A DNA stretch of 64,000 nt from Flavobacteriia bacterium (lineage in GTDB: Bacteria > Bacteroidota > Bacteroidia > Flavobacteriales_D > Crocinitomicaceae), in assembly GCA_016178305.1 (NCBI GenBank), contig JACOTM010000122.1:1-64000 (forward strand), read 5' to 3'. The position numbers and the translations under genes are program-made. This document shows, one piece after another, positions 1-64,000 of this stretch. How positions within the stretch are numbered: the first letter of the stretch is position 1; the number at the start of each line of letters is the position of its first letter. The notes beneath the pieces are model-generated. The model saw nothing but the letters and a program-made list of their open reading frames with translations. It made no database searches and was not told the DNA's origin.

Positions 1-1891
1 ACTCAAATTTTAAAGGCTCAATTTTATTAAAAAGTTGTGATTTTTTTTTTGTTTTATTCGCCCTTGTTATCTCTGGAATATTTTTATTTCCATCAATTTT
101 AACTTCATCAATTTCTGAAGAATTAAAAGTTACTATTCGAACATCAGCACCTGGTTCGACCCATTTCGTTTCAACAAATGCTCCTTTATTAAATGCTGAA
201 ACACTAATTGGTCCATTCACTTGACCACTATTTTTCACTTTTACAACTGTAGTATTTTCTTCTTTTTCAACACTCACAATTTTATAATCTATATGATTTG
301 TCGTTTGAATTAAATCATTAAATAGCCAAGACAAATCTTTTCCTGCAATTTTTTCAAACGAAGCTTTCATATCCTCTGGTTGCGGATGTTTAAATTTCCA
401 AGTTTCAAAATACGCATGTTGACATTTACCAAAAAGATCTTCCCCTAAATAATCCTTTAAATAAAACATTACCAACCCCGTTTTCATATACATAATTGCT
501 CCATAATTAGCACTTGTAAAATCTGCTGAATGTGTTTCAATTGGCTGATCCTCACCAATTATAGCCATAAATCGATACGAAATATCGCTTAAATCATGGT
601 GATTTAGATGATCTAAGTGAAATTTGCCGTTTAAAACCATGTCCGACATTCTTGTATTTTCAGGATATTTTGTTTGTATATATCGAACTTCATTCAAAGT
701 ATTCATTCCTTCATCCATCCAACCATGAACTCGTTCATTTGAACCTAAAATTCCATAAAACCAGTTATGCCCAACTTCATGCACAATCACCACTTCAAGT
801 TCTTCTTTATTGCTTGTATTTCCAATAACCGTTACATTTGGATATTCCATACCTCCCCCAGCGCTAATTGTTCCATCAACAGCTGTTACTTGACTATAAG
901 GATAATCTCCATTCCATAAAGAATAATAATATGTTCCATCATTGATATATTCGATTGAATTTTTCCAAACATTTGCATTTTTAGGTGTAAACATTGCCCA
1001 AGTAATTACTTTTCTTTTTGATGCTGGCATTATCACTTCTCCTTTCAATACTTCAAATCGTTTGTCAGCAAACCACGCAAAATCATGAACGTTATGCTGC
1101 ATATATCTTAACGTTTTAAATTCAGAAGAAGAACTAGGAAAAGACATATCCGCTTTTTTTCGATCGACAAATTCATTATTTTCAAATTTCTTTGCTGTTT
1201 TAATTGCTTTTTCATTTAAATAAGCAATTTCAGATTCTGTTTGTAAATCTCCAGTTGCGCCAACGATATAATTTTTAGGTAAAGTAATCGTAACATCAAA
1301 GGAGCCATATTCAGAATAAAATTCACCTTGATTCAAATATGGAATTGGATTCCAACCATTTTTATCATAAACTGCTGGCTTAGGATACCACTGTGTAATT
1401 TGATACGATTGTCCAACATGACCTAAACGAGAAATTTCACCACTTGGAATTTTCACTATAAATGGGGTTGAAACGATTAATCTTTCTCCTGGTAATAACG
1501 GTGTTTTCAAAATGATTCGACAAATATCTATGTTATTTGCATCAATTTCCCAAGTAGCTTTTTCTCCATTTACTTTAAAGTCGATGCCGCTAATATTTCC
1601 TTTTAAACTATCGGCACCAAATTTCAAAATTGTCTTACCACTTTTCCATAATTGTTGCCCCAAACCAGTCTTTTCATTTTTATATGCATTTGGCCACAAG
1701 TGAATGTAAATAAAATCCAATTTATTTGGCGAATTATTGACATATTCAAATTCTTCAACAGCAGTAATCTCATGCTTTGAATCATCTAATTTTACATCTA
1801 TTTTATAATTAACCTCTTGCTGCCAATAGTTTTGGGCAAAAAATGATGTTATAAAAAAAGTCAAAAAAATACTTGATAGTAAAAGTTTCAT
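1..1891 (-). CDS. M1 family metallopeptidase, secreted; C-terminus cut by window edge
   Basis: Zinc metallopeptidase of the gluzincin M1 family, which removes N-terminal residues from peptides; a secreted or periplasmic role is inferred. Reading leftward from ATG at 1889-1891 the frame stays open to base 1. The first about 20 residues are a signal peptide ending in SFFAQ. The exopeptidase motif GGGMEYP precedes the zinc site HEVGH (residues 371-375), and Glu394 lies 18 residues after the second His, giving the full HExxH-x18-E set. About 630 residues are present; the end of the protein is outside the window. It is monocistronic as far as can be seen, with no clear promoter in the 140 bases upstream. 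A second M1 enzyme is at 42129-44081 but is only distantly alike. The family is certain, the substrate unknown. Confidence 0.93.
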   Translation of the reverse strand, partial: MKLLLSSIFLTFFITSFFAQNYWQQEVNYKIDVKLDDSKHEITAVEEFEYVNNSPNKLDFIYIHLWPNAYKNEKTGLGQQLWKSGKTILKFGADSLKGNISGIDFKVNGEKATWEIDANNIDICRIILKTPLLPGERLIVSTPFIVKIPSGEISRLGHVGQSYQITQWYPKPAVYDKNGWNPIPYLNQGEFYSEYGSFDVTITLPKNYIVGATGDLQTESEIAYLNEKAIKTAKKFENNEFVDRKKADMSFPSSSSEFKTLRYMQHNVHDFAWFADKRFEVLKGEVIMPASKRKVITWAMFTPKNANVWKNSIEYINDGTYYYSLWNGDYPYSQVTAVDGTISAGGGMEYPNVTVIGNTSNKEELEVVIVHEVGHNWFYGILGSNERVHGWMDEGMNTLNEVRYIQTKYPENTRMSDMVLNGKFHLDHLNHHDLSDISYRFMAIIGEDQPIETHSADFTSANYGAIMYMKTGLVMFYLKDYLGEDLFGKCQHAYFETWKFKHPQPEDMKASFEKIAGKDLSWLFNDLIQTTNHIDYKIVSVEKEENTTVVKVKNSGQVNGPISVSAFNKGAFVETKWVEPGADVRIVTFNSSEIDEVKIDGNKNIPEITRANKTKKKSQLFNKIEPLKFE

Positions 1892-2034
1892 AAATTTCTG
1901 TTTATTCTTAGATGAACAAAGATGCAAAAAGTTACAGAAATAAGTATAAAATATTACTTGAAAGGAAAATCAATATTTTAGATGTTCGATTTTAGATGTT
2001 GAATGAAATTCAAATAAATCAAACATTGCAATTA

Positions 2035-3555
2035 TCAATGAGCTTCTTCTTTAGGATCTTCTGGTATTAATTTGGGTGCATTTTTTACATTTTGTAAATT
2101 ATCCAAGAAATCTTCCAATTGAGAAATAGACAATTGTTTTGCTATAATATTTTTATTTTTATCCAAAACAAAGACTCTTGGAGTAGATACAACATCATAA
2201 TAATCATCGTATTTAACAGACTCCATTGTGGTAAATTTTGGGATCACCTGATTTGCGTTTGTGGTAACAATCCGATACAAAGATTCTGTCAAAGCGACAT
2301 TGGTAAATGTCAAATGATTTTCTTTAATAAACTTTTTCCATAATTCATAATCTTTCCCCATAGCAGCTGTTACAGCAAAAACTTCCACATTTCTCGCTTT
2401 CAGTTTTTCCGCGTATAACTTTTGAAGTTTTGGAGTTGTTATTTTACAATGACCACATTCAGGAGACCAAAAATAAAGTATTGTATATTCACTTTTCAGG
2501 CTATAAAAATCTTTCCAAACTTTATCTGTTGTATCTAAAAGGATAATGTTCGCCGCTTTTACTCCAACAACTAAATTTTTTTGAACATTAATTTTACTGC
2601 AAAAATCTTCTATCTTATCTTCTTTCATCCAAATAGCGGGATATTTACCTTCGCTATTTTTCGTACAGATGTATTTTTCTCCTATTTTGATCCAAACTTT
2701 ATCCATTCCCATGATTTTGTTCTTCTCAAAAGAAGTCATCATCCAAGTAACGGTCAATTCATAAACTTTTGATTTTGGGTTTAATTTATCAATTAATTCA
2801 TAACCATATTTCAAAATTGAATCAGGATGTTGAATCATCATTGTCTTGCCAAAATAAGTATCTAACTTATTATTATATAAAGGAGTACTTGCTATCCTAT
2901 CATCTTTCAAATCAAAATTATCAAAAAAATGAGTTCTATAATATTTGTATTGAAACAAAGAATCTATAATTCTTCCATCTTTATCTTTAGGAGGTTCTGG
3001 AATCTGAATATCTAATGACATTTTTACAATTTTGGAAACAAATGTACTTGGATTTGTTTCCATTAATTTATTTTGAAAAGCTAATACTTCTTCTGAAATC
3101 AGTTTAATTTTTTGAGTAAATTCTTTGTATTTAGGATCATTAACATCTTTTATTTTAGCTTGTTCTTCAGATAGCTTATTCATCTCAATACGTTTATCAC
3201 TTAAATAATTCATGTATTCAACAAACAACTTATTTTCAGCAGATTTTTTAACTTTCATGTTTTTAAAATAATCTGGTCCGAATGTTTCAATTTCTACTTC
3301 CTCATTGTTATAAACAAATTCAAAATACTTTTGACCTGGCAATAAAACAGCTAAAATTCCTGGCAATTGTTTTTGACCATTAAACTCTACTATCCCCCCT
3401 TTAATATTAGCCGTATCAGCATAATATAATTTATTTCCAGTATATCTACAAAGATGAATTGTTGTATCTTTTTGACCAACAATGTTAAACTTTATTTTTT
3501 GAGCATAAATAGTTGTTAGACTAAAAATGGAAATTAGAATTAATATATTTTTCAT
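2035..3555 (-). CDS. TlpA-like thioredoxin-fold protein with DUF4369/DUF5106-type N-terminal region (paralog B)
   Basis: Envelope thiol-disulfide protein of a type common in Bacteroidota. A signal peptide (ending TTIYA-Q, about residue 18) is followed by a beta-rich region resembling DUF4369 (about 20-100), a helical middle part resembling DUF5106, and a C-terminal TlpA/AhpC-like thioredoxin domain from about residue 345. The active site is Cys367-Gly-His-Cys370 inside YFWSPECGHC; the later cis-Pro region (STPRVFVLDK) is also present. It lies 24 bases downstream of a close paralog (3580-5058) and shares its length plan, active site and C-terminal LSISQLEDFLD stretch, so the pair is a tandem duplication and probably one transcript. 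Substrate and reducing partner are not known; reduction of envelope cysteines is an inference from the fold. Confidence 0.88.
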   Translation of the reverse strand: MKNILILISIFSLTTIYAQKIKFNIVGQKDTTIHLCRYTGNKLYYADTANIKGGIVEFNGQKQLPGILAVLLPGQKYFEFVYNNEEVEIETFGPDYFKNMKVKKSAENKLFVEYMNYLSDKRIEMNKLSEEQAKIKDVNDPKYKEFTQKIKLISEEVLAFQNKLMETNPSTFVSKIVKMSLDIQIPEPPKDKDGRIIDSLFQYKYYRTHFFDNFDLKDDRIASTPLYNNKLDTYFGKTMMIQHPDSILKYGYELIDKLNPKSKVYELTVTWMMTSFEKNKIMGMDKVWIKIGEKYICTKNSEGKYPAIWMKEDKIEDFCSKINVQKNLVVGVKAANIILLDTTDKVWKDFYSLKSEYTILYFWSPECGHCKITTPKLQKLYAEKLKARNVEVFAVTAAMGKDYELWKKFIKENHLTFTNVALTESLYRIVTTNANQVIPKFTTMESVKYDDYYDVVSTPRVFVLDKNKNIIAKQLSISQLEDFLDNLQNVKNAPKLIPEDPKEEAH

Positions 3556-3579
3556 TGAAATATTGCTAATAGTTTGTGA

Positions 3580-5058
3580 TTATTGTTTCATTTGTTCATC
3601 CTCTTCAGGATCGGGGGGAAATAACTTTGGAGCATCTTTAATATTTTGAAGTTTATCTAAGAAATCCTCTAACTGAGAGATAGACAACTGTTTAGCAATG
3701 ATTTTTTTATCCTTATCTAATACAAACACACGTGGTGTTGAATAAATATCGAATGTTTTTGAAAAATTAAGAGCTTCTAATGTCGTAAATTGAAGAAATG
3801 GACGCGCATCTGTCATTGCGGCTTTATACAAAGCATCTGTCAAAGCAACATTAATAAATGTCAAATGATTATCTTTTATAAACTTTTTCCATAATTCAAA
3901 ATCTTTATCAATTGCTTTTGAAACTGCAAAAACTTCAATATTTCTTGCTTTAAATTTTTCGGCATACAATCGTTGTAATTTAGGTGTTGTTTTTTTACAA
4001 TGGCCACATTCAGGATCCCAAAAATAGAGAATTGTATATTCACTTTTTAAACTATAATAATCTTGCCATTTTGTATCTGACGAATCTTTCAAACAAATAT
4101 TTGGCGGAACAATCCCTAAAATAGTATATTTTTGGGCATTAGCTCTTTCACACAATTCTTTTAATTTTTCTTCAGGCATCCAAAAAGCAGGTGATTTACC
4201 TTCTGAATTTTGAGAACAATAATAACGTTCAGCCATTTTTACAAAAACTTTATCCATTCCCATGATATTACTTTTTTCATAGTTAGAAGTAATCCATGTT
4301 AAACAAAATTCAAATGTTTTCGTTTTTTGATCCAATCTATCTAAAAAATCATATCCGTATTTTATTATTGTATCCCAGTGCTGAACCATCATATTTTTAC
4401 TAAAATATCCTTCCACTTTATTTTGAAAAATAGGTGTATTAACTAATCTTTCATCTTTTAAATCTACATTATCAAAATAATGGGTGCGATAGAAATGATA
4501 TTGAAACAAAGAATCAATGATTACACCATTTTTATCTTTTGGAGCAGGTGGAATCACAATGTCCATAGACATCTTAACAATTTTAGAAACTAATCTTGCT
4601 GGATTATTAGCTATTAAATCTTTTTGATATTGAACGACTTCATCTGAAATAGCTTTCAATTTTTCTTTCTCAGTTGTAGTGCTTGATTCTTTTCGTTTCA
4701 CAGCTAAATATTGCATATAAGTCACGAAAACTTTATTTTCCTCTGACTTTTTCACCTTCATTGTTTGAATAAAATCAGTCGTTGACGTTTCAATAGTTAC
4801 GTCTTCATTGTTATAAATAAATTCAAAATACTTTTGTCCAGGCATTAACACAGCTAAAATTCCTGGTTTTTGTTTGGACCCATCGAATACGACATCTCCA
4901 CCTTTAATCAAAGCTGTGTCCGCATAGTACAAATTTTTGCCATAATATCTAACTAAATGAACTGTTGTATCTTTTTGGCCAATAATTTTAAATTTCAATT
5001 TTTGACTAAACGAAATTGATGAAATCAAAATAATTGCTAACAAAAGTATTTTCCTCAT
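3580..5058 (-). CDS. TlpA-like thioredoxin-fold protein with DUF4369/DUF5106-type N-terminal region (paralog A)
   Basis: First gene of the tandem pair. Signal peptide (residues 1-18, ending SSISFS-Q), DUF4369-like beta domain with the IGQKDTTVHLVRYYG stretch, a charged helical middle region, and a TlpA-like thioredoxin domain with Cys351-Gly-His-Cys354 (WDPECGHC). It differs from its neighbour by about 14 residues of length in the middle part and by an acidic, Pro-rich tail (PPDPEEDEQ) ending in MKQ. A promoter -7 box (TAACTTTG) lies 45 bases upstream of the start. The family is clear; the biological role is inferred only from the fold and the export signal. Confidence 0.88.
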   Translation of the reverse strand: MRKILLLAIILISSISFSQKLKFKIIGQKDTTVHLVRYYGKNLYYADTALIKGGDVVFDGSKQKPGILAVLMPGQKYFEFIYNNEDVTIETSTTDFIQTMKVKKSEENKVFVTYMQYLAVKRKESSTTTEKEKLKAISDEVVQYQKDLIANNPARLVSKIVKMSMDIVIPPAPKDKNGVIIDSLFQYHFYRTHYFDNVDLKDERLVNTPIFQNKVEGYFSKNMMVQHWDTIIKYGYDFLDRLDQKTKTFEFCLTWITSNYEKSNIMGMDKVFVKMAERYYCSQNSEGKSPAFWMPEEKLKELCERANAQKYTILGIVPPNICLKDSSDTKWQDYYSLKSEYTILYFWDPECGHCKKTTPKLQRLYAEKFKARNIEVFAVSKAIDKDFELWKKFIKDNHLTFINVALTDALYKAAMTDARPFLQFTTLEALNFSKTFDIYSTPRVFVLDKDKKIIAKQLSISQLEDFLDKLQNIKDAPKLFPPDPEEDEQMKQ

Positions 5059-5102
5059 AATTCTAAACTTAATTATTAATTGAATTTAACTTAAAAACGC
5101 TC

Positions 5103-5110
5103 CAAAGTTA
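5103..5110 (-). promoter_or_regulatory. Candidate -7 box for the thioredoxin pair
   Basis: TAACTTTG on the minus strand fits the Bacteroidota -7 consensus TAnnTTTG and lies 45 bases before the ATG at 5058. No clear TTG was found at the -33 distance, so this is a half-supported promoter. Confidence 0.4.
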
Positions 5111-5143
5111 AAAAACAAATCTTTTTTAACATTTCTTTAACGA

Positions 5144-6325
5144 TTAATATTGTTTAAAAATTTCTTTTTTTGCACTCTTAAAACTTGAAACAGCAAATAA
5201 CACATAAGAGATCAACAAGATAACTAAACTTTGCCACGTCAATCCTTTATCAATATACAATCCTCCCTCGTCAAACATTTTGTCTAAAAAGAATTTAAAA
5301 ATAAAGAAAATCAAAATCCCTATTCCAGCAACATATCCAAATATTTTAACGAAATAAATAAAAAATGATTTAATTAATTCTTTCGGGTGGTATCCTATGC
5401 GCATTAAGGTTCTTACTTCGTATAAATTACGAGACATTAGTAATTGCATATATTGAATCAAAACTAAACCTGATACAAAAACAGCAATGATTGAAATCCC
5501 TAAGACAACTAAAATCAATGTCCCTACGACACTTTTCAATCTTCCAATCATCATTTGAGAATTTTTAGATTCCAAGCCTTTTTTAGTCAACAATTCTTCC
5601 ACCAAGCCAAATTGACTTTCTTCTCCCGAAATCATGACTTGTGTGATTTTTTGTTCCGTACCATCAGAATAAATATCATTTCCATATTTCATAAAAGATT
5701 CTGGCACTAACAAAGAACTCACCTCATTGGTAAATCCGATGATACGCGCGTCAACTTTTTCTTCAATTTGTTTTTCACTATTCCATAATTTGAATTTAAA
5801 TTTTATCCCCATCGCTAAATCATCCGAAACTTGAGGAATTCCACTCGCACTCATAAAAGTGTTTAACATAACCAAAAATTCTCTAGGCATAATTAATGGT
5901 ACATATTTATCTCCTTTTTTCCAATGCCATTTCGATGTTTTTACATCTAAAAAATTTGCATCGACAGTCTGAATAAAAACATCTGTTCTAAAATAAGGAA
6001 CCAATGGATCATCTGTTTGAAAAGAAACATCAAAATTATTGCTAATTACTGGTTTTACATCTTTAACAAAAGACTCAGCAATCATATTATTAATTTCATT
6101 TTTGGAAAAATCTGTTTTCGTTAAATTCAAGCTACTTGAGTTCGTTACTTTTTTCTGAACAATGATTGTATTTGGACCTAAAATATCAGCTCCTTTTCCA
6201 AACTCATTGACTTTCACTAAATAATGAATGGAAGTAATCAAAAAAGTTATCCCCATAAAAGCTCCGACCATAGCAATAATCAACTGCTTTTTATCTTGAT
6301 TCTTGAATAATAATTTATTTATCAT
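5144..6325 (-). CDS. ABC transporter permease, FtsX/MacB-like topology
   Basis: Inner-membrane permease of 393 residues. One transmembrane helix near the N-terminus (about 16-36) is followed by a roughly 220-residue extracytoplasmic region and then three helices at about 265-290, 320-345 and 363-382. This 1+3 layout is that of FtsX/MacB/LolC-type permeases, which work as mechanotransmitters instead of classic importers. The start lies only 3 bases after the stop of the ATPase gene upstream, so the two form an operon and a complex. Sequence similarity to named members is too weak for me to give a symbol; a role in lipoprotein, cell-wall hydrolase or efflux control is possible. Membership in the permease family rests on topology and partner. 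Confidence 0.75.
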   Translation of the reverse strand: MINKLLFKNQDKKQLIIAMVGAFMGITFLITSIHYLVKVNEFGKGADILGPNTIIVQKKVTNSSSLNLTKTDFSKNEINNMIAESFVKDVKPVISNNFDVSFQTDDPLVPYFRTDVFIQTVDANFLDVKTSKWHWKKGDKYVPLIMPREFLVMLNTFMSASGIPQVSDDLAMGIKFKFKLWNSEKQIEEKVDARIIGFTNEVSSLLVPESFMKYGNDIYSDGTEQKITQVMISGEESQFGLVEELLTKKGLESKNSQMMIGRLKSVVGTLILVVLGISIIAVFVSGLVLIQYMQLLMSRNLYEVRTLMRIGYHPKELIKSFFIYFVKIFGYVAGIGILIFFIFKFFLDKMFDEGGLYIDKGLTWQSLVILLISYVLFAVSSFKSAKKEIFKQY

Positions 6326-6328
6326 GGC

Positions 6329-6970
6329 TTAGAGTTTTAATTCTTGATCATATTGATATCCGTGACTATCTCCCAAAGTAGTCAAAACGAAACCTGCATT
6401 TTGTTCACCACATCTTTTATCGATTAATTGCATGCATTTTTTTGCATTTAACTCATCTAAATGAGAATAAGGTTCGTCCATAATCAACCATTCAAAAGGC
6501 TGACACATCGCTCGAACAATTGCCAAACGCTGTTGCTGTCCCATTGATAACAAACCGCATTTTTGCTCCCATTTATTATCAATTTCTAATCGTTCGAGCA
6601 TTTCTTTTAATTCAGTTTCAGTATAAACATGAGTTAATTTGTTTTTTAAAATCAAATTTTCAGCAACTGTCAAGTTAGGAAATAGTTGTAAATCTTGGTA
6701 AACAACTGAAACTTTTTCTTGTCGGATTTTTGTCCATTCATCTGGAGAAAAAGTTAGTATATTTCTACCATCGTATGTTAATTTTCCTTCATAATCTCTC
6801 CGTAATCCAATTGTTGTCATGGTAAAAGTTGATTTTCCTTTACCACTAGAAGCATTTAACAAAATATGTTTCCCTGGCACAAGTTCAATATAATTTCCCC
6901 AAATACTTTCAGATCCATGTTGAATAGAAGCTAAAGGAAAAGGCATGATATGATCGAGAATAATTTTCAT
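6329..6970 (-). CDS. ABC transporter ATP-binding protein
   Basis: Nucleotide-binding subunit of 213 residues, about the usual length for LolD/FtsE-like ATPases. Walker A is ASSGKGKST (residues 40-48), the Q-loop region follows in VSVVYQDLQL, the signature is LLSMGQQQR instead of LSGGQ, Walker B is WLIMDEP, and the D-loop is SHLD. The usual H-loop position reads TTLGDSHGY, so the switch histidine is shifted or replaced. It is the first gene of a pair with the FtsX-like permease. The last bases before the start, 6971-7079, hold no convincing promoter. The family is certain; the transported or controlled substrate is not known. Confidence 0.88.
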   Translation of the reverse strand: MKIILDHIMPFPLASIQHGSESIWGNYIELVPGKHILLNASSGKGKSTFTMTTIGLRRDYEGKLTYDGRNILTFSPDEWTKIRQEKVSVVYQDLQLFPNLTVAENLILKNKLTHVYTETELKEMLERLEIDNKWEQKCGLLSMGQQQRLAIVRAMCQPFEWLIMDEPYSHLDELNAKKCMQLIDKRCGEQNAGFVLTTLGDSHGYQYDQELKL

Positions 6971-7079
6971 AATCTTATTATTTAGATGGTATAATTCAAG
7001 AATCGTTCCAATTTTAATCGAGATGAATCAATGTTAATAATCACATGAAACTAGAATTCGAAATTCAATTGTATTGAAT

Positions 7080-7829
7080 CTAGTCAAAATCAATTTGCTC
7101 TGGATAGGTAATCAAAACCGCTCGATGAGCTTTCTGAAACACGAACAAACTTCCTGCTGCTAATGCTGAAGCTCCTATTTTTTTTGCCAATCTTAAATCA
7201 TTTATTGATCCAGCACCACCTAAAGCCACAACAGGTATTTTAACAGATTTTGCAACAGACTCAATTAATTTTAAATCATAACCCGACATCGTACCATCTT
7301 GATCAATTGAATTGATGATAATTTCACCTACGCCTGCATCTTCCATTTTTTTAGCATAATCGATAGGTGAATAGTTCGTGTTATTTTCTCCACTTAATGT
7401 ATAGACGGCTTGTTTTTTTGTTAGCCAATGTTTTTTAACATCAATTGAAGCGACAATACTTTGAGAACCAAAAATATCAGTTGCTTTTTTAATTAATTCA
7501 GGATAGGAATGTGTTATTGAATTTAAAATTACTTTTTCAACACCTAAATTAAATAATTTTTCAATTTGTTCAATTGTTGAAATTCCACCACCATAACCAA
7601 GGGGCATAAAACATTCGGTCGTAATTTCAGAAATCAACTTAAAATTAGGTCCTTTTTTCTCCTTAGAAGCTGTAATATCTAAGAATACTAATTCATCCAC
7701 TTCTTTATCATTGAAAATTTTAATCGCATTTATTGGATCTCCAATATAAGTTGGATTTTTAAATTTGATTGTTTTCACTAATCCGTTGTCTTTTAACAAA
7801 AGACAAGGAATAACACGTGTTCTTAGCAT
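7080..7829 (-). CDS. HisF2-type imidazole-glycerol-phosphate synthase subunit for acetamidino sugar modification
   Basis: TIM-barrel protein of 249 residues related to HisF. In this setting it is expected to pair with HisH and feed ammonia to a WbpG-type amidotransferase, not to make histidine. The start reads MLRTRVIPCLLLKD: the position of the first catalytic acid of true HisF (Asp11) is Leu11, while the second, Asp130 (ASIDVKK), is kept. Phosphate-binding glycine loops (GYGGGIST; ALGGAGS) remain. Loss of Asp11 fits the HisF2/AglZ-like group. The gene overlaps the end of hisH-like 7823-8437 by 7 bases, so they are translated together. No other his gene is nearby. The possibility that it is a normal histidine enzyme is unlikely because of Leu11. 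Confidence 0.87.
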   Translation of the reverse strand: MLRTRVIPCLLLKDNGLVKTIKFKNPTYIGDPINAIKIFNDKEVDELVFLDITASKEKKGPNFKLISEITTECFMPLGYGGGISTIEQIEKLFNLGVEKVILNSITHSYPELIKKATDIFGSQSIVASIDVKKHWLTKKQAVYTLSGENNTNYSPIDYAKKMEDAGVGEIIINSIDQDGTMSGYDLKLIESVAKSVKIPVVALGGAGSINDLRLAKKIGASALAAGSLFVFQKAHRAVLITYPEQIDFD

Positions 7830-8437
7830 TTTTCAATGAAATTTTTTATTAGTTGCATTCCAAATTTATGACTTTTTTCTGGATGAAATTGAACTCCCAT
7901 TATATTATCCTCATGAATAGCTGAATCGAAATCGTAACCAAAATGAGTTTTCATTAATACATTCGTTTGGTTCTTACATACCGCATGGTATGAATGCACA
8001 AAGTAAAAACGAGAAGGATCTGGAAGATTTTCGCAAAGAGGATGGGAATTAGGAATCAGAACTTCATTCCATCCCATGTGAGGTACTTTTAATTCTGGAA
8101 AACTCTTCAATTGAAATTTTTTAATTTCAGCATCAATCCAACCCAAACCACTAACATTACCTTCTTCGCTGTAATTTCCGAGCAATTGCATACCTAGACA
8201 TATACCTAAAATAGGTGTTTTTTGAATAATCACTTTTTCATTTAAAGCACCTATTAATTCAAGTTCTTTTAAATTTTGCATGGCTTTATCAAATGATCCA
8301 ACACCAGGTAAAATCAGCTTAGTAGCTTTTTTTATCACCTCAACATCAGACGAAACAACAGACTGATAACCAACCTTTTTTATAATGTTAGTTATAGAAC
8401 CTAAGTTCCCCATTTTGTAGTCAACGATAACAATCAT
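7823..8437 (-). CDS. HisH-type glutamine amidotransferase (glutaminase) for acetamidino sugar modification
   Basis: Class I glutamine amidotransferase of 204 residues, the normal HisH length. It hydrolyses glutamine to release ammonia for the partner barrel protein. The catalytic triad is visible: Cys80 in GICLGMQ, His185 and Glu187 in QFHPEKS; the oxyanion-strand region LILPGVGSF is also present. It is the first gene of a two-gene unit with the HisF2-like gene and is divergent from the glycosyltransferase-amidotransferase fusion at 8667, whose C-terminal part is the third member of the known set. A -7 box ends only 4 bases before the ATG, so the message may have almost no leader. The main alternative, histidine biosynthesis, is not supported by the neighbourhood. 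Confidence 0.88.
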   Translation of the reverse strand: MIVIVDYKMGNLGSITNIIKKVGYQSVVSSDVEVIKKATKLILPGVGSFDKAMQNLKELELIGALNEKVIIQKTPILGICLGMQLLGNYSEEGNVSGLGWIDAEIKKFQLKSFPELKVPHMGWNEVLIPNSHPLCENLPDPSRFYFVHSYHAVCKNQTNVLMKTHFGYDFDSAIHEDNIMGVQFHPEKSHKFGMQLIKNFIEKC

Positions 8438-8441
8438 AGCT

Positions 8442-8449
8442 CAAATGTA
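8442..8449 (-). promoter_or_regulatory. Candidate -7 box directly before the hisH-like gene
   Basis: TACATTTG on the minus strand matches TAnnTTTG. Only four bases (AGCT) separate it from the ATG at 8437, so transcription would begin at or next to the start codon. No TTG is seen at the -33 distance. Confidence 0.4.
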
Positions 8450-8666
8450 GTGAATTATTAGAAATATATTAGCGAAAATATTTTTTTGTTTTAGTGAATA
8501 TTTTTTAACTAATTCAAGATTTTAAATGGCGTAAATAAATTTATAACGTACCTAAAATTTTTAATTAATAGAATAGAATCAAGAGTATTCACTAAAAATC
8601 GTTTTATAAAGAGGTTTTTATTAGTAGCTTTACAATAGAAAACCTCAAAACAATGAAAAATTATAA

Positions 8667-11024
8667 ATGAAAGTACTATTTTTTGCAACAAATTCATATC
8701 CCTATGGTAAAGGCGAGCCATTGGTAGCGAATCAGATAGAGTCATTAGCAAAAGAATTTGATAAAATATATATTATCTCATCAGATGAAATAAATGAAAT
8801 AAGTTACGAACTACCTCAAAATGTAGGTCATTTTAAATTATCATTTCGTTTGAATTATATTCAAAAAATTACTGGCTTACTCAATATTTTTAATAAAAAT
8901 GTAGTTGAAGAAAGAAAAATAATTTCAGGTATTTATCATCCTAAAAATTCTTTCTCTATTTTTAAAGTAATGCTCAACTCATTTACTTTAGCTAAACGTT
9001 ACGAAAGGTTTTTTAATAAATTTATAATAAAAAACAAACTTGATAAAGATGAACTTTATTTTCACTCTTATTGGTGTACAGAAGCAGTAATTGGTTTCGC
9101 TTTGTTAAAAAAGAAATACCCAAATTCATGTATGGACTCTAGAATTCATGCTTATGATTTATATTTAGAGAGACATAATCCCGAATATTTACCGTTTAGA
9201 AAATTAATCATTGATAATATTAATAAATTGTTCTTTATTTCAGAACAAGGAAAAAAATATTTTGAAAACAAATACCAAAAATTCATTAAACATGATCAGT
9301 TGATTATTAATAGACTAGGTGTAAATCATTTGGTTGACTTAAATATTCCGAAAGAAAAAAATGTTTTTAATGGAATTAGAATTGTCAGTTGTTCTTCAAT
9401 AATTGAACTAAAAAGACTTAATTTAATTATCGAAACACTTTCGTTAATCGATAATCTTTGCATAGAATGGATTCATTTTGGAGATGGGTATTTACAAAAT
9501 GAAATAGAGCATTATGCAGAAGATAAATTATTAAACAAAAAAAATATTAGTTACCAATTTAAAGGATTTATTGATAACGAAAAATTACATTATTATTATC
9601 AAGAAAATCAAGTAGATCTTTTTATTAATACGAGTTTATATGAAGGAATTCCTATAAGTATTATGGAAGCGTTTGCTTTTAGAATACCTTGCATTGCAAC
9701 TAATGTTGGAGGAGTTTCCGAAATAGTAAATGAGGAAAATGGATTTTTATTGAATAGTGATTTTGAATTGAACGAATTAAAAGAAATTATTTATTCATTT
9801 AATTCATTTTCAAGGGATATTAAATTAAAATTTCAAAAAAATGCTTTTGACACATGGTATAAAGATTACAATGGCGTAACAAATTATAATAATTTAATTA
9901 AAAATATCGTACCAGCTTTTAAGCAATGCTCACGTTGTTTATATGACAATAAGGATTATCCTGAAATAAAATTTGATATTGAAGGAGTTTGTGATATCTG
10001 TCATATTTATGATGATTTACAAGCTAAAACGGTATTTAAAAATGATGAAGGTGAAAAAAAACTAAAAAGTTTATTATCTAAAATTAAAGAAACGGGTAAA
10101 AATAAACAATATGATTGTATTTTAGGTGTTAGCGGAGGAGTTGACAGTAGTTATTTAGCCTCTTTAGCCAAAGAATGGGGATTGAAACCATTAATCTTAC
10201 ATGTCGATAATGGTTGGAATAGTGAGTTAGCAACGAAAAATATTGAAAATATATTAAAAGTTTTAAATTATGATTTATATACACATGTGATAAATTGGGA
10301 AGAAATGAAAGATATGCAGCTTTCATTTCTTAAAGCATCAGTTGTAGATATTGATCTTCCTTTTGATAATGCCTTTATGGCGATATTATATCAAATTGCA
10401 AAAAAATATAAAATAAAATATATCCTTTCTGGTCATAACACAGTAACAGAAGGCTGGATGCCCCCAAATTTTACACATTACAAATTGGATACGATTAATT
10501 TAAAAGCTATCCATAATCAATTTAGTGATCTAAAAACTAAATCTTTCCCATTAATTAGCCCCTTTAAACTTTGGTTTTATAATAAATTATACAAAGTTAA
10601 ATTTGTTTCTCCTTTAGATTTTGTAGAATATAATAAAGCCGAAGTAAAGAAAAAATTAATCGAACATTTAGGCTGGAAAGATTATGGGGGAAAACATTAT
10701 GAGAATTTATTTACTAAGTTTTATCAAGGTTATATTTTACCTGAAAAATTTAAAATAGATAAAAGAAAAGCTCATTTATCAACATTAATTTGCTCGAAAC
10801 AAATATCAAAAAAAGAGGCATTAGAAGAGATTCAATTACCCGCATATCTTGAATCTGAACTGGAGCAAGATAAAGAATTTTTCAGAAAAAAAATGGGACT
10901 TGAAGCAGCTGAATTTGAACAGATAATGAGAGAACCAATTAAAAGGCATACAGACTATCCTTCATATATAAATATGATCAATCGATTAAGAAAGATTAAA
11001 TATCTTTTTATTAAACATAAATAA
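8667..11024 (+). CDS. Fusion: GT4-like glycosyltransferase + WbpG/PseA-type N-acetyl sugar amidotransferase
   Basis: A 785-residue two-domain protein. Residues 1 to about 410 are a GT-B glycosyltransferase: N-terminal GKGEPLVANQIESL, nucleotide-sugar site around residues 325-355 with the EGIPISIME pair of acidic residues and a GGVSEIV loop. From about residue 420 there is a complete WbpG-type amidotransferase: a Cys-rich zinc-binding start (CSRCLYDN...GVCDIC), then the PP-loop ATP-pyrophosphatase motif GVSGGVDSS near residue 487, followed by HVDNGW and SGHNT. WbpG uses ammonia from HisH/HisF2 to convert an acetamido group to acetamidino; those partners are encoded divergently next door. WbpG homologs are normally about 370-380 residues and separate, so the fusion is notable. 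No stop or frameshift occurs at the junction. The sugar acceptor and donor are unknown. Confidence 0.9.
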   Translation: MKVLFFATNSYPYGKGEPLVANQIESLAKEFDKIYIISSDEINEISYELPQNVGHFKLSFRLNYIQKITGLLNIFNKNVVEERKIISGIYHPKNSFSIFKVMLNSFTLAKRYERFFNKFIIKNKLDKDELYFHSYWCTEAVIGFALLKKKYPNSCMDSRIHAYDLYLERHNPEYLPFRKLIIDNINKLFFISEQGKKYFENKYQKFIKHDQLIINRLGVNHLVDLNIPKEKNVFNGIRIVSCSSIIELKRLNLIIETLSLIDNLCIEWIHFGDGYLQNEIEHYAEDKLLNKKNISYQFKGFIDNEKLHYYYQENQVDLFINTSLYEGIPISIMEAFAFRIPCIATNVGGVSEIVNEENGFLLNSDFELNELKEIIYSFNSFSRDIKLKFQKNAFDTWYKDYNGVTNYNNLIKNIVPAFKQCSRCLYDNKDYPEIKFDIEGVCDICHIYDDLQAKTVFKNDEGEKKLKSLLSKIKETGKNKQYDCILGVSGGVDSSYLASLAKEWGLKPLILHVDNGWNSELATKNIENILKVLNYDLYTHVINWEEMKDMQLSFLKASVVDIDLPFDNAFMAILYQIAKKYKIKYILSGHNTVTEGWMPPNFTHYKLDTINLKAIHNQFSDLKTKSFPLISPFKLWFYNKLYKVKFVSPLDFVEYNKAEVKKKLIEHLGWKDYGGKHYENLFTKFYQGYILPEKFKIDKRKAHLSTLICSKQISKKEALEEIQLPAYLESELEQDKEFFRKKMGLEAAEFEQIMREPIKRHTDYPSYINMINRLRKIKYLFIKHK

Positions 11025-11027
11025 TAA

Positions 11028-12347
11028 ATGAAAAAAATTCTGATAATTTCGTATTTCTATCAACCATGTAATTTAACAGCATCTCAAAGAGTTGGTGGTT
11101 GGGCAAAATATTTATCAGAATATGGCTTCTACCCAATCATAATTACTCGTAATTGGGATCAAAAAATTAATTCACCAGAAGATGTGTTATTAGATTCAGG
11201 AAACGAATTGATTCATGAAAAAACAAATCAACAAGAGATCTATTATTTACCCTATAAAGCAAGCCAAAGGGATCGGATATATAGCTCCAATAAAGGTCGA
11301 AAAAAAATTCAGAAATTAAGTAAACTTTTTACATTAAAAGATTTAATATTTGAGAATTATTCAAATAGTGTAATTCCTTTCTCTAATATTTATAATCAGG
11401 CCAGATCATTATTAAAAATTGATAAATCTATTGAATTAATGATAATTTCAGGTAATCCTTTTATTCAATTTAAATTTGGCTATTTACTACATCAAGAATT
11501 TGGAATTAAATGGATTGCAGATTATAGAGACGATTGGAATACCTCAGAATTAAACTCAAATTTAAGTTCATTTCAAAAAATAATTTCAAAAATACAAACT
11601 AAAAGCGAAAAAAAATGGATTAATACTGCTGAATGCATCACTTCAGTATCAAATGTTTATGCTAGTAAAATAAGTAGTTTTGTAAATAAACCAGGATATG
11701 TTATATTAAATGGATTTGATGAGATTAACATTAATCTAAATGAAAAGTTAAATTCAAATGAATATAATATTACATACAATGGTAGTTTGTATAGCACGCA
11801 ACCTATCGAGCCTTTTATTAAGGTCATAAAAAAAATTATAGCAGATAATTCAATTTCATTAAAAATCAACATTAATTTCCCTGGATTAGCATTTGATAAA
11901 ATTCAAAAAAAAAGAGTCGAAGAAGCATTTAAAGGTCATGAAAAAAATATTTTTATAACTGAACGAATTTCAAAAAAAGAAGTTCTAGAAATACAACAAA
12001 AATCTGATTTACTATTAATGTTTTCTCATTTGAATATTAAGGGTATTCCAAGCAGTAAATTATACGAATACATTGGATTAAAAAAACCTATTCTGCTTTT
12101 TCCAAATGACCATGATATTATCGAAGAAACATTATTATTTTGTAAATTAGGAATTATTTGTTCCAATGAAAATGATATCTATAATTACCTTTATAACGAT
12201 ATAATTAAGAAACAAAATGGATTAAAAAAAGAAATCAATTTAGATTTTGATAAAATTGATTTCTTCTCCAGAAAAAGACAAACTGCCGAACTTGCAAAAT
12301 TGTTAAATAAAATTCTCTCCCATCCTCATGAACACTCAAAGAATTAA
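11028..12347 (+). CDS. Glycosyltransferase, GT-B fold (GT4-like)
   Basis: Putative glycosyltransferase of 439 residues. It starts KKILIISYFYQPCNLTASQRVGGWAK, a pattern seen in GT4-like enzymes of surface polysaccharide loci, with an N-terminal Rossmann domain, a WIADYRDDW stretch, and a C-terminal part containing the donor-binding region (SKLYEYIGLKKPILLF near residue 345). It begins 3 bases after the fusion gene ends, and its own end overlaps the acyltransferase start by 20 bases, so the run is one operon. Base composition is extremely AT-rich: I counted 11 G+C in the 60 bases of 11941-12000. The family is likely; donor and acceptor sugars cannot be read from the sequence. Confidence 0.82.
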   Translation: MKKILIISYFYQPCNLTASQRVGGWAKYLSEYGFYPIIITRNWDQKINSPEDVLLDSGNELIHEKTNQQEIYYLPYKASQRDRIYSSNKGRKKIQKLSKLFTLKDLIFENYSNSVIPFSNIYNQARSLLKIDKSIELMIISGNPFIQFKFGYLLHQEFGIKWIADYRDDWNTSELNSNLSSFQKIISKIQTKSEKKWINTAECITSVSNVYASKISSFVNKPGYVILNGFDEININLNEKLNSNEYNITYNGSLYSTQPIEPFIKVIKKIIADNSISLKININFPGLAFDKIQKKRVEEAFKGHEKNIFITERISKKEVLEIQQKSDLLLMFSHLNIKGIPSSKLYEYIGLKKPILLFPNDHDIIEETLLFCKLGIICSNENDIYNYLYNDIIKKQNGLKKEINLDFDKIDFFSRKRQTAELAKLLNKILSHPHEHSKN

Positions 12348-13365
12348 CGAATTAGATGCTTTAAGAGGTGTGGCAGCAATTTTGGTTGTGCTTTTCCATT
12401 GTTCAATGGGCCGTGTAGAAGCTAAGTACGGATTTGTTTACGGAAAAACAGGTGTCGATTTGTTTTTTTTAATTAGTGGTTTTGTTATCTATAAAAGTAT
12501 TCGTGAAAATGAAACATTAAAATCTTTTATGATTAAACGATTTTGTCGTTTATATCCAACTTATTGGGCTGGTGTGTTTATAACTTACTTCTTTATTTTA
12601 TCATACAGCTACTTGGGAAATCATCCATCAATGTATATCAAATTTTCAGATTTCCTGATTAATCTCTCAATGTTTCAGAATTATTTTAAAGTTGCAAATC
12701 TTGATGGACCATATTGGACATTATCGGTTGAGATGAACTTTTATATCATTATCGGCCTACTTCTTTTTTTTAGAAAATTGAAATATTTTATATTAATTGG
12801 AATTGGTTTATGTGTTTATAACGCAATCGTTTTAGCTTATTCTATAGACAATTATATGGTAAATCAAATCAGTTTTTTTTTACCAATTTTAATGTACACT
12901 CCTTTATTTATTGCTGGGATGGCTTTTTATAGAATCTTTGAAAATAAAAGTTCAAACTGGACAAATTACGGTATTGTGATTACTTGTTTTTTATTTAAAA
13001 TGTTTTTTCTTAAAATTGATTATATTGGTGAAAATAGTTTTATTTCATTTGAAGAACATATTATTACTCAGTTTATTTACTTTATGTTATTTATCGCTTT
13101 TGTAAATAACTATTTAGGATTTATTGCAAATAAAGTAACTCTTTTTTTAGGCCGTATTTCATATTCTATGTATTTGATACATCAGTTTCTAGTTTTCTAT
13201 ATCATTCTTCCTTTTGCTATCGAGAAGTTAAAAATAAATTTTTATATCGCAACTTTTTGTTTTGCTCTACCCGTTGTAATCTTAATCGCAACTTTTATTA
13301 CGTATAGAATTGAAATCCCATTGAATAACAAAATAAGAACTTATTTATTAAAAAATCAACTTTAG
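12328..13365 (+). CDS. Acyltransferase 3 (OafA/WbbJ-like) membrane O-acyltransferase
   Basis: Integral membrane acyltransferase of 345 residues, expected to add acetyl or another acyl group to a sugar of the surface glycan. The family start NELDALRGVAAILVVLFHC carries the conserved Arg and His; GVDLFFLISGFVI and DGPYWTLSVEMNFY are further hallmarks. About ten hydrophobic helices fill the rest, without the extra SGNH domain found in longer relatives. It overlaps the preceding glycosyltransferase by 20 bases, which suggests translational coupling. The family is certain; the acyl group and target sugar are inferred only from its position in the glycan cluster. Confidence 0.92.
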   Translation: MNTQRINELDALRGVAAILVVLFHCSMGRVEAKYGFVYGKTGVDLFFLISGFVIYKSIRENETLKSFMIKRFCRLYPTYWAGVFITYFFILSYSYLGNHPSMYIKFSDFLINLSMFQNYFKVANLDGPYWTLSVEMNFYIIIGLLLFFRKLKYFILIGIGLCVYNAIVLAYSIDNYMVNQISFFLPILMYTPLFIAGMAFYRIFENKSSNWTNYGIVITCFLFKMFFLKIDYIGENSFISFEEHIITQFIYFMLFIAFVNNYLGFIANKVTLFLGRISYSMYLIHQFLVFYIILPFAIEKLKINFYIATFCFALPVVILIATFITYRIEIPLNNKIRTYLLKNQL

Positions 13366-13401
13366 AAGTCCCTATAAATAACTAAAATAAAAAATATTTC
13401 T

Positions 13402-13409
13402 TACATTTG
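13402..13409 (+). promoter_or_regulatory. Candidate -7 box directly before asnB
   Basis: TACATTTG matches the Bacteroidota -7 consensus. Four bases (ATTC) separate it from the ATG at 13414, the same spacing as before the hisH-like gene. A leaderless or near-leaderless asnB message is predicted. No -33 TTG is obvious. Confidence 0.35.
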
Positions 13410-13413
13410 ATTC

Positions 13414-15321
13414 ATGTGTGGTATTACGGGATTCGCTGATTGGAGAAAGAAATCTTCAGAAGATATTTTGAAACGAATGAATGAGACTTTGAATCATCGA
13501 GGTCCTGATAGCGGTTCAGATATAGTTTTTAATACCGACACTACTCAAATTGGACTGGCTCACAAACGATTAGCAATAATTGACGTGACTGAAACGGGGA
13601 AACAACCGATGCATTTCCAACATTACTGCATCACATACAATGGCGAAATATACAATTTCCCGGAAATCAAAAAAGAATTATCTATTCTTGGACATCAATT
13701 TATCGGGCATTCAGATACAGAAATGATTTTACACGCTTATGCTCAATGGGGAGAAAAGTGTATTGAAAAATTTATCGGAATGTTTGCTTTTGTCCTTTTT
13801 GATCAAGACAAAAACGAGTTGTTCTGCGCAAGAGATCGAGCAGGTATTAAACCTTTTTTCTATTATTTTGACAATGATCTTTTTTTATTCGCTTCAGAAT
13901 TAAAAGCTTTTCATCAGCACCCTGACTTTCAAAAAGAAATTGATTTAGATGCTGTTGCTGCTTTTATGCAATATGGCAATGTTCCTAGTTCAATGTGTAT
14001 TTTTAAAAAATGTCATAAACTGAAACCAGGACATACCTTGAAAATCACTTTAAATAAAACCGAAAAAAAAGAAACAAAACAATATTGGAATGTTTATGAT
14101 GCATACAACAAACCCAAAATAAAATCTTCTTTTGAAGAAGCTAAAATAGAAACCGAAAAAATATTAAAATCGGCTTGTGAATATCGGATGGTATCAGATG
14201 TTCCTGTAGGTGTGTTTTTAAGCGGTGGCTATGATAGTGCATGTGTAACTGCTTTGCTGCAAAAAGATCGTTCAGAAAAATTAAAAACTTACACGATTGG
14301 AGTTCCAGATATTGGTTTAAATGAAGCTCCTTATGCGAAGGATGTAGCAAATCATTTAGGAACAGAGCATACTGAAATTTATTGTACCGAAAAAGAAGCA
14401 ATTAATTTAGTTCCTGAATTAGCTTTTTATTATGATGAACCATTTGCTGATAGTAGTGCTTTACCAACAACTTTGGTAAGTAAATTAGCACGTAAAGATG
14501 TAACAGTCGCTTTAAGCGCAGATGCAGGTGATGAAATTTTTGCTGGTTATAATCGCTATGATTATTTATTGAGGTATGGAAAAAAAATGGAGAAAATACC
14601 TGGATTTGCAAGAAATACTTTAACAGGTTTGATGAATGTAATACCTTCAAATAAAATACCTATCTTAAAAAATAAATATAATTTTCATAATCGTTACGAA
14701 AAATTAAAAACAATCTTAAAAGACCCATCATCTCAACGAATAATGCTGACATTGAGTCAACAATATACAGAAAAACAATTGCGTAAGTTGCTTTTGTTTC
14801 GAACGCAGGAAAACGGAACAGCTTATTTAAGTAACGAATTAAAAACTGAAAATTATTCACCTTTGGCATACATGATGGCAATTGATTATCAAACATATTT
14901 AGTTGATGATATTCTTCAAAAAGTAGATAGAGCTTCAATGACAGTAAGTTTAGAAGGACGTGAACCATTTTTAGATCATCGTGTTATTGAATGGGCAGCA
15001 ACTTTACCAGATACTTATAAATATTTTGACGGGAATAAAAAATATATTATTAAAGAAATCGTTCATCAATATATTCCAAAAAAGTTGATGGATAGACCTA
15101 AAATGGGATTTGCAATTCCTATTGCAAATTGGATGACAAAAGAGTTGAAAGATTATTTAGAATCTTATATCAATGAAAAAACGATTCGTGATCAAGGTAT
15201 TTTTAGATGGGAGACAATAGATAAACTGAAAAAAGATTTTTTTAGTGGGAAGAAAGAATATGATATGAAAATGTGGTATTTATTGATGTTTCAAACATGG
15301 TACGATAGATGGATGAAGTAA
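13414..15321 (+). CDS. asnB: Asparagine synthase (glutamine-hydrolysing), glycan-cluster type
   Basis: AsnB-family enzyme of 635 residues, making an amide bond from an acid using glutamine and ATP. It begins MCGITGF, so Cys2 becomes the N-terminal nucleophile and the start codon is fixed. The glutaminase domain (about 1-210) contains HRGPDS, AHKRLAIID and YNGEIYN; the synthetase domain carries the PP-loop LSGGYDSA near residue 269-276 and EGREPFLDH. AsnB homologs are frequent in polysaccharide loci, where they may amidate a uronic acid instead of aspartate; this is inference from position. The next gene overlaps by 13 bases. GC content is higher than in the preceding genes (15 of 60 in 14881-14940). 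Confidence 0.93.
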   Translation: MCGITGFADWRKKSSEDILKRMNETLNHRGPDSGSDIVFNTDTTQIGLAHKRLAIIDVTETGKQPMHFQHYCITYNGEIYNFPEIKKELSILGHQFIGHSDTEMILHAYAQWGEKCIEKFIGMFAFVLFDQDKNELFCARDRAGIKPFFYYFDNDLFLFASELKAFHQHPDFQKEIDLDAVAAFMQYGNVPSSMCIFKKCHKLKPGHTLKITLNKTEKKETKQYWNVYDAYNKPKIKSSFEEAKIETEKILKSACEYRMVSDVPVGVFLSGGYDSACVTALLQKDRSEKLKTYTIGVPDIGLNEAPYAKDVANHLGTEHTEIYCTEKEAINLVPELAFYYDEPFADSSALPTTLVSKLARKDVTVALSADAGDEIFAGYNRYDYLLRYGKKMEKIPGFARNTLTGLMNVIPSNKIPILKNKYNFHNRYEKLKTILKDPSSQRIMLTLSQQYTEKQLRKLLLFRTQENGTAYLSNELKTENYSPLAYMMAIDYQTYLVDDILQKVDRASMTVSLEGREPFLDHRVIEWAATLPDTYKYFDGNKKYIIKEIVHQYIPKKLMDRPKMGFAIPIANWMTKELKDYLESYINEKTIRDQGIFRWETIDKLKKDFFSGKKEYDMKMWYLLMFQTWYDRWMK

Positions 15322-16571
15322 TTGAATCATATAATTTTCATCAAAATCCAACACATGTGCTTTATCTTTCGTACGACGGAATGACTGATCCGTTAGGACA
15401 ATCACAAGTTTTACCTTATCTGATAGGTTTGAGTAAACATGGCTTTAAATTTCATATCATAAGTTTTGAAAAAAGGAGTCGATTTGAATTACATAAAGAG
15501 CATATTCAACAAATTTGTGATGCAAACGGAATTGTTTGGCATCCTTTAAAATATTCAGAAGGTAATCCAGTTTTTTCTACTGTTTGGGATATATACAAAA
15601 TGAAAAAACAAGCATTGAAATTACATAAAGAATTTAATTTTGAACTAACACATTGTAGAAGTTATATCTCTGCTTTAATTGGTCTTTCGATGAAACGTAA
15701 ACATAATGTAAAATTTGTGTTTGATATGAGGGGTTTTTGGGCAGATGAAAGAGTGGATGGCGGTTTGTGGGACTTGGATAATCCAATTTTTAAAAAGATT
15801 TACAATTATTTCAAAAAGAAAGAAATCTCTTATTTTAATGAGTCTGATTATACGATTTCTTTAACGCATAATGGAAAAAAAGAAATTGAATCTTGGAAAG
15901 TGTTTCAAACTGCAAAGCCTAAGATTCAAGTTATCCCATGCTGTGTCGATTTAGAATTGTTTAAACCGGAATCAATTGATGAAAAAGACCAAGAAGTATT
16001 AAGAAAAAAAATAGGAATTAGTAAACAGGATTATATTATTGGATATGTCGGTTCAATCGGAACTTGGTATATGCTTTCAGAAATGCTTGATTTTTTCAAA
16101 TTTTATAAAGAACGAAATCAGAAAGCAAAGTTTTTATTTGTAACAGGAGAAAAACCTGAAACAATTCGAAAAGAGTTGACATATAAAAAGATAGATGAGA
16201 AAGATGTGATTATTACATCATGTTTACATAAAGAGGTGCCGTTAAATATTTCTTTATTTAATGAGTCTATCTTTTTTATTCGTCCAACCTATTCAAAAAA
16301 AGCGTCATCACCAACTAAACAAGGAGAAATTATGGCGATGGGAATACCATTAATCTGCAATTCAGGAGTAGGAGATACCGATTTCGTAGTCGAAAAATAC
16401 AATGCAGGTAGTATCATTTCAAAATTTGATGCAGAAGCATATAGTTCAATTGATGCGAAAAAAGATTTAAATATTGAAAAAATAAAAAAAGGAGCACAAG
16501 AATTTTATTCATTAGAAGAGGGTGTTAAAAAATATCTCGAAGTATATCAAAGTCTAACGTCTAGAATCTAG
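15309..16571 (+). CDS. Glycosyltransferase family 4 (GT-B)
   Basis: Glycosyltransferase of 420 residues. The typical opening HVLYLSYDGMTDPLGQSQ begins at residue 16, so about 15 extra residues precede the usual start; the ATG at 15309 overlaps asnB by 13 bases and no closer in-frame ATG fits. Further marks are the GFWADERVDGG stretch, the domain linker IPCCVDLELF, IIGYVGSIGTWY, and a C-terminal SPTKQGEIMAMGIPLICN donor-site region. It is probably cotranscribed with asnB and galE and would add one sugar to the lipid-linked repeat unit. Family assignment is strong, specificity unknown. Confidence 0.88.
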   Translation: MDEVIESYNFHQNPTHVLYLSYDGMTDPLGQSQVLPYLIGLSKHGFKFHIISFEKRSRFELHKEHIQQICDANGIVWHPLKYSEGNPVFSTVWDIYKMKKQALKLHKEFNFELTHCRSYISALIGLSMKRKHNVKFVFDMRGFWADERVDGGLWDLDNPIFKKIYNYFKKKEISYFNESDYTISLTHNGKKEIESWKVFQTAKPKIQVIPCCVDLELFKPESIDEKDQEVLRKKIGISKQDYIIGYVGSIGTWYMLSEMLDFFKFYKERNQKAKFLFVTGEKPETIRKELTYKKIDEKDVIITSCLHKEVPLNISLFNESIFFIRPTYSKKASSPTKQGEIMAMGIPLICNSGVGDTDFVVEKYNAGSIISKFDAEAYSSIDAKKDLNIEKIKKGAQEFYSLEEGVKKYLEVYQSLTSRI

Positions 16572-16590
16572 TATCTAAAATCGATTAACA

Positions 16591-17613
16591 ATGAAAACAA
16601 TTATAGTAACAGGAGGAGCAGGATATATTGGTTCGCATACAATCATTGAATTGATAGAAAATACAAATTACCGAATTGTATCGATTGATAATTTTTCGAA
16701 TTCTTATGAATCCACCTTGGATAGAATTGAAGAAATTACAGGAGTAAGAATTCATAACTATAACATTGATTTATGTGATAAAGAGGCTATTAATAATGTT
16801 TTTGAAATAGAAAAAAATGTAATTGGAATAATTCATTTTGCAGCATTTAAGTCTGTTCCAGAATCAGTTGATAATCCTTATAAATATTTTCATAACAATT
16901 TTGAATCATTATTGAATATTCTTGAAGTATCTTTAGCCAATCAGGTTAACCATTTTATTTTTTCTTCTTCTTGTTCTGTTTATGGGAACATAAATAAACT
17001 TCCTGTAAACGAAGACACTACATTGAATAAAGCAGAATCCCCTTACGCTTATACAAAACAAGTAGGAGAAGAAATACTAAAAACTTATACGAATAAGTTT
17101 TCTAATTTAAATGTCGTAGCTCTTCGGTATTTCAATCCAGTTGGAGCACATAGTTCTGGATTGAATGGAGAACTACCTTTAAATAAACCAACTAGTTTAG
17201 TTCCAGTAATCACTCAAACAGCGATTGGAATAAACAAACAAATGGCTGTTTTTGGTGCAGATTATGCCACCAGAGATGGCTCGTGTATTAGAGATTATAT
17301 TCATGTAACAGATATTGCATTAGCACATATTAAAGCATTAGAATATTCAATTTCTAAGAAAAACACGTGTAACTATGCTGTTATTAATTTAGGTTCAGGA
17401 AAAGGAGTTAGTGTCTTTGAAGCTATTACTGCATTTGAAAATGCGACAGGAGAAAAATTAAAATTTGTAGTTCATCCCAAAAGAGAAGGAGATGTGGAGG
17501 CAATTTTCTCGGATACAACAAAAAGTGAAAAAGAATTAAATTGGAAAGCAACTAAAACCATTGAAGAAATGATGTTGTCAGCATGGAAATGGGAACAAAA
17601 TTTAAAAAAGTAG
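16591..17613 (+). CDS. galE: UDP-glucose (or UDP-GlcNAc) 4-epimerase
   Basis: Short-chain dehydrogenase-type epimerase of 340 residues, the normal GalE length. It interconverts UDP-glucose and UDP-galactose, and possibly the N-acetyl forms. The NAD site is TGGAGYIGSH near the N-terminus; the catalytic set is visible as SSSCSVYG (Ser) and YAYTKQ (Tyr and Lys); the family stretches RYFNPVGAH and RDGSCIRDYIHV follow. It is the last gene of the plus-strand glycan run, 19 bases after the glycosyltransferase, and faces the convergent ABC-F gene. Function is certain at the family level; whether it takes N-acetylated sugars cannot be decided by eye. Confidence 0.95.
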   Translation: MKTIIVTGGAGYIGSHTIIELIENTNYRIVSIDNFSNSYESTLDRIEEITGVRIHNYNIDLCDKEAINNVFEIEKNVIGIIHFAAFKSVPESVDNPYKYFHNNFESLLNILEVSLANQVNHFIFSSSCSVYGNINKLPVNEDTTLNKAESPYAYTKQVGEEILKTYTNKFSNLNVVALRYFNPVGAHSSGLNGELPLNKPTSLVPVITQTAIGINKQMAVFGADYATRDGSCIRDYIHVTDIALAHIKALEYSISKKNTCNYAVINLGSGKGVSVFEAITAFENATGEKLKFVVHPKREGDVEAIFSDTTKSEKELNWKATKTIEEMMLSAWKWEQNLKK

Positions 17614-17702
17614 TTTAATATCCGACCAATGACATTTTTTTAAATAAAACGTTGTTTTTTATCTGAAAATATGTCAATAGTAGATTTGAATGGTTCAAAA
17701 GT

Positions 17703-19334
17703 TTATTTCTCAATTTCTCTCAAACTTTCCATTTTTTTCTTCGCTAGAAATCCTTTAACATCTTCGAAATGTTCTTTCACACGTTTATTTCCGAATTCGA
17801 AAACTTTTGTAGCTAAACCATCTAAAAAATCACGATCGTGAGATACTAAAATTAGTGTACCATCAAATGCTTTTAATGCGTCTTTAATAATATCTTTTGT
17901 TTTCATATCTAAGTGATTGGTGGGCTCATCGAGAATTAATAGATTGACGGGCTCTAATAATAATTTAATCATTGCCAAACGTGTTTTTTCACCACCTGAT
18001 AATACTTTTACTTTCTTCGTAGAATTTTCTCCTCCAAACATAAAAGCCCCCAAAATATCTTTGATTTTAGTTCGAATATCACCAACTGCAATATGATCGA
18101 TAGTTTCAAAAATCGTTAAACTTTCATCCAATAATGAAGCTTGATTTTGAGCAAAATAACCAACTTGAACATTGTGTCCTAATTCTAATGCCCCTTGAAA
18201 ATCAATTTCTTTCATAATAGCTTTAATCATCGTTGATTTCCCTTCACCATTTTTTCCTACAAAAGCAACTTTTTGACCTCTTTCAATAGTTAAAGACGCC
18301 TCTTTGAAAACCACATGATCACCATACGATTTTGATAAATCAGTTACAATTAATGGATAATTACCGGAACGTGGGGCTGGTGGAAATTTCAATCGCAAAG
18401 AAGAAGAATCAACCTCATCAACTTCTACAATTTTTAATTTTTCTAACATTTTAACACGCGATTGAACAACCAATGTTTTAGAAAAAGTTCCTTTGAATCG
18501 CTCTATAAATTCCGTTTGTTCAGCTATAAATTTTTGTTGCTCTTCAAATTGTTTTTGCTGTTGCTCTCTTCTCTCTTTTCGTAATTCCAAATAATGAGAA
18601 TACTTCGCTTTGTAATCGTAGATTCGTCCCATTGTTACTTCTATTGTTCTAGTCGTAATATTGTCAACGAAAGTTCTGTCATGTGAAATGACAACAACTG
18701 CTTTTGCATTATTGATCAAAAAATCTTCTAACCATTGAATTGATTCAATGTCCATGTGATTGGTTGGTTCATCCAGTAAAATTAGATCTGGTTTTTGTAA
18801 TAATATTTTCGCTAATTCTATACGCATTCTCCACCCTCCACTAAATTCAGAAGTTGGACGAACAAAATCTTCTCTCAAAAAACCAAGTCCCAAAAGTACT
18901 TTTTCAACTTCAGCATCAATATTTGTTTCTTCAATTGAATAAAATTTCTCACTTAATTCAGAAACACGTTCGATAATTTTATAATATTCATCAGACTCAT
19001 AATCCGTTCGAATTGTTAATTGATGATTCAACTCTTCAATTTCTACTTTCATACTTGAAATTGCTTGAAATGCTTTTGATGTTTCTTCAAAAACACTCGC
19101 ATTATCTTCCGTTAATAAATGCTGAGGCAAGTAAGCGATTACATATTCTTTAGGGGCCGATACATTTCCTTTTGTTGGTTTATTTATACCTGCTAATATT
19201 TTCAATAAAGTGGATTTTCCAGCTCCATTTTTACCCATTAGGGCAATTTTATCATTTTCATTAATGACAAATGAAACATCACTAAATAAAGTTTTTCCAC
19301 TAAACTCTACTCCTAAACCATCTATTGAAATCAT
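17703..19334 (-). CDS. ABC-F family ATPase (ribosome-associated, Uup/EttA-like)
   Basis: Soluble twin-ATPase of 543 residues without membrane segments. Two ABC modules are present: Walker A GKNGAGKST and GKNGEGKST, signatures FSGGWRMR and LSGGEKTR, Walker B LILLDEPTNH and LLILDEPTNH. Between them lies a charged linker rich in Glu, Gln and Lys (ERREQQQKQFEEQQ), which in ABC-F proteins reaches into the ribosome. Members act in translation, either relieving stalled ribosomes or protecting them from antibiotics; which one applies cannot be told here. A -7 box TATCTTTG lies 23-30 bases upstream. It is monocistronic. Confidence 0.94.
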   Translation of the reverse strand: MISIDGLGVEFSGKTLFSDVSFVINENDKIALMGKNGAGKSTLLKILAGINKPTKGNVSAPKEYVIAYLPQHLLTEDNASVFEETSKAFQAISSMKVEIEELNHQLTIRTDYESDEYYKIIERVSELSEKFYSIEETNIDAEVEKVLLGLGFLREDFVRPTSEFSGGWRMRIELAKILLQKPDLILLDEPTNHMDIESIQWLEDFLINNAKAVVVISHDRTFVDNITTRTIEVTMGRIYDYKAKYSHYLELRKERREQQQKQFEEQQKFIAEQTEFIERFKGTFSKTLVVQSRVKMLEKLKIVEVDEVDSSSLRLKFPPAPRSGNYPLIVTDLSKSYGDHVVFKEASLTIERGQKVAFVGKNGEGKSTMIKAIMKEIDFQGALELGHNVQVGYFAQNQASLLDESLTIFETIDHIAVGDIRTKIKDILGAFMFGGENSTKKVKVLSGGEKTRLAMIKLLLEPVNLLILDEPTNHLDMKTKDIIKDALKAFDGTLILVSHDRDFLDGLATKVFEFGNKRVKEHFEDVKGFLAKKKMESLREIEK

Positions 19335-19356
19335 GTATATCTATTTTTTGAAAGCA

Positions 19357-19364
19357 CAAAGATA
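19357..19364 (-). promoter_or_regulatory. Candidate -7 box for the ABC-F gene
   Basis: TATCTTTG on the minus strand, matching TAnnTTTG, with its last base 22 bases before the ATG at 19334. No TTG was found at the -33 distance. Confidence 0.4.
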
Positions 19365-19402
19365 AAGGAAAAGCAGAATTTATTCTAAGGAAAATAAAAT
19401 TG

Positions 19403-22400
19403 TTATTTTAATAATACAACATGTCCTTCTTTACGGTGTAAATCTCCTGTTTGGTCTTCAAAAAATACAACCCAAATATACACACCATCTTGACATATTT
19501 TCGTTTCATCTGGCCGAGTACCATTCCAGCCATCATTAATGTTATGTGTTTCATTAATAACTTGTCCCCATCTATTATAAATTAGCAATGTGAAATTTTT
19601 ATCTTTGATACCATAACCTTTTAAATAAAAAACTTCATTAATGTTATCTCCATCAGGAGTGAATGTATTTGGAGCATAGATTGCCCATGAAGCCGATATA
19701 TTTATATCATGAGTCACTGAATCAGGACAACCATATTGATTATCAGCAATTAAAGTAATTACATAATGCCCATATATTTCATAGCTATGACTTGGGCTAA
19801 TTTCAGCACTCGTATTTCCATCTCCAAATTTCCATACATAGGAATTAGAAATTGAAGAATTATTTGAAAATTCAAACAATGGATTTATTAAATCTTGGCT
19901 ATAAGAAGATATTGTAAAAGCTGGTTGCGCTGGAGGATTAACAACGATAATACTCGTATCTATATTTTGTGCTTTACAGCCATTATTATCAATTATGGAT
20001 AAATTTACCATATAGCTACCACTTTCATCGTATTGGTGGGATGGATGCATTCCACTACCATACGTACTATCTCCAAAGTTCCATGTATAAGACCATGCAT
20101 TTGAATTATCTCCTAAATTTGAGAAAAATACTACGCTATGGGGGCAAATACTATCAATTATAGGTGTTAAAACGATATTAGGAATTTGATGAACCAAAAC
20201 CTGTATTGAATCTAAAATAGAATTCCCACAACTATTGACAGCTTCGACAGTATAAAAAGTTGATTCTATAGGAAATAAAGTGATCGGAGTATTCGTTGAA
20301 CATGTTGGACAAAACAACCACGTCAAAGTAACATTTGGATCATTTCCTAAATAATCTACAGACAATATAACGGAATCATTTTTACATATTTCAGTTGTAC
20401 TTAAAATTGGCATAATATCCATGTTATCCAATAAATTAACTTTAACATGAGAAGTTAAATTTAATGCACAATTATTAACATCATGTATTTGACAAGTAAA
20501 TGTTTGGTTTGAAATTGGATTTACGATTATCGATGATGTTTGAGCTCCTCCAGGATTCCAAGTGTATGAATAACTGCCAGTTCCCCCAATTGCTAGTACT
20601 GAAATAAAAACACTATCTCCAGGACAAATTGTTGTATCATCCGAAATATTAGCAACTAGTAACGGTGGCTCTGTAATAATTTGACTATTTTGAATTGTGC
20701 AACCGTGTGCATCACTAATATTGAGTGTGTAACTACCTGCACCAATATTACTTAACATTGTTGATGTTTCGCCAGTTGACCAATTATAAACATAAGGAAG
20801 TGTTCCGCCTGTAACATTAACTGAAATTGCACCATTTACTAAGCCATGACAACTTGGGTTTACAGCAGCAAAATTTAAAAGCAATTCTTGGGGTTCTACA
20901 ATATTCACTGCCAACATAGTTTGACAGCTATTAATATCAGTTACTGTACACAAATAACTCCCTCCTGGTAAATTCACAGCAGAATCACCTGTTTGTGGTG
21001 GATTTGTATTCCATAAATATTGATACGGTTCTGTCCCGCCTGTAACATTAATAACAGCTAGTCCATTAGTTTGACCATAACAAATATTACTAGTCGTTTG
21101 AGCTAATTGAGGATTTAAGATTGCTGGTTCTTGAATCGTAAAAAACAAAATTGTATCACAACCCATCGAATTTATTATCCTTATCTGATGCAGACCTGGT
21201 GTTAAACTTAATTGCGTATTCACAGTCGTAGGAGTTGTATTGTCCCATGAAAAAGTCGAAGGACTAAATATTCCATTTGTAGTTATTGTAGCATGCCCAT
21301 TATTATAACCTTTACAAGAAATATTTGTTGTGTTTAAAATGATATTTTCATTAAAACTATAAAAAGTAATTCGAACAACATCAGTATCTGCTGGACAATT
21401 ATTGTTTCCGGTTGAAATTAAAGATAAATCTAAAAATCCATTTGAAATTTCACTTGCAGTTGGAGTATAAAATACATTTAATGCTGTATTTGAAGTTGAA
21501 AAAAGTCCACTTCCTCCCGTCCATATTCCTCCGGTTGCTGTTTGTACAGTCCCATGCAAGGCTATCATCCCAGGATTTTGACGGCAGACATTGACATCGG
21601 ATCCAGCATTTACTAAAATTGGTAATAAATCTTGCGTAATTAAGGATGTTGCTGAAACAGGTGGACAATTGTTATTATCAATAATCGTTAGAATATAAGC
21701 TCCTGCTCCTCCTATAACATTTTCGGTTGTTGCACCATTATTCCAAGAGTAATGATATGGACTTGTTCCTCCTTGGACAGAAGAAGTTATTGTAATAGGA
21801 TCTTCTCCAAAACATAAATGCAAACTAGTTGGAGAGACTGAAACAGTCAACGGTTGTGGTTGTGTTAAAGTAAAAAACAATGTAGTGTCACAACCCATGG
21901 AATTTATAATTCGAACTTCATGTAAACCTGGTGTAAGATTATTTTTAAATCCAACAGCAGTTATCGAACCATTATCCCATGAAAAAGTTGCAGGGCTATA
22001 TAAACCACTTGAAATCACGGTAGCGGTTCCATTATTTACCCCATTACATGTAATATTTGTCGTTGTTAGTGTTAATGTTTCATTAAAGGACATAAAATAT
22101 ATTCGAACGACATCTATGCTCGGTGGGCAGTTATTATTTCCTGTTGAAGTTAACGTTAAATCCACAAAACCACTACTAATCTCCGCTGCTGTAGGAGTGT
22201 AAAAAAGATTTAAAGATGTATTATTAGGTGTTAATAATCCCCCTCCTCCAGACCAAATTCCTCCAGTTGCAGTTTGTACCGTACCAATAACATTAATAGT
22301 TCCTGGATTTTGACGACAAACATATTTATCAACACCTGCATTGGCGATAATCGGTAAAACATCTTGATTAACAATCGCTGATTGAGAAACTGATGGACAA

Positions 22401-25400
22401 TTGTGCTGATCTGTCACTGATAAAGTATAATTCCCAGCCCCAACAGTTATATTCGTTGTGTTTTGACCATTACTCCATGTATAAATATAAGGAGCTGTTC
22501 CGCCACTCATGGAAGATGAAATCAAAACTGGAGCATCTCCGAAACATAAGTGTGTATTAGAGGGCCCAACACTTAACACCAAAGCTTGAGGTTGATTAAT
22601 TACAAAACTCAATGTCGTATCACACCCCATTGAATTAATAATACGAACACTATGAATACCTGCGGTTAAGTTCATAATTGAATTTGAAGCTGTAATTGAA
22701 CCATTATCCCATGAAAAAGTTGCAGGACTATAAGATCCAGTACATGTAACATTTGCTTGTCCGTTATTAAAACCAAAACATGAAATATCAACAGTTGATA
22801 ACGTAATATTTTCGTCAAAACTTAAAAAAAAGATTCGAACCACATCACTTGCTGGAGGACAATTATTATTACCTGTTGTTGTTAGTGTTAAATCAACAAA
22901 ACCATTGCTTATTTCTGCTAGAGTTGGTGTGTAATTTAAATTTAAAGAAGTATTATTAGGTGAATATGTTCCTAAACCACCTGACCAAATTCCTCCAGTT
23001 GCAGTTTGAACTGTTGCTAAAACATTTATAGTTCCTGGATTTTGTCTACATACTTTTTTATCTTGTCCTGCGTTTGCTTGAATTGGCATTAAATCTTGAG
23101 TAAAAATAGCTGTTTGACTAAATGGTCCACAACCAAATTGATCTGTCACATTTAAAACATGTGTTCCTACTCCAGCTGAAAGATTAGGTGTATTCTCTCC
23201 TGTATTCCAAGAATAAATATAAGGCGGTGTTCCTCCTGATACTGTTGAAGTAATGAGAATATTAGGATCTCCAAAACAAAGATGTGCAGAATTTGGAGAA
23301 ATCGACAAGTTAAGAATTGTTGGTTCAGTTAATGTGAAACTTAATGTTGTATCACAACCTATCGCATTAATAATTCTTACAAAATGAATTCCTGGGGCTA
23401 AATTTGTAACTGAATTTACAGCTGTTGGCAAAGCTCCATCCCAAGAAAAAGTACATGGGCTATAAGCTCCAATTGTAGAAACAGATGCCTGCCCATTGTT
23501 TATTCCGTTACATGTAATATTTGTTGTTGTTAAATCAATTACTTCATTAAAAACAAAGAAATTTATTCGAACAGTATCCACACTACCTGGACAACCATTA
23601 TTCCCTGTAGAAGTTAATATTAAATCTACATATCCTTGATTTAGTTCATTATTTGTTGGTGTATAGAACAAATTTAATATCGAATTAGAAGGCGAATACA
23701 CCCCATTTCCTCCAGACCAAAGTCCTCCACTTGCTGTTTGAATAGAACCCTGTACATTGATTGAATTCGAATATTGTTTACAAATATTTAAATCTGGACC
23801 TGCATTTGCTAATATTGGTTGCGCATCTTGATTTACTGTAACACTTTGAGTTGGCGAACTACAATTTCTTGAATCAGTCACGGTAAGGGTATATACTCCT
23901 CCAGAAGCTTGAATTGTAGGTATCGTTTCGCCTGTACTCCATAAATAAGTATAAGCTGGAAGACCATCAGAAACATTTGCAGACAATGTAATTTCAGGAT
24001 CATTAAAACATAAATGAGGAACAAGAGGTAAAAATGTAAATTCTGGTAAAGGATATCCTTGTTGAATAGAAAAAGTATCCACTATTGAGCATATATTTGC
24101 TGTACTAGTTGTTAACGTAAAATTGCCTGAAGGTAAATTTGTTGCCGTTACCGTTGGATTCCCTGTGTATGTTTGATGAAAACCATTTGGACCATCAACT
24201 GTAAAAGTATAAGGTCCTGTACTACCATTTCCTGTAAAGGTTGCAATTCCATTTGTATAAGTCATACATGTCTCGCTAATAGTCGTAATTGTAGAATTAA
24301 AAATTTCATCAACAACAACAGTTATTTGCGAAGGTATTGTATCATTGACACCATTCGTATAAATAACATCAAAAGTAGTTGTTTCAGTTATAAATGCAGT
24401 CACGTTTGCAGGATCTGGATATCCTGGTATATGCGCCCAATCGAAATAATAAGGTGTACAATTAGTTGCTGTAATCAATACTTCATCCAATCCCCAATGA
24501 TCAAATCCCGCTCCAGATGTTTCCTCTTGGTGCCATCTTATTATAGTATGATCTGAGAATGCTTCCGGAGGTAAATTGAAACAATAATTTGCCCAATCAG
24601 TAAATGGTGTTGCCCCAAAGGTAGAAAAAGTTGTCGTCATCGGATTATATGATTCTATATTTCCATCAGGATGAAAATACGCTATAGGAGCGAACGTAAC
24701 CCCACAATCAGTTGAATACATTAATGAAACACCTTCATTTGGTAAATCTGGTCCCTCACAATCACCACTTCCTCCTTGAATTGCAAATTTTAAATCAAAA
24801 CAAATTTGACCGCCACAAGGTAAATTCAATTCATTTGTTGTTAAAGTTCTTGGGTGTGGTGAAGAAGCTCCAAACCATAAATGAGTCGTTCCATTTGGTG
24901 ATTCCCCACATGGATTATCAAACATTCCTGAACCAACAAAATTCCAACCAACTCCAGGTGTTCCATCGTTAAAATTACTAGCTAATACAGGAATAGAATT
25001 TTGTCCTATCGCTGATAAATTTACAGTTCCACCTATACAAGGCAAAAGATACGTATTTGCAAATGCACTTGAAGTCGCGTTAGAAATTTGGGGAACAGAT
25101 ACACATGGAGGACATGAAGTACAACCACCGCAATCAATTCCTTCTTCTAATCCGTTTTGAATTCCATCATTACAAAGCGGAATTGTATCACAAGAAATTG
25201 TGGCTGCAAATCCAGCTTTAGTAATTGAATTACTTGACACTAAATACAAAGTAATTGAAGAATTCGTTGATGTATAAGTTGCTGGCGCAGGAATTCCATT
25301 TCCTGTTAAAGTAGCTAACAAAGCTCCTGTATTATCAGAACCAGCATAAATATATAAATAATCAAAATCTAATTGTAAGTTGAAACTTGTAAATGTAACA

Positions 25401-25630
25401 GATGCACCCAAACCTGGAGACCCTGAATTTATTGTAAAAGTTGTAATCTCATTATTAGCATAATTCCCACCTGGACCTCCAGCATCATATATTGTACCAA
25501 CACAAGCGTTTATAGTAGTTGTTTGATTCGCCACCATATTCCATGTCTGAGTATAAGAATAATTGAATATTCCAATAAAAACAAGAAATATGAATAGTGT
25601 TGTTTTCAATCGTAACTTTTTAAGGTTCAA
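19403..25630 (-). CDS. Giant secreted SprB-like repeat protein with T9SS type B (gliding motility-associated) C-terminal domain
   Basis: A 2075-residue exported cell-surface protein. Order: signal peptide (1-28, ending YSYTQ); CUB-like domain (about 30-150); a Cys-rich CNDGIQNGLEEGIDCGGC motif (about 153-176); a jelly-roll region resembling reelin/MAM-type repeats (about 180-420); a Cys-containing segment; four 244-residue repeats (about 535-1503), each holding an SprB-type GGTPPYxYxW module and an NAGxDxxVCRQNPG module; two more SprB modules; PKD-like domains (about 1820-1970, WNFGD and WKFGDGN); and a final T9SS type B sorting domain (APNTFTPDGDNINE, YNRWGQ, DGVYIW) ending in VVLLK. It would leave the cell by T9SS and sit on the surface as an adhesin or gliding-related protein; this is inferred. 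It stands alone with 187 non-coding bases upstream. Confidence 0.93.
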   Translation of the reverse strand: MNLKKLRLKTTLFIFLVFIGIFNYSYTQTWNMVANQTTTINACVGTIYDAGGPGGNYANNEITTFTINSGSPGLGASVTFTSFNLQLDFDYLYIYAGSDNTGALLATLTGNGIPAPATYTSTNSSITLYLVSSNSITKAGFAATISCDTIPLCNDGIQNGLEEGIDCGGCTSCPPCVSVPQISNATSSAFANTYLLPCIGGTVNLSAIGQNSIPVLASNFNDGTPGVGWNFVGSGMFDNPCGESPNGTTHLWFGASSPHPRTLTTNELNLPCGGQICFDLKFAIQGGSGDCEGPDLPNEGVSLMYSTDCGVTFAPIAYFHPDGNIESYNPMTTTFSTFGATPFTDWANYCFNLPPEAFSDHTIIRWHQEETSGAGFDHWGLDEVLITATNCTPYYFDWAHIPGYPDPANVTAFITETTTFDVIYTNGVNDTIPSQITVVVDEIFNSTITTISETCMTYTNGIATFTGNGSTGPYTFTVDGPNGFHQTYTGNPTVTATNLPSGNFTLTTSTANICSIVDTFSIQQGYPLPEFTFLPLVPHLCFNDPEITLSANVSDGLPAYTYLWSTGETIPTIQASGGVYTLTVTDSRNCSSPTQSVTVNQDAQPILANAGPDLNICKQYSNSINVQGSIQTASGGLWSGGNGVYSPSNSILNLFYTPTNNELNQGYVDLILTSTGNNGCPGSVDTVRINFFVFNEVIDLTTTNITCNGINNGQASVSTIGAYSPCTFSWDGALPTAVNSVTNLAPGIHFVRIINAIGCDTTLSFTLTEPTILNLSISPNSAHLCFGDPNILITSTVSGGTPPYIYSWNTGENTPNLSAGVGTHVLNVTDQFGCGPFSQTAIFTQDLMPIQANAGQDKKVCRQNPGTINVLATVQTATGGIWSGGLGTYSPNNTSLNLNYTPTLAEISNGFVDLTLTTTGNNNCPPASDVVRIFFLSFDENITLSTVDISCFGFNNGQANVTCTGSYSPATFSWDNGSITASNSIMNLTAGIHSVRIINSMGCDTTLSFVINQPQALVLSVGPSNTHLCFGDAPVLISSSMSGGTAPYIYTWSNGQNTTNITVGAGNYTLSVTDQHNCPSVSQSAIVNQDVLPIIANAGVDKYVCRQNPGTINVIGTVQTATGGIWSGGGGLLTPNNTSLNLFYTPTAAEISSGFVDLTLTSTGNNNCPPSIDVVRIYFMSFNETLTLTTTNITCNGVNNGTATVISSGLYSPATFSWDNGSITAVGFKNNLTPGLHEVRIINSMGCDTTLFFTLTQPQPLTVSVSPTSLHLCFGEDPITITSSVQGGTSPYHYSWNNGATTENVIGGAGAYILTIIDNNNCPPVSATSLITQDLLPILVNAGSDVNVCRQNPGMIALHGTVQTATGGIWTGGSGLFSTSNTALNVFYTPTASEISNGFLDLSLISTGNNNCPADTDVVRITFYSFNENIILNTTNISCKGYNNGHATITTNGIFSPSTFSWDNTTPTTVNTQLSLTPGLHQIRIINSMGCDTILFFTIQEPAILNPQLAQTTSNICYGQTNGLAVINVTGGTEPYQYLWNTNPPQTGDSAVNLPGGSYLCTVTDINSCQTMLAVNIVEPQELLLNFAAVNPSCHGLVNGAISVNVTGGTLPYVYNWSTGETSTMLSNIGAGSYTLNISDAHGCTIQNSQIITEPPLLVANISDDTTICPGDSVFISVLAIGGTGSYSYTWNPGGAQTSSIIVNPISNQTFTCQIHDVNNCALNLTSHVKVNLLDNMDIMPILSTTEICKNDSVILSVDYLGNDPNVTLTWLFCPTCSTNTPITLFPIESTFYTVEAVNSCGNSILDSIQVLVHQIPNIVLTPIIDSICPHSVVFFSNLGDNSNAWSYTWNFGDSTYGSGMHPSHQYDESGSYMVNLSIIDNNGCKAQNIDTSIIVVNPPAQPAFTISSYSQDLINPLFEFSNNSSISNSYVWKFGDGNTSAEISPSHSYEIYGHYVITLIADNQYGCPDSVTHDINISASWAIYAPNTFTPDGDNINEVFYLKGYGIKDKNFTLLIYNRWGQVINETHNINDGWNGTRPDETKICQDGVYIWVVFFEDQTGDLHRKEGHVVLLK
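21122..24018 (-). repeat. Four tandem 732-nt coding repeats in the giant adhesin gene
   Basis: Two independent anchors recur at exactly 732-base steps. The NAG(x)D anchor lies at 23798, 23066, 22334 and 21602; the HLCF anchor lies at 24005, 23273, 22541 and 21809. Each unit is therefore 244 codons with no net indel. A fifth, diverged start in the same phase is seen near 21080 (ICYGQ). Each unit contains two immunoglobulin-like modules. Protein identity between units is clearly high (for example VCRQNPG and ATGGIW recur), while the DNA has drifted at third positions. Confidence 0.92.
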
Positions 25631-25817
25631 TACTAAAATAACGATTCCAATTGGTTCTGGTTGTCCGTAAAAAAAAGGGATAACACAAAATACGTATTTT
25701 TGCGCATTTGATTTTGAAAATACACAATTTAATTAAAAACTAAAAAACAAATAGCTCTAAAATATATTTTAGATTGGAAACCTCATTCTTTAACCCGATG
25801 ATATTCACTCCTATGAA

Positions 25818-26762
25818 TCATTTGCAATATTTTTTTGAATGTCTAATTTTAAGATATTCTTGTTCCTTTTGCCCTTTTGTAGGTATTAATTCACAATCTA
25901 TCTTTAAAGTTGCTATATCCATAATAGTCGAATATCCACTCCTTGAAATAATTTTTTTAGATTTTAATATCAATTTATCTTTCGTTATCCAATTATCAGA
26001 AGATTCAATTATTATATTTTTATTATTATCATTATACTTATATTTTTTAGGCGAAATAAAATATGTTACCCCTTGAATTTTAGAGGCTTTAATAAGTTCT
26101 GATTCAAAAAAAAGTTGCGCATGTGGTTCTGGCCCACTGATTATTACGACTTGTTCAATTGTTTTTTCTAAAGGTAAATAGAAACTAAATCGAGATTTAA
26201 TTCCAATATAAAAACAATTTTTAAATGTAGAATTAAGAGATAATTTTCCTGCATAAGTTGATTTTTTATCATCTAGTACCCAAACGATATTAAAATTTCG
26301 AATCATTTTTTTATGAACTGTATCCATAAATTTAAATAATCCTGTAAGAGGTAAATTAATTTGATGGGTTATAAAAATAGAAGTAATTTTTTTTGAGAAA
26401 AAGCCATAACGATGATCCGATATAATAATATCAATTTGAAATTGTGTGGTTAAATGATTAACTTCTTTTTTTTCCGATACAAATCTTTTATATAATTTAT
26501 AACTACGTTTTAATACATCATAAATAAAATTACCCTTTTTATTAAATTCGAATGGATATCCCTGATGTTCAATATAAATCAATTTGTGGGAATTAAAATA
26601 ATTTGAAATAATTTTTTTTTGCTCTTTATTACAAGCTATAAAAATAGAATTCTCCTGTTTTAATAATTGATCAATTAAAGGTAAACATCTCGAAACGTGT
26701 CCAAATCCCCAATTTAGTGGAGATATTAAAATTTTTTTATTTGCTATTTCATGAGGATACAT
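25818..26762 (-). CDS. Putative MurG/UGT-like glycosyltransferase, possibly C-terminally short
   Basis: A 314-residue protein beginning with KKILISPLNWGFGHVSRCLPLI, the N-terminal pattern of a group of Bacteroidota glycosyltransferases with a GT-B, MurG-like fold. The acceptor-side Gly-rich loop, SDHRYGFFS and the C-terminal SRSGYSTIMDIA donor-site stretch are visible. After GQKEQEYLK the frame ends within ten residues, whereas I would expect some 30 more; the triplets after the TGA remain open for about 25 codons. It is the last gene of a four-gene minus operon, 10 bases after the DUF4296 lipoprotein gene. The fold assignment is likely; the substrate is unknown. Confidence 0.72.
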   Translation of the reverse strand: MYPHEIANKKILISPLNWGFGHVSRCLPLIDQLLKQENSIFIACNKEQKKIISNYFNSHKLIYIEHQGYPFEFNKKGNFIYDVLKRSYKLYKRFVSEKKEVNHLTTQFQIDIIISDHRYGFFSKKITSIFITHQINLPLTGLFKFMDTVHKKMIRNFNIVWVLDDKKSTYAGKLSLNSTFKNCFYIGIKSRFSFYLPLEKTIEQVVIISGPEPHAQLFFESELIKASKIQGVTYFISPKKYKYNDNNKNIIIESSDNWITKDKLILKSKKIISRSGYSTIMDIATLKIDCELIPTKGQKEQEYLKIRHSKKYCK

Positions 26763-26772
26763 TTAGAAAAAA

Positions 26773-27120
26773 TTATTTAGCTTGTTCTTTTGCTAAATCC
26801 CTATTCACTAAATCTAATACTTTTGAATAAATTTCCTGCATTTTTTCTTGTCTCGAACCATAATAATTCATCGAGTTTTCAAATACAATTTCATCTACTT
26901 GATATTTCTTTAAAATCAATTTCCCTGATTTCGAAATAACTTTATAATTTTGTTGTAGATTCGGAATCTTTTGTTGAACATAAGCTTCTAAAACAGTCAT
27001 TTCTTTTAAAATAAGAACCATTTTTTTTTCAGAAATTAAATGCTCTGGTAAAGGAAATCGCTTAATTTCAGTTGTAGTGCAACTAATTATAAAAATGAAT
27101 AAAATTCCTAAATATTTCAT
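26773..27120 (-). CDS. DUF4296 domain lipoprotein
   Basis: Small 115-residue lipoprotein of a Bacteroidota family known only as DUF4296. A hydrophobic N-terminus ends in the lipobox-like IISC (Cys14). The rest is alpha-helical and charged, with the family-like start LISEKKMVLILKEMTVLEAYVQQK and an ENSMNYYGSRQEKM stretch. Its ATG overlaps the dihydroorotase stop by one base, so translation is coupled. The pairing of this family with dihydroorotase is something I recall from other Bacteroidota, but no function is known. Confidence 0.82.
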   Translation of the reverse strand: MKYLGILFIFIISCTTTEIKRFPLPEHLISEKKMVLILKEMTVLEAYVQQKIPNLQQNYKVISKSGKLILKKYQVDEIVFENSMNYYGSRQEKMQEIYSKVLDLVNRDLAKEQAK

Positions 27121-28463
27121 TAACGATTAAATAAAAGACGTTCTCCAAATTCATTTTCTATAATCTTTCCTTCAGAATAAACTAAATTTCCATTCACAAA
27201 TGTTTTATCGATCACATGATTGAATTCAATTCCTTCAAATGGAGACCAGCCACATTGATAAAGAATATTATCCTTTGATACTCGTTCTGAACTTCCTGGA
27301 TCGATTATAACTAAATCTGCAAAGTATCCTTCTCGAATAAAACCTCTGTCTTCAATTTGAAATAAAACAGCTGGATTGTGCGCCATTTTTTCAACAACTT
27401 TCTCATAAGTTATCTTCCCCTCTTTCACTTTTTGTAACATTGCTAACAATGCATGTTGAACCAAAGGTCCTCCTGAAGGTGCTTTGGAATAAGGTTGAGA
27501 TTTTTCTTCAATTGTATGAGGTGCATGGTCTGTTGCGATTACATCAATTCGATTATCTAAGACAGCTTGCCAAATCGCTTCTCGATCGGATGCTAACTTA
27601 ACCGCTGGATTCCACTTAATCCAATTTCCTTTTTCTTTGTAATCATCTGCCGAAAACCATAAGTGGTGAACACAAGCTTCAGCAGTGATTAATTTTTCAG
27701 AAAGATTTACAGAATTATCAAATAAAGCTAATTCTTTTTCTGTTGAAATATGTAAAATATGTAATCGTGTACCGTGCTTCTTTGCTAAATTTACAGCCAT
27801 AGAAGACGACAAATAACACGCTTCTGCATTTCGAATTAATGGATGACATTCAACAGGAATATCTTCTCCATAAATTTCTTTATAATAGGCTGTATTTTTT
27901 TGAATAGTTGCTTCATCTTCGCAATGTGTCGCTATTAACATTGGGGAGACTTTCGAAAATAAATTATTAAGCGTAAATTCATTATCAACAAGCATATTAC
28001 CCGTTGAAGATCCCATAAACACTTTTATTCCACAAACATTTCTACGGTTCGTTTTTAACACCTCTTCGATGTTGTCATTCGAAGCCCCCATAAAAAAAGA
28101 ATAATTTGCCACAGAACTTCGTGAAGCAATTTGATATTTATCCTCCAATAACGCTTGATTCAAAGTATTTGGTACAGTATTTGGCATTTCCATAAACGAG
28201 GTAATTCCTCCTGCAACAGCAGCTTTGGATTCAGAATAAATAGTCGCTTTATGAATTAATCCAGGTTCTCTAAAATGAACTTGGTCATCAATACATCCTG
28301 GAAATATTAATTTACCTTCAACATTAATTTCAGTAGCATTTGCTTCATTTGAAATTGACGAAACAATTTTTTCGATGCGGTTATTTCGAATTAAAATATC
28401 TGCTACAATTTGTTTGCCTTCATTAACAATTGTACCACCTTTTAATAGAATTAATTCACTCAT
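27120..28463 (-). CDS. pyrC: Dihydroorotase
   Basis: Amidohydrolase of 447 residues that closes carbamoyl-aspartate to dihydroorotate in pyrimidine synthesis. I start it at ATG 28463 (MSELILLKGG) because this gives the ATGA overlap with the upstream gene; a start at 28487 would add eight residues. Metal ligands are visible: DQVHFREPG (His-x-x-Arg pattern), the carboxylated Lys region GIKVFMGSSTGN, ATHCED, HILHIST and ATDHAPH. It is the type I-like form close to PyrC/AllB of Bacteroidota. Allantoinase is the main alternative, less likely given the operon and the family stretch SGGPLVQH. Confidence 0.88.
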   Translation of the reverse strand: MSELILLKGGTIVNEGKQIVADILIRNNRIEKIVSSISNEANATEINVEGKLIFPGCIDDQVHFREPGLIHKATIYSESKAAVAGGITSFMEMPNTVPNTLNQALLEDKYQIASRSSVANYSFFMGASNDNIEEVLKTNRRNVCGIKVFMGSSTGNMLVDNEFTLNNLFSKVSPMLIATHCEDEATIQKNTAYYKEIYGEDIPVECHPLIRNAEACYLSSSMAVNLAKKHGTRLHILHISTEKELALFDNSVNLSEKLITAEACVHHLWFSADDYKEKGNWIKWNPAVKLASDREAIWQAVLDNRIDVIATDHAPHTIEEKSQPYSKAPSGGPLVQHALLAMLQKVKEGKITYEKVVEKMAHNPAVLFQIEDRGFIREGYFADLVIIDPGSSERVSKDNILYQCGWSPFEGIEFNHVIDKTFVNGNLVYSEGKIIENEFGERLLFNR

Positions 28464-29173
28464 AATTTCATACCTCTCATTTTCCAAACTCCAAAAAATG
28501 CTTCTTTAAAAATACTAGAACTCATCTTTGAATTCCCTAATTCTCTATCAATAAATGTAATGGGAACTTCTTTTGCTTTAAATCCATGTTTCAAGGCGGC
28601 ATATTTCATGCATATTTGAAAAGCATAACCTTTAAATGTATTTCCATCTAAATTGATTTCTTCCAAAACTTTTCTCTTATAACATTTAAATCCTGCGGTG
28701 GTATCGTTAATCCCTATAAACAAAATCATTCTCACATAAACACTTGCAAAATAAGACATTAAAACACGTTTTAAAGGCCAATCTTTTACATGCCCCCCCT
28801 TGCAATAACGAGAGCCTATGCTAAAATCCGCTCCATCATTAGCACAAGCATCGTATAATCGAATTAAATCTTCTGGATTATGTGAAAAATCACAATCCAT
28901 TTCAAAAATATAATCGTATTTATTTTTAATAGCCCATTTAAATCCGTGAATATAAGCAGTTCCTAAACCTAATTTTCCTTGACGAACTTCTAAGTGAATT
29001 CGATCATTAAACTCGGCTTGTAATGTTTGTACAATCAATGCTGTTCCATCTGGAGACGAGTCATCAACAATCAAAACATGAAAATCTTTTTCGAATGACA
29101 TTACCTTTCGAATCATCTTTTCGACATTCTCTTTTTCATTAAAAGTTGGAATTATTACAACGGAATCAGACAT
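28460..29173 (-). CDS. Polyprenol monophosphomannose synthase (DPM1-like GT2)
   Basis: A 237-residue GT2 glycosyltransferase that transfers mannose (or another hexose) from a nucleotide sugar to polyprenyl phosphate on the cytoplasmic membrane face. It shows VVIIPTFNEKENVEKMI at the start, VDDSSPDGT, the metal-binding MDCDFSHNP, and the DPM1-typical IGSRYCKGG and TAGFKCYKR. No C-terminal transmembrane helices follow, as in the soluble bacterial form. Its TGA overlaps the dihydroorotase start. It is the first gene of the operon that ends with the MurG-like glycosyltransferase. Family certain; the sugar not proven. Confidence 0.92.
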   Translation of the reverse strand: MSDSVVIIPTFNEKENVEKMIRKVMSFEKDFHVLIVDDSSPDGTALIVQTLQAEFNDRIHLEVRQGKLGLGTAYIHGFKWAIKNKYDYIFEMDCDFSHNPEDLIRLYDACANDGADFSIGSRYCKGGHVKDWPLKRVLMSYFASVYVRMILFIGINDTTAGFKCYKRKVLEEINLDGNTFKGYAFQICMKYAALKHGFKAKEVPITFIDRELGNSKMSSSIFKEAFFGVWKMRGMKL

Positions 29174-29264
29174 CTTTAAAAATAAAGTACTAAAATAGTG
29201 AATTATCGAAAATCTAATTCATTCTTACATTTATTTTTTTTCCGAATTATCATTTCTTAACAAT

Positions 29265-29765
29265 TTATTGAACATGATTTGCATCAAAAAATTCATCCTC
29301 ATCAATTCCGTTATAAATCATTTGTGATTCATATCCTTTAGAAGCTAAAAAATGATACAATTTAGATTTTAATTCCCAAGGAGTTAGTTTTTTATATTTT
29401 AATTCCCTTTTTTTACGTTTGATCAGCATTAAAATCGTTTGGAAATATTCATCATCATCAATTTCTTTTAATCCTTTTTCTACAGAATAGTTGGATATCT
29501 TTTTTTGCTTTAAATGTGCTTTTATCTTAATTCTCCCCCAGTTTTTAATCCTAAATTTCCCTGACACATAAGCGCATGCAAATCTTTCCTCATCTAAAAA
29601 ACGATTAACAATTAAATCTGCAATTAATTGTTGAGCTTGTTCCTCAGAAAATTTCCATAAAATTAATTTTTGCTCAACTTCATACTGACATCGCTCTTGA
29701 TAAGCACAATAAGCTTCCAACTTTGCTTTAGCTTCTAAAAATGATATACTTTTAGTTTCTTTCAT
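29265..29765 (-). CDS. recX: Regulatory protein RecX
   Basis: A 166-residue all-helical protein of the RecX family, which binds RecA filaments and limits their activity. Marks are the three-helix repeats: RCQYEVEQKLILWKFSEE, then LIVNRFLDEERFACAYVSGKFR and the basic WGRIKIKAHLKQKKIS. Length is normal for the family. recA is not in the window. A -7 box TATTTTTG (29772-29779) ends 6 bases before the ATG. It stands between the mannosyltransferase operon and RNase G, both also on the minus strand. Confidence 0.9.
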   Translation of the reverse strand: MKETKSISFLEAKAKLEAYCAYQERCQYEVEQKLILWKFSEEQAQQLIADLIVNRFLDEERFACAYVSGKFRIKNWGRIKIKAHLKQKKISNYSVEKGLKEIDDDEYFQTILMLIKRKKRELKYKKLTPWELKSKLYHFLASKGYESQMIYNGIDEDEFFDANHVQ

Positions 29766-29840
29766 CTTTCACAAAAATAAAAAGAAGGTTGGCTTAAAAT
29801 ATGGAAGTCATAATAAATTTAGACAGATTCTTAGTAGTTC

Positions 29841-29870
29841 AAAAAAAAGCTGCCCATTCGGACAGCTTTT
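29841..29870 (-). terminator. Rho-independent terminator of the RNase G gene
   Basis: On the minus strand AAAGCTGTCC, a GAAT loop and GGGCAGCTTT form a 10-bp stem with one G-T pair, followed by a run of eight T. It lies 16 bases after the rng stop codon. Confidence 0.88.
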
Positions 29871-29885
29871 ATACATTATTATTTT

Positions 29886-31433
29886 TTAAAGGGTAATCTC
29901 TTCGTTTTTACTGTTTACAAATTTGTATTCCAACAAATGATTTTCAGTTACACCTCGAACAGGGACCCATTTTTTATATTTCATCAACCATTTTAATTGT
30001 CTTGAAATCATTCCATTTTTAAAATAAGCTTCTAAATATGGATGAACTAATAACGAAATATTTTTTTCCTTTCTATCTGTCAAAAGATAATTTAAATTAT
30101 TTTCAATTTCTTCGGCATATAAAATGGAAGCTTGAACTTCTCCAGATCCATTACACGTCGGACAAGCTTCTGATGTATTGATATCTGTTTCCGGACGAAC
30201 TCGTTGACGTGTAATTTCAATAACTCCAAATTTTGAAGGAGGCAGAATATTGTGTTTCGCGCGATCAGAAAGCATAAATTCTTTTAATTTTTCAAAAAGA
30301 ATTTTATTATTTTCTCTATCGTGCATATCAATAAAATCTACACAGATAATTCCACCCATATCTCGTAATTGCAATACTCTTGCGATTTCCTCTGCTGCTT
30401 CTAAATTTGTTGCCAAAGCATTACTTTCTTGCCCTTCTGCACCTTTACGATTTCCTGAATTGACATCGACAACATGCATTGCTTCCGTGTGTTCAATTAT
30501 TAAATATCCACCACTCGCTAAAGGAACTTTTTTTCCAAACAACGTTTTAATTTGTTTCGTAACCCCAAATTTTTCAAAAATTGGAATTTTTCGATCATGT
30601 AATTTTAATATTTTTTCTCTACCTGGTGCGATATCCGTAATATAGTCACTCATCTCTGTCATTAAAATAACATCGTTGATATGAATATTTGTGAAATCAG
30701 CATTTAGTAAATCACGTAAAATAGAAGATGTTTTATCCAATTCGCCTAAAACTCTTTTCGGAGGAGTAGCCGTTTTTAAATTAGCAAACATAAACTTCCA
30801 TTTCTCTAACAGGTTATTTAAATCCTGTTCTAATAGCTCAATTTTCTTATTTTCAGCTACAGTTCGAATAATAACTCCAAAATTTTTCGGCTTAATACTA
30901 TCCATCAAATTTTTCAATCTCGCCCTTTCTTCAGGGTCTTTAATTTTTTGAGAAATTGAAATTTTATCTGAAAAAGGTACTAATACCAAATAGCGTCCTG
31001 CCAAAGTAATTTCAGCACATAAACGCGGACCTTTACTTGAAATTGGTTCTTTAGCAACTTGTACCAAAATAGGTGAAGTACTTGAAACAATTTCATTTAT
31101 TTTCCCATCTTTTGGAATATCCTTCTCTGCTCTAAAGTAAAGTAAATCAGCTACATTCTGCTTGTTATGTAACGTTTCTTTGGTAAACTTATTGAGTGAA
31201 TTAAACTGAGGTCCTAAATCCAAATAATGTAAAAAAGCATCTTTTTCAAAACCTACATCCACAAAAGCAGCATTTAAACTCGGAACAACTTTACGAACTT
31301 TACCTAAGTAAATATCTCCTACAGCAAACTCAGTGTTCCCTTGTTCTTCTTGCAACTCAATCAATTTACCATCTCGCAACAAAGCAAGCCAAATTCCTCC
31401 TGGTCGGGAATCGACTACTAGTTCTAAACTCAC
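29886..31433 (-). CDS. rng: Ribonuclease G (Rne/Rng family)
   Basis: Endoribonuclease of 515 residues, the RNase G length, lacking the RNase E C-terminal scaffold. An S1 RNA-binding domain lies near residues 35-120 (VGDIYLGKVRKVVPSLNAAFVDVG). The catalytic metal-binding part holds VVDVNSGNR and CVDFIDMHD, and the zinc-link motif CPTCNGSGEV is present, needed for dimer pairing. It matures 16S rRNA and degrades mRNA. The gene is bounded by terminators on both sides (29841-29870 downstream, 31467-31496 upstream), so it is its own transcription unit. Confidence 0.95.
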   Translation of the reverse strand: MSLELVVDSRPGGIWLALLRDGKLIELQEEQGNTEFAVGDIYLGKVRKVVPSLNAAFVDVGFEKDAFLHYLDLGPQFNSLNKFTKETLHNKQNVADLLYFRAEKDIPKDGKINEIVSSTSPILVQVAKEPISSKGPRLCAEITLAGRYLVLVPFSDKISISQKIKDPEERARLKNLMDSIKPKNFGVIIRTVAENKKIELLEQDLNNLLEKWKFMFANLKTATPPKRVLGELDKTSSILRDLLNADFTNIHINDVILMTEMSDYITDIAPGREKILKLHDRKIPIFEKFGVTKQIKTLFGKKVPLASGGYLIIEHTEAMHVVDVNSGNRKGAEGQESNALATNLEAAEEIARVLQLRDMGGIICVDFIDMHDRENNKILFEKLKEFMLSDRAKHNILPPSKFGVIEITRQRVRPETDINTSEACPTCNGSGEVQASILYAEEIENNLNYLLTDRKEKNISLLVHPYLEAYFKNGMISRQLKWLMKYKKWVPVRGVTENHLLEYKFVNSKNEEITL

Positions 31434-31466
31434 GAAAGTCTTGATTTAAAATGTAAAAAAACAGAA

Positions 31467-31496
31467 AAACTTAGTGAACAAACATTCACTAAGTTT
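31467..31496 (-). terminator. Terminator of the 30-codon basic protein gene
   Basis: A perfect 12-bp inverted repeat (AAACTTAGTGAA / TTCACTAAGTTT) with a 6-base loop. On the minus strand it is followed by TTTTTCTGTTTTTTT. It lies 21 bases after the stop of the small gene at 31518 and before the start of rng. Confidence 0.85.
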
Positions 31497-31517
31497 AACA
31501 TTATAATAACCTATTGA

Positions 31518-31610
31518 TTATTTTTTCTTTTTGTGACGATTCTTTCTAAGACGTTTTTTACGTTTGTGAGTCGCCATTTTGTGACCTTTTCTTTTTTTAC
31601 CGCTTGGCAT
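31518..31610 (-). CDS. 30-residue highly basic protein, probable ribosome-associated protein (bL38-like?)
   Basis: ATG at 31608-31610 to TAA at 31518-31520 encodes 30 residues: it begins MPSGKKRKGHKMATHKRKK and ends in a run of Lys. About 18 residues are Lys, Arg or His. A strong promoter (31694-31725) and a perfect 12-bp terminator (31467-31496) bracket exactly this frame, which supports a real gene. From memory, nearly identical tiny proteins exist throughout Bacteroidota, and a Bacteroidota-specific ribosomal protein bL38 has been named from the Flavobacterium johnsoniae ribosome; I cannot confirm that this is that protein. Composition and size fit a ribosomal protein that binds rRNA. Confidence 0.82.
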   Translation of the reverse strand: MPSGKKRKGHKMATHKRKKRLRKNRHKKKK

Positions 31611-31693
31611 AATTATATATTTTATGATTAAACTCTAATTATTTTGTTCCTGATATTAAAACAATTATTAAAATTGCTTCATAATCGGGAGCA

Positions 31694-31725
31694 CAAAATT
31701 AAAAATTTAATCGGATAAATTACAA
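31694..31725 (-). promoter_or_regulatory. Promoter of the 30-codon basic protein gene
   Basis: On the minus strand TTG (31723-31725), 21 bases, then TAATTTTG (31694-31701): both elements of the Bacteroidota promoter at an accepted spacing. The predicted leader is about 80 bases. Confidence 0.6.
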
Positions 31726-31745
31726 TTTTAATTTAAAATCTGTAA

Positions 31746-32036
31746 TTATTTTACTTTCACACTGTTTTTCACTTCGTCCACAAACGTTTTTGCTGGCTTA
31801 AATGAAGGGATGTTGTGAGCTGGTATAATGATTGTCGTATTTTTAGAAATATTTCTACCTGTTTTTTCAGCTCTTTCTTTAACGATGAAACTACCAAAAC
31901 CTCTCAAGTAAACATTTTCCCCTTTAGATAAAGATGATTTAATTGATGTCATAAAAGATTCTACTGCTTTTAAAGCTTCTGCTCTTTCTAATCCTGTCTC
32001 TACTGCTATGTCAGCAACGATATCCGCTTTTGTCAT
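31746..32036 (-). CDS. HU-family DNA-binding protein
   Basis: Nucleoid protein of 96 residues, the normal HU length. It starts MTKADIVADIAVETGL, has the helical dimer body with VESFMTSIKSSLSKGENVYLRGFGSFIVKER, and the Arg/Lys-rich beta arm region ending in IPAHNIPSFKPAKTFVDEVK, including the Pro that intercalates in DNA. It bends and compacts DNA as a homo- or heterodimer. It is divergent from mutY with 108 bases between them, in which -7 boxes for both directions are found. HU-mutY neighbourhood is also known near ssb-gldE-gldD in Flavobacterium. Confidence 0.95.
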   Translation of the reverse strand: MTKADIVADIAVETGLERAEALKAVESFMTSIKSSLSKGENVYLRGFGSFIVKERAEKTGRNISKNTTIIIPAHNIPSFKPAKTFVDEVKNSVKVK

Positions 32037-32077
32037 TTTTTTATGATTTTTATGTTTATTCCTTAATTTTCAGGATG

Positions 32078-32085
32078 CAAAAGTA
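32078..32085 (-). promoter_or_regulatory. Candidate -7 box for the HU gene
   Basis: TACTTTTG on the minus strand, matching TAnnTTTG, 41 bases before the ATG. No clear TTG at -33. Confidence 0.42.
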
Positions 32086-32098
32086 CATTAAGATTCCT

Positions 32099-32106
32099 TA
32101 TCTTTG
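32099..32106 (+). promoter_or_regulatory. Candidate -7 box for mutY
   Basis: TATCTTTG, matching TAnnTTTG, 38 bases before the mutY ATG. It is divergent from and 13 bases apart from the HU -7 box, so the two promoters would share one control region. No clear TTG at -33. Confidence 0.42.
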
Positions 32107-32144
32107 TATAAAAAAAGTAAAATAATTTAAAAATATTCGTCTTA

Positions 32145-33179
32145 ATGACTGATTTTCACCGACTAATAACAGATTGGTATAGACAAAACAAAAGAAATCT
32201 TCCTTGGAGAAGCACCAAAAACCCTTATAAAATATGGTTATCGGAGATTATTTTACAACAAACAAGGGTCGATCAAGGTTTAAATTATTACTACAAATTC
32301 ATTCACAATTACCCAACAATTATTGACCTCGCAAATGCAGAGGAAATTGACATTCTAAATGATTGGCAAGGTTTAGGATATTACAGTCGCGCTCGAAACT
32401 TGCATTTTACAGCCAAACAAATTACTTCTGAAAGAAAAGGATTATTCCCTGATTCGTATCAAGAAATATTAAAGCTCAAAGGTGTCGGAGAATATACTGC
32501 TGCTGCGATTGCCTCTTTTGCTTTTGAATTACCTCACGCCGTCTTAGATGGCAATGTATATCGTGTTTTAAGTCGTGTTTTTGACATTGAATTAGCCATA
32601 GATTCAACAGAAGGAAAAAAAATATTCACGAAATTAACCCAAGATTTATTACCAAAATCAGATGTATCTACCTACAATCAAGGAATTATGGAATTCGGAG
32701 CATTACAATGTATCCCTGTTAATCCAGAATGTGAAATCTGTCCAATAGCAATGAAATGTTTTGCTAAAAAAAACAATACAATTCTAAATAGACCCGTAAA
32801 ACAAAATAAAATAAAAATCAAAACGCGTTATTTATATTACCTCATTTTTAATGAAAATAACTATACCTACATTGAAAAAAGAACGCATAAAGACATTTGG
32901 CAACATCTTTATCAATTTCCATTAATCGAATCTGAAAACATCATTGCCTTCACTGAATTAAAACATATAATAGCAACAAAATACAATTCTGAAATCATAC
33001 AGTACAATTCTGATTATAAGCATATTTTATCGCATCAAAAATTAATAACTACTTTTATTCATATCAATAACTTCCCTACTAATTTTGAAGAAAATTGGGT
33101 TAAAATAAAGGTCAGCGATATTCAAGATTATCCTATTCCTAGGTTAATTGAAAAATATCTTGAAGAACATGTGATTTAA
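32145..33179 (+). CDS. mutY: A/G-specific adenine glycosylase
   Basis: DNA repair glycosylase of 344 residues that removes adenine opposite 8-oxoguanine. The catalytic Glu34 lies in SEIILQQTRV; the helix-hairpin-helix LKGVGEYTAAAIASFAF is followed by the conserved Asp region (LDGNVYRVLSR). Four cysteines, 189, 196, 199 and 205, give the C-x6-C-x2-C-x5-C iron-sulphur site. The C-terminal part from about residue 225 is the NUDIX-like 8-oxoguanine recognition domain. It is divergent from HU. In Flavobacterium mutY lies beside ssb and the gld genes; here those are 27 kb away. Confidence 0.96.
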   Translation: MTDFHRLITDWYRQNKRNLPWRSTKNPYKIWLSEIILQQTRVDQGLNYYYKFIHNYPTIIDLANAEEIDILNDWQGLGYYSRARNLHFTAKQITSERKGLFPDSYQEILKLKGVGEYTAAAIASFAFELPHAVLDGNVYRVLSRVFDIELAIDSTEGKKIFTKLTQDLLPKSDVSTYNQGIMEFGALQCIPVNPECEICPIAMKCFAKKNNTILNRPVKQNKIKIKTRYLYYLIFNENNYTYIEKRTHKDIWQHLYQFPLIESENIIAFTELKHIIATKYNSEIIQYNSDYKHILSHQKLITTFIHINNFPTNFEENWVKIKVSDIQDYPIPRLIEKYLEEHVI

Positions 33180-33221
33180 TCATCTAATTAGTACTCATTT
33201 TTACATCAAAAAAAAAAATCA

Positions 33222-34853
33222 ATGATTCAAAACACAATTCTTTTTTCAATCGTTTTCCTATTGTTTTCTTCTTGTTTTAAAGGGAAACATGTGGAACTAA
33301 TTGTGCACAACGCTCAAATTCACACTATCGATGAAGCCAATCATATATATGATGCTATGGCTATTAAAAATGGAAAAATTATTGAAGTTGGACCTGAAAG
33401 ACAAATATTAAACAAATATTCATCAGACCAAGAAATAGATGCTGGTGGAAAGGATATATTCCCTGGATTTACGGATGCTCACGGACATATCTTATCGTTG
33501 GCTCAACAAAAGTTGAATCTAGACTTAACAAACTGCCTTTCATTTGATGAATTAATGGTTCGATTAGAAAAATACGAACAAAAAACACATAAAAAATTTA
33601 TCATCGGGCGTGGCTGGGATCAATCTTTATGGAATCAACAAACAATGCCAAACAATGATAAAATAAATCTATTATATCCCCAAACTCCTATTTGTCTTTA
33701 TAGAATTGATGGACATGCCGTTTTAGTAAATGACGCGTTGTTAAAATTGGCTAAAATTAATGAACACACTAAAATTGAAGGTGGTCAAATCGAATTAAAA
33801 AATGGAAAATGTACTGGTTTATTAATTGATAATGCTATCCTACCCATTTTAAAAATTCTTCCAAAATACACAACTACCGAAATTCAAGAAGCTATTTTAG
33901 AAATTCAAGATGAACTTGTACAATATGGAATTACGGGGGTTCACGAAGCTGGTATAAACAATGATGACATTGCCTTGTTTGAAAAACTAATTAATGCTAA
34001 AAAATTAAAAATCAATGTATATGCAATGCTAAATCCTTCTGAAAAAAACTTTGATTTTGCGAAAAAGAAAGGTATTTACAAAAATAAAAATCTGTCTATC
34101 CGCAGCTTTAAAGTTATGGGGGATGGAGCACTCGGTTCACATGGTGCTTATTTAAAAAAGGCATATTCCGATAAAATCAATCATTTCGGCGCTTTGACCA
34201 CTTCAGAAGATTTTATGAATCGTATTGCTTCTGTTTGTGAATTAACTGGCTATCAAATGAACACCCATTGCATTGGAGATGCAACAAACAGTCTTGTCTT
34301 TAATATCTATAAAAAATTGAATGAAATTAACAAAGATCATCGAAGCAGAATTGAACACGCACAAATAATTGACCCAAAAGATATAACATTATTTGCTGAG
34401 TATGGTGTCTTTCCTTCTGTTCAACCAACCCATGCTGTCAGTGATCAAAGATGGGTAGAAAAACGAATTGGGATAGAACGTTTAAAAGGCGCTTATGCTT
34501 ATCGTTCAATTTTAGCAAGTTATGGAATGCTGGCAATCGGAACAGATTTTCCAGTTGAAAATATTGATCCGTTTTTGACTATCCACGCCGCTGTACAACG
34601 TAAAAACATAGAAAATACACCTTTGAATGGCTTTTTACCCCAAGAATCTATTTCTTTAGATGATTGTATTCGAGGAATGACAATTTGGGCTGCTTACGCC
34701 TCTTTCCAAGAAAAACAACTAGGCTCATTAGAAAAAGGCAAAGATGCAACTTTTGTTATTTTTGAAAATAAAGTTGAATCAACACCTAACTATCAACCTA
34801 ATTTCGCATATATGACATTTATTAATGGTCAAAAAATTTATTCCGTCGAATAA
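33222..34853 (+). CDS. Amidohydrolase 3 family lipoprotein (YtcJ-like)
   Basis: Metal-dependent hydrolase of 543 residues. The N-terminus is a lipoprotein signal with Cys18 in LFSSCFKG, so it is probably anchored in the envelope. The YtcJ-type amidohydrolase pattern is clear: a short beta-sandwich start (LIVHNAQIHTIDEANHIYDAMAIKNG), FPGFTDAHGHI with the His-x-His ligands, GRGWDQSLW, RIDGHAVLVN, GDGALGSHGA, NTHCIGD, HRSRIEHAQI and GTDFPVENIDPF. Substrates of this family are poorly known N-acyl or cyclic amides. It begins 42 bases after mutY. The gene ends 10 bases before a convergent stop. Confidence 0.9.
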   Translation: MIQNTILFSIVFLLFSSCFKGKHVELIVHNAQIHTIDEANHIYDAMAIKNGKIIEVGPERQILNKYSSDQEIDAGGKDIFPGFTDAHGHILSLAQQKLNLDLTNCLSFDELMVRLEKYEQKTHKKFIIGRGWDQSLWNQQTMPNNDKINLLYPQTPICLYRIDGHAVLVNDALLKLAKINEHTKIEGGQIELKNGKCTGLLIDNAILPILKILPKYTTTEIQEAILEIQDELVQYGITGVHEAGINNDDIALFEKLINAKKLKINVYAMLNPSEKNFDFAKKKGIYKNKNLSIRSFKVMGDGALGSHGAYLKKAYSDKINHFGALTTSEDFMNRIASVCELTGYQMNTHCIGDATNSLVFNIYKKLNEINKDHRSRIEHAQIIDPKDITLFAEYGVFPSVQPTHAVSDQRWVEKRIGIERLKGAYAYRSILASYGMLAIGTDFPVENIDPFLTIHAAVQRKNIENTPLNGFLPQESISLDDCIRGMTIWAAYASFQEKQLGSLEKGKDATFVIFENKVESTPNYQPNFAYMTFINGQKIYSVE

Positions 34854-34863
34854 TAAGCTGAAT

Positions 34864-35457
34864 TTAGAGACAACAAGATTTACCATTTTTTTGAATCGGA
34901 GGACAAGGTACTGATCCATAGCTACAGTAAACACAACAATCACCTGGCTTTGGTTTCAACTTCGTTTGACAATGCTTACATTCATAAAAATAATGACATG
35001 AATCTATTGGCATTACTTCTACCGATTCCCCACCACAATTGGGACAGCAAATTGTGGACTGTAATTCGATGGTTTTAACTTGTTGTAAATTGTAAATTTT
35101 AGTCTCATAATAATTCATTATACTAGTCACCATTAACCCAATCATTCCAATATACATTAAATTATTTGTTTCAAAAACATTGAAATAATTAGTAAAAATA
35201 AATATTGAACTCAAAACCCCAACCGCAAGAGGAATCATTCTTTTGGTGTAGATAAAACTAAAAACAAAACCTATTAAAGCAATAGATGTAAAAACTAAAA
35301 AGACAAGCATCGTCGTACTTCCAAACATTTCAAAAGAACCAAATCCCAAAGCTGACCAACCAATTCCGAATATTGGAAAACAGCAGGGGGAGGTAATTGC
35401 AGTTAAAAACACTCCCGCAACACCTATTTTTTGAATAAAACCTTTTTTACTAACCAT
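34864..35457 (-). CDS. MerC/MerT-like membrane domain fused to a GDCCVxC cysteine-rich domain
   Basis: A 197-residue protein with two parts. Residues 1 to about 120 hold four hydrophobic helices; the first region carries TSPCCFPIFG, a Cys pair like those in mercury-type metal transporters (MerC/MerT). Residues about 130-197 are Cys-rich: CPNCGG, CHYFYECKHC, then GDCCVYCSYG, which is the hallmark of the GDCCVxC family (some members are selenoproteins), and a final SCCL. Separate proteins of each kind are known; here they form one chain. The gene overlaps the ATP-cone gene by 8 bases and is the last of a three-gene operon. Metal or thiol handling is the likely theme; the actual ligand is unknown. 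Confidence 0.8.
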   Translation of the reverse strand: MVSKKGFIQKIGVAGVFLTAITSPCCFPIFGIGWSALGFGSFEMFGSTTMLVFLVFTSIALIGFVFSFIYTKRMIPLAVGVLSSIFIFTNYFNVFETNNLMYIGMIGLMVTSIMNYYETKIYNLQQVKTIELQSTICCPNCGGESVEVMPIDSCHYFYECKHCQTKLKPKPGDCCVYCSYGSVPCPPIQKNGKSCCL

Positions 35458-36301
35458 TTTTCACCTTCAAACTTAATCCATTACTCTCATTTAAAATATT
35501 TTTAATCCGATTGGAGCTAATTCCTAATTTATAAAGTAATCGTTCATTTTTAGCCATTTCACTGACCAACACTATTCCCTTTTCTAAGATTGCTTTTTTC
35601 TCATTAGATGTTAATGAAGTTACGCATGTTATTGGATAAAGACCTGTTTTATCGATAATTTCTTTCAAAGAATTCATTTTTGGATAATCCCAACCTAACA
35701 GGTTCAATCCACGACATTTCCCATAACTCAGCGCATCATCTGTGAAACGAGAATTAGTTACAATCCACCCTTTAAATGTGGTGAAATCTTGAGTAATCTT
35801 ACCATGTTCCAATACATCATCAAAACGAGAGTTAATGTATAACGGAACTTTTACATCTACCGATAATCCCCCTATGTTTTTAAACTTACATTCCATCAAC
35901 ATGATTTCATGATCTTTCCGACATATCACATCGATTTCATGTGTAACACATTTTCCTTGTACAATAACACCTACTTCGGTTTGATATCCTTCATGTTTAA
36001 ATAATTCGCTGATATATTTTTCAAAAGGAAATCCAGACGGACCTAACTCCATTATTCCTTGTTTCAAATAGTAGCGAGAAGCATTTTGAGTAGATTGTTT
36101 TTTCAACATCCGATAAGCCATGCTGTATATTTTTTTTGTACTAATCCCTTGGTGAATTTGAGTCTTTAATGCTTGAACAATTTCCTCCGCCTCATCTTTG
36201 GTTGCATTGGATTTCATTAGTGAATTACGAAGCTTTTGAAATGAAAAATATTCTTTTTCTCCAGATGCTTTTTTGATAATAATATCCTCGTGATTTCCCA
36301 T
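35450..36301 (-). CDS. ATP-cone domain + PD-(D/E)xK restriction endonuclease-like protein
   Basis: A 283-residue protein joining a nucleotide-sensing ATP-cone (about residues 7-90, IIIKKASGEKEYFSFQKLRNSL, as in NrdR and ribonucleotide reductase) to an Mrr-like nuclease fold. Asp124 (HEIDVICR) and Glu137-x-Lys139 (MECKFKN) form the expected D-x(n)-ExK site. A C-terminal region of about 90 residues has no obvious domain. The gene begins 2 bases after the MBL/beta-CASP gene stops and overlaps the MerC-type gene at its end. DNA cleavage under nucleotide control is inferred; repair, defence or recycling of DNA are all open. The catalytic residues look intact. Confidence 0.82.
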   Translation of the reverse strand: MGNHEDIIIKKASGEKEYFSFQKLRNSLMKSNATKDEAEEIVQALKTQIHQGISTKKIYSMAYRMLKKQSTQNASRYYLKQGIMELGPSGFPFEKYISELFKHEGYQTEVGVIVQGKCVTHEIDVICRKDHEIMLMECKFKNIGGLSVDVKVPLYINSRFDDVLEHGKITQDFTTFKGWIVTNSRFTDDALSYGKCRGLNLLGWDYPKMNSLKEIIDKTGLYPITCVTSLTSNEKKAILEKGIVLVSEMAKNERLLYKLGISSNRIKNILNESNGLSLKVKNG

Positions 36302-36303
36302 AA

Positions 36304-37677
36304 TTAAATCAATTCAAATTCTTGGTTCATTTCAGGGATTATAACCTCTGCTCCTATTTCGTCTTGAATTTTTACCCTAAAAATATCTTGGGCTTGCGGT
36401 TCACCATGAACAAGGAAAATTTTGGATGGTATTTTTCGGAAATTTTTCATCCAATCCAGCATTTCTTTTTGATCTGCATGTCCAGACATCGATTCAATAC
36501 TTACTATTTCGGCATGAATATCAACATACTTCCCATATAACTTCACTTCTTTCAACCCTTCTTGCAACGCCCTACCTCTCGTTCCTTCTCCTTGATAACC
36601 AACTAATAAAAAAGTGTTATCATGTAAAGGACCATACTCTTTCAAATAAGTTAATACACGTCCTCCCGTTAACATTCCACTAGCTGCTATAATAATTTTC
36701 GTTCTTTCTGTTTTTAACACTTTAAATGTATCATGAAAATCTCGAATAATTGTAACATGCCGACTAACCAAATAAGCTTCTTTAGAGTTCAATTTGTGCC
36801 AATTAGGATGATTTAAAAAAATATCAGTTGCATCTGCCCCCATTGGACTGTCTAAATAAACTGGAACAGGAGGTATTCTTTTTTGCTCTTTTAATTGATT
36901 AATTAAATACATAATTTCTTGGGCTCTTCCTACTGCAAAACTTGGAATCACTAAATTCCCTCCTTTTTCAAGAGTCGCAATAATTGCATGTTCTAAATCA
37001 TCTAAAGGTGAATGATTGGAATGCAATCGATCCCCATACGTACTTTCCATAATTAAATAATCGGCATCCTCAATAATTGTTGGTGGAGCTAAGAGATCAC
37101 TATTTTGACGTCCAATATCTCCCGAAAAAACAATCTTCTTTCCATAACATTTCATATCAATAAAAGCCGAACCTAAAATATGTCCATTTTTTAAAAATTG
37201 AAATGAAATGTTTTCAGATAAATGAATCCAAGCGGCATCGTATCTCGTTTCAAATTGTTTTATCGCTTTTTCAACATCTTCTTCAATATAAAGAGGTTTT
37301 GCTGGTTCATGCTTTGTGAAACCTTCATCATTCGCTCTTTTAGCATCTTCTTCCTGAATTTTAGCACTGTCTCGAAGTATAATTTCGACTAAGTCGCGTG
37401 TTGGAGGAGTCATTAAAAATTGACCTTTAAATCCATTTTTTACTAAAACAGGGATATAACCACAGTGATCCAAATGCGCATGTGTAATTATCACAATATC
37501 TATCTCTTTCACATTTATCGGTAAATCTTCTCTATTTTTCAAGCGTAAAGATTTAATTCCTTGAAACAAACCACAATCGATTAAAACAGTTAATTCCGGT
37601 GTTTTTAGTAAATGTTTTGACCCTGTAACTGTTTGTGTCGCTCCCAAAAACTGAATAGATATCTTTTGGTTTTTCAT
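36304..37677 (-). CDS. MBL-fold beta-CASP ribonuclease-like protein (RNA-specificity domain)
   Basis: A 457-residue metallo-beta-lactamase-fold hydrolase of the beta-CASP group, as in CPSF73-like RNases. I use ATG 37677 (MKNQKISIQFLGATQTVTGS), since homologs start there; a frame extension to 37746 would add 23 unlike residues. The metal site is THAHLDHCG, with FSGDIG and a later SGHADQKE, and the RNA-specificity stretch LVHGEPQA closes the protein. The beta-CASP insertion contains NLVIPSFAVGRAQEIMYL. RNA endonuclease or 5'-exonuclease activity is the family expectation. It is the first gene of the operon with the ATP-cone nuclease-like protein and the MerC-type protein. Confidence 0.9.
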   Translation of the reverse strand: MKNQKISIQFLGATQTVTGSKHLLKTPELTVLIDCGLFQGIKSLRLKNREDLPINVKEIDIVIITHAHLDHCGYIPVLVKNGFKGQFLMTPPTRDLVEIILRDSAKIQEEDAKRANDEGFTKHEPAKPLYIEEDVEKAIKQFETRYDAAWIHLSENISFQFLKNGHILGSAFIDMKCYGKKIVFSGDIGRQNSDLLAPPTIIEDADYLIMESTYGDRLHSNHSPLDDLEHAIIATLEKGGNLVIPSFAVGRAQEIMYLINQLKEQKRIPPVPVYLDSPMGADATDIFLNHPNWHKLNSKEAYLVSRHVTIIRDFHDTFKVLKTERTKIIIAASGMLTGGRVLTYLKEYGPLHDNTFLLVGYQGEGTRGRALQEGLKEVKLYGKYVDIHAEIVSIESMSGHADQKEMLDWMKNFRKIPSKIFLVHGEPQAQDIFRVKIQDEIGAEVIIPEMNQEFELI

Positions 37678-37856
37678 AAGTCTTAAGTTAAAAAAAATTA
37701 AATTGTATTTTTTCTCTAATGTAGTTAGAATTTTTGAATGTAACACATGACATAAATTCTGTTTTAGTCCTGAAATAATACTTTCTCCTAATTATTCAAA
37801 AGATAAAAATCAATCAATAATCTATGTCTTTTCTATTGATTTTGCAACTCAGTTTC

Positions 37857-37887
37857 TTTGCTCTTTCTAGAATTAAGACTAAATTTG
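37857..37887 (+). promoter_or_regulatory. Promoter of valS
   Basis: TTTG (37857-37860), 19 bases, TAAATTTG (37880-37887): an exact match to the Bacteroidota sigma consensus TTTG-N19-TAnnTTTG. The valS ATG lies 19 bases further on, so the leader is about 15 bases. Confidence 0.8.
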
Positions 37888-37906
37888 CAATCAAATTACA
37901 ATAAAC

Positions 37907-40534
37907 ATGGAAATTCCAAAGACGTATGAGCCGATAAAGGCTGAAGAAAAATGGTATTCTTACTGGATGAATAAAGGGTACTTTCATTCAGAACCTGATG
38001 AACGTGAAGCTTATACTGTCGTCATTCCTCCTCCAAATGTTACGGGTGTTTTACACATGGGACACATGTTAAACAATACAATTCAAGATGTATTGGTTCG
38101 TCGTGCGAGAATGTTAGGAAAAAATGCTTGTTGGGTTCCGGGTACCGATCATGCATCGATTGCAACGGAAGCAAAAGTGGTACAAAAATTACGTACTGAA
38201 GGAATCAAAAAATCTGATTTATCACGTGAAGAGTTCTTAAAACATGCCTTTGTTTGGAAAGACAAACATGGTGGAATTATCTTGGAACAGTTGAAAAAAT
38301 TAGGTTGTTCTTGTGACTGGGAAAGAACTGGTTTTACAATGGATCCAGAGTATTCTGAATCTGTGATAGATGTTTTTATGGATCTTTACAAAAAAGGAAA
38401 GATTTATAGAAGCGTTCGAATGGTTAACTGGGATCCAGAAGCGTTAACAGCTGTTTCTGATGAAGAGGTAAATCATAAAGAGGTAAATTCTAAATTGTTT
38501 TATGTGCGTTATAAAGTTGCAGGAAGTGATGACCAATGGTTGACAATTGCTACAACGCGTCCGGAAACTATTTTAGGAGATTCTGCAATTTGTATCAATC
38601 CAAATGATGCTCGTTTTAAACATTTACATGGGAAACAAGCAATCGTTCCAATCGCAAACAGAACCATTCCAATTATTTTGGATGAGTATGTTGATATGGA
38701 ATTTGGAACAGGTTGTTTAAAGGTAACTCCTGCTCACGATGTAAATGATTATGAATTAGGAAAGAAATTTGATTTAGAAACAATTGATATTTTAAATGAT
38801 AACGGAACTTTAAATGCGAATGGATTGCATTATGAAGGAAAAGATCGTTTTGAAGTAAGAAAAGCAATTGAAAAAGAATTATACGATAAAGGATATTTAG
38901 TTAAAACAGAAGATCATATTAATAAAGTTGGTTTTTCTGAAAGAACAGATGCTGTTATCGAACCAAAATTATCATTGCAATGGTTCGTTTCAATGAAAGA
39001 ATTGGCACAACCTGCTTTAGATGCTGTAATGAATGGAGATATTCAATTTCATCCTGATAAATTCAAAAACACTTACCGTCACTGGATGGAAAATGTGAAG
39101 GATTGGTGTATTTCTCGTCAATTATGGTGGGGACACAGGATTCCAGCTTGGTATTTTGGAACAGGTGCTAATGATTATGTTGTAACCAAAACAGTTGAAG
39201 AAGCAATTGTTTTAGTGAAAGAAAAAGCAGGATTAACTGTTTCAGCTACTGATTTAAAACAAGATGAAGACGTTTTAGACACTTGGTTCTCAAGTTGGTT
39301 ATGGCCAATTTCGATGTTTAATGGTTTAACAAGACCAGGAAACGAAGAAATTAAGTATTACTATCCAACAAATGACTTGGTAACTGCTCCTGAGATTATG
39401 TTCTTCTGGGTAGCAAGAATGATTATTGCTGGATATGAATATTTAGGTGAAATTCCTTTCAAAAATGTTTATTATACTGGAATTGTAAGGGATAAATTAG
39501 GACGTAAAATGTCTAAATCTTTGGGGAATTCTCCAGATCCGATTGAGTTGATTGAGAAATATGGTGCGGACGGTGTTCGTGTTGGAATCTTGATTTCTTC
39601 TCCAGCTGGAAATGATTTGCCTTTTGATACTTCACAATGTGAGCAAGGAAGAAATTTCACGAATAAAGTATGGAATGCGTTCCGTTTGATTGATGCTTGG
39701 GAAGTGAGAGATATTGAACAACCAAAATCATCTGCGAAAGCAATCGAATGGTTTGAAGCGAAATTCAATAAAACGTTGATTGAAATTAACGATCAATTTG
39801 ATAAATTCAGAATTTCGGAAGCATTAATGTCTATCTATAAATTGGTTTGGGATGATTTCTGTTCTTGGTACTTAGAAATGATTAAACCAGGATATGAGCA
39901 ACCAATCGATTCAAAAACATTGGAAACAACGAAAGTGTTTTTTGAGAAATTATTGAAATTGATGCAACCTTTTACGCCTTTTATTGCGGAAGAAATTTGG
40001 CATTTAATCCGTGAAAGAGCAGATGGAGAAGATATTATTTTAGCTCCTTGGCCAACAATTGAAGTTATTGACGAAACAGTACTTACAAACTTCAAATTTG
40101 CTGAAGAAACAATTATCAATATTCGAAATGTTCGTAAAAACAACAATATTGCAAATAAAGTAAAAATGGATTTATTCGTAAAAAAGAATACTGAAATTGA
40201 TTTAACTTTTGATAGTGTAATTTCAAAAATGGGAAATTTAACGCAATTAGAATATGTAAAAGAAAAAGTAGCGAATTCAAATTCATTTATAGTAAATTCG
40301 AATGAGTATTATATTCCTTTCGGAGATACGATTGATTTAGTTGCTGAAAAAAATAAAATGCAAGAAGAATTGAATTACACGAAAGGATTCTTACAAAGTA
40401 TTCAAAAGAAATTACAAAATGAAAAATTCATGGCAGGAGCTCCTGAACAAGTTGTTTTAAGTGAACGAAAAAAAGAATCAGATGCTTTAAGTAAAATTGC
40501 AATTTTAGAAGAAAAGTTAGCTGAAATAAATTAA
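37907..40534 (+). CDS. valS: Valine--tRNA ligase
   Basis: Class I aminoacyl-tRNA synthetase of 875 residues that charges tRNA-Val. The HIGH motif appears as [14 protein letters not shown], the KMSKS motif as [10 protein letters not shown], the editing-domain [11 protein letters not shown] and the catalytic [10 protein letters not shown] region are all present, and a C-terminal coiled coil (from [16 protein letters not shown]) typical of ValRS closes the chain. The gene has its own consensus promoter and its own terminator, so it is monocistronic. Confidence 0.98.
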
Positions 40535-40640
40535 CACCATGGCATATATGTACTTTGGTCTATAATAAAATCTATTTAGTCTAAAAAAATTAGAAAACCG
40601 ATTTAATTTAGAACTATTACAAATAATAAATAGTAAATTC

Positions 40641-40670
40641 ACGCTCAGTTAATTCTGAGCGTTTTTTTTT
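40641..40670 (+). terminator. Rho-independent terminator of valS
   Basis: ACGCTCAG, loop TTAATT, CTGAGCGT: a perfect 8-bp stem followed by at least nine T. It is 107 bases after the valS stop. The rest of 40535-40805 shows nothing else I can name. Confidence 0.9.
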
Positions 40671-40805
40671 GAATAAAAACTTAACGTTTAAAATTTAACA
40701 TTTTTAATTTAAGGGTTTGAAAATCGGATCACACAAATTATCAAACTTAAATATTGACTTAAAAGACATATTCTTGAAAAAAACAAACAAGAATAAACTA
40801 AAACT

Positions 40806-41273
40806 ATGAAAAAATTGTGTCTATATACAGACTTAACAGATACACAAGCGCAAGATAAATTAGAATCCATTTTCAATAATGAAATTGAGTTCGAAGATAT
40901 AATGTTTATCAAATCCCGAAAAAGTTTTAAATTAAAATCAAAACAGTGGGACGATCCTTTGATGAAATTTAACCGTAAAAAGGTATTCGATTTTTTCAAA
41001 GTAGAAATTCATTTAAATCAAAATACAAAAGGCACTGCTATTGAAATCCAATTAAAAACCTTTTCAATTTCTTTTTCAACCACTTTTATATTTCTATCTA
41101 TAATCTGGGGAATTGGTGCTTATTTATTTTTACATAACCAACCTATAATTTTTAAATTATACAGCGTTATCGGGATTTTAACTTCGTTGTTTCTATTTTA
41201 TAAAATCTACAAATCTGCTAAAAGACAGCAAATCGTTGTCAAGAAATTAACCCGTGCGTTCAGTAATAACTAA
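40806..41273 (+). CDS. Small membrane protein of unknown function
   Basis: A 155-residue protein I do not recognise. The first about 80 residues are soluble and charged (KLCLYTDLTDTQAQDKLES near the start, ELKSKQWDDPLMKFNRKK-like basic stretch later). Two hydrophobic helices lie at about residues 88-108 and 115-135, and a basic tail (YKSAKRQQIVVKKLTRAF) ends it; a cytoplasmic N- and C-terminus is likely. The stop overlaps the convergent aldose-epimerase-like gene by 4 bases. The predicted start has no strong competitor. Nothing in the neighbourhood hints at a role. Confidence 0.75.
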   Translation: MKKLCLYTDLTDTQAQDKLESIFNNEIEFEDIMFIKSRKSFKLKSKQWDDPLMKFNRKKVFDFFKVEIHLNQNTKGTAIEIQLKTFSISFSTTFIFLSIIWGIGAYLFLHNQPIIFKLYSVIGILTSLFLFYKIYKSAKRQQIVVKKLTRAFSNN

Positions 41274-42148
41274 TCAAAAATTGAAATTGAATATTTAGCG
41301 TGGTAACTGCATTTCTGTTTTAATTTCACAATCCCTTCTTTTTTTGAAATTAATTGAGTGGAATCAAGTGAATCTGAAATGCCTTGCCAAGGTTCTATAC
41401 ATACAAAATCGCCATTCGTTTTTGACCAAATTCCTAAATAAGGAAAATCTGTAAACTCAACTTGAACAAAACTGGCATTCTTTTTTGACTTCAAATTAAT
41501 GAGCTTCGATTTTGGATTTTTAAAAATTAGCGCATCATTTCGAAATAATTCATGTGTTATGGGAATAATTTTCTCATCCACTAAAAAAGGAAAAGAATTT
41601 GTTCCTATCAATCCATTTTCACAAACTTCCCATTTTTGAAGCGTTTCTAATTGCTCGAATTCTAAATAATAATCTTCATAAACCTCATCTTCATTGAAAG
41701 GGCATTTAAAAGCGGGATGTCCTCCTAATGAAAAATAAATCGGATTTACTTGATCGTGATTGATAACTTCATGCTTAACTATTAATTTATTTTCTACCAG
41801 TTTATATTGAAGGATAAATTCAAATTTAAAAGGAAACATCAGCAGCGATTCTTCATCATATTTTAGTCGGAATTCAATGTTTTGCTCATTTAGTTGAGTA
41901 ATCTTTAAATACTGGTTATTTCGAATAAATCCATGTTTTGGAATACTATACGATTTATTTGTATAGATAAAATGATTATCTTTCAAACAACCTATAATTG
42001 GAAATAATACGGGTGCTGTAGAGCCCCAAACATTAGAATCTCCTGACCAAATAAATTCCTTGTTTGTATTACAAGATTTAAAACTACAAATTTCAGCTCC
42101 AATCGGATTGATTGTAACTTCAAATTCTTCATTTCTTAGTTTCAACAT
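41270..42148 (-). CDS. Aldose 1-epimerase family protein (LacX-like)
   Basis: A 292-residue beta-sandwich protein of the galactose mutarotase superfamily, LacX-like branch. Marks are PIGAEICSFKSCNTNKEFIWSG near the start, APVLFPIIGCL, PKHGFIRN, the catalytic-region FSLGGHPAFKCPF, and CIEPWQGI near the end. It would interconvert the anomers of a sugar or sugar phosphate. It overlaps the end of the M1 peptidase gene upstream by 20 bases, so the two are cotranscribed, although no functional link is plain. Substrate not known. Confidence 0.88.
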   Translation of the reverse strand: MLKLRNEEFEVTINPIGAEICSFKSCNTNKEFIWSGDSNVWGSTAPVLFPIIGCLKDNHFIYTNKSYSIPKHGFIRNNQYLKITQLNEQNIEFRLKYDEESLLMFPFKFEFILQYKLVENKLIVKHEVINHDQVNPIYFSLGGHPAFKCPFNEDEVYEDYYLEFEQLETLQKWEVCENGLIGTNSFPFLVDEKIIPITHELFRNDALIFKNPKSKLINLKSKKNASFVQVEFTDFPYLGIWSKTNGDFVCIEPWQGISDSLDSTQLISKKEGIVKLKQKCSYHAKYSISIFD

Positions 42149-44081
42149 GTTCTTTATGTGGATATAAAATTTCTATAACAGATGATCTCGTAACAAAATG
42201 ATACCCCATTCCAGCTTTGATAAATACTTTTTTAGCCCAAATCAAATCATCTGGATTTTCACTTAAAGCTTGATACAAAGGAGCAATGTATTTTCTTCGA
42301 CCAATTTTATTCAAGAATTTTTTAAGATTTGGCTTAATTCCTTTATAACCACTATGTATTCCTAAAACATACCATTCAGTTTGAATTTCGGAATTTCCCC
42401 AGCCTTTGAAATTTAATTTATCATCTAGCTTTTGTAATTGCTTGGGATCCATTTTTGTAGGTAAATGTCTAATAAAAGCCAACCATTCTTGCGTACTAAA
42501 CTTATCTCTAGTCAGTACTGATTTTTTCTGTTTCTTTCTCTTTTTTGATTTTTTTACTTTAAATAAATCTTCTCCAGAAGCAAATCTATCAGCTAATGTT
42601 TGCACATCTTCAAATCGTTGCGATTTCAAATGAATGCAATTTGAAGGAAGACCTTTCGCATACAGCCATTCTTTTGTGTTAAAAGTAATGTTGTTAGGCT
42701 TCAACAATTCAGTATTCAATAATTTTTCAAAACCTTCCGTTGTAACTGTTTTAAAAGCATTTTCCTTGAAATAAAGCTTCAAAAATTTATCGAATAATTC
42801 CCTTCCTACTTTTTGTTCTAATGTTTTCAAGAAAAAAGCGCCTTTTACATAAGCAACAGAAGTCATTCCCTCATCTGGATTCCGATTCGTAAGTGCTAAT
42901 TTTAATTGCGTGTCTTCTGGAAATTCACCTTCATTAATTGTTTTCATTTCACTTTGTAACTCTTGAAATTCTATGATTGCTAACATATCTGCAACTTCTT
43001 TTCCATAAAGTTCTTCCATGATACGATTTTCAAAGTACACTGTAAATCCTTCGTTTAGCCAAAAATCTTCCCAAGCAGCATTGGTTACCAAATTACCTGA
43101 CCACGAATGAGCTAACTCATGGGCAATTACAGAAACTAAACTTCGGTCTCCTGCCAACAATGTTGGATTTGCAAATGTCAATCTTGGATTTTCCATTCCA
43201 CCAAAAGGGAAAGAATATGGGAGTAATAAAATATCATATTGTTCCCATTGATATTTACCATAAATTTTTTCAGCTGCACCAATCATTTTGGGCATATCTA
43301 CAAATTCATATTTACATTTTTGAATTAATTCTGGTTCAGAATAAACACCACAATTCGGACCAAGCTTTCGATATGCAATATTTCCAACAGCTATTGCAAT
43401 TAAGTAACAGGGTATTGGTTGACGCATTTCAAAATGATATTTTCCTTCTGGATTTAAATTCCTCGGATTTTCAGCACTCATCAAAGCCAATAAATCTTTC
43501 GGCACTTTTACATTCGCACTATAAGTAATCCGATTGGAAGGTACATCCTGAATTGGAATCCATGATCTTGTCAGGATTGCTTCGCCTTGTGAATACATAA
43601 AAGGATATTTTTTTCCTTCTGTCAGCTTCGGATCCAACCAATCCAACGCCTCCGTTTTATCTGTCGTTTTGTAATAAATATTTACAAATTTGGTGTCTTT
43701 TTTTATCTTAACAAAAAGTGGTTGCCCTAGTAAATCATCCTTTTTTCCAATAATAAAATCAGTTTCATGTTCATTTCCATTTCCAATCGTCACTTTTTGA
43801 ATTTCCAAAGCCTTGATGTCAAAAATCGCTGTATCAGAACCGTGATTTTCCATTTCATGTCTTGCAACACCATAAACAGTTTTATTCACAAAATCAATAT
43901 CCAAATCAAGCGTTAAATGTTTGGTATTTATTTTTGTCGTATTTGAATAACTATGTGCCAAAACAGTAGATGTACCAATACTTACAATCTTCTTATTATT
44001 TGATTCTCCATTGGATGAACCACAAGAAAACAAGATTTGTATAAATACAAAAATGATGAAACTTGATTTTACAATTTGCAT
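42129..44081 (-). CDS. M1 family aminopeptidase, lipoprotein (LTA4 hydrolase-like)
   Basis: Zinc aminopeptidase of 650 residues. The N-terminus is a lipoprotein signal, Cys20 in ILFSCGSS, so the enzyme is attached to a membrane facing outward. The GGMENPRLTF exopeptidase motif is followed by HELAHSW and, 18 residues after the second His, the Glu of LNEGF: a complete zinc site. The N-terminal beta-domain (HLTLDLDIDF) and the C-terminal helical repeat domain of the leukotriene-A4 hydrolase type are both present. It supplies free amino acids from peptides; with the POT transporters nearby this fits peptide feeding. Its 3' end overlaps the aldose-epimerase-like gene. Confidence 0.94.
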   Translation of the reverse strand: MQIVKSSFIIFVFIQILFSCGSSNGESNNKKIVSIGTSTVLAHSYSNTTKINTKHLTLDLDIDFVNKTVYGVARHEMENHGSDTAIFDIKALEIQKVTIGNGNEHETDFIIGKKDDLLGQPLFVKIKKDTKFVNIYYKTTDKTEALDWLDPKLTEGKKYPFMYSQGEAILTRSWIPIQDVPSNRITYSANVKVPKDLLALMSAENPRNLNPEGKYHFEMRQPIPCYLIAIAVGNIAYRKLGPNCGVYSEPELIQKCKYEFVDMPKMIGAAEKIYGKYQWEQYDILLLPYSFPFGGMENPRLTFANPTLLAGDRSLVSVIAHELAHSWSGNLVTNAAWEDFWLNEGFTVYFENRIMEELYGKEVADMLAIIEFQELQSEMKTINEGEFPEDTQLKLALTNRNPDEGMTSVAYVKGAFFLKTLEQKVGRELFDKFLKLYFKENAFKTVTTEGFEKLLNTELLKPNNITFNTKEWLYAKGLPSNCIHLKSQRFEDVQTLADRFASGEDLFKVKKSKKRKKQKKSVLTRDKFSTQEWLAFIRHLPTKMDPKQLQKLDDKLNFKGWGNSEIQTEWYVLGIHSGYKGIKPNLKKFLNKIGRRKYIAPLYQALSENPDDLIWAKKVFIKAGMGYHFVTRSSVIEILYPHKEHVETKK

Positions 44082-44104
44082 GTATATTGATTATTTTTTA
44101 CTTA

Positions 44105-44833
44105 TTATTTTTCTTTTTTCGTTAAATATCGTATCACTTCAGCAGCTCCAATCAACCCAAATAATCCAGGCATATAACTCACTGTACCATAAAATGATTT
44201 TTTAAAATTACTACCATCCGTTAACTTTAATGAAGATTTGATTTGTAATTCAGAGGAAAAAACAGCACGGATTTTTTCGTAATGTACATTTTCACGCTTC
44301 AATCTTTTCTTTAGATGGCTTGCTAATTTACAATTATGTGTTTTTTTCAAATTGGTAACTTGAACTCGAGAAGGATCCATTTTCCCTCCTGCTCCCAAAT
44401 GTGTAATTATTTTATATCGATTTCTAGTACAAACTTTTAACCATTCTAACTTTGGAGTAACCGAATCTATACAATCCATTACATAATCTGGCTTAAATTC
44501 ATTCAAAAGTGCTTCAACCCTTTCAGGTAACACAAATTCTTGAACAACATTTAAATGAATTTCAGGATTTATATCTTTAATTCGTTCTCCCAATACAACA
44601 GCCTTATTTCTTCCAACGGTAGAATCCAAAGCTGTCAATTGTCTATTTTTATTAGTAATATCAAAACAATCTCCATCAATTATTGTCATTGTACCAACTC
44701 CTGCTCTAGCGATAAATTCACCAGCAAATGAACCAATCCCACCTAATCCAACAATTAATACATGTGAATTTTTTAAGCGCTCCATTTTTTCGGGTGACAA
44801 TAATAACTCTGTTCGTTCTAACCAATGTGCCAT
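44105..44833 (-). CDS. tcdA: tRNA threonylcarbamoyladenosine dehydratase (TcdA/CsdL)
   Basis: E1-like ThiF-family enzyme of 242 residues, ATP-dependently cyclising t6A at position 37 of tRNAs. The nucleotide-binding loop VGLGGIGSFAGEFIARAG, IDGDCFDITNKNRQ, and DCIDSVTPK are visible, together with the TcdA-like GAGGKMDPSRV and a C-terminal SYMPGLFGLIGAAEVI stretch. It lacks the CxxC zinc pairs of MoeB/ThiF, which fits TcdA. It overlaps the TatD gene upstream by 16 bases, so the two are coupled. Confidence 0.9.
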   Translation of the reverse strand: MAHWLERTELLLSPEKMERLKNSHVLIVGLGGIGSFAGEFIARAGVGTMTIIDGDCFDITNKNRQLTALDSTVGRNKAVVLGERIKDINPEIHLNVVQEFVLPERVEALLNEFKPDYVMDCIDSVTPKLEWLKVCTRNRYKIITHLGAGGKMDPSRVQVTNLKKTHNCKLASHLKKRLKRENVHYEKIRAVFSSELQIKSSLKLTDGSNFKKSFYGTVSYMPGLFGLIGAAEVIRYLTKKEK

Positions 44834-45456
44834 TTTGTAAACGTTCTTTTAAAATTTTGTTCAATTATTTCTTCTAAAGCTAACAAAGATATTTTTTTTA
44901 TTTGTGCAATTTGAGTATAAACTTCAAAAATATCGACCGAATGGTTATCTGTTTCTATTAAAAGTCTATTATCAGGGATCATTTTAATGGATTCTTGTAA
45001 TTTTTTATTTGTAAAAATAGAAGTTCCTATGCTTAATAACATATCTGTTTGCAATACTTCATTTAAAATTCCAACCTTATTAAACCCATGAAAAATCCAT
45101 TTTTGAGCTGGATTCAATTCCTTTTTGATTTGCAACAATTCTTCCCATGCTTTCACACAATGAATAATTACTGGTAATTTCAACTTTTCAGAAAATACAA
45201 TTTGTTTTTTAAAAATTTCAATTTGCTTTAAAAGTGATTCTCCTTTCAACTTATCTAAGCCAATTTCTCCAATCGCTAAACAGTTTTTATGAACAGCATT
45301 TTTCAATACCTTTTTAAAATCTTCCTCAGATATATTTTCTTGCCATGGATGAATTCCAACTGAAAAAAAATGATGTTCCTCATTGATATTGATTGATTTA
45401 TTATAAATCACCAATTGTGAATTATTCGATAAATGTGTATGTGCATCAAATAGCAT
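44818..45456 (-). CDS. TatD family metal-dependent hydrolase (short)
   Basis: A 212-residue TIM-barrel nuclease-like protein, shorter than the usual about 255-265 residues. Metal ligands are visible as DAHTHLS near the N-terminus, GEIGLDK, VIIHCVKAW, and ETDNHS. The usual GIGPEG-like middle loops are trimmed. TatD proteins are 3'-5' exonucleases in DNA repair, but many short Bacteroidota members have no tested activity. The gene overlaps tcdA by 16 bases. Family clear; activity not proven. Confidence 0.87.
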   Translation of the reverse strand: MLFDAHTHLSNNSQLVIYNKSININEEHHFFSVGIHPWQENISEEDFKKVLKNAVHKNCLAIGEIGLDKLKGESLLKQIEIFKKQIVFSEKLKLPVIIHCVKAWEELLQIKKELNPAQKWIFHGFNKVGILNEVLQTDMLLSIGTSIFTNKKLQESIKMIPDNRLLIETDNHSVDIFEVYTQIAQIKKISLLALEEIIEQNFKRTFTKWHIG

Positions 45457-45656
45457 AAAGTTAACAATGGTACAGTCTCTTAAAAAATGTTAAAAAGAAA
45501 AACGTATTAAAAAAGGATGAAAATCAATTTTTAAGAATAAAATTAATATTTTTAAGCCGAAAAATGCTGTAAATAGTTTAAAATAAACATTGACACAGCA
45601 TCTATTTTAACTTTCACTGAAAATTAGTTAAAATAATTGTTAAACTATTTTATTAA

Positions 45657-47714
45657 ATGCAATCTTTAAATAAAAATTCATTCGATTTATTTGACAAACC
45701 AGTTTTAGGGCATCCGCAAGGATTATTCATTCTTTTCTTTACTGAAATGTGGGAGCGCTTTTCATATTATGGAATGCGAGCTTTGCTGGTATTGTTTTTA
45801 ATGGCTTCCATCGGTGAAGGAGGTTGGGATTGGACAAGTGTTCAAGCAATGTCCTTGTATGGAACTTATACTTCCATGGTTTATTTAACCCCTATTTTAG
45901 GCGGTTACTTAGCTGACCGTTTTTTAGGATACCGAAACGCTGTATTAATTGGTGCAATTGTAATGACATTAGGACATGTTTCAATGGCTTTAGAATTTCA
46001 TCATATTTTCTTATACATCGGAATTGGATGTTTAATTATTGGAAACGGCTTTTTTAAACCCAATATGACTTCCATAATTTCAACAATGTATAAGCATGCA
46101 CCAGAGAAAAAAGACGGTGCTTATACAATTTTTTACATGGGAGTAAATGCAGGATCTTTCTTAGGAATTATGTTATGTGGTTATTTAGGGGAAACGTTAG
46201 GATGGTCTTATGGTTTTGGTTTAGCTGGAATATTCATGATTTTAGGTATGATTCAGTTTTATTTCTCTCAAAAAATATTTGGAACTATTGGTGAAAAACC
46301 AGAAAAAACATCAATTGAAAGTCCAAAAGAATTCAAATTAGAGTTTGAAGGCGATCGTTTGAATCCTTTTACTCAAATTGACAAAATAATCATATTTATT
46401 TGTGCTCTTGCCGGATTGATATGGGTTATCAATGATCCGATGAGTACCATTGCGGAGACAAATATTTTAAAGTTCGGGGCGTTTGATGCTTCGAATTATA
46501 TCATTTTGGGAGCTGTCATCTTATTCTTTTACTTATTGTTTTCAAGAATTATTAGATATCCAAAAATTACGAGAGATCGTATGATTGCGATTGTCACTTT
46601 CGCATTATTCATGGTCGTATACAATGCTTCTTTTGAGCAGGCAGGTGGTTCTATGACGATTTTTGCGAAGCAATTTACAGGTAGAAATTTATTAGGAACA
46701 GATGCAACTATTTTTTCAATTATTGATGCTACAATTACGATTGCTCCAATTTTAGTGATTACATGGGTGTTGTTTATGTTATTCAAACGTATCTATAAAA
46801 AATACATTATTTCAACTATAATTTTGATCATAAGCTTTTCATTTGTTTGGATATTGATTTCTTGGAAAATAAATAGAGATATGAATTCCAAATCATTTAA
46901 AGTGGAGTATACAACTTTTACTGAATCTAAATTAAATGAAGAAACAGGAAAAAAAGAAAATGTTGAAACAATTGTATATTCTTCATTAAAAAGCAGTAAA
47001 ATTAAAAGAATTGTAAAAGGATTTAATAAAGCAACAATTGATGTCACTACCGCTGATAAATTTAATGTTGGCTCAGAAGTTTATTTACTGGACACAGATA
47101 AACAAGGACATTTAAAATATGTGTCTAAAGAGAAATCCACTAATATTGAAAAATCTAGGTTGGTAAAGGGTAAGGTCATTGAAATTAAGAAAGGTTTAGA
47201 GGTAAAAGCTTCTTGGTTTGGCATTCTGAATTCTTTATTTATTATTCTTTTAGCACCACTATTTTCAAAATGGTGGGAAAGTAAATTTAATCCCGGTGCT
47301 TCTGTGAAATACGGTATTGGTTTAATTTTTATAGGCTTGGGATTCGGGGCGTTGGCTTTGGGTTCAATGGGGATTATAAAAGGCGCCACAAGTGCTTCCG
47401 TTAGTATGTTGTGGTTAGTTGCAGCTTATTTATTCCATACTTTGGGCGAACTGTGTATTTCACCAGTATCCTTGTCTTATGTGAGTAAATTAGTCCCTGG
47501 AAGAATGATTGCATTAATGTTTGGTGTTTGGTACATCGCATTAGCAATTGGAAATAAAATAGCAGGAAAAATGGGTGGACAAATTGAAGCGATACAAAAA
47601 GATAATTCCATCAGTTATTTTTTCATGATTTTCACCATCATCCCCGTATCTATTGGAATAATTGCAATATTAATATACCCTGCATTAAAGAAAATAATGC
47701 ATGGGGTGAAGTAA
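45657..47714 (+). CDS. POT/PTR family proton-dependent peptide transporter with a long inserted loop
   Basis: Inner-membrane symporter of 685 residues for di- and tripeptides. The POT signature FTEMWERFSYYGMRALL (ExxERFxYYG) lies at the start, the second signature GNGFFKPNMTS in helix 4, and FEQAGGSM in helix 7. About residues 403-517 form a Lys- and Thr-rich soluble stretch between two membrane helices (from SWKINRDMNSK to KASWF); the two sister transporters lack it, accounting for the extra 190 residues. It is the first of three tandem POT genes. Long inserts occur in some Bacteroidota POTs, but I know no function for them. Confidence 0.93.
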   Translation: MQSLNKNSFDLFDKPVLGHPQGLFILFFTEMWERFSYYGMRALLVLFLMASIGEGGWDWTSVQAMSLYGTYTSMVYLTPILGGYLADRFLGYRNAVLIGAIVMTLGHVSMALEFHHIFLYIGIGCLIIGNGFFKPNMTSIISTMYKHAPEKKDGAYTIFYMGVNAGSFLGIMLCGYLGETLGWSYGFGLAGIFMILGMIQFYFSQKIFGTIGEKPEKTSIESPKEFKLEFEGDRLNPFTQIDKIIIFICALAGLIWVINDPMSTIAETNILKFGAFDASNYIILGAVILFFYLLFSRIIRYPKITRDRMIAIVTFALFMVVYNASFEQAGGSMTIFAKQFTGRNLLGTDATIFSIIDATITIAPILVITWVLFMLFKRIYKKYIISTIILIISFSFVWILISWKINRDMNSKSFKVEYTTFTESKLNEETGKKENVETIVYSSLKSSKIKRIVKGFNKATIDVTTADKFNVGSEVYLLDTDKQGHLKYVSKEKSTNIEKSRLVKGKVIEIKKGLEVKASWFGILNSLFIILLAPLFSKWWESKFNPGASVKYGIGLIFIGLGFGALALGSMGIIKGATSASVSMLWLVAAYLFHTLGELCISPVSLSYVSKLVPGRMIALMFGVWYIALAIGNKIAGKMGGQIEAIQKDNSISYFFMIFTIIPVSIGIIAILIYPALKKIMHGVK

Positions 47715-47800
47715 TTCTGTAAAAAAAATAATTTTTCAAAATAGTAGAATCAATAAAAAGTGAAATAATTTTTCTATTTTCACACCTTAAACTTTATAAA

Positions 47801-49270
47801 ATGAGTACTGAAGTAGTAGATAATTTAAACAACAACGAAAATTCCTTATTTGATAGGATTGAAGAACGAGGGACTCTTTTCGGACATCCAAAAGGGCTTT
47901 ATTTATTGTTCTTTACTGAATTATGGGAGCGCTTTTCATATTATGGAATGCGAGCTATTTTAATTCTATATATGACAAAATTATGGATTGAAAACGGTTT
48001 AAATATTCCTGAAAGTAGTGCAACATTAATTTACGGTTTCTTCACAGGATTTGTTTACTTCACTCCTATTTTAGGTGGCTGGGTAGCAGATAAATTCTTA
48101 GGGCAACGAAATGCAATTACAATTGGCGGTATCACGATGTTTTTAGGACAACTAACATTATTTAGTGTAAATACACATGTAGGACTTGCAATTGGATTAA
48201 TTTTATTAATCGTCGGTAATGGCTTTTTCAAACCAAATATTTCAACATTAGTTGGTCGTTTATATAAAGATGGAGATAACCGAAAAGATTCAGCTTTTTC
48301 TATATTTTACATGGGAATTAACATGGGTGCATTGATAGCGCCATTTGTAGTTGCAATTTTATGTAATGGCTGGTTTGCAACTAAAGGTGTAGATGAACAA
48401 GGAAAAGAAATCATTTTAAGCTACGGATATAAATATGGATTTTTAGCTGCGGCAATAGGGATGGCAATTGGACAAATATTATTTAACTTATTATCTAAAA
48501 AATATCTTTTAGAAATAGGGACTAAACCTTCAAAAGAATCCAAACTACCTAAAACGGAAACAGTCAATGGCACTCAGCAAAACATTGCTAAAGTTCCTTT
48601 AACAAATATTGAAAAACAACGTATAACCGTAATTTTCATTTTAACTTTTTTTGTAATATTTTTCTGGGCTGGTTTTGAACAAGCTGGTTCTTCTATGACT
48701 TTATATACTGATAAATATATTGATCGAACATTATTTGGAACCACAATATCAACTGAATTATTTCAGTCTGTAAATCCTCTATTTATTGTTCTATTAGCTC
48801 CATTTTTTGCATGGTTTTGGAATTCAAAATATGGTTCAAAATTAACAACTCCTGTTAAAATGAGTTTAGGGATGATTTTATTAGGCATCGGATTTTTATT
48901 CATGCTTTTCGCTACAACAGGTGTAATAACTGAAGGAGCTGGTGATCACGAAGTGGTTCGTCAAAAAGCTGCGTTAATATGGTTAGTAATGACGTACTTC
49001 TTTCATACAATTGGTGAATTATGTCTATCCCCTGTAGGTTTATCTATGATTACAAAATTAGCTCCAGCAAAATTAGCTTCAATGTTAATGGGAGTGTGGA
49101 TGTTATCCACTTTCGTAGCAAATATTATGGGCGGATTCATCGCTGCTTTTGTTGAGAAACTTGGTGCGGCAACTATTTTTGGGACCATTGCCATTTTTGT
49201 TATTTCATTAGGTTTATTAATGCTATTAGTAACCAAAAGATTATCTAAAATGATGCATGGCGTAAATTAA
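47801..49270 (+). CDS. POT/PTR family proton-dependent peptide transporter
   Basis: Second tandem transporter, 489 residues, the normal POT length. Signatures: FTELWERFSYYGMRAIL, GNGFFKPNISTLVG, and FEQAGSSMTLY. The first 25 residues (NNNENSLFDRIEERG) are an extra soluble lead. Twelve or more hydrophobic helices are visible. It is 86 bases after the first transporter and is followed by its own terminator (49293-49321), so it may form a two-gene unit with the first. Peptide specificity cannot be read; functional redundancy or different peptide sizes are both possible. Confidence 0.95.
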   Translation: MSTEVVDNLNNNENSLFDRIEERGTLFGHPKGLYLLFFTELWERFSYYGMRAILILYMTKLWIENGLNIPESSATLIYGFFTGFVYFTPILGGWVADKFLGQRNAITIGGITMFLGQLTLFSVNTHVGLAIGLILLIVGNGFFKPNISTLVGRLYKDGDNRKDSAFSIFYMGINMGALIAPFVVAILCNGWFATKGVDEQGKEIILSYGYKYGFLAAAIGMAIGQILFNLLSKKYLLEIGTKPSKESKLPKTETVNGTQQNIAKVPLTNIEKQRITVIFILTFFVIFFWAGFEQAGSSMTLYTDKYIDRTLFGTTISTELFQSVNPLFIVLLAPFFAWFWNSKYGSKLTTPVKMSLGMILLGIGFLFMLFATTGVITEGAGDHEVVRQKAALIWLVMTYFFHTIGELCLSPVGLSMITKLAPAKLASMLMGVWMLSTFVANIMGGFIAAFVEKLGAATIFGTIAIFVISLGLLMLLVTKRLSKMMHGVN

Positions 49271-49292
49271 TATTATAAAATTATTACTTTTG

Positions 49293-49321
49293 AAAGCAGT
49301 ACGTTTTGTACTGCTTTTTTT
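49293..49321 (+). terminator. Terminator between the second and third POT genes
   Basis: AAGCAGTAC, loop GTTTT (or four bases), GTACTGCTT followed by TTTTT: a stem of 8-9 bp with a T tract. It starts 22 bases after the stop at 49270, and the next ATG is 18 bases further. Confidence 0.85.
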
Positions 49322-49338
49322 ATTTCTAAATTTAAACA

Positions 49339-50832
49339 ATGGAAAAAAACTTATCGTTAGAAGAAATACAATCATTTAAAGGAAAGTTCCCGAAACAACT
49401 TTGGTATCTTTTCTTTTCTGAAATGTGGGAAAGATTCTGTTTTTACGGAATGAGGGGGATGCTAACTTATTTTATGGTTCATCATTTAATGATGTCTGAA
49501 ACAGTCGCTAATCTTCAATATGGAGCAACGCAGGCGTTTGTATATGCTTTCACATTTGTAGGAGGTTTATTTGCAGATAAATTATTAGGCTTTAGAAAAT
49601 CACTCTTTTGGGGAGGTCTTTTAATGATAACTGGAAGTTGTATTTTAGCAGTTGACCCTAAAGAATTTTTCTTTATTGGAATTAGTTTCACCATAATAGG
49701 AACTGGATTTTTTAAACCAAACATATCTACAATGGTTGGATCTTTATACAAATCTGATGACAACAGACGTGATGCTGGTTTTTCACTTTTTTATTCTGGA
49801 ATTAATATCGGTGCTTTATTAGGTGGATATGCTTGCATTTATTTAGGGAAAAATTATTCTTGGAATTTAGCTTTTGGACTAGCAGCAATTGTTATGGCTA
49901 TTAGTTTAATAACTTTTGTATTTACTCAAAATAGTTTAGGACCTATTGGATTGACACCGACAAAAAAAGACAAAAATGGTAATGAGATAGAAATCAAAAA
50001 AACAAATCAATATTTAGTATATTTAGGTTCATTACTGGTCATTCCTATAATTATGACTTTAGTTTCTAAAACAGAATACACAGATTATTTTATGTATTTA
50101 ATAGGTCCCGCAACTTTAATTTATCTTTTTTATGAAATGTCGAAATGCAACAAAGAAGAAAAAAAGAAATTATTTGCAGCATTAATATTTATTGTTTTTT
50201 CAATCATTTTTTGGGCATTTTTTGAACAAAGTGGCGGTTCTCTTAGTTTGTTTGCTGCAAACAATCTAAATGATAAACTTTTAGGAGTAACTGCTGATCC
50301 TAACGGGGTTAATAATGCTTCAAATTCACTTTTTGTAATAATTTTCGCACCAATTTTAGGAATTATATGGATTGCAATGTCAAAAAAGAAAATTGAACCA
50401 AATACATTAATAAAATTTGGTTTAGGCTTCATTTTTTTAGCTATTGCTTTTTATGTATTCTACGCAACTCGTTTTTTTGCAGATAAAAATGGAGTTACAT
50501 CTTTAGATATGTTCACGCTTGCTTATTTTATTATCACTTTTGGTGAGTTATGTTTATCTCCAATAGGATTATCAATCATGACAAAGCTTTCTACAAAAAA
50601 TTTACAGGGCGTAATGATGGGAATGTGGTTTTTAGCTAGTGCGTATGGTCAATATGCTGCTGGTATTCTTGGAGCTGGCATGGCAAGTACAGGAGAACAC
50701 GCAACAAAAAGTGAAAAATTAATTACATATACCGATGGCTATTATCATTTAGCTATATACGCATTAATTGCAGGAATCATTATCATATCATTATCCCCAT
50801 TCATCAAAAAATTAATGGGTAATGTAAAATAA
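49339..50832 (+). CDS. POT/PTR family proton-dependent peptide transporter
   Basis: Third tandem transporter, 497 residues. Signatures: FSEMWERFCFYGMRGML, GTGFFKPNISTMVG, and FEQSGGSLSLF. It is the most diverged of the three (the helix-1 Tyr-Tyr pair is Phe-Tyr) and begins only 18 bases after a terminator, so its expression would depend on read-through or a promoter within the hairpin region. Fourteen hydrophobic segments are suggested. It ends before a convergent gene. Confidence 0.95.
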   Translation: MEKNLSLEEIQSFKGKFPKQLWYLFFSEMWERFCFYGMRGMLTYFMVHHLMMSETVANLQYGATQAFVYAFTFVGGLFADKLLGFRKSLFWGGLLMITGSCILAVDPKEFFFIGISFTIIGTGFFKPNISTMVGSLYKSDDNRRDAGFSLFYSGINIGALLGGYACIYLGKNYSWNLAFGLAAIVMAISLITFVFTQNSLGPIGLTPTKKDKNGNEIEIKKTNQYLVYLGSLLVIPIIMTLVSKTEYTDYFMYLIGPATLIYLFYEMSKCNKEEKKKLFAALIFIVFSIIFWAFFEQSGGSLSLFAANNLNDKLLGVTADPNGVNNASNSLFVIIFAPILGIIWIAMSKKKIEPNTLIKFGLGFIFLAIAFYVFYATRFFADKNGVTSLDMFTLAYFIITFGELCLSPIGLSIMTKLSTKNLQGVMMGMWFLASAYGQYAAGILGAGMASTGEHATKSEKLITYTDGYYHLAIYALIAGIIIISLSPFIKKLMGNVK

Positions 50833-50849
50833 CATAGAATATCTTTCTT

Positions 50850-50875
50850 AAGACTCTTCAATCATGGAGAGTCTT
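50850..50875. terminator. Hairpin between convergent genes (bidirectional terminator candidate)
   Basis: AAGACTCT / AGAGTCTT, 8 bp perfect, with a 10-base loop, located between the stop of the third POT gene (50832) and the stop of the T9SS protein gene (50878). T tracts on both sides are short, so its strength is uncertain. Confidence 0.55.
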
Positions 50876-50877
50876 CC

Positions 50878-52287
50878 TTACTCTACCAAAAACCTTTTGA
50901 TAAATATATTTCTTTCTGATATTAATTTAGCATAATATATTCCTGAAATCAATTCATTCATATTTAAAATTGTTTTTGATTCTGTTAAATATTCTTGACG
51001 AATAATCTTCCCTGATAAATCTATTATTTCCAAATAAATACTTCTCGTTTCAGATAATAACTTAACCGTTAATTCATTTTTGACAGGATTAGGGAAGATT
51101 TGAAACCTATTATCTTCATTGTTATTTAATTCATTCGCACAATTATCATACGTCAAAATTTTTATTCCTGTAGAATCTGATTGAAAAGGTATATAAGGCC
51201 AAGGTACGCAAGCATAAGATAAATAAATTTGATTCGAATAAATATTCACACCCCATGTTCCTAAATTATTCTCAACTCCTCCATAGAAATCTAATGAATC
51301 TGGATAAGTTGGATTAGTGACATCTAAAACGTACATATCACTTTTACCGGAAGATACAAAAAGTTGATTACAAGCTGAATTTAATCGTATTTCGTTGGTG
51401 TGAACAGGGCTAGTGAACCAATTATTGTTCGGACAATCGTAAGGATTCCACCAACCTATTAGTTGAATATTTAATGGATCTGAAATATTCAAAACTTCAA
51501 CTCCGCAATAATCAACAGCTACATAAGCCAAAGTATCATTTAACACAATGTTATTATAGGCTTTAGGATGATCCAAAGGAGTGTACATTACGGAATTACA
51601 ATAATGACTTATCTCTATTGGTTGTTGTTTATTTGTTACATCTATCACTCGAATTCCACCACCATCATAACAGGCAAAAACAGTATCATTTCGAACCTCC
51701 ATTCCTCTCAAATTAAAAACATTTACATTGTTCGGATTGTTTATTGGAAAATTAATATCCGGAATAAATTGAGATTCAAATTGAATCGTGTATTTATCAG
51801 CTACATTTAAAACAATTAATCCATCTTGCATAGCTCCTAAATAAGCAAAATCACCCTCTACCTGAACTATTCCCGCCCCATGTATTGAATTCGGTTTAAA
51901 ATAATAATCCGTAACGAATGGAGAATTGGGGTTTTGAACATCAATTATTGCCATACCTGTTGAATCACTATTCCAAATATTTCCTAAAGCTAAATAAATA
52001 TAATTTCCTTGTTGCGTTAAGTTAATAACCTCCATGCCTAAAAATGATGATGTTGAAATTGTAGCTACTAAAGTGGGAGTAGTAAGGTCTGAAATATTAA
52101 ATACTCTCAATCCTGCTTCTTTATTCGCAACATATAAAAATGGTCTATCTTCAGAATCATGCGCCATTGAAAGTGTCAATTGAGAACATATTGAAGCTAT
52201 TTTTGACTGAAATTGAATATTTATATTCGTCTGTGAAAATGTCATTTTTGAGATCAAAACAACACAAAATAAAAACGATTTCTTCAT
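50878..52287 (-). CDS. Secreted LVIVD-repeat (beta-propeller-like) protein with T9SS type A sorting domain
   Basis: A 469-residue exported protein. A signal peptide (about residues 1-18, ending KMTFSQ) is followed by several LVIVD-type propeller repeats of about 45 residues, recognised by GLRVFNISDLTTP, GMAIIDVQNP, GLIVLNVADK, GIRVIDVTNKQQP, GVEVLNISDPLN and MYVLDVTNP. The last about 80 residues are a T9SS type A sorting domain (QIFPNPVKNEL, IDLSGKIIRQE, SGIYYAKLIS, KRFLVE). It is exported through T9SS and probably bound to the cell surface or released. Function beyond that is unknown. Confidence 0.92.
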   Translation of the reverse strand: MKKSFLFCVVLISKMTFSQTNINIQFQSKIASICSQLTLSMAHDSEDRPFLYVANKEAGLRVFNISDLTTPTLVATISTSSFLGMEVINLTQQGNYIYLALGNIWNSDSTGMAIIDVQNPNSPFVTDYYFKPNSIHGAGIVQVEGDFAYLGAMQDGLIVLNVADKYTIQFESQFIPDINFPINNPNNVNVFNLRGMEVRNDTVFACYDGGGIRVIDVTNKQQPIEISHYCNSVMYTPLDHPKAYNNIVLNDTLAYVAVDYCGVEVLNISDPLNIQLIGWWNPYDCPNNNWFTSPVHTNEIRLNSACNQLFVSSGKSDMYVLDVTNPTYPDSLDFYGGVENNLGTWGVNIYSNQIYLSYACVPWPYIPFQSDSTGIKILTYDNCANELNNNEDNRFQIFPNPVKNELTVKLLSETRSIYLEIIDLSGKIIRQEYLTESKTILNMNELISGIYYAKLISERNIFIKRFLVE

Positions 52288-52523
52288 ATCTAAACTTTTA
52301 GTAACTCCTACTTTTAATCAAATAAACACCAAAACTTCTTAATTTTAATACAAATTAGGGAAAATATTTAAAATACTAACCTGAGTTCGTTCAAAAAAGA
52401 CAAGTTTTTCAGTAATAAAAGACGTTTATTTAGCTTCACTGAAATTTCGTATTCTTAAGAATTTAAAGAATTTTGAACGTAAAAGGCTTAAAATATAGAA
52501 GTCTGAAAATTGCTTTTTTTTTC

Positions 52524-52531
52524 TAACTTTG
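52524..52531 (+). promoter_or_regulatory. -7 box upstream of the truncated phnA-like gene
   Basis: TAACTTTG, matching TAnnTTTG, 47 bases before the stop codon that closes the phnA frame and 173 bases before its only in-frame ATG. No clear -33 TTG at proper spacing. The other bases of 52288-52577 show nothing I can name. Confidence 0.4.
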
Positions 52532-52580
52532 CATTGATATTATAACCTGATTGGGTTACTTTATAAAATAAACAAATTAA

Positions 52581-53078
52581 GCAAAATCAAGACAAAATAA
52601 TGGTAGAGTTGATGATTTTATTTCTGTTTGTGGAACTTGTAAAGACCAAATAGAAAATCCTGATAAAGCAGATGCAAACCATTGGAGATGCTTAAACGAC
52701 AGTATGTGGAGTGAGGTTCAAGCTGTTCAAGTTATGGCATGGAGAATGTTACAACGCTTAAAGTCTGAAGGATGGCCTCAAGATTTATTGGATATGCTTT
52801 ATTTAGATGATGAAACATTAATTTGGGCCAAAGCAACTGGTGAAGGTGAAGATAAAGAAGCCGAAGATTTTCACAAAGATGTCAATGGCGTTCGCATCGA
52901 AGCTGGAGATACGGTTGTGTTAATAAAAGATTTAAATGTTAAGGGTGGTGGTTTCACAGCTAAAAGAGGAACTGCTGTTAGAAATGTTTCATTAGACCAC
53001 GATAACACAAATTATATTGAAGGAAAAGTAAACGGACAGACAATTGTAATTATTACTGAATACGTTAAGAAATCTTAA
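52581..53078 (+). pseudogene. PhnA/YjdM-like gene apparently lacking its 5' end (open frame without ATG before 52704)
   Basis: The frame is open from 52581 to TAA at 53076-53078. Its conserved protein sequence begins upstream of the only in-frame ATG (52704): residues such as SVCGTCKDQIENPDK and ANHWRCLNDS, which belong to PhnA/YjdM homologs, lie between 52623 and 52703. The expected N-terminal zinc ribbon (KCELC-type) is absent in all three plus frames, and a stop sits at 52578. From 52704 a 124-residue protein could still be made, with the intact C-terminal PhnA domain (DVNGVRIEAGDTVVLI, GKVNGQTIVIITEYV). The likely cause is a deletion between promoter and codon about 35-45, or an unusual non-ATG start. 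The family's role is unclear despite its phosphonate name. Confidence 0.65.
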
Positions 53079-53088
53079 TAAATTTCAA

Positions 53089-53140
53089 ACTTCGACTTCC
53101 GCTTAATCCTCTAATTACGAGAACGAAGCAAAGTCGAAGT
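53089..53140. repeat. Inverted repeat at the convergent gene ends
   Basis: ACTTCGACTT (53089-53098) and AAGTCGAAGT (53131-53140) pair perfectly over 10 bp; allowing one bulge the arms extend inward (GCTT / AAGC). The right arm lies inside the last codons of the GT2 gene. No T tract follows on either side, so it is only a weak terminator candidate. Confidence 0.5.
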
Positions 53141-54214
53141 CCTTCCTTTCCATTTCGGCTTATAAATAGGAATTAATAGTATTAAAGCTAAAATATAAAA
53201 AGGATAAATAAAAGAAGTTAATGGTAAGAAAAACCATGTTTTAATTCGTTCTATTTTTTTAAAATAAGCATAAAAGACAAGTAAATCTAGCATTATTTTA
53301 ATTGTAGTAAAATAAAATAATGCTACCCATTTTTGACTGAATATCTCCTCAAAAACAATTGATATAAAACTGAAATGAACGACTAATGCTACAATTGCTA
53401 ATCCATTACTTAACTGGTCGTTCACTTTATTTCCTTTATTTATCCATCGTAAACGCTGATTAAAAAATTCAGAAATAGTATGCGGAGTATTTGTTGATAC
53501 GCTATTTTCTACATTAACAATTGTTTGAATCGAACAATTATTTTCAATAAAATCTTTTAATAAAAAAACATCATCGCCTGAAAAAACATTTTGATGTTTC
53601 TCAAAAGTATCGTATCTTTCAAAAGTAGATTTCTTAAATAATAAATTTGCTCCACTAGCAATATACGGTCTTTTCAAACCTGCAACAGCTACATTCAACG
53701 CATTTGAAATCGCATAATCTATTTCATATATTTTTTCACAAAATCCAACTCCTTTCATCACTACAGGAAGTATGGATAAATCACATTTTGATAATTTTTC
53801 TAAGTATTCAAAATAAGAATTAGAAAATTCAAGATCAGAATCTAAAGTTAAAATATAATCAGTTTTCACAAATAACATCCCGTATCGAATTGCTTGTTTT
53901 TTTCCTTTTAAATTTTCAGGCATTTTTTCACAAAAACAATTTAATTCGGCCGCTTCCAGCAACATCAATCCACCATCTTCAGAATGATCGTCTATAAAAA
54001 TAATTCCTGCTGGAAATTTGGTTTGATTTTTTATACAATGTATGAAACGAGGTAAATTTTTCGCTTCATTTCTAAAAGGAATAATAACCGTAAGATCTTC
54101 TAATTTAATTTTTTCAAATGTACTTTGTTTAGAAAACTGAATTTTTGTCCCTCTAAGTAACAAACAGCTCAAAAGGAAATAAATCAATAAAAATGTACAA
54201 CTAATTTCAACCAC
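53111..54214 (-). CDS. GT2 family membrane glycosyltransferase
   Basis: A 367-residue membrane-anchored GT2 enzyme. One hydrophobic helix at the N-terminus, then the catalytic domain with TVIIPFRNEAKNL, IDDHSEDG, the metal-binding LDSDLE, a GDDVFLL acceptor motif, and QRLRW, the product-binding QxxRW motif of processive-type GT2 enzymes; three hydrophobic helices follow. It overlaps the flippase-like gene by 8 bases, giving a two-gene unit that may build and move a lipid-linked sugar. Substrate not known. Confidence 0.9.
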   Translation of the reverse strand: MVEISCTFLLIYFLLSCLLLRGTKIQFSKQSTFEKIKLEDLTVIIPFRNEAKNLPRFIHCIKNQTKFPAGIIFIDDHSEDGGLMLLEAAELNCFCEKMPENLKGKKQAIRYGMLFVKTDYILTLDSDLEFSNSYFEYLEKLSKCDLSILPVVMKGVGFCEKIYEIDYAISNALNVAVAGLKRPYIASGANLLFKKSTFERYDTFEKHQNVFSGDDVFLLKDFIENNCSIQTIVNVENSVSTNTPHTISEFFNQRLRWINKGNKVNDQLSNGLAIVALVVHFSFISIVFEEIFSQKWVALFYFTTIKIMLDLLVFYAYFKKIERIKTWFFLPLTSFIYPFYILALILLIPIYKPKWKGRTSTLLRSRN

Positions 54215-55139
54215 GAATTTCTTTTCTTTTACATATAAAGATACTTAATATAGCAGGAAAAGCTAAATTAATAAACCATAATAAAACCGAAGAAACAATT
54301 ATTTCCAATTCAGATAAGCCAATTGCAGTTAACACAAGTAATGCTATAGATTCTCTAATCATTAATTTACCAAACCAAAGAGATGGAATCAAAGTCGTCC
54401 ATAAAAAAATCTGCCAAATCCAAAAAAAAGATTCTAGCGAAAGTGTACGAATAAACGAGTTTAAGATTAACCAAAACTGAATCGTAAAAACAAAATGTCG
54501 TAATAAACTTAACAGCATCACATTCAATCTAAAACCTTTTGCATTCACGATATGAAGCAACATTTTCTGAAATAATTTTAATCGAATAATGAATGAACTC
54601 GAAATAAATTCAAAAAAGAAGTAAACAACTAGAGAAAGTAACACAAGTAAACCGACCCCAAGTATGTAATAATTGACAGACATACCAATTGGAGTTTTGT
54701 ACAAAACAAATAATGCAATAAATCCAAAAAAGATACTTGCAAAAAATTGTGAAAAATTCGACAGCAGGGTCATTAAAATAATAGGCACACGATGGCGTCT
54801 TTGAAAATAAAATATTCGCCCAATAAAATTTCCCAACATATTTGGAGTAATCAGACCTGTAGCAATCCCTGCGAAAAAAGATTTAATTTCAACACTGAAT
54901 GAAACTTTTAATTGTAATACTTTCAAAGTCAATAACCACTTTTTCCATTCCAGAAACCAATTCACAAAAACTAATAAAAATCCAACAACCAAAAAAGAAG
55001 GTCGATAAACAGTTAAAGAATTCCAATCAGAAACATTCACTTTAGACAATTGATTTTTCAGCAACCAAATGATTGCCAGAAAAAGAATCATTTTAAAAAA
55101 AATGAAAAATATCGACTGTTTTTTTTTAGCTTTAACCAA
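54207..55139 (-). CDS. Flippase-like / lysylphosphatidylglycerol-synthase transmembrane-domain protein
   Basis: A 310-residue polytopic membrane protein with seven or eight helices, of the group whose domain is named after the membrane part of MprF. The family-like stretch FFAGIATGLITPNMLGNFIGRIFYF and the C-terminal Trp/Leu-rich helices are visible. The first ATG in frame is at 55091, but the better start is TTG at 55139, because it adds the positively charged VKAKKKQ lead that such proteins carry before helix 1. It is translationally coupled to the GT2 gene and divergent from ruvC, with only 15 bases between starts. A lipid or lipid-sugar translocation role is inferred. Confidence 0.8.
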   Translation of the reverse strand: MVKAKKKQSIFFIFFKMILFLAIIWLLKNQLSKVNVSDWNSLTVYRPSFLVVGFLLVFVNWFLEWKKWLLTLKVLQLKVSFSVEIKSFFAGIATGLITPNMLGNFIGRIFYFQRRHRVPIILMTLLSNFSQFFASIFFGFIALFVLYKTPIGMSVNYYILGVGLLVLLSLVVYFFFEFISSSFIIRLKLFQKMLLHIVNAKGFRLNVMLLSLLRHFVFTIQFWLILNSFIRTLSLESFFWIWQIFLWTTLIPSLWFGKLMIRESIALLVLTAIGLSELEIIVSSVLLWFINLAFPAILSIFICKRKEIRG

Positions 55140-55154
55140 ACGAAGTATAAAATA

Positions 55155-55709
55155 ATGGTTGAAGATAAAATAATTCTTGGAATTGACCCCGGAACAACAG
55201 TTTTAGGTTACGGATTAATTCACGTCAAAAACAATAAATTCAGACTTATAAACTTCGGTATCATACAATTAAGCAAAATCAAAGGACATCCTGATAAATT
55301 AAAAAAAATTTTTGACCGTCTATCAGCCATCATCGTAGAATACAAACCTGATGAAATGGCAATTGAAGCACCTTTTTTTGGAAAAAACGTACAATCTATG
55401 CTAAAATTAGGTAGAGCACAAGGTGTTGCTATCGCTACCTCTCTCAACTACAATATACCATTTGAGGAATACACCCCAAGAAGAATAAAACAAGCTGTTA
55501 CAGGAAACGGAAACGCTTCTAAAGAACAAGTTGCAAACATGCTTCAAACCTTGTTAAATTTCCCTGAAATGCCTAAATATCTAGATGCTACAGATGGATT
55601 AGCCGTTGCTGTTTGTCATCACTTTTCAAAAGGAACAGGAGAACATAACAAATCAAAAGGTACTAATTGGGAAGCCTTTATTCGGGACAATCCAGACAGA
55701 ACAAAGTAA
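55155..55709 (+). CDS. ruvC: Crossover junction endodeoxyribonuclease RuvC
   Basis: Holliday junction resolvase of 184 residues, the usual length. I use ATG 55155 (MVEDKIILGIDPGTT); the frame is open to 55050 but those 35 residues are unlike the family and overlap the divergent gene. Catalytic acids: Asp in GIDPGTT, Glu in AIEAPFFG, and the acidic pair in DATDGLAVA. Family stretches GRAQGVAI and YTPRRIKQAVTGNGNASKEQV are present. ruvA and ruvB are not nearby. Confidence 0.96.
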   Translation: MVEDKIILGIDPGTTVLGYGLIHVKNNKFRLINFGIIQLSKIKGHPDKLKKIFDRLSAIIVEYKPDEMAIEAPFFGKNVQSMLKLGRAQGVAIATSLNYNIPFEEYTPRRIKQAVTGNGNASKEQVANMLQTLLNFPEMPKYLDATDGLAVAVCHHFSKGTGEHNKSKGTNWEAFIRDNPDRTK

Positions 55710-55728
55710 TTTCGTAAATTTCAACACC

Positions 55729-56340
55729 ATGAAAGACAATAGAATTGATATATACATCGGCAAATCAGCTGAATTTGCTCAACCAATATTGAACTATTTA
55801 AGAAAATTAATTCATGAAATTTGTCCTGAAGTCAATGAAACAATTAAATGGGGATTTCCTCATTTTGAATATAAAAAATCCATACTTTGCAGCTTTGCAT
55901 CATTTAAACAACATTGCAGCTTTGGATTTTGGTTAGGCTCTTTAATGATTGATTCTGATAAAGTCTTTCAAAAAGTTGCAGACGCGGGAATGGGGCAATT
56001 TGGAAAATTAACTTCACTTTCGGATTTACCGGCTCAAAAAATATTAAAAAGCTACCTCCTTCAAGCAATGACATTAATTGATAACGGAGCGAAATTAACA
56101 AAATCACCCATCAAAAAAGAAACGAAAGAACTTGAAATTCCTTTTATTTTATCAGAAGCTTTAAATCAAAACGACAAAGCCAAAGCAACATTTGATAATT
56201 TTAGCTATTCAAATAAAAAAGAATACATTGAATGGATTAATGACGCTAAAACTGAAACAACTAAAATAAAAAGATTAGAAACAACGATGGAATGGTTAAA
56301 AGAAGGAAAAACAAGAAATTGGAAGTATATTAAATGCTAA
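55729..56340 (+). CDS. DUF1801/YdeI (OmdA-type) domain protein
   Basis: A 203-residue cytoplasmic protein. I take ATG 55729 (MKDNRIDIYIGKS), 19 bases after ruvC; the frame extends into ruvC but that part is a shadow. Residues 1 to about 115 are a DUF1801 (YdhG-like) domain with VNETIKWGFPHFEYKK and a GFWLGSLM stretch; the C-terminal part (IPFILSEALNQNDKAKATFDNFSYSNKKEYIEWINDA... in pieces) is the YdeI/OmdA domain. The two domains commonly occur together. Its function is not known; stress tolerance has been proposed for relatives. It may be cotranscribed with ruvC. Confidence 0.86.
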   Translation: MKDNRIDIYIGKSAEFAQPILNYLRKLIHEICPEVNETIKWGFPHFEYKKSILCSFASFKQHCSFGFWLGSLMIDSDKVFQKVADAGMGQFGKLTSLSDLPAQKILKSYLLQAMTLIDNGAKLTKSPIKKETKELEIPFILSEALNQNDKAKATFDNFSYSNKKEYIEWINDAKTETTKIKRLETTMEWLKEGKTRNWKYIKC

Positions 56341-56590
56341 AAATCTAAATCAAAAATCCCTTCAACTAATCCTTCATTCTCAAAACACTAATCAAGAATA
56401 ATACCATTTTTACTTTGAATTTACCAAAATAGTTTTGATTAAACTGGAATTTTATTCTAGCATTATCAAAGATCAATAGGTATAACACACAAATAAAAGA
56501 GAAGAGAAAGTCAATCAATTATTTCGATAAATTTTTCAATGCAACTTATTTTAAACAATAAAATACACTTTTAGAAAATAGTTAGTCCAT
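56341..56590. other. Gene-free stretch between the YdeI gene and the OmpA/TPR gene
   Basis: About 250 AT-rich bases without an open frame of coding character, tRNA-like fold or recognisable promoter. The gap ends with the terminator at 56591-56623. Confidence 0.7.
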
Positions 56591-56623
56591 AAAAAAAGGA
56601 GAACTAAAGAGTTCTCCTTTTTT
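56591..56623. terminator. Terminator of the OmpA/TPR lipoprotein gene, bidirectional
   Basis: A 14-bp near-perfect stem (AAAAAAGGAGAACT / AGTTCTCCTTTTTT) with an AAAG loop, T-rich on both sides because the arms themselves start and end in A/T runs. It lies 18 bases after the stop codon at 56641. Confidence 0.9.
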
Positions 56624-56640
56624 ATATAATATGAATCTGA

Positions 56641-58338
56641 TTATTTAACTAAAGAAGAAAAATTTGCATCCTCAAATAATTTAATAAATTCTCTATCTTT
56701 TGAAGCTTTAGTTTTCAATGAAGCATCTTTAGCAATTGCATTTTTCAAATTACTTACAGCAACATCTACTTTGCTAGTTCTAGCACCAACTATTGCTTTT
56801 AAATAATACCCTTGCGCTGACTCTTTATCTTTAGAAGCATCAATTGCAGCGGCAGCTTGATCATAAGAACCACTTAATAACAAAGCTAAAGCTTTATTAA
56901 AAGTCGCTTCTGAACCAAAGTTAGAAATAGCATCATTGTATTTCCCTTCTTTAATATTGATTATACCAGAGTTATAATTCACTTCAGAACCAGCACCTTT
57001 AGCTTGAGCTAACAATTGCTTCGCTTTTGCAAAATCACCTGCAACACCAGCTACAGCAGCTAAATTATTTTTAGAAATCGCATTTTCTTTAATTCCATTT
57101 GCTTTTTCAAATTGAGCTTTAGCCTCTTCCATTTTATTTTGTAAAAAATAAATTCCTCCAGCATTATTAACAGCTCTATAATCCTCTGGGAAGTTTTTCT
57201 CAGCAACTTTATAAATACTTAATTTTTGATTTAAATCAGTTGTTAAAGTAGCAGCAAACAATAACTCTTCCAATCTCAATGAATCTGGTTTTGATAAAGA
57301 CAATGCTTTTAATTCTTCATCTGTATAACCTGTTTTATCATAAGTTACTGTAATTTCTGCGCGACGTAATTTTGGAAAAATATTATCATCTAAAAATTTA
57401 AATGTTTTCCCCATATTTCTCATTTCTGTCTCACGCGTTTCTGCATCTTTATGCATCTCTAATACACGAATAACTAATTGTTTTTCGTCATTATTCATTG
57501 TAGATTTCTCAAGTTCTCTTTTAAACCCATCGTAATCTTCTCCACGTCCGTTTAATGAAAATATCTCAGTTTGAGCTTTTTCATTTTTCACTTCTTTCGC
57601 TAAATTAATTACGGTAGTTTTTCCAGCTTCTGCTCTATCTGTAGATAAAGAAGTATTTTTACCAACTTCACCTTCTGGAGAAGCGTATCCTGTTATAGCG
57701 ATTGATTTTAAAGCTATTTTCGGGTTTGACTGAGCAGCTAATAACCACGCTTTAAAATCTAAAATATCTTTTTCTTTTAATTCTGAAGGTCTAACATCAG
57801 ATTTAGCTCTTTCGTAATTAATTTGTGTTGAAGTAGATTCTTCAGTTACACGTTGAAAATTATCTTTCTCAAAAATTACTCTAAAATCTTTATTTACTAA
57901 AAATGGCGTAACAATTGTAGCATCTGCAATTTTTGTTTCAGGCAAATCTCCTTTTGCTTTTCCTCCTTTAGAAATTTTACCAGTTACTTTCAAATCTGTA
58001 TTTTCAAACTCTGGTTTATATGCAACTATATCAGTATATGAAACAGTTCCCCCTGGTTTATATTGGATCACATTTCCATTTCCAGTAGCTTTTTCACCTT
58101 GAACAGTCACTGACTTTAGAGCAGTACTTCCTAACATAGGAGTTATCTCAACTGAAGCTTTTTTCTTAATTCCTTTCTCAGGGAATTTTACATCCACTTT
58201 TACACGAACTGAATCTCCGTGCATCTCTAATGGACTAGGTGTTACTGTGTATTCTAAATCCTTTAGAAGGTCGCAACTTGTAACCATTGCTCCTGCTAGA
58301 GCTATAAATGCAAAGCCTTTGATCGTTTGTTTTTTCAT
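56641..58338 (-). CDS. OmpA-like and TPR-containing envelope lipoprotein
   Basis: A 565-residue exported lipoprotein: Cys22 in AGAMVTSCDLL follows a hydrophobic lead. Residues about 25-150 are a beta-rich region; the middle (about 160-340) is an OmpA-like peptidoglycan-binding domain, with IAITGYASPEGE and NTSLSTDRAEAGK fitting its loops; the last 200 residues are tetratricopeptide repeats (DYRAVNNAGGIYFLQNKMEEAKAQFEKA). Such proteins are common in Bacteroidota and anchor the outer membrane to the cell wall. It is alone between a terminator and the folK operon. Exact partner unknown. Confidence 0.84.
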   Translation of the reverse strand: MKKQTIKGFAFIALAGAMVTSCDLLKDLEYTVTPSPLEMHGDSVRVKVDVKFPEKGIKKKASVEITPMLGSTALKSVTVQGEKATGNGNVIQYKPGGTVSYTDIVAYKPEFENTDLKVTGKISKGGKAKGDLPETKIADATIVTPFLVNKDFRVIFEKDNFQRVTEESTSTQINYERAKSDVRPSELKEKDILDFKAWLLAAQSNPKIALKSIAITGYASPEGEVGKNTSLSTDRAEAGKTTVINLAKEVKNEKAQTEIFSLNGRGEDYDGFKRELEKSTMNNDEKQLVIRVLEMHKDAETRETEMRNMGKTFKFLDDNIFPKLRRAEITVTYDKTGYTDEELKALSLSKPDSLRLEELLFAATLTTDLNQKLSIYKVAEKNFPEDYRAVNNAGGIYFLQNKMEEAKAQFEKANGIKENAISKNNLAAVAGVAGDFAKAKQLLAQAKGAGSEVNYNSGIINIKEGKYNDAISNFGSEATFNKALALLLSGSYDQAAAAIDASKDKESAQGYYLKAIVGARTSKVDVAVSNLKNAIAKDASLKTKASKDREFIKLFEDANFSSLVK

Positions 58339-58438
58339 ATTAACTAGTTGTAATTCTTACCAATTTTATCTGCAATATTAATCATTTATTTCTTTTAATG
58401 AAAAAAATGAAGGTTTTTTATTAAGTTTAAATTGTTAA

Positions 58439-58960
58439 TTAAAATATTATAGCGTTCGGGGTCTGAATTAAAATGGAATCATCTTCACAATTCGCTAGTA
58501 ATTCAGCTATAGTTTTTTGTAATTTAACATCTATAAATTTAGGTGCTATATCCATTAAAGGAACAAGAACAAATTTTCTTTCTTGAATTTTCGGGTGTGG
58601 TAAAGTCAATATTTCAGTCTCTAAGACGACTTGATCATAATACAATATATCGATATCAATTACTCGAGATTCATAACTCATTGATGCTTTTTCCTTCCGA
58701 CCAATTTGTTTTTCAATTCCCTGAGTACAACTCACTAAATCTTCAGGAGATAACGTTGTACTTATTTTTAAACATAAATTATAAAATAAATTTTCGGACT
58801 CAAATTCTTTTGCGGGATTTTCATAAACCTGAGAGCTTAATTCAATTTTCCCTACTCTTTCTTGAATAAGTTGACAAGCGTCCATAATATTTTTTTTCCT
58901 GTTTCCAAGATTACTACCTATGCTTACATACACATCAAATGATGAACCTATTTTTTCCAT
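58439..58960 (-). CDS. folK: 2-amino-4-hydroxy-6-hydroxymethyldihydropteridine diphosphokinase
   Basis: HPPK of 173 residues, folate synthesis step that transfers pyrophosphate from ATP to the pterin. Marks are VYVSIGSNLGNRKKNI at the start, the ENPAKEFESENLFYN region, CTQGIEKQIGRKE, and the metal-site SRVIDIDILYYD followed by LPHPKIQERKFVLVPL. The gene overlaps gldD by 13 bases, making it the third member of the gldE-gldD-folK run. Neighbouring gliding genes have no direct link to folate. Confidence 0.96.
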   Translation of the reverse strand: MEKIGSSFDVYVSIGSNLGNRKKNIMDACQLIQERVGKIELSSQVYENPAKEFESENLFYNLCLKISTTLSPEDLVSCTQGIEKQIGRKEKASMSYESRVIDIDILYYDQVVLETEILTLPHPKIQERKFVLVPLMDIAPKFIDVKLQKTIAELLANCEDDSILIQTPNAIIF

Positions 58961-59523
58961 TGGAAGCTATTTAACATCTTCACTAAATCGACTTTCAAAT
59001 ATTCTAAAGAAGGCTTTAATGAATCGTAGTTAGGACGTGAATTAAAGTAAACTACTCCACTTATAAAACGAGTAGTCGAATCGGTTAAATAAAATTGAAA
59101 AGGAGAAGCAACATCTCCCTGTAATTCAAACATAGTACCAAAAACTCGATCTTGAGGTCTCAAAATTTTAATATCTTCAATAGCCGATGCTTTAATTTTA
59201 TGTTCATCAACTTTATCTATCGAATAATTAACATATTTCGAAAGAGGCTCTGTCATGTTAATATATGAAAAATGAATTACACCATTCAGAGGTCCTAGTT
59301 CAATATCCTTATGACATGTTTCCCCTGTATTATCCGTAACTTTTTTTACTTGATATAATTTTGAAATATCAAATGTATAATCACAATGATCTGTAAAATG
59401 AATATACTCATGTTTTGGTAAATCCAATCGCAAATAAGTTGGCGGTTTTGGAATATTTATGACTTCATTCCCACAAGATAAAACAATGATAAAAATCAAA
59501 AAAAGGCACACTAATGTTTTCAT
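58948..59523 (-). CDS. gldD: Gliding motility lipoprotein GldD
   Basis: A 191-residue lipoprotein: Cys17 in IIVLSCGNE. The family-like PKPPTYLRLDLP follows shortly after, then a compact beta domain with DIELGPLNGVIHFSY and the C-terminal FISGVVYFNSRPNYDSL stretch. GldD is needed for gliding and T9SS-linked functions in Flavobacterium johnsoniae; its mechanism is still unclear. It begins 21 bases after gldE ends and overlaps folK. The conserved gldE-gldD order supports the call. Whether this organism glides is not shown by the gene alone. Confidence 0.93.
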   Translation of the reverse strand: MKTLVCLFLIFIIVLSCGNEVINIPKPPTYLRLDLPKHEYIHFTDHCDYTFDISKLYQVKKVTDNTGETCHKDIELGPLNGVIHFSYINMTEPLSKYVNYSIDKVDEHKIKASAIEDIKILRPQDRVFGTMFELQGDVASPFQFYLTDSTTRFISGVVYFNSRPNYDSLKPSLEYLKVDLVKMLNSFQWKK

Positions 59524-59544
59524 ATAATATTATATATTAAGAAT

Positions 59545-60813
59545 TTAATCTTTTTTAGGCAAAATAACTTTTACTGTTTTTATTTTACGCTTATCGGAAG
59601 ATTCAACGATAAACTTGATTTCATCAAACACTATATATTCTTTGTTTTTTAAAATTCTTCCTGCATTTTCTATAATAAATCCTCCTAAAGAATCAGACTC
59701 TCCTTTACCATTCTCAAACTCTTTACCATCAATTTCTATTATTTTATAAAAATCAATTAACGCAGTCCTTGCTTCAAATACAAATGTTTCAGCATCTATT
59801 TTTTTAAATTCAATTTCTTCTTCATCAAATTCATCTGTTATATCACCAACAATCTCCTCTAAAACATCCTCTAAAGTTACAATTCCTGATGACCCTCCAT
59901 ATTCATCAACAACAATTGCCATGTGAACCTTTTTTAATTGAAACTCCTTTAGCAAATCATCAATTTTTTTATTCTCTGGTATAAAAAATGGTTTTCGAAT
60001 CAATTGTTGCCATTTAAAATCCTCACCTTCATTCAAATGCTGTAATAAATCTTTAATAAAAAGAATTCCTTCAATGTTATCCAATGTTTCATTAAAAACA
60101 GGTATTCTTGAATAACCAAATTCTAAAATTTTCGAATATACTTCTTTAAAGTTTAAACTAAATTCAATCGCTGATACATTTAGTCTTTGACGCATTATTT
60201 GTTTAACATCTGTATTTCCAAATTTTACTATTCCCTCCAATATTTTATGCTCCTCTTCTGATGTTGAATCTTCTTTTGTTAACGCTATTGCTTGCTCTAA
60301 TTCATCACTTGAAATTTTCACACCTTTTCTTTTAGAATACCTGTAAATAAACTGAGAACCAGACACTAAACCACTTTTTAACCATGAAATCGGCGGTGTA
60401 TTATTTAATATACTTAACGGAAAAGCTAAAAACTTAACTGTTTTCAATGCATTTTTAGTAGCATAAATCTTAGGTATCACCTCTCCTAACAACAATAAGA
60501 TAAAAGTAATTACAAAAACATCTAGTATCATTTTTAATGTATCATCTTTCATTTTTATGACACTATCCAACAGCAGGTTTGTAATTATAACGATTGCAAC
60601 ATTTGAAAAATTATTGGTAATCAAAAGCGTAGCTAACAATTGTTTGGGTGACTCTAAAAGTTTTCTTGCTATTGCTCCAGATTTACTATCATCCTTTTTT
60701 AGCTCATCTTTTTCAACTGGCTTCAATGAAAAGAAAGCTGATTCTGCAGAAGACATCATAGCAGTTATTAAAAGAAAAAAAATGATAAGTAATACAAGTA
60801 AAATATGATCCAT
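59545..60813 (-). CDS. gldE: Gliding motility-associated CNNM/HlyC-CorC family protein GldE
   Basis: A 422-residue inner-membrane protein with a CNNM-type membrane region (about residues 1-180: SSAESAFFSLKP, three to four helices), two CBS domains (about 195-330, with IEFSLNFKEVYSKI and AIVVDEYGGSSGIVTLEDVLEEIVG) and a CorC/HlyC C-terminal domain. Relatives move Mg or Co ions or sense them. Its place directly before gldD identifies it as gldE, which in Flavobacterium can affect gliding when overexpressed with gldD. It starts 87 bases after ssb ends. Confidence 0.93.
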   Translation of the reverse strand: MDHILLVLLIIFFLLITAMMSSAESAFFSLKPVEKDELKKDDSKSGAIARKLLESPKQLLATLLITNNFSNVAIVIITNLLLDSVIKMKDDTLKMILDVFVITFILLLLGEVIPKIYATKNALKTVKFLAFPLSILNNTPPISWLKSGLVSGSQFIYRYSKRKGVKISSDELEQAIALTKEDSTSEEEHKILEGIVKFGNTDVKQIMRQRLNVSAIEFSLNFKEVYSKILEFGYSRIPVFNETLDNIEGILFIKDLLQHLNEGEDFKWQQLIRKPFFIPENKKIDDLLKEFQLKKVHMAIVVDEYGGSSGIVTLEDVLEEIVGDITDEFDEEEIEFKKIDAETFVFEARTALIDFYKIIEIDGKEFENGKGESDSLGGFIIENAGRILKNKEYIVFDEIKFIVESSDKRKIKTVKVILPKKD

Positions 60814-60900
60814 TTTTATTTTTAAAGTATCAAAAATTAATTAAAATAATATTTAATTAACCATCTTTGAATTGTTATTTATATAGTATTTAATTTTTCA

Positions 60901-61350
60901 TCAAAAAGGTAAATCATCCACTTCATCATTCAACAAGTCATCCATTTTAGAAGGCACAGAAGAAGATGGAGGAGTTGTATAAGGAGCTTGACTCTGTGTT
61001 TTTTCTGAATTTTCAGGTCGAGACAAAATATTTAGCTCATCAGCAATAATCTCAGTAGTATATCGTGTATTCCCTTCTTTATCTTGCCACGAACGATTTT
61101 TCAATCTCCCTTCAACATATACTTTATAACCTTTTTTTATATATTTTTCAGCTACTTCAGCTAAACCTCTCCAAACAACAATATTATGCCAATCTGTCAA
61201 CTCTTTTTTTTCACCTGACGTTCTATCCGTATAAACTTCTGAGGTTGCAATTGAAAAGCTAGCAACTACAGCACCATTTTCTAATCTTCTAACCTCAGGA
61301 TCTTTACCTAAATTTCCAATTAAAATTACTTTATTTACACTTCCGGCCAT
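60901..61350 (-). CDS. ssb: Single-stranded DNA-binding protein
   Basis: SSB of 149 residues. An OB fold (residues about 1-110: SVNKVILIGNLGKDPEVRR, SGEKKELTDWHNIVVW, KGYKVYVEGRLKNRSW) is followed by a Pro/Ser-rich linker and the acidic interaction tail ending DDLPF. It protects single-stranded DNA and recruits replication and repair proteins. It stands upstream of gldE-gldD in the same direction, the order known from Flavobacterium, where mutY lies next to it; here mutY is at 32 kb. Confidence 0.96.
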   Translation of the reverse strand: MAGSVNKVILIGNLGKDPEVRRLENGAVVASFSIATSEVYTDRTSGEKKELTDWHNIVVWRGLAEVAEKYIKKGYKVYVEGRLKNRSWQDKEGNTRYTTEIIADELNILSRPENSEKTQSQAPYTTPPSSSVPSKMDDLLNDEVDDLPF

Positions 61351-61532
61351 AACGACAAATTTATTTTACAAAAATATAATAAAAAATTATTAATAAGCGT
61401 TATTTTTTATCTCAGGTAAATTTAAATAGACTCAAATCTTTTGTATTCTTCAATATTTCTAAGGTCAATAGATTACATCTATGAAACAAAACCACCTGCT
61501 TGATATTGTTTTCACAGTTAACTTTAAAGGAA

Positions 61533-61564
61533 AAAAGGTTTACTCGAATCGAATAAACCTTTTA
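61533..61564 (-). terminator. Terminator of the PorP/SprF gene
   Basis: AAAAGGTTTA / TAAACCTTTT, 10 bp perfect, with an 11-12-base inner part that can pair further with one mismatch. On the minus strand it ends in TTTTTT. It lies 47 bases after the stop at 61612. The remaining bases of 61351-61532 hold nothing I can name. Confidence 0.82.
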
Positions 61565-61611
61565 ACCAACAAACAAATTTCACTTAATAAACCAATAAAA
61601 GTGAAAATATT

Positions 61612-62571
61612 TTAAAATGATGGACATGCAATTGTTCTAAATTTCTGAGGTTTGCTTTTACAGTGTAAATTCAATCCCAAAGAAATTTCATGCGCCCCAC
61701 CTGAAACACCATTATTCAATCGAGATGCCGTAACATCATAACTATAACCTAGTTTAAATTTCCCTGTATTAATACCAAACGTTAAAATGAAAGCATCTTT
61801 AGATCGATACCAAGCCCCCATTGTGAAATTGCTAAACTTAATATAAGTTCCCACATTCATCTGATAAAATCCATCATGATAAGACCAAATTATTGAAGGC
61901 ATAATCGTTGTTGAATTTGAATATTTTGACTGAGCTCCAACTGGAATATTTGCAGAAGCATGAGCCGTAAATCGCATTGGCAATTTTGAATTTTCACCTA
62001 AAATCATAGACTGATTAGGTGTCGCTAAATGGTTCGCAGCAAAACCGATATTAAATATTTTATTAAATAAAACAATCCCTGAAGAAACATCAAAAAAACC
62101 ACGACTTCCCCCTCTTTTTTTATCACCTGTAGAAAAAATAAATCCTCTAAATGGATCAATTTGATCACCAAAAGTTAACTTATCCCAATCTAAAAATTTT
62201 TGACACCATGTCGCTTTAGCACCAAACATCAATGTCCATTTACGATTTAAATTTACATGGTATGAATAAATAAAGTTTATGGTTGATGTATTAATAGTTT
62301 TAGCTTGAATATCATTTGAAGCTAAAATTCCAATGCCACCAGATATATTCTTAAAATATTGATCATAGGACGCCGCTGTACTAATGTATGACCCAGAAAT
62401 GTTCGTCCATTGATCTCTATGAATTGCTGTAAATCTTGGGCAACCATGTGATCCTGCAAATGCTGGATTTAAATATATTGGACTCGCGTAAAATTGAGTA
62501 AATTCTAAATCTTGAGCAAACGCACCCTTTCCGATTATTAATAGCATTAATACTGAAAGAAGTTGTTTCAT
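61612..62571 (-). CDS. PorP/SprF family type IX secretion system membrane protein
   Basis: A 319-residue outer-membrane beta-barrel. I use ATG 62571 (MKQLLSVLMLLIIGKGAFAQ), which gives a clean signal peptide; an upstream ATG at 62631 would add 20 residues. The family start QDLEFTQFYASPIYLNPAFAGS is complete, and the C-terminal FKLGYSYDVTASRLNN...HEISLGLNL pattern ends the barrel. SprF works with SprB-like adhesins carrying type B sorting domains, attaching them to the surface. The giant adhesin at 19-25 kb is one possible client, though they are not adjacent. It is its own transcription unit. Confidence 0.93.
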   Translation of the reverse strand: MKQLLSVLMLLIIGKGAFAQDLEFTQFYASPIYLNPAFAGSHGCPRFTAIHRDQWTNISGSYISTAASYDQYFKNISGGIGILASNDIQAKTINTSTINFIYSYHVNLNRKWTLMFGAKATWCQKFLDWDKLTFGDQIDPFRGFIFSTGDKKRGGSRGFFDVSSGIVLFNKIFNIGFAANHLATPNQSMILGENSKLPMRFTAHASANIPVGAQSKYSNSTTIMPSIIWSYHDGFYQMNVGTYIKFSNFTMGAWYRSKDAFILTFGINTGKFKLGYSYDVTASRLNNGVSGGAHEISLGLNLHCKSKPQKFRTIACPSF

Positions 62572-62736
62572 ATTTTGTTTAGTTTTTAAATACATGTAAT
62601 ATAGCAACGTGAAAGTAATTATCTTAATCATATATTATGGCCGTTTTTATCAAATCGATGTTCTGAATGAATATTTAGTAGCTTTTCTCTATTATTTTTT
62701 TCTTATATTCGTCAAATGTAACTAAAATTATTCACT

Positions 62737-64000
62737 ATGCTAAATACCAAACGACTTTTTGATATTCCTTTTTATCAATTTGAAAAGTACCCAAATGCTA
62801 ACATGTTTGTAACGAAAAAGAAAGGTGTTTGGGAAGGGGTATCTACCAAAGATTTTATTGATGAAATTATTGCATATTCAAAGGGGTTAATTGCTTTTGG
62901 CATTCAACCAAATGACAAAGTTGCTATTGTTTCAACAAACAGAGTAGAATGGAACATCATGGATATTGCCATCCAGCAAATTGGTGCGATTGTCGTTCCT
63001 ATTTATCCAAATATTTCAGCAAACGATTACCGCTATATCTTCAATGATGCAGAGATAAAATTATGCACCGTTGGATCTATCGACTTATTCACTAAAATAA
63101 ATGAAATTCGTTCGGAAATCCCCTCATTAAAAAATCTTTTTATTTTTGACGATGTTGAAAACATCCCCAATTGGACTCAAATTAAAAACAATGGAATCAA
63201 TATTGATATTCAAGATCTTGAATCAAGAAAAAAAGTAACCCAAAACGATGATTTAGCGACTATAATATACACATCTGGCACTACTGGCAACCCAAAAGGA
63301 GTAATGTTGTCTCATAACAATTTACTATCAAATGTCGAAGGATGTATACCAAGAATCCCAACAGATAATACATCTCGGGTACTTACCTTTTTACCTGCTT
63401 GTCACGTATATGAAAGAATGTTACATTATTTATACATGTATTTAGGTTGTAGTATCTATTATGCTGAATCCATGGATACAATTGGAGAAAACATCAAAGA
63501 AGTAAAACCGAATATGTTTTCAGCTGTTCCTCGATTAATTGAAAAAGTATTCGAGAAAATAATGGCGAAAGGTGATGAACTTACTGGAATTAAACGTAAA
63601 TTATTTTTCTGGGCTATTAAGCTTGGCGAAGAATATGAAGCTGAAGGAAAATCTGCTTGGTATAAACTAAAACTATGGGTCGCTCGAAAAATAATTTTCT
63701 CAAAATGGAAAGAAGCACTTGGGGGGCAAGTCAAAGCAATTGCTTCAGGAAGCGCTGCACTAGCACCAAGATTGGCAAGATTGTTTTTAGCTGCTGGGAT
63801 TCCAATCCTAGAAGGCTATGGTTTAACAGAAACTTCCCCCGTCATTTCAGTCAATTGTTTCAAGAAAGGAATTAAAATTGGAACTGTAGGAACCCTATTA
63901 AACAATGTTCAAGTTAAATTTGGAGAAGATGGTGAAATTCTTGTAAAAGGGCCAAATGTAATGCTAGGATACTACAAATTACCAGATAAAACAAAAGAAG
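62737..64000 (+). CDS. Long-chain acyl-CoA synthetase (AMP-forming), C-terminus outside window
   Basis: ATG at 62737 opens a frame that runs to the right edge, about 421 codons. It is an ANL-superfamily acyl-CoA ligase: IIYTSGTTGNPKGVM is the AMP-binding P-loop, TFLPACHVYER the FACS-type fatty-acid loop, AIASGSAALAP and EGYGLTETSPVIS the A5 motif, and NVMLGYY leads to the missing C-terminal lid. Full-length relatives have about 590 residues. It activates fatty acids as acyl-CoA in the cytoplasm. It is divergent from the PorP/SprF gene, with 165 bases between. Confidence 0.93.
   Translation, partial: MLNTKRLFDIPFYQFEKYPNANMFVTKKKGVWEGVSTKDFIDEIIAYSKGLIAFGIQPNDKVAIVSTNRVEWNIMDIAIQQIGAIVVPIYPNISANDYRYIFNDAEIKLCTVGSIDLFTKINEIRSEIPSLKNLFIFDDVENIPNWTQIKNNGINIDIQDLESRKKVTQNDDLATIIYTSGTTGNPKGVMLSHNNLLSNVEGCIPRIPTDNTSRVLTFLPACHVYERMLHYLYMYLGCSIYYAESMDTIGENIKEVKPNMFSAVPRLIEKVFEKIMAKGDELTGIKRKLFFWAIKLGEEYEAEGKSAWYKLKLWVARKIIFSKWKEALGGQVKAIASGSAALAPRLARLFLAAGIPILEGYGLTETSPVISVNCFKKGIKIGTVGTLLNNVQVKFGEDGEILVKGPNVMLGYYKLPDKTKE

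Follow-up and report, generated by a model that had tools for sequence, protein, structure and literature searches.

A recurrent fusion of glycosyltransferases to a WbuX-type N-acetyl sugar amidotransferase in Bacteroidia and its possible role in surface-glycan assembly

Introduction

The closest described counterparts of the amidotransferase studied here are WbpG of Pseudomonas aeruginosa O5, WbuX of Escherichia coli O145 and LpNASAT (PDB 8WEX), which share with it the family profile TIGR03573, a tetracysteine, a PP-loop and HisH/HisF2-type partners. The tetracysteine CXXC-Xn-[GN]XCXXC and the PP-loop SGGXDS are typical motifs of the NASAT family, as described in the structure paper on the Legionella enzyme (PMC10607449). 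WbpG, WbuX and LpNASAT are free-standing, whereas the domain described here forms the C-terminal half of a glycosyltransferase fusion. The archaeal acetamidino system of the AglZ/HisF2 family (MMP1081) also includes a WbpG-type amidotransferase. The Methanococcus maripaludis system differs in serving an archaeal N-glycan with a free-standing amidotransferase, and the cited text describes no fusion (PMC2952790). In that organism, a strain deleted for the WbpG homolog MMP1081 still carried the third sugar, which lacked the acetamidino group, and had lost the fourth (PMC2952790). PseA and PtmG are described as CMP-sugar acetamidino synthases that take a nucleotide sugar as substrate (PMC13317340). 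It is an unsettled question if acetamidino formation takes place on activated sugars, on growing chains or on either.

The N-terminal half resembles retaining GT4 glycosyltransferases (TuaC-, BshA- and WcaL-like) in its PF00534 donor domain, its EX7E motif and a profile match to 5d00 over about 300 residues; it differs from them in continuing into an amidotransferase. Here, we analyse this fused protein, its gene cluster and its relatives, starting from a window of 64,000 nucleotides in the genome of a Flavobacteriia bacterium (contig JACOTM010000122.1 of assembly GCA_016178305.1).

Results

Two enzyme halves in one reading frame

The features of the fused gene are as follows.

8667..11024 (+), fused protein of 785 residues, a GT4 glycosyltransferase plus a WbuX-type N-acetyl sugar amidotransferase (frame, family profiles, fused homologs)
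8667..9896 (+), glycosyltransferase half, residues 1-410 (PF00534/PF13692 above cut-off, GT4 structure profile match, invariant residues)
9642..9668 (+), EX7E donor-site motif, E326-E334 (both glutamates invariant in 18 fused proteins)
9897..9926 (+), junction or linker of about 10 residues, 411-420 (no in-frame start codon)
9921..10928 (+), WbuX/NASAT amidotransferase domain, residues 419-754 (TIGR03573 above cut-off)
9927..10001 (+), zinc-type tetracysteine CXXC-Xn-GXCXXC, residues 421-445 (C421, C424, G440, C442 and C445)
10131..10148 (+), PP-loop SGGVDS, residues 489-494 (motif in the fused sequence)

The gene runs from ATG to stop in a single frame without an internal stop. In the glycosyltransferase half, PF00534 covers residues 237-375 with 65.9 bits against a cut-off of 26.4, and PF13692 (60.6 bits) also exceeds its Pfam gathering score; residues 1-236 gave no Pfam match. 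A profile built from the fused homologs matched GT4 crystal structures in the PDB over approximately residues 117-414 (5d00, E 1.8e-17), and none of the specific NCBIfam glycosyltransferase equivalogs reached its cut-off against this half. By its Pfam gathering score and EX7E motif, the half is assigned to the GT4 family. The amidotransferase half scores 273.4 bits with the NCBIfam model TIGR03573 (curated cut-off 203.2) over profile positions 2-343 of 344, and residues 433-511 give a short sequence match to 8WEX (E 4e-7). The full-profile score, the tetracysteine, the PP-loop and the HisH/HisF2-type partners assign the protein to the NASAT/WbuX family. Between codons 369 and 450 there is no in-frame ATG, GTG or TTG, and hence no obvious place where translation of the amidotransferase half alone could begin. 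A sequence-only reading of this DNA had proposed that a glycosyltransferase and an amidotransferase share one 785-residue chain, with CxxC pairs near residue 420 and a PP-loop near 487. The single frame and the family scores bear this out, both halves look intact, and the motifs lie at C421/C424/C442/C445 and 489-494.

The surrounding cluster and a putative amidination route

The genes around the fusion are listed below.

7080..7829 (-), AglZ/HisF2 acetamidino modification protein (NF038364, 372.2 bits, cut-off 310)
7823..8437 (-), HisH-type glutaminase, HisH2 (TIGR01855, 246.6 bits, cut-off 105.4)
8438..8666 (no strand), intergenic region of 229 bp that separates the fused gene from the divergently transcribed HisH2 and HisF2 (open reading frame positions)
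11028..12347 (+), glycosyltransferase-like protein of 439 residues, here GT439, starting 3 nt after the stop of the fused gene (recurrent WbuX neighbour)
12328..13365 (+), acyltransferase 3 family protein (PF01757)
13414..15321 (+), asparagine-synthase-like amidotransferase (TIGR01536 above cut-off)
15309..16571 (+), GT4 glycosyltransferase (PF13439/PF00534)
16591..17613 (+), GalE-type epimerase (TIGR01179, 353.5 bits, cut-off 262.3)

The HisF2 protein thus matches the equivalog of the archaeal acetamidino system. A second HisF of the source genome adjoins HisA on another contig (C24), and the HisH2/HisF2 pair of the window therefore probably does not belong to the histidine pathway. GT439 gave no family match in Pfam or NCBIfam. 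Elsewhere in the window, 2035-3555 and 3580-5058 (-) encode a tandem pair of paralogs of about 500 residues, each of which begins like a signal peptide and carries a thioredoxin-like CGHC motif near the C terminus.

The fused protein is probably a bifunctional enzyme of surface-glycan assembly, in which acetamidino formation would be coupled to glycosyl transfer involving the same sugar. HisH2 would release ammonia from glutamine, and HisF2 would pass it to the C-terminal WbuX half. This half would activate the N-acetyl group of the sugar with ATP through its PP-loop and replace the oxygen by NH, so that an acetamidino sugar results. The GT4 half at the N terminus would carry out glycosyl transfer involving this sugar, so that modification and chain building would take place on one polypeptide. 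That both halves are active, that ammonia takes this route and that the two reactions are coupled is inferred.

Fused homologs and conservation of both halves

Including the protein of the window, 18 GT4-WbuX fusions of the same kind were found in three GTDB families (f1, to which the window belongs, f69 and f91). Eleven further genomes of f1 carry it (G010, G006, G034, G074, G116, G001, G004, G007, G248, G260 and G233), with identities to the fusion of the window of 67% in G010 and 64% in G006; the G233 protein ends at a contig end and is incomplete, yet is counted among the 18. In the family sample, a fusion is present in 13 of the 88 genomes with a WbuX match above cut-off, a count that includes G030, whose partner is a second GT4 (see below). 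The class-wide sample added GT4-WbuX fusions in five genomes of f69 and one of f91, and at least 15 long fusions stand among the matches listed there. The phylum-wide sample of 395 genomes contained no fused WbuX match above cut-off except that of the window; the samples from outside the class were small. Judged by samples of the family, order and phylum, the fusion had seemed confined to f1, which the class sample disproved with its f69 and f91 members and its other partners.

Plasmid and phage records held the halves separately, with no fusion covering 80%, and plasmid records of other phyla held free-standing forms only. A search of IMG/VR returned no relative, and a search for related loci in genome contigs returned distant glycosyltransferases only. 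The WbpG/PseA enzymes had been called free-standing in the sequence-only reading, and this holds for the characterised enzymes; the fused architecture itself is not unique to the source genome, as 17 more GT4-WbuX proteins and the other partners show. Each half belongs to an established family, and the components follow the familiar WbpG-HisH2-HisF2 pattern; domain databases may already list the architecture. A search of a literature collection with few subscription journals did not find a description of the fusion, of its recurrence with several kinds of transferase or of the differing histories of its halves.

A lost stop codon or a frameshift, from sequencing or assembly, might produce such a long frame. 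This explanation is refuted by the many independent genomes whose fused homologs share 40-67% identity and differ in linker length (by at most 7 residues among the 18 fusions), and by the lack of an internal stop. Close homologs split at about residue 410 together with a frameshift here had been named as counter-evidence, and the closest homologs are in fact all fused.

The 18 GT4-WbuX fusions show no variation at E326, E334, R159, H161, D164 and K249, at the four cysteines or at the fixed positions of the PP-loop. It is very improbable that one half is a non-catalytic relic, for example a dead glycosyltransferase domain that targets the amidotransferase to the assembly machinery. The halves are assigned at fold level, and the AlphaFold single-sequence model of the fused protein has a mean pLDDT of 33, which leaves some room for a relic; against it, the 18 proteins, down to about 40% identity, keep the catalytic motifs of each half unchanged or almost unchanged. 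A HisF2-type protein was present in all 13 fusion genomes searched, and in G248, G260 and G233 HisH/HisF2 do not adjoin the fusion gene.

Other fusion partners of the amidotransferase

The WbuX domain was also found behind other partners: a second GT4 in G030, a GT2 in G973 (PF00535, E 6e-37) and, in G995 and G1046, a GT-A-like domain that shows a conserved IIRLDxDD and matches PF00535 weakly in one of the two proteins (E 0.005). In G1101 it follows a short GT4 N-domain and in G1106 a hexapeptide acyltransferase. In G957, G961 and G936 it follows a well-conserved N-terminal domain of 365 residues, which gave no significant match to family profiles or the PDB. The tetracysteine and the PP-loop are kept in all of these other-partner fusions.

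L233:6300-8513 (+), fusion of the 365-residue domain to WbuX (Pfam and PDB searches)
L234:6167-8377 (+), fusion of the 365-residue domain to WbuX (same searches)
L235:6451-8661 (-), fusion of the 365-residue domain to WbuX (same searches)
L240:5946-7730 (+), fusion of a hexapeptide acyltransferase to WbuX

The acyltransferase shows that WbuX joining is not confined to sugar transferases, and that fusion might unite N-acetylation with amidination in a single polypeptide. The other-partner fusions scatter over the WbuX tree, so several separate joinings are likely, and their exact number hangs on poorly supported deep branches. These repeated joinings with different partners suggest that tailoring and building are physically coupled. 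A broader reading, quite possible though short of probable, is that in Bacteroidia a C-terminal amidotransferase has repeatedly been appended to whichever glycosyltransferase (GT4, GT2 or GT-A-like) handles the amidinated sugar of the strain concerned. Within the single chain, the sugar would be channelled from the modifying to the transferring half, and the transferase would be exchanged while the amidotransferase persists.

In a second type of fusion, an N-terminal glutaminase domain of class II (Ntn, GlmS/PurF-like) precedes a WbuX-like domain that is divergent and scores below cut-off (126-145 bits). Such proteins may generate ammonia by themselves, yet in L086 the fusion is immediately followed by HisH and HisF genes.

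L082:204-2225 (+), class II glutaminase-WbuX-like fusion
L083:4727-6781 (+), class II glutaminase-WbuX-like fusion
L084:99-1946 (-), class II glutaminase-WbuX-like fusion
L085:1160-3196 (-), class II glutaminase-WbuX-like fusion
L086:4157-6091 (+), class II glutaminase-WbuX-like fusion

Furthermore, HisH and AglZ/HisF2 are combined in one protein of 516 residues at L119:9676-11226 (-), adjoining a free-standing WbuX gene.

Different histories of the two halves

The 12 WbuX halves of f1 form one clade (bootstrap 100, SH-aLRT 99). A single clade of the corresponding glycosyltransferase halves was rejected (p 9e-6), was still rejected when two free transferases that are possible fission products were left out (p 0.007), and was rejected again with all 18 fusions in the tree. 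A single WbuX clade of the 18 GT4-WbuX fusions was not rejected (AU p 0.22). Co-inheritance of the donor (C-terminal) glycosyltransferase domain alone with WbuX was also considered and discarded, as the N- and C-domains alike reject one clade. Since the WbuX halves of f1 form one clade and the glycosyltransferase halves do not, the partner has probably been exchanged or joined repeatedly. Exchange of the transferase under a persistent amidotransferase, fission that released free transferases, and repeated fusion would all three fit the trees.

These histories bear on a different role for the fusion, in which the WbuX half amidinates a lipid-linked sugar and the glycosyltransferase half adds the next, different sugar, the fusion serving as an ordering or proof-reading device. 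We regard this acceptor model as possible, on the doubtful side. Changing glycosyltransferase halves beside a constant WbuX half are expected if the next sugar differs among strains, and partners of several glycosyltransferase kinds, even an acyltransferase, fit it as well. The MMP1081 deletion likewise suggests a downstream transferase that requires a marked acceptor (PMC2952790). On the other side, PseA and PtmG are described as acting on a nucleotide sugar, so members of the family can work before transfer (PMC13317340).

Split relatives and a second candidate transferase

Among 48 free-standing WbuX loci, HisH lies near the WbuX gene in 39 and HisF likewise in 39. Some split relatives place a homolog of the glycosyltransferase half close by: G172 has separate adjacent genes in the order glycosyltransferase-half homolog, HisH, HisF2 and WbuX, and in G112, G114 and G025 the homolog lies a few kb from a free WbuX. 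On a Massilia litorea plasmid (NZ_CP062942.1, LPB04_RS23395-23410), one operon encodes a glycosyltransferase, HisH, AglZ/HisF2 and an N-acetyl sugar amidotransferase, and the glycosyltransferase gene overlaps HisH-HisF2-WbuX. Its neighbours encode a nucleotide-sugar dehydrogenase, a Gfo/Idh/MocA oxidoreductase, an acyltransferase and a DegT aminotransferase. Such a set is expected for a 2,3-diamino uronic acid (WbpA/B/E/D). The operon resembles the locus of the window in its components, and differs in that the genes are separate and the glycosyltransferase has no recognisable homology to the fused half.

Homologs of GT439 occur near WbuX in 29 of the 48 free-standing loci and 9 of 13 fusion loci, and each of the six f69/f91 loci has one close to the fusion. 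This frequent proximity makes GT439 a rival candidate transferase for the amidinated sugar. For a transferase dependent on the acetamidino mark, it would be as good a candidate as the fused half. The cluster at L239:5150-13122 (-) has two WbuX domains, a free one and another fused to a GT-A-like domain, and each is directly followed by a GT439 homolog.

The fusion might accordingly serve co-expression or complex formation only, with another enzyme such as GT439 transferring the acetamidino sugar and the fused glycosyltransferase handling a different, unrelated sugar within the repeat unit. The recurrence of GT439 homologs and the position of GT439 immediately after the fused gene in the window favour this idea, as does the rarity of homologs of the glycosyltransferase half near free-standing WbuX genes (just 5 of 48). 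We nevertheless consider it unlikely, because genes that already share a cluster would have no need of joinings to several kinds of glycosyltransferase.

Candidate substrate

Contig C113 of the source genome carries WbpE/WbpB/WbpD/WbpA-like genes together, encoding an aminotransferase, a TviB-like UDP-GlcNAc 6-dehydrogenase, a Gfo/Idh/MocA-like oxidoreductase and a hexapeptide-type acetyltransferase, which do not reach the equivalog cut-offs for the exact functions. Two WecB-type epimerases are encoded elsewhere in the source genome. The most plausible substrate, offered as a lead only, would be a diamino-sugar uronic acid such as UDP-GlcNAc3NAcA/ManNAc3NAcA, as for WbpG. Pseudaminic or legionaminic acid (Pse/Leg) was also considered. 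The source genome has a NeuB-type synthase; in 6 of 13 fusion genomes the NeuB match is weak (<31 bits) or absent, so that without a convincing nonulosonate synthase in these genomes Pse or Leg cannot be the general substrate.

Discussion

The sequence-only reading had linked amidination to glycosyl transfer and had taken the modified sugar to be the one handled by the fused glycosyltransferase. The link itself gains from the repeated joinings to different glycosyltransferases and from the split loci of G172 and Massilia litorea, which keep glycosyltransferase, HisH, HisF2 and WbuX together. The identity of the sugar is less secure, as the MMP1081 data and GT439 leave another transferase as an equally good candidate. 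Retention of the third sugar after the deletion indicates that the mark there is not needed for transfer of the sugar itself (PMC2952790). For the coupling of both activities to one sugar, we slightly favour an amidinated nucleotide sugar as the donor, handed over by the WbuX half to the fused glycosyltransferase.

The fusion points to a transferase that deals with the modified sugar. An amidotransferase joined to a glycosyltransferase, repeatedly and with different glycosyltransferases, makes the question of the site of amidination testable with one purified enzyme. It could also help to predict acetamidino sugars from sequence in the surface glycans of environmental Bacteroidota.
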